NCBI GenBank assembly: GCA_016928995.1
Contig: JAFGJS010000009.1
Location: 1 to 10,006, forward strand
DNA length: 10,006 nt
Direction: 5' to 3'
DNA from: Candidatus Sumerlaeota bacterium
GTDB lineage: Bacteria > Sumerlaeota > Sumerlaeia > JAFGJS01
Each line of letters begins with the position of its first letter. Positions within the stretch are counted from its first letter, which is position 1. Shown here piece after piece: positions 1 through 10,006 of the stretch. The position numbers were made by a program, and so were the translations under genes. The notes beneath the pieces were generated by a model. That model had not been told where the DNA came from. It saw nothing but the letters and a program-made list of their open reading frames with translations, and did not search any database.

Positions 1-53
1 GCCTTGAAAAAACGGGGGGACGGCGGAATTGCATTCAGCAGAGATTGGGATGA

Positions 54-317
54 GCAAAAGTAGAGTGTATTTTTAAATTGGCTCGATATACAGCAATGTT
101 GGCCGAACTTCGCTTTTGCGAAGCTCTTTGCGTCCAACGTCTCCAGCTAAATGACCAGCTGAATGAGATCATCGATCCCTTCGACGGTCAGCCTCTGCGT
201 CGGATGCCGGATGGCCGGTTTTACAGCGTCGGTCCTGATAAAACCGACCAGCAGGGCAAGATTCTCTACAATCCCAGTCATGGCGCAGACTCAGCCGGCG
301 ACATTGTCTCACAATAA
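54..317 (+). pseudogene. C-terminal remnant of a pseudopilin-like (type II secretion G-like) protein
   Basis: The frame opens after a stop at 51-53 and ends at a TAA at 315-317. The only practical start is a TTG at 78, with no convincing ribosome binding site. The encoded residues include a DPFDGQPLR motif followed by FYSVGPDKTD, YNPSHG and a terminal GDIV. This order (DPF.G.PL, then YSVGPD, then .NP..G, then GDI) is what I know from the C-termini of PulG-like prepilins and related proteins in planctomycete-, lentisphaere- and Sumerlaea-type genomes. The N-terminal methylation motif and hydrophobic helix of such proteins are absent. I read it as a truncated or frameshifted copy, or the end of a gene broken just upstream. 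It could also be a small intact hypothetical gene using TTG. A terminator hairpin lies 64 bases downstream, so the stretch is probably still transcribed. Confidence 0.45.
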
Positions 318-380
318 TGAGAAGAACTTGCTTCGAGGATTACGCTGTTCGGGCTGTTCAGATTTCCGATGTGTAAAATA

Positions 381-420
381 AAACATCCTGCCGGGAATAT
401 CCCGGCAGGATGTTTGTTTC
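381..420 (+). terminator. Strong hairpin terminator, likely bidirectional
   Basis: Positions 381-396 pair perfectly with 400-415 (16 base pairs, three-base loop at 397-399), with a core of CATCCTGCCGGGA. The right arm ends in TTT and continues as GTTTC. The left flank is A-rich (AAAATA), so the minus strand also reads into a T-rich tract. It lies between the plus-strand remnant and the convergent minus-strand gene, where a shared terminator is expected. Confidence 0.85.
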
Positions 421-460
421 TTCGATAGATCGCCGCCTTCGAGAACTCCGCTGCACCGAC

Positions 461-499
461 AAATTTTAAAAAATCAGGGCAAGCGTTGCGCTCGCCCTG
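461..499 (-). terminator. Rho-independent terminator of the DUF4252/F5-8C gene
   Basis: Read on the minus strand, positions 499-489 pair with 485-475: CAGGGC/GCCCTG, one A-C mismatch, then AGCG/CGCT, closing a three-base loop. The stem is followed by ATTTTTTAAAATTT. It starts about 38 bases after the stop codon of the minus-strand gene ending at 537, so it is the natural end of that transcript. Confidence 0.8.
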
Positions 500-536
500 C
501 AAAGGTCATTTTTTTAGTTAGGGGTCGGAGGATAAA

Positions 537-1715
537 TCATGGAGTGTTTTTAATCAGGTAGATTTCGCCCGCGCTCGCGAATGGCAAGCCTTGCTGTTCG
601 GAGAGCGAGCGCAGCATCACATAACGGCCCTTGACCGGCGCAAATTCAACCACTGTCGCTTCCAGTCCGTCCGTGAAAGCCCCCTTGGAAGCGGGAGTGT
701 TGAAATGATCCGGGGCGCCGCTGACAAAAAATTCATACTCGGCGATGGTTCCATTCAACTGCCCGTTGGTTCGCGGCTGATATTGAAATCCCTTGATTTC
801 GTACGTCTGACCCAGATCGATCACCAGTTCATGCGGGTGTTCGGGTTGAGCCTCATTCCATTGGGTGTGCCAGGTCGTGTTCGGATCGCCATCGAAGGCA
901 TTCATCGCCACATCGCCGTCGTATGTGGATTCGCTGTCCACGCGCACGAGTTTCCAGCCGTCCTTCGCAATGTTGTTCTCCGGCGCCGGGGCTGGTTCGG
1001 GCGCAGGAGGCGCCATATCCCATTCTGGATTGGTCATGGCTCCGCCGCCGCCGCCCATGCTTTGCTCCATAACCGTTCCCAGCACGCCGATGATGTCTTG
1101 CAAACTTTCGGGATTGAAATCCAGATTGCCGGATAGCCCCTTGCCCACTAACGGCCCGACGATCTTACCGATTTTTTCCGGCTGGATATCGGCGGCCACG
1201 TTGACAATCACCATCTCGTCGCCATCCGCAACGATGACCGCGCCGCCTTGAATCGAAGACTCATTTGCTCTGAGCAGCACATTCACATTATCCTCAGGTA
1301 CTCGAACGATCGTCTGCCAGCCGCCGGAGATCAGTCCGTTGACGAATTTCACCGCGTTGGCCTGGGATTGCTCCACTAATTCATCGGGGATGGAAAAGAC
1401 GCGCACTTGCACGATCTGCACTTTGGAGGTGTCGACCAAGTCATACACTGATTTCAACACTTCAGCCTGGCTCGCATCTTCGGTTTCGATGTTGTTGATG
1501 ATCTCCAGCGTCGTGGATTTCATCAACAGCAGCAGCACGGGCGTCAGGTTGACCTCGACTTCCGGATTAATCGCCGGCAGCAATTCATTGCCGTCAATTT
1601 GAATGTAGCCGGGATGTTTGGTCACATCGGTTTGTTGCGACTCCTGCGCCGCGCCGGAAAAAGTCAACGTCACTAATAGTGTCGCCGCAAGGAGTTTGCT
1701 TGTGATTCTGTTCAT
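537..1715 (-). CDS. Secreted DUF4252-like protein with C-terminal F5/8 type C (discoidin) domain
   Basis: The product is 392 residues. Residues 1-23 form a Sec signal peptide (basic start, LLAATLLVTLTFSGAA core), so the protein is exported. Residues about 34-190 resemble the DUF4252 family: an HPGYIQ start, a VEVNL segment, QANAVKFVNGL, GGWQTIVRV and ending in DIQPEKIGKIVG. A Gly run (221-225) and a Pro/Ala linker (235-246) lead to residues about 253-388, which fit an F5/8 type C fold: YDGDVAMNAFDGDPNTTWHTQW, then LVIDLGQTYEIKGF, then EYEFFVS, then GRYVMLRS. Such domains usually bind sugars or cell surfaces. No catalytic motif is visible. The ATG at 1715 has a good GGGAGA site 8 bases upstream on the minus strand. 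The gene follows the M56 gene on the same strand after 204 bp, and the M56 C-terminus carries a related DUF4252-like domain. Role unknown; a secreted ligand, partner or decoy of the M56 receptor is inference only. Confidence 0.85.
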   Translation of the reverse strand: MNRITSKLLAATLLVTLTFSGAAQESQQTDVTKHPGYIQIDGNELLPAINPEVEVNLTPVLLLLMKSTTLEIINNIETEDASQAEVLKSVYDLVDTSKVQIVQVRVFSIPDELVEQSQANAVKFVNGLISGGWQTIVRVPEDNVNVLLRANESSIQGGAVIVADGDEMVIVNVAADIQPEKIGKIVGPLVGKGLSGNLDFNPESLQDIIGVLGTVMEQSMGGGGGAMTNPEWDMAPPAPEPAPAPENNIAKDGWKLVRVDSESTYDGDVAMNAFDGDPNTTWHTQWNEAQPEHPHELVIDLGQTYEIKGFQYQPRTNGQLNGTIAEYEFFVSGAPDHFNTPASKGAFTDGLEATVVEFAPVKGRYVMLRSLSEQQGLPFASAGEIYLIKNTP

Positions 1716-1732
1716 GATTGTTCTCCCTCTAT

Positions 1733-1779
1733 CTTGAATTCAAGAACGCATCAAGATGCGATTCTTTTTTGATTCTTGA
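1733..1779 (-). promoter_or_regulatory. Structured 5' leader with nested hairpins
   Basis: Just upstream of the ribosome binding site of the DUF4252/F5-8C gene are overlapping inverted repeats. CTTGAATTCAAG at 1733-1744 is a perfect 12-base palindrome. CGCATC-AA-GATGCG at 1747-1760 is a tight stem, extended by AAGAA (1742-1746) pairing TTCTT (1762-1766) with one bulge. TCAAGAA (1740-1746) can alternatively pair with TTCTTGA (1773-1779). These pairings are mutually exclusive in part, so the leader could switch between folds or act in mRNA stability. I recognise no riboswitch class. Confidence 0.4.
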
Positions 1780-1795
1780 GCACACAATAATCCGT

Positions 1796-1826
1796 ATCGC
1801 CTTTCGTACTGGTGAAAGATCGCCTT
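1796..1826. repeat. Direct repeat ATCGCCTT with 23-bp period
   Basis: ATCGCCTT occurs at 1796-1803 and again at 1819-1826, two helical turns apart. Between and overlapping them, CTTTC (1801-1805) and GAAAG (1814-1818) form an inverted repeat. The block sits in the 204-bp gap between the M56 gene and the DUF4252/F5-8C gene, where a promoter for the latter would be expected. It may be a regulator binding site. I could not place a convincing -35/-10 pair beside it. Confidence 0.3.
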
Positions 1827-1887
1827 CATATAAGATTGTGGATACAGATGTTGGTCTTTTTTAGTTTATTGCATTATTGATGCCGTA

Positions 1888-1913
1888 AGACCGGCTGTGA
1901 ACGGCGCCGGTCT
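1888..1913 (-). terminator. Hairpin after the M56 gene, possible terminator or attenuator
   Basis: AGACCGGC (1888-1895) pairs perfectly with GCCGGTCT (1906-1913) around a ten-base loop, starting 7 bases beyond the stop codon of the M56 gene. On the minus strand it is followed by TACGGCATC rather than a clear T run. Termination may therefore be partial, leaving some readthrough into the DUF4252/F5-8C gene. Confidence 0.5.
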
Positions 1914-1919
1914 GTTTGC

Positions 1920-3617
1920 TTAATCCAATCCGAGATTTTTTTGCGCGATGCTTTTGATTTCCTGCCAGTCAAGATCGTCATTGCTGATCATGTAGAGCAG
2001 TTTGCCCAGTTTGCGTCCGAACTTCTGAACATCGATGTCGCCGTCAAGTTGGAAATGGACCAATTGTCCCTGTTCATATATCACGCCCAGCACTCCCGTG
2101 ACATGTTGTCCGTCGGATCGGATCATGAGCTCCACATTGCTGTCCGATGCGCGGAACAACGGCGTCCAGCCGGCGCGGCGCAGCTGTTGAATCGCGCGGC
2201 CGATTTCCGGCTGAACGCGCCCTTGGTCGCCGTCTGTCTGCAGCACCTTTACCCGCACTGAATGTACGCCATGGTTTTGAAAAATCTCCGCCAACTGAAC
2301 ATCATGGTTTTGCGCCACTGCATTTCCCACTGCGTTCAGCAACGCTTCATTTAAATTCAATTCAGAGATGAGCGGCATGTCTCGCGTGACTCTGGCAAAC
2401 GGATCATCCTGTTCAGCAGAGCTTGCGGCCGGAACGGCGTTGTCCTGCGTTTCGTTCATCATGGCGCTTCCAGCATCGACGACTGAAGCGGCTGGGGCAT
2501 CATTTTGCTTGGCTGACGCGATTTTTTTGGACTGCATCGCCGTGCCGATCATCGCCAGCGACAGGATGATCACGATCACGCTGGAGATCAGCCCTGTTGG
2601 ATTGAAGCGATGCGGATTAGGCACGCCAGCCAGGCGCCGCACGCGTTGCAGCAACGGTCCGTTCGTTGCGGCGATAGCGAGCGAGAAGCCCGCCTCCATC
2701 CGCATCTCCTCCAGCCGGGTAAGAGCCAGCGCGTATTCGCGCACGCTGTAACGCTGGCGGATGACGCAATCATCGCAGCAATGCTCCCGCTCTTTGCGGA
2801 TCACTTTCGACACCCACCACACGGCAGGATGGTAAAACAAGAGCGTCTCAATCAATGTCTGCAGCAGATTCCAGAGGAAATCATACCGGCGGATATGCGC
2901 CAGTTCATGCACCAGGATGGCCTCCAGCTGGGCTTGCGGCAATCCGCACAGCGCGCTCGCCGGCAGCAGGATCACCGGCTTGAAAATTCCGATGACCGAT
3001 GGGCTGTCCACCAGCGCCGATTCCAGCAGCCGCACGGTCCGCTGGACGCCCATTGCATCGCATAACCGGATAAAGATCGAATAGAGGGGTTCGCCAATCG
3101 GACGCACCTGCCGGCGCTTCAAACGCGAGATGCTGGCCAACGCGCCGATACGATAAAGCGAAAGCAACATCACGCCCAGGAACCAGGCGTATACGATCAT
3201 CGGCATAAGCGGCAGAAGCATGCCGCGAAGATTGTGTGTGAAATTATGTAGTGAAATTCCATGGCCGGATTCCGCCGTCATCGTTTGAACGCTCAATGCC
3301 TGCGGCGCCGACAGCGCAGCATGGCCGTTGTCCATAGACGGCGTCAGTTCAACGATTGCTTCCGGGGCGAATGCAAAACGCCAGTCGCTGGAATCCGCAT
3401 GATTCCAGCATACGCAGCAGGTGATCAATGGAAGCGCGGCCATCAGCAGCAACGCCGCCAGCGCTGCCAGATAACGTTTTTGCGCGGATGAATTTCGCAA
3501 CAGATATAACGCGCATTGCAATCCCGCCGCCACCAACAGTCCTTGCCAGACGAAATGCAGCAGCGTCCACCCCAGGTTGATCACTGCGGAATTGAGCCAC
3601 ACATTGAGACCATTCAT
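1920..3617 (-). CDS. BlaR1/MecR1-like M56 membrane metalloprotease with DUF4252-like sensor domain
   Basis: The product is 565 residues. Hydrophobic segments lie at about 17-38, 46-68, 133-155, 247-270 and 343-361. The M56 zinc-protease core carries HELAH (H237, E238, H241) and the downstream RKEREHCCDD stretch (274-283), where the third zinc ligand is probably E278. In BlaR1/MecR1 this protease faces the cytoplasm and is activated by an outer sensor, which leads to repressor inactivation. Here the region after the last membrane segment (about 362-565) has no penicillin-binding SxxK/KTG domain. After a low-complexity linker, residues about 405-560 resemble DUF4252. Residues 483-541 align without gaps to 132-190 of the secreted neighbour, sharing GW, R, NV, R, G, DI, K, G, G and L. 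The start overlaps the repressor stop as ATGA (3614-3617), with AAGGA 9 bases upstream, implying translational coupling. It is therefore unlikely to sense beta-lactams; the true signal is unknown. Confidence 0.9.
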   Translation of the reverse strand: MNGLNVWLNSAVINLGWTLLHFVWQGLLVAAGLQCALYLLRNSSAQKRYLAALAALLLMAALPLITCCVCWNHADSSDWRFAFAPEAIVELTPSMDNGHAALSAPQALSVQTMTAESGHGISLHNFTHNLRGMLLPLMPMIVYAWFLGVMLLSLYRIGALASISRLKRRQVRPIGEPLYSIFIRLCDAMGVQRTVRLLESALVDSPSVIGIFKPVILLPASALCGLPQAQLEAILVHELAHIRRYDFLWNLLQTLIETLLFYHPAVWWVSKVIRKEREHCCDDCVIRQRYSVREYALALTRLEEMRMEAGFSLAIAATNGPLLQRVRRLAGVPNPHRFNPTGLISSVIVIILSLAMIGTAMQSKKIASAKQNDAPAASVVDAGSAMMNETQDNAVPAASSAEQDDPFARVTRDMPLISELNLNEALLNAVGNAVAQNHDVQLAEIFQNHGVHSVRVKVLQTDGDQGRVQPEIGRAIQQLRRAGWTPLFRASDSNVELMIRSDGQHVTGVLGVIYEQGQLVHFQLDGDIDVQKFGRKLGKLLYMISNDDLDWQEIKSIAQKNLGLD

Positions 3618-4009
3618 GGTTGGATTTCCTTGTCCAATTGATCGATCAACTGGCGAATCTCACGCAGTTCCTCGGCGGATGCTTTGCTCGAAGCCAATGC
3701 ATTCATCACCAGATTGCAGGTGGAGCCGCCGAACGCCCGGTCCGCCAGATCCGTCAGCAACTGGCGTTGCGTTTTTTCCGCCGGACGGCTGGCTTGATAC
3801 ACATGCGTACGTTGGGACTCGTCGCGAACCAGCAGGCCCTTTTCCGCCATGATCTGCATTAGTTTCAGGGTCGTGGTGTAGCTCTTGGCGCTCGAATCAT
3901 CCAGCGCCTCATGCACCTGGCGCACCGTGCTGGGGCCTTGTTCCCAAATCGCCTTGAGGATCGCCAATTCCGCATTGGTCGGCCGCGGCAATTTCTCCGC
4001 CATCATCAT
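3614..4009 (-). CDS. BlaI/MecI-family transcriptional repressor
   Basis: The product is up to 131 residues, the usual size for the penicillinase repressor family. Residues about 10-72 form the winged helix: PTNAELAILKAIWEQGPSTVRQVHEAL, then the recognition region SYTTTLKLMQIMAEKGLLVR, then the wing RTHVYQA. Residues about 77-130 are the helical dimerisation part, with the family-typical FGGS...LVMNAL stretch (93-104) near the segment cleaved in BlaI/MecI on induction. Three consecutive ATG codons occur at 4009, 4006 and 4003. The AAGGA at 4019-4015 is best spaced from the one at 4006, so the real start may be one or two residues shorter. Two dyad sites lie in its own promoter, which suggests autorepression together with the coupled M56 gene. 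Targets elsewhere in the genome are likely but not visible here. Confidence 0.92.
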   Translation of the reverse strand: MMMAEKLPRPTNAELAILKAIWEQGPSTVRQVHEALDDSSAKSYTTTLKLMQIMAEKGLLVRDESQRTHVYQASRPAEKTQRQLLTDLADRAFGGSTCNLVMNALASSKASAEELREIRQLIDQLDKEIQP

Positions 4010-4052
4010 TCAGATCCTTTCGCACAAATATGTTTCACGACAAGTGAGGCTG

Positions 4053-4082
4053 ATGATATACGACGCGCTTCGTAGATGTCAA
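4053..4082 (-). promoter_or_regulatory. Sigma-70-type promoter of the blaI-like/M56 operon
   Basis: On the minus strand a perfect -35 hexamer, TTGACA (4082-4077), is followed after 16 bases by TATATC (4060-4055), or after 18 bases by TATCAT (4058-4053), as the -10. This puts the transcription start at about 4045-4048, some 37 bases before the repressor start codon. The spacer is occupied by an operator-like dyad. Confidence 0.65.
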
Positions 4083-4096
4083 CGAAAAAATTCGTA
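4059..4096. promoter_or_regulatory. Two operator-like dyads, putative BlaI-type sites
   Basis: Site 1 (4059-4074) is TACGA-CGCGCT-TCGTA, palindromic at 14 of 16 bases. It fills the promoter spacer. Site 2 (4081-4096) is AACGA-AAAAAT-TCGTA and begins at the upstream edge of the -35. The two centres are 22 bp apart, which puts them on the same face of the helix. The sequence TTCGTAGATGTC is also directly repeated at 4069-4080 and 4091-4102, with the same 22-bp period. BlaI-family dimers bind short TAC...GTA dyads, so the encoded repressor is the obvious candidate ligand. This is inference from position and symmetry. Confidence 0.55.
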
Positions 4097-4197
4097 GATG
4101 TCGTTTTTTACGTAACTCTCATGAATGAAAAGGTTTACATAAGACTGCGATGATTCAGCTATTTTTCAGTAAATAATCGCCAATACATGTCTCGAAT

Positions 4198-4357
4198 ATT
4201 GCATCTTATATTGCAGCATGGTCTGGAAAGCCTATGCAATCAATGCAGTATTCCTCCATTATTTCAGGAAAAATGCCATAAATATTATGAATTTTGCATC
4301 ATATATTACAGATGGTTTGAAGTCGTGTGCAATCACGAAGCATTCCTCCATTGTTTC
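4198..4357. repeat. Imperfect tandem duplication with TTGCA/TGCAA motifs
   Basis: Two related blocks lie at about 4198-4265 and 4293-4357. Each contains GCATC(T/A)TATATT(G/A)CAG (4201-4216 and 4296-4311), then an ATGGT..TG or GATGGTTTG stretch, then TGCAATCA (4235-4242 and 4328-4335), then ATTCCTCCATT (4250-4260 and 4342-4352), then a TTTC. The offset drifts from 95 to 92 bp. ATTGCAT (4198-4204) is inverted as ATGCAAT (4234-4240), and TTGCA/TGCAA recurs weakly in the second block and in GGTTGCAATCC (4361-4371). The 494 bp between the repressor and the GH115 gene contain no credible coding frame. The block may be a regulatory region for the GH115 gene or a decaying duplication. Confidence 0.55.
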
Positions 4358-4402
4358 TTAGGTTGCAATCCCAGCTGGCCTCGGCACGCGTCAAGGACGC
4401 TG

Positions 4403-4431
4403 TTGAGCCCGGTATGGGATTTTTTTTTAAT
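4403..4431 (+). promoter_or_regulatory. Possible promoter of the GH115 gene
   Basis: TTGAGC (4403-4408) and TTTAAT (4426-4431) are separated by 17 bases and match the sigma-70 consensus at 4 and 5 of 6 positions. This would give a leader of about 65 bases to the chosen start codon. The run of nine T residues inside the spacer makes the call uncertain. Confidence 0.3.
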
Positions 4432-4503
4432 CAATACCCCTTGTTTTTCCGTTAAAAATGATGCTGGATAAAACAAGCAATAATGATAAGGAATCAATCC
4501 ACA

Positions 4504-7320
4504 ATGCATAACACTGAGATTATTCCGGTTCTGATTTTCATACTTTTGGGCGCGACAATCGCCTTCAGCAGCGCAAACGCCATCGAAGTCTTCGATAGGG
4601 CGAAATCAGGCGCTTTCCCAATTGCCTCCGCCACGCCCACGGACATCATCGTGGACCGGAACGATGCAAAGGTCGTCGAAATTTCGGCCAATTTGTTCGC
4701 CGAAGATGTCAAGCGGGTGACCGGTCAAAAGCCAAACGTCCGGGATGACATGCCATCATTGGCGGACAATATTATCGTCATCGGCACAATCGGCAAAAAC
4801 AGCGTCATCGACACGCTGATCCACACGAAAAAACTCGATGTATCCACAATCCAGAACCAGTGGGAGTCATTTACGATTGCCGTCGTGGAGAGACCGGTCA
4901 AAGGCGTCGGCAAAGCGCTCATCATCGCCGGCAGCGACCGCCGGGGAACGGCCTATGGCGTGTTCACCATTTCCGAGGCGATCGGCGTTTCGCCCTGGTA
5001 TTACTGGGCTGATGTGCCGACGCGTAAAATGAACCAGATTCACATCAGTTTCAAAACGATCGTGCAAGGTCCGCCGTCGGTGAAGTACCGCGGCATTTTC
5101 ATCAACGACGAAGACTGGGGCCTTCAGCCCTGGGCGGCCCGCCATCTCGACACGAACATCAAGGACCTGGGGCCCAACACCTACGCGAAAATCTTCGAAC
5201 TGCTCCTTAGGCTCAAAGCGAATTACATCTGGCCTGGCATGCACCCCTGCACGCAGGCGTTCAACATCTATCCGGAAAATAAAATCGTCGCCGACAATTA
5301 CGCGATTGTGATGGGCTCCTCGCATTGCGAACCGATGCTCCGCAATAATGTCACCGAGTGGGACAAGGCGGCGATGGGCGAATGGGACTACGAGACGAAC
5401 AAAGAAAAAATCTATCAATACTGGGAAGATCGCATCAAGAGCAACGGGCAATATGAAAATGTCTACACCGTCGGCATGCGCGGAATCCATGATTCCGGCA
5501 TTCCCGGCGGAGGCTCCGACCTGGAAAAAAGGGCGCGGCTTGAACGGATCATCGACGATCAGCGCAAGATTCTATCCAAGTACGGTAACAGCGATCCATC
5601 GCAAACGCCGCAGCTCTTCTGTCCCTATAAGGAAGTGCTGCGCATCTATCAACTCGGCCTTAACCTTCCGGATGACGTGACGATCATCTGGCCGGATGAC
5701 AATCATGGTTATATCCGCAACCTGTCAACGCCCGCGGAGCGTCAGCGCTCCGGGAGCTCCGGCATTTATTATCACCTTTCCTACTGGGGAAGGCCGCAAG
5801 ACTATCTCTGGATCAGCTCCACGTCTCTCGCCAGGATTTCCTATGAAATGAGCAAAGCCTATGCCTATGGCGCAGACCGGCTTTGGATCTTCAATGTCGG
5901 CGACATCAAGCCTACCGAGCTGGAGATGGAGTTCGCGCTGCGGCTGGCTTACGACATCGACAGCTGGCCCGTTGAACGGGCGATGGATTTCATCGAGCAA
6001 TGGCAGGCCGGAAACTTTGGCGATCAATACGCCAGGGACATCGCCGAAATTCAGAAAGTCTATTATCGCCTCGCGCAAGAAGCCAGGCCCGAGCATATCG
6101 ACCGCGTTCCGTTTTCGGAGCAAGAGCAAAACCGCCGCCTTGCGGAATATCAGGCGATCACGGACAGGGCGGAAGAAATCCATGCGCAGCTGCCGCCAGA
6201 ATATCGCGATGCTTTTTTTCAGCTCGTTCTCTATCCAGTCAAAGCCGCCGATCTGATGAACCAGAAACAAACCTACGCCCAACAAGGCCAAGCGGATCTC
6301 GCCATCAAAGCGTACGACGAGATTCAGCACATCACCCGCCGTTACAACAAGGAAATCGCCGGTGGAAAATGGGACGGCATCATGGACGCCAGCCCAAGAA
6401 AACTCAAAGTGTTCAACCGGCCGGATGACGCGAATCGTGGAACGAGCGCCGACGCGAATTATATGAACAAGCTTGATTTCATGCAGGCGGATTACGTTGC
6501 GCCGATGCAGTTGAGGGAGACTTTAATCGTCGCCACTGCAGAAACCCGGCAAACCGAAGAAAGCGGCGGGAAGGCGACATTTGTTTTTAACGAAGCCGAA
6601 CCGCGCAACGCCGATCTTTATTTTCTCGCTCAGTGCTTCGATGACAATCACGACTCATGGTTCGTGGAATTGAATGATCAAAAAGTCGTGAGCAACGACC
6701 AGCCCACCGGCGCCCGCTTCCAATGGCTGAAAGTGATGAACGTCGAGCTTAAACAGGGGCGCAATGAACTGACCATCGCCCAGCGCGAACCGGGAACCGT
6801 GATCAAACAAATCGTGCTGGTGAATGCCGGAAACGTTCCGCAGCTCGATGCATCTCCCGCAACCGTCATACCCGCCGCCGAATACTCCGAGTTCAAAGAC
6901 ACTGCGTCCAGCAAATGGCAGAAGGTCGAAGGGCTTGGGCTGGAAAAGCACGCCATGATCCTGCTGCCCTATGCCGCTGGCAGCATCAGCGCAAACGATA
7001 TCGCCTCGGCGCCGTCAATCACCTACTCGTTCGAAGCAGTCTCCGCGCAGTGCGAGATTGAGGCCAGGTTCCTCCCAACGCATCAAATCAACGACGGCAT
7101 GCAGCTGCGCTACGCGATCAGCGTGGACGATGGACCCGCGCAAATCCGCAACATCAACGCGCCGGAATCCTCTTCAACCTGGTCGCAAAATGTTCTGCAA
7201 GGATTTTCCAGCGCCAACACGATCCATGCGTTGAATCAGAAAAACGACCGCCATCCTGTGACCATTCGTTTTCTGGATCCCGGCATGGTCCTCAGTCAGA
7301 TTAGAATCACTGAACTCTGA
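4504..7320 (+). CDS. Secreted GH115 family xylan alpha-1,2-glucuronidase
   Basis: The product is 938 residues, close to the usual GH115 size. The family removes (4-O-methyl-)glucuronic acid side chains from glucuronoxylan. I chose ATG 4504 because AAGGA lies at 4489-4493 and the first 26 residues then make a clean signal peptide ending SSANA; an in-frame ATG at 4483 adds seven residues. Residues about 27-190 are the N-terminal domain. The barrel carries the family hallmarks: KYRGIFINDEDWGLQPWA (194-211), LKANYIWPGMHP (237-248), MGSSHCEPMLRNN (270-282), GMRGIHDSGIPGG (324-336), IIWPDDNHGYIR (394-405), YYHLSYWGRPQDYLW (422-436) and NVGDIKP (464-470). Residues about 670-775 look like an extra beta-sandwich (FVELNDQKV, FQWLKVMNVEL..GRNELTIAQRE, IKQIVLVNAG), possibly carbohydrate-binding. 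Residues about 785-938 match the usual GH115 C-terminal domain, including SITYSF, ARFLPT and LDPGMVLSQIRI. The ECF sigma factor gene follows after 82 bp on the same strand. Confidence 0.92.
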   Translation: MHNTEIIPVLIFILLGATIAFSSANAIEVFDRAKSGAFPIASATPTDIIVDRNDAKVVEISANLFAEDVKRVTGQKPNVRDDMPSLADNIIVIGTIGKNSVIDTLIHTKKLDVSTIQNQWESFTIAVVERPVKGVGKALIIAGSDRRGTAYGVFTISEAIGVSPWYYWADVPTRKMNQIHISFKTIVQGPPSVKYRGIFINDEDWGLQPWAARHLDTNIKDLGPNTYAKIFELLLRLKANYIWPGMHPCTQAFNIYPENKIVADNYAIVMGSSHCEPMLRNNVTEWDKAAMGEWDYETNKEKIYQYWEDRIKSNGQYENVYTVGMRGIHDSGIPGGGSDLEKRARLERIIDDQRKILSKYGNSDPSQTPQLFCPYKEVLRIYQLGLNLPDDVTIIWPDDNHGYIRNLSTPAERQRSGSSGIYYHLSYWGRPQDYLWISSTSLARISYEMSKAYAYGADRLWIFNVGDIKPTELEMEFALRLAYDIDSWPVERAMDFIEQWQAGNFGDQYARDIAEIQKVYYRLAQEARPEHIDRVPFSEQEQNRRLAEYQAITDRAEEIHAQLPPEYRDAFFQLVLYPVKAADLMNQKQTYAQQGQADLAIKAYDEIQHITRRYNKEIAGGKWDGIMDASPRKLKVFNRPDDANRGTSADANYMNKLDFMQADYVAPMQLRETLIVATAETRQTEESGGKATFVFNEAEPRNADLYFLAQCFDDNHDSWFVELNDQKVVSNDQPTGARFQWLKVMNVELKQGRNELTIAQREPGTVIKQIVLVNAGNVPQLDASPATVIPAAEYSEFKDTASSKWQKVEGLGLEKHAMILLPYAAGSISANDIASAPSITYSFEAVSAQCEIEARFLPTHQINDGMQLRYAISVDDGPAQIRNINAPESSSTWSQNVLQGFSSANTIHALNQKNDRHPVTIRFLDPGMVLSQIRITEL

Positions 7321-7402
7321 TGTCGCGTGAGTTAAAAGAATGCGTTTTTCGCCAATACTCGTTCTGCTTTTTCCCTCTATATAAGCAAACGGTGAATTTC
7401 GT

Positions 7403-7975
7403 ATGAATCAGCAAATCCATCTTGTGCGGCGGTTTCAATGCGGCGACCGCGCCGCGTTTGAAGAGTTGCTTCGTAATGAAGCGCCGCGATTGCTGAATTT
7501 TGTCCGGAAGCACGTCCACACCGAAGATATGGCTCAAGATTTCTTTCAGGAAATCTGCATCCGTGTCTGGCGTTTTCGCGAGCAGTTGAGGGACGGCGAA
7601 AAATTTCATAGCTGGCTGTATCAGATTGCGCGCCGGACAATCATGGAATTCCTGCGCATGCGCGAATGGACCGCCGAAGTGGGCTTTTTTAGTCAAGACA
7701 AGTATCTCGAACAATTCATGGATGACGGCAAGGGGCCGCGCGAGGAGGCCCAGTTAAAAGAATTGCGAAAGTTGATCGACCGGGAAGTGTGCAATTTGGA
7801 CGATTCGTTTCGTCAGATTCTTGTTTTGCGCTACACCGCGAACTTGAATCTTCGTGAAATTTCGACAGTGTTGAATGTGCCATACGGCACAGTGTGTTTT
7901 CGCATGAGCCAGGCGGCTCAGCATCTGCGCAAGCGATTGAAGGCGCTGGGGGTGGACGTCAACTCTTTGCAGTAA
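7403..7975 (+). CDS. ECF-type RNA polymerase sigma-70 factor
   Basis: The product is 190 residues, typical of ECF sigma factors, which have only regions 2 and 4. Region 2 spans about residues 8-80: FEELLRNEAPRLLNFVRKHV, then the core-binding AQDFFQEICIRVWRF, then the -10 recognition segment FHSWLYQIARRTIMEFLR. Region 4 spans about 125-182: LDDSFRQILVLRYTANLNLREISTVLNVPYGTVCFRMSQAAQHLRKRL, a clear helix-turn-helix. It resembles the ECF group common in Rhodopirellula and Verrucomicrobium relatives. GGTGA at 7391-7395 serves as the ribosome binding site. The next gene starts 18 bp after its stop and encodes a FecR-type membrane protein, the likely partner that restrains or activates it. Its target promoters are not visible; the upstream GH115 gene is a plausible member of the regulon. 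Confidence 0.93.
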   Translation: MNQQIHLVRRFQCGDRAAFEELLRNEAPRLLNFVRKHVHTEDMAQDFFQEICIRVWRFREQLRDGEKFHSWLYQIARRTIMEFLRMREWTAEVGFFSQDKYLEQFMDDGKGPREEAQLKELRKLIDREVCNLDDSFRQILVLRYTANLNLREISTVLNVPYGTVCFRMSQAAQHLRKRLKALGVDVNSLQ

Positions 7976-7993
7976 GAGAGCGGGTGATTGGTT

Positions 7994-9625
7994 ATGAGAA
8001 AGAATAATGACGACATCATTGCAAAGTTGATGGACCGGGATGCGGATCCGGATGAGCTTTTATCTTTATCTTCAGCGGAAGATCCGGAGCTTGGTCTGCC
8101 GGGCTTTTACGAACTGTCGAAGTGGCTGGAACAAGAGCAAAAGCATGACGAACGTTCGCTCGAAAGCGAAGCTTCGCGGCTGACGGACTATGCGTTGCAG
8201 GCAATCGATGTCGAGATTTTGCGAGAAAAGAACGAGGCTGGAAAAACATCGTGGAATTGGAGCGGATTGAAGTCCGCCTTCTTCTCGTGGATCATCGATT
8301 ACTTCGGCATGCTGCCGGCGCGCGATGAGATCGTGTTTCCCAATCGGTGTTCATCGCAAGAAAAATCCAGCCCTGCGAAATTCTGGCGCTATGCCGTGCC
8401 AATTGGTTTTGTGTTTATGATCATCTGTCTGGTCATGTTGCCTCCATCCGAGAAGCCATCTTTACCGTCGCCGGTCTATGAGCAGGTCAGGACGGATGAC
8501 GCTCCCTGCCTGATTGATTATTCCGGCAATGTGCGAATGGCGATGGCGGAACAAACGCAGATTCAGAAAATCAGCGACACATATACTGCGTTGCGTACGG
8601 GCAGCATCTGGCTCGATGTGCAAAAAAATGGCGCCGGCTTTGCCGTTTCAACCGATTATGGCGAAGTGCGCGTTTTAGGCACCAGCTTCGGCGTCAGCCG
8701 CCTGAGCGATCCAGAGCGATACATGATTGAGTGCGTCGAGGGTTCCGTGCAGATCACGGCCAACGAGATCAGCAGAACTTTGACTGCGGGAAATTATATC
8801 ATTCTGGATCGAGAAGGCCCACAGAAGCAGCAATTGCGAAGACAAGGACGCAAGAAGGCCTACTGGGTTCGAATCCTGGAGCAAAAGGAAGACGTCCAGA
8901 CGATTAACGGCCTTGTGGCGTATTGGGATATGGATAGCGTCGAAAATAATCAAGCCGGACTGATCGTCAAAGATCTGGGCTCGAATGGCTACCATGCGCA
9001 TGCTGACGCTGAAGATGGATACGAGCCTCATCTGGAGTTCTCTCCATCAGTCTATCCAGAGATCTTCGGCCAAGCCATACAAATCGAGAAGAAAGATAAA
9101 TCCTGGCTGACCATCCCTAATCCCGAAAAGCTCAGCGAGCTGAAGGATGAAGTGACGGTCATGGCATGGGTTCGCATCGATGAGAAAATCGACGGCAACA
9201 CATACCGGATTTTAGGGTGCTACGATGTGCTGTACGGCATGCACTTCGGCTTTGAGGGCTTGACGATCAATCTGGATATGGGCGGCAAGAACAGAGATGC
9301 GGCGGGATCTTCAAGCGAGGTGTTGGAGACTGGTCAATGGATTCATGTCGCGGCCTCGTGGTCGAAGGAAGAAAAGAAAATCCGATTTTATGCGAATGGC
9401 GAATTTATTGGCGAAGACAAGATCGACGTCGAGCGGCAATATAAGATTATGGATTGGTATATCGGCCGTAACCGGCGGTATATGAATGAAGAAATTAAAA
9501 CATCGAAGCCATATTATTTTCAGGGAATGATCGATGAGGTGCGTATTTATGATCGTGTTTTATCGGAAGATGAGATTCGTGAAATCAGCATGATCAGTTT
9601 ATGGGAAGAGGCTGTGCATGAATAA
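7994..9625 (+). CDS. FecR domain and LamG (concanavalin-like) transmembrane protein, putative sigma regulator
   Basis: The product is 543 residues from ATG 7994, which has GGGTGA 6 bases upstream; a TTG at 7988 would add two residues. Residues about 1-128 are charged and cytoplasmic, where a sigma-binding region would lie. A single membrane helix spans about 131-150 (YAVPIGFVFMIICLVML). Residues about 165-275 form the FecR region, with its hallmark FAVSTDYGEVRVLGTSFGV followed by VEGSVQIT and AGNYIIL. Residues about 305-535 are a LamG jelly-roll: GLVAYWDMD, VTVMAWVRI, WIHVAASWSKEEKKIRFYANGE and the closing FQGMIDEVRIYDRVLSEDEI. LamG domains commonly bind sugars, so it could report extracellular polysaccharide to the sigma factor. 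FecR/LamG fusions beside ECF genes are, to my knowledge, frequent in lentisphaeres, verrucomicrobia and planctomycetes. A true N-terminal anti-sigma zinc motif is not seen. Confidence 0.88.
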   Translation: MRKNNDDIIAKLMDRDADPDELLSLSSAEDPELGLPGFYELSKWLEQEQKHDERSLESEASRLTDYALQAIDVEILREKNEAGKTSWNWSGLKSAFFSWIIDYFGMLPARDEIVFPNRCSSQEKSSPAKFWRYAVPIGFVFMIICLVMLPPSEKPSLPSPVYEQVRTDDAPCLIDYSGNVRMAMAEQTQIQKISDTYTALRTGSIWLDVQKNGAGFAVSTDYGEVRVLGTSFGVSRLSDPERYMIECVEGSVQITANEISRTLTAGNYIILDREGPQKQQLRRQGRKKAYWVRILEQKEDVQTINGLVAYWDMDSVENNQAGLIVKDLGSNGYHAHADAEDGYEPHLEFSPSVYPEIFGQAIQIEKKDKSWLTIPNPEKLSELKDEVTVMAWVRIDEKIDGNTYRILGCYDVLYGMHFGFEGLTINLDMGGKNRDAAGSSSEVLETGQWIHVAASWSKEEKKIRFYANGEFIGEDKIDVERQYKIMDWYIGRNRRYMNEEIKTSKPYYFQGMIDEVRIYDRVLSEDEIREISMISLWEEAVHE

Positions 9626-9659
9626 ATGTCTCTATTATTGTGAAGGGTAGAAATTAAAA

Positions 9660-9689
9660 TGAGAGTTGGATCCGACAATCCAACTCTCA
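9660..9689. terminator. Perfect 12-bp hairpin after the FecR/LamG gene
   Basis: TGAGAGTTGGAT (9660-9671) pairs perfectly with ATCCAACTCTCA (9678-9689) around a six-base loop, 34 bases after the stop codon. On the plus strand it is followed by GCAAAACCC, not a T run, whereas on the minus strand the flank reads TTTTAATTTC. It probably marks or protects the 3' end of the sigma/FecR transcript, or terminates antisense transcription. The rest of 9690-9790 shows no gene. Confidence 0.6.
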
Positions 9690-9795
9690 GCAAAACCCGA
9701 ATGCTCATGCAGTCGAGGATTCAGGCCTTAGCGAGCGCCAAGCATACCTCAAACTGCACCTGAGTTTTCAACACATTTCTACTATTTCAAATTGA

Positions 9796-9849
9796 ATGAT
9801 TGATTCGACGAGGCCGGAACACGCTTTCCTGGTCCGGGGATCCGATCAT
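9796..9849 (+). promoter_or_regulatory. Structured leader upstream of the prepilin gene
   Basis: ATGATTG (9796-9802) can pair with CGATCAT (9843-9849) at 6 of 7 positions, enclosing an inner stem CCGGA (9814-9818) with TCCGG (9833-9837). Inside that, GGAA (9816-9819) could alternatively pair with TTCC (9826-9829). I looked for the GCAAAC and GNRA-type features of c-di-GMP riboswitches, which sometimes precede pilin genes, and did not find them. The function of the fold is unknown. Confidence 0.3.
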
Positions 9850-9870
9850 AAAGGCATGCGCCTTTTATAT
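9850..9870 (+). terminator. Small hairpin with T-rich tail before the prepilin gene
   Basis: AAAGGC (9850-9855) pairs with GCCTTT (9860-9865) around ATGC and is followed by TATATATT. It could be a weak terminator of upstream transcription or part of an attenuator in the prepilin leader, since the start codon is only 24 bases further on. Confidence 0.4.
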
Positions 9871-9893
9871 ATTAATGTATAAGGATGGATGAA

Positions 9894-10006
9894 ATGAAAA
9901 CGATTGCAAGCAAGCCCTCCCAGCGGGGCTTTACGCTGATCGAGTTGCTGATTGTGGTGCTGATCATCGCAATTCTGGCGGCGATCGCAGTGCCGAATTT
10001 TCTCGA
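9894..10006 (+). CDS. Type IV prepilin-like / type II secretion pseudopilin, N-terminal part
   Basis: The gene runs off the window; 37 residues are visible. A short basic leader ending in QRG is followed by FTLIELLIVVLIIAILAAIAVPNFL, the N-terminal cleavage/methylation signature. Prepilin peptidase should cut between G and F, with glutamate at mature position 5 and a long hydrophobic helix for packing into the pseudopilus. The AAGGA at 9881-9885 lies 8 bases before ATG 9894. An in-frame ATG at 9885 overlaps that site and is less likely. The PNFL ending of the helix is common in PulG-like proteins of PVC bacteria and allied candidate phyla. Confidence 0.93.
   Translation, partial: MKTIASKPSQRGFTLIELLIVVLIIAILAAIAVPNFL

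Follow-up and report, generated by a model that had tools for sequence, protein, structure and literature searches.

A probable BlaR1/BlaI-type proteolytic relay of Candidatus Sumerlaeota with a DUF4252 domain in the place of the penicillin-binding sensor

The window, i.e., the whole stretch of DNA that was analysed, is one complete contig of 10,006 bases in a Candidatus Sumerlaeota genome of 4.5 Mb in 161 contigs. A blaI-like repressor gene, a gene for an M56 membrane metalloprotease (the receptor), and a gene for a secreted protein lie on its minus strand. The ATG of the M56 gene overlaps the blaI stop as ATGA, and the secreted gene starts 204 bp past the M56 stop. The features were located as follows.

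537 to 1715, minus strand: secreted DUF4252 and F5/8 type C protein, 392 aa; the N-terminal segment MNRITSKLLAATLLVTLTFSGAAQ resembles a signal peptide
564 to 932, minus strand: F5/8 type C (CBM32-like) domain, residues 262-384 of the secreted protein; PF00754, E 1.9e-20
1161 to 1418, minus strand: DUF4252 domain of the secreted protein, residues 100-185; PF14060, 29.2-31.4 bits
1888 to 1913, minus strand: 8-bp hairpin AGACCGGC/GCCGGTCT directly after the M56 stop, without a T tract
1920 to 3617, minus strand: M56 receptor gene, BlaR1-type membrane metalloprotease with C-terminal DUF4252, 565 aa
2022 to 2378, minus strand: DUF4252 domain of the receptor, residues 414-532; PF14060, 32.7-36.4 bits
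2640 to 3371, minus strand: M56 peptidase region (HELAH 237-241, D246, E278xxxD282); PF05569, 119.8 bits
3614 to 4009, minus strand: blaI-like repressor, 131 aa; Pfam Penicillinase_R (PF03965), 93 bits against a gathering cut-off of 22.6
4053 to 4082, minus strand: sigma-70-like blaI promoter TTGACA-N18-TATCAT, 11 of 12 matches
4059 to 4074, no strand assigned: operator dyad 1, reading TACGAAGCGCGTCGTA on the minus strand, between -35 and -10 of the blaI promoter
4081 to 4096, no strand assigned: operator dyad 2, reading TACGAATTTTTTCGTT on the minus strand, overlapping the -35 TTGACA

The BlaR1 catalytic positions were all present in the receptor, i.e., H237, E238, H241, D246, E278, and D282, and these columns were identical in 106-107 of 107 aligned M56 proteins. 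The ExxxD motif (278-282) is placed 41 residues past the first His of HEXXH, a spacing as in BlaR1, and the Asp is at +9. The roles of HEXXH, Asp, and ExxxD in zinc binding and catalysis were assigned in the BlaR1 cryo-EM paper (PMC9834060). Four long hydrophobic helices (2-39, 45-74, 123-166, and 340-371) were found in the AF2 model, with pLDDT >90 across most of the core. BlaR1 structures were the top Foldseek matches of this model (8exp, E 1.2e-9), and VIA-align against BlaR1 8exs gave Z 19.7 and rmsd 5.9 over 249 aligned residues. As modelled, the receptor core has all the parts of a BlaR1-type gluzincin, four predicted membrane helices included, and its membrane orientation would be that of BlaR1. 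The description in the initial annotation, a BlaR1-like M56 protein with membrane segments, HELAH, and an ATGA-coupled BlaI, was borne out by PF05569, the conserved residues, and the AF2 helices. Besides the receptor gene, a profile search found no M56 gene that passed the Pfam cut-off in the genome of the window.

Staphylococci sense penicillin by a BlaR1-type protease relay. The M56 and BlaI families and a partial match to NCBIfam blaR1_generic would fit an ordinary beta-lactam sensor of this kind, i.e., a BlaR1/MecR1 whose sensor has diverged and which controls resistance to beta-lactams. However, the match of 93 bits is far under the BlaR1 cut-off of 400, and the outer domain is DUF4252. 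A Pfam scan of the protein found no penicillin-binding or transpeptidase domain, and no beta-lactamase or PBP gene was found within the window. A beta-lactam sensor is therefore extremely improbable. Because the defining penicillin-binding sensor is absent, the receptor is placed outside the beta-lactam sensor family, though it would work in the manner of BlaR1/BlaI.

The DUF4252 domain was recognized in the receptor and in its secreted neighbour, in both above the Pfam gathering cut-off of 23.9 bits (PF14060). In the receptor, it extends over approximately residues 411-540, beyond the 59 residues first noted. A non-circular HMM, i.e., trained only on DUF4252 domains from outside Sumerlaeota, detected the receptor with E 1e-13 and the secreted protein with E 1.6e-15, whereas the remaining M56 proteins of the test set, Sumerlaeota fusions aside, gave E of at least 0.85. 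BLASTP aligned the receptor with the secreted neighbour at E 6e-6. The homology of the two proteins rests on this BLASTP result, the Pfam scores, and the non-circular HMM. Thus, the DUF4252-like sensor and the same domain in the neighbour, both claimed initially, hold, and the profile searches placed DUF4252 in the two proteins, not unrelated families. The initial claim was drawn from a gapless pairing of receptor residues 483-541 with secreted residues 132-190. Its count, 14 identities in 59, is exact, but its significance as a raw count is not sustained, because the best gapless 59-mer of shuffled sequences averages 12.05 identities and reaches 16. The raw identity was therefore rejected as proof of homology.

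In the AF2 model, the outer part of the receptor formed an alpha/beta domain at residues 416-562 with pLDDT of approximately 65-85. This domain weakly matched DcrB 6e8a (Z 6.3, rmsd 4.3, 118 aligned), TP0453 (Z 5.4), SciW 6xrr (Z 5.3), and PsbP 2vu4 (Z 5.2). A Mog1/PsbP-like fold of DUF4252, suggested by these matches, was set aside since Z below 8 is no evidence. Searching PDB sequences with a five-domain DUF4252 profile gave no significant match.

DUF4252 was present in three of the 40 Sumerlaeota genomes searched, each of a different family, and BlaI with an M56-DUF4252 fusion was encoded in all three. The two comparators, G006 (record JAFGFN010000090) and G034 (record JANQSL010000070), are both metagenome-assembled. 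In G034 (L038), BlaI, M56-DUF4252, and secreted DUF4252 are placed in a row, and the secreted gene starts 9 bp after the receptor gene. In G006 (L035), BlaI is accompanied by an M56-DUF4252 protein fused to an extra C-terminal domain unknown to Pfam. The three-gene neighbourhood is therefore conserved in full in G034 and as BlaI and M56-DUF4252 in G006; the separate secreted DUF4252 protein was kept in two of the three genomes, i.e., the window's and G034. The Pfam DUF4252 scores were 27.9 bits in G006 and 42.6 bits for the secreted copy of G034. The receptor domain of G034 is very divergent; it was missed by Pfam at E 0.01 and detected by the non-circular HMM with E 7e-5, close to the detection limit. 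That binning error would yield one arrangement and one operator in three separate families is unlikely.

Phylogenetic trees placed the secreted copies, from the window and from G034, apart from the receptor copies (98/88 and 97/85 in one tree, 96/92 in another). Since the two kinds of copy form separate groups, both were present before the lineages of the window and G034 diverged, and the duplication of a signal module, as proposed initially, is consistent with the tree. The receptor copies are fast-evolving, and the G034 branch is very long. A putative single origin of all five Sumerlaeota domains was present in the best tree with support of 57/0.

Other elements were observed around these loci. 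Directly after the secreted DUF4252 gene of G034, a second BlaI/M56 pair was found (L038:8667-11522), and the outer part of its M56 protein is built from a long series of 'GNITL'-type strand repeats, resembling DUF4097/GIN domains. A DUF4252 protein fused to DUF2807 (GIN) was found in Bacteroidota (L115). Downstream of the G006 receptor (L035:6290-7111), an apparent partial copy carries an M56 tail and the same extra C-terminal domain, and had no Pfam match.

The BlaI of S. aureus is cut experimentally at Asn101|Phe102. In the alignment of the window BlaI to this protein (1sd4), the cut falls on Asn103|Ala104, which is the putative cleavage point. The P1' residue was Ala in 81 of the 104 environmental BlaI proteins collected, as against Phe in S. 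aureus. The residue aligned with P1' of receptor self-cleavage (Phe284) was mostly Leu, Met, Val, or Ile.

The tandem dyad, TACGAA-N4-TTCGTA, overlapped the blaI promoter in all three Sumerlaeota genomes with DUF4252. The combined 37-bp tandem pattern, with at most one mismatch, was found upstream of blaI in the window, G006, G034, and a further genome, G014, and the reversed-pattern control gave zero occurrences. A perfect single dyad was located within 250 bp upstream of 44 of the 104 BlaI genes (Acidobacteria, Planctomycetes, Verrucomicrobia, and others), whereas shuffled BlaI upstream regions reached a mean of only approximately 7.4 of the 12 dyad positions. Because tandem dyads lie over the promoter and are conserved in relatives, and because the dyad is widespread at BlaI genes, the predicted autoregulation of blaI is well supported by comparison. 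From these sequence patterns, TACGAA-N4-TTCGTA is likely a general operator of this BlaI group across phyla; our literature search found no paper linking BlaI to a TACGA operator. A wider regulon via single operators in the own genome was rejected, as six sites against seven for the reversed pattern are no excess.

The BlaI upstream regions examined for the dyad include those of L036-L114 and others. In G014 (L203:1077-1466), the BlaI gene under the same tandem operator has no adjacent M56 gene, and its neighbours resemble ExbD-, TonB-, and AraC-type genes. In the window, two imperfect tandem copies of an approximately 94-bp unit lie at 4183-4360, between blaI and a GH115 gene.

The divergence of the receptor domains and the very long G034 branch could be read as signs of a receptor in decay, to which the domain was fused by chance and which has no role in signalling. 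However, the catalytic residues, the operator, and the gene order were retained in three families, and the reading frames are intact. Chance fusion is therefore highly unlikely.

The usual context of DUF4252 was surveyed outside Sumerlaeota. Approximately 1,240 genome look-ups, among which some genomes recur, yielded 125 distinct DUF4252 loci. Their neighbour genes were called by profiles built for this analysis, and examples were checked against Pfam. At 117 of these loci, the same strand carried an ECF sigma or anti-sigma gene within approximately 1.5 kb; among the other eight, several were extra copies or short loci close to the end of a contig. At 68 of the 125, DUF4252 was encoded by at least two genes. 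A BlaI or M56 gene beside DUF4252 was found at none of the 125, and of 80 M56 loci collected by a similarity search, just two, both from Sumerlaeota, had DUF4252. The co-occurrence of BlaI, M56, and DUF4252 was thus seen in three of three Sumerlaeota genomes and at no locus surveyed elsewhere, and in all three Sumerlaeota loci BlaI/M56 holds the place of the ECF sigma/anti-sigma genes. The ECF gene of the window (7403-7975) is approximately 3.4 kb beyond blaI, on the opposite strand, beside a FecR-LamG gene. The stretch 7403-9625, an ECF sigma gene followed by the FecR-LamG membrane protein, is a sigma/regulator pair without DUF4252.

Expression of the ECF operons has been recorded in some species. 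In the parts of PMC10101095 that deal with these genes, P. gingivalis PG0985-0987 and PG0214-0218 (ECF sigma, putative anti-sigma, and DUF4252) rise together in one mutant and rise further under peroxide. The corresponding parts of PMC9045371 give a fall of PG0985-0987 in two sphingolipid mutants, and those of PMC11410844 describe P. bivia as down-regulating a sigma factor together with three DUF4252 genes. These parts of the three papers contain no statement on DUF4252 function, and the DUF4252 literature, as far as it was covered, consists mostly of expression tables.

In the secreted protein, the F5/8C domain model matched 2kd7 by VIA (Z 12.1, rmsd 3.3, 119 aligned). The model of the secreted protein was poor (pLDDT 57), and its structural matches were all taken up by this domain. 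A carbohydrate-binding-type domain stands beside DUF4252 here (F5/8C) and in another phylum (CBM9), which hints at a location at surface glycans. In that phylum, to which G077 belongs, the CBM9-like domain follows DUF4252 in L171, and DUF4252 was also found within reading frames of approximately 800-870 aa (L170, L171, L174-L176, and others).

The 71-nt hairpin stretch after the M56 stop had an MFE of -20.4 kcal/mol (z -3.0). A promoter-like site, TTCACA-N17-AATAAT, was found at 1901-1873, between the receptor and secreted genes, and no operator dyad of the secreted gene's own was found between the two genes. Because of the 204-bp gap, the hairpin, and the missing operator, co-regulation of the secreted gene with blaI is putative in the window. 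These features, the promoter-like site, and the glycan binding to which the F5/8C domain points would agree with an independently expressed duplicate that acts on extracellular glycans in a role apart from signalling, beside a relay that still has the DUF4252 sensor. However, the pair of G034, only 9 bp apart, is one operon. The separation of receptor and secreted copies across two genomes (96/92) means that both were kept since before the lineage split, and DUF4252 genes also stand in twos or more at the other loci, as counted above. Such an independent role of the secreted gene is rather unlikely.

It is reasonable to consider the locus a BlaR1/BlaI-type proteolytic relay, with the penicillin-binding sensor replaced by DUF4252, which autoregulates its operon; this reading is probable. 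In the resting state, BlaI would repress its own operon. The periplasmic DUF4252 domain would meet its signal and activate the cytoplasmic protease of the receptor, and the activated protease would cleave BlaI near Asn103|Ala104. We infer from these steps that signal binding triggers BlaI cleavage and that the operon is induced, i.e., blaI and the receptor gene would be derepressed, and so would the secreted DUF4252 gene, at least in G034 with its short gap. The secreted copy, which bears a glycan-binding-type domain in the window, may be an effector or a soluble competitor damping the signal. Homotypic recognition between the two copies and competition for one ligand, both proposed initially, are hypothetical. 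The signal itself would be an envelope perturbation, most likely envelope stress by analogy, because ECF-DUF4252 operons of P. gingivalis change in expression under oxidative stress and in sphingolipid mutants. Against the relay as a whole stand Ala in the place of Phe at the putative P1' position of BlaI, the strong divergence of the G034 receptor domain, the small share of Sumerlaeota genomes with DUF4252 (three of 40), the features that set the secreted gene of the window apart from the receptor gene, and the single operators of the genome, which show no excess.

In Sumerlaeota, the DUF4252 module appears to have been joined to another transmembrane relay. With the receptor fusion as the link, DUF4252 might act directly on transmembrane transducers, and we tentatively propose that it is a module that can move between transmembrane gene switches and serve as their extracytoplasmic input. 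The DUF4252 proteins of Bacteroidota and other phyla would then bind the periplasmic part of the anti-sigma factor and set sigma activity. Between soluble and receptor copies, there would be competition or pairing.

Many Bacteroidota, and other phyla as well, have DUF4252 genes, to which no function has been assigned, and the receptor fusion gives a first clue to their role. With the fusion at loci that lack the usual sigma/anti-sigma switch, a direct and testable proposal follows, in which the switch would respond to envelope stress and DUF4252 would be its outer sensor. For the BlaR1 protease family, which is known chiefly from antibiotic resistance, DUF4252 is a previously unrecorded input domain. 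With the common TACGAA-N4-TTCGTA operator, BlaI regulons could be mapped in many uncultured phyla.

The locus was compared with known systems. BlaR1/BlaI and MecR1/MecI of Staphylococcus and Bacillus have the same M56 gluzincin (HEXXH, ExxxD, and Asp at +9), a C-terminal outer domain preceded by four membrane helices, a coupled BlaI repressor, and dyad operators on the promoter. In contrast, the Sumerlaeota sensor is DUF4252 and not a class-D/PBP fold, the window has no beta-lactamase, the aligned cleavage point of BlaI is Asn|Ala and not Asn|Phe, and the operator is TACGAA-N4-TTCGTA. In Clostridium thermocellum, BlaI_0696 and BlaI_1845 control small autoregulatory regulons with sites for four protomers (PMC8457756); the Sumerlaeota locus would be alike in these points, but the half-site there is GTCTAT/GACTAT (PMC8457756) and here TACGAA. 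The ECF sigma/anti-sigma operons with one to three DUF4252 genes (P. gingivalis PG0985-PG0987 and PG0214-PG0218) likewise have extracytoplasmic DUF4252, often in at least two copies, beside a transmembrane regulatory pair. However, their switch is sigma/anti-sigma and not BlaI/M56, and their DUF4252 is on separate proteins, not fused to a receptor.

Environmental BlaI/M56 pairs share the M56/BlaI core, and the same dyad stands upstream of many of their BlaI genes. Their C-terminal domains are unrelated, i.e., HEAT, TPR, LRR, and others in Sumerlaeota and helical repeats in Acidobacteria, with no DUF4252 in the non-Sumerlaeota loci examined. Since another outer domain is common among M56 proteins, a sensor for something other than penicillin is not new per se, and the relay itself is not the undescribed signalling system that the initial annotation had supposed. 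The novelty lies, as far as the literature searched shows, in DUF4252 as the sensor, in its second copy, and in the exchange of the relay against the sigma/anti-sigma context.
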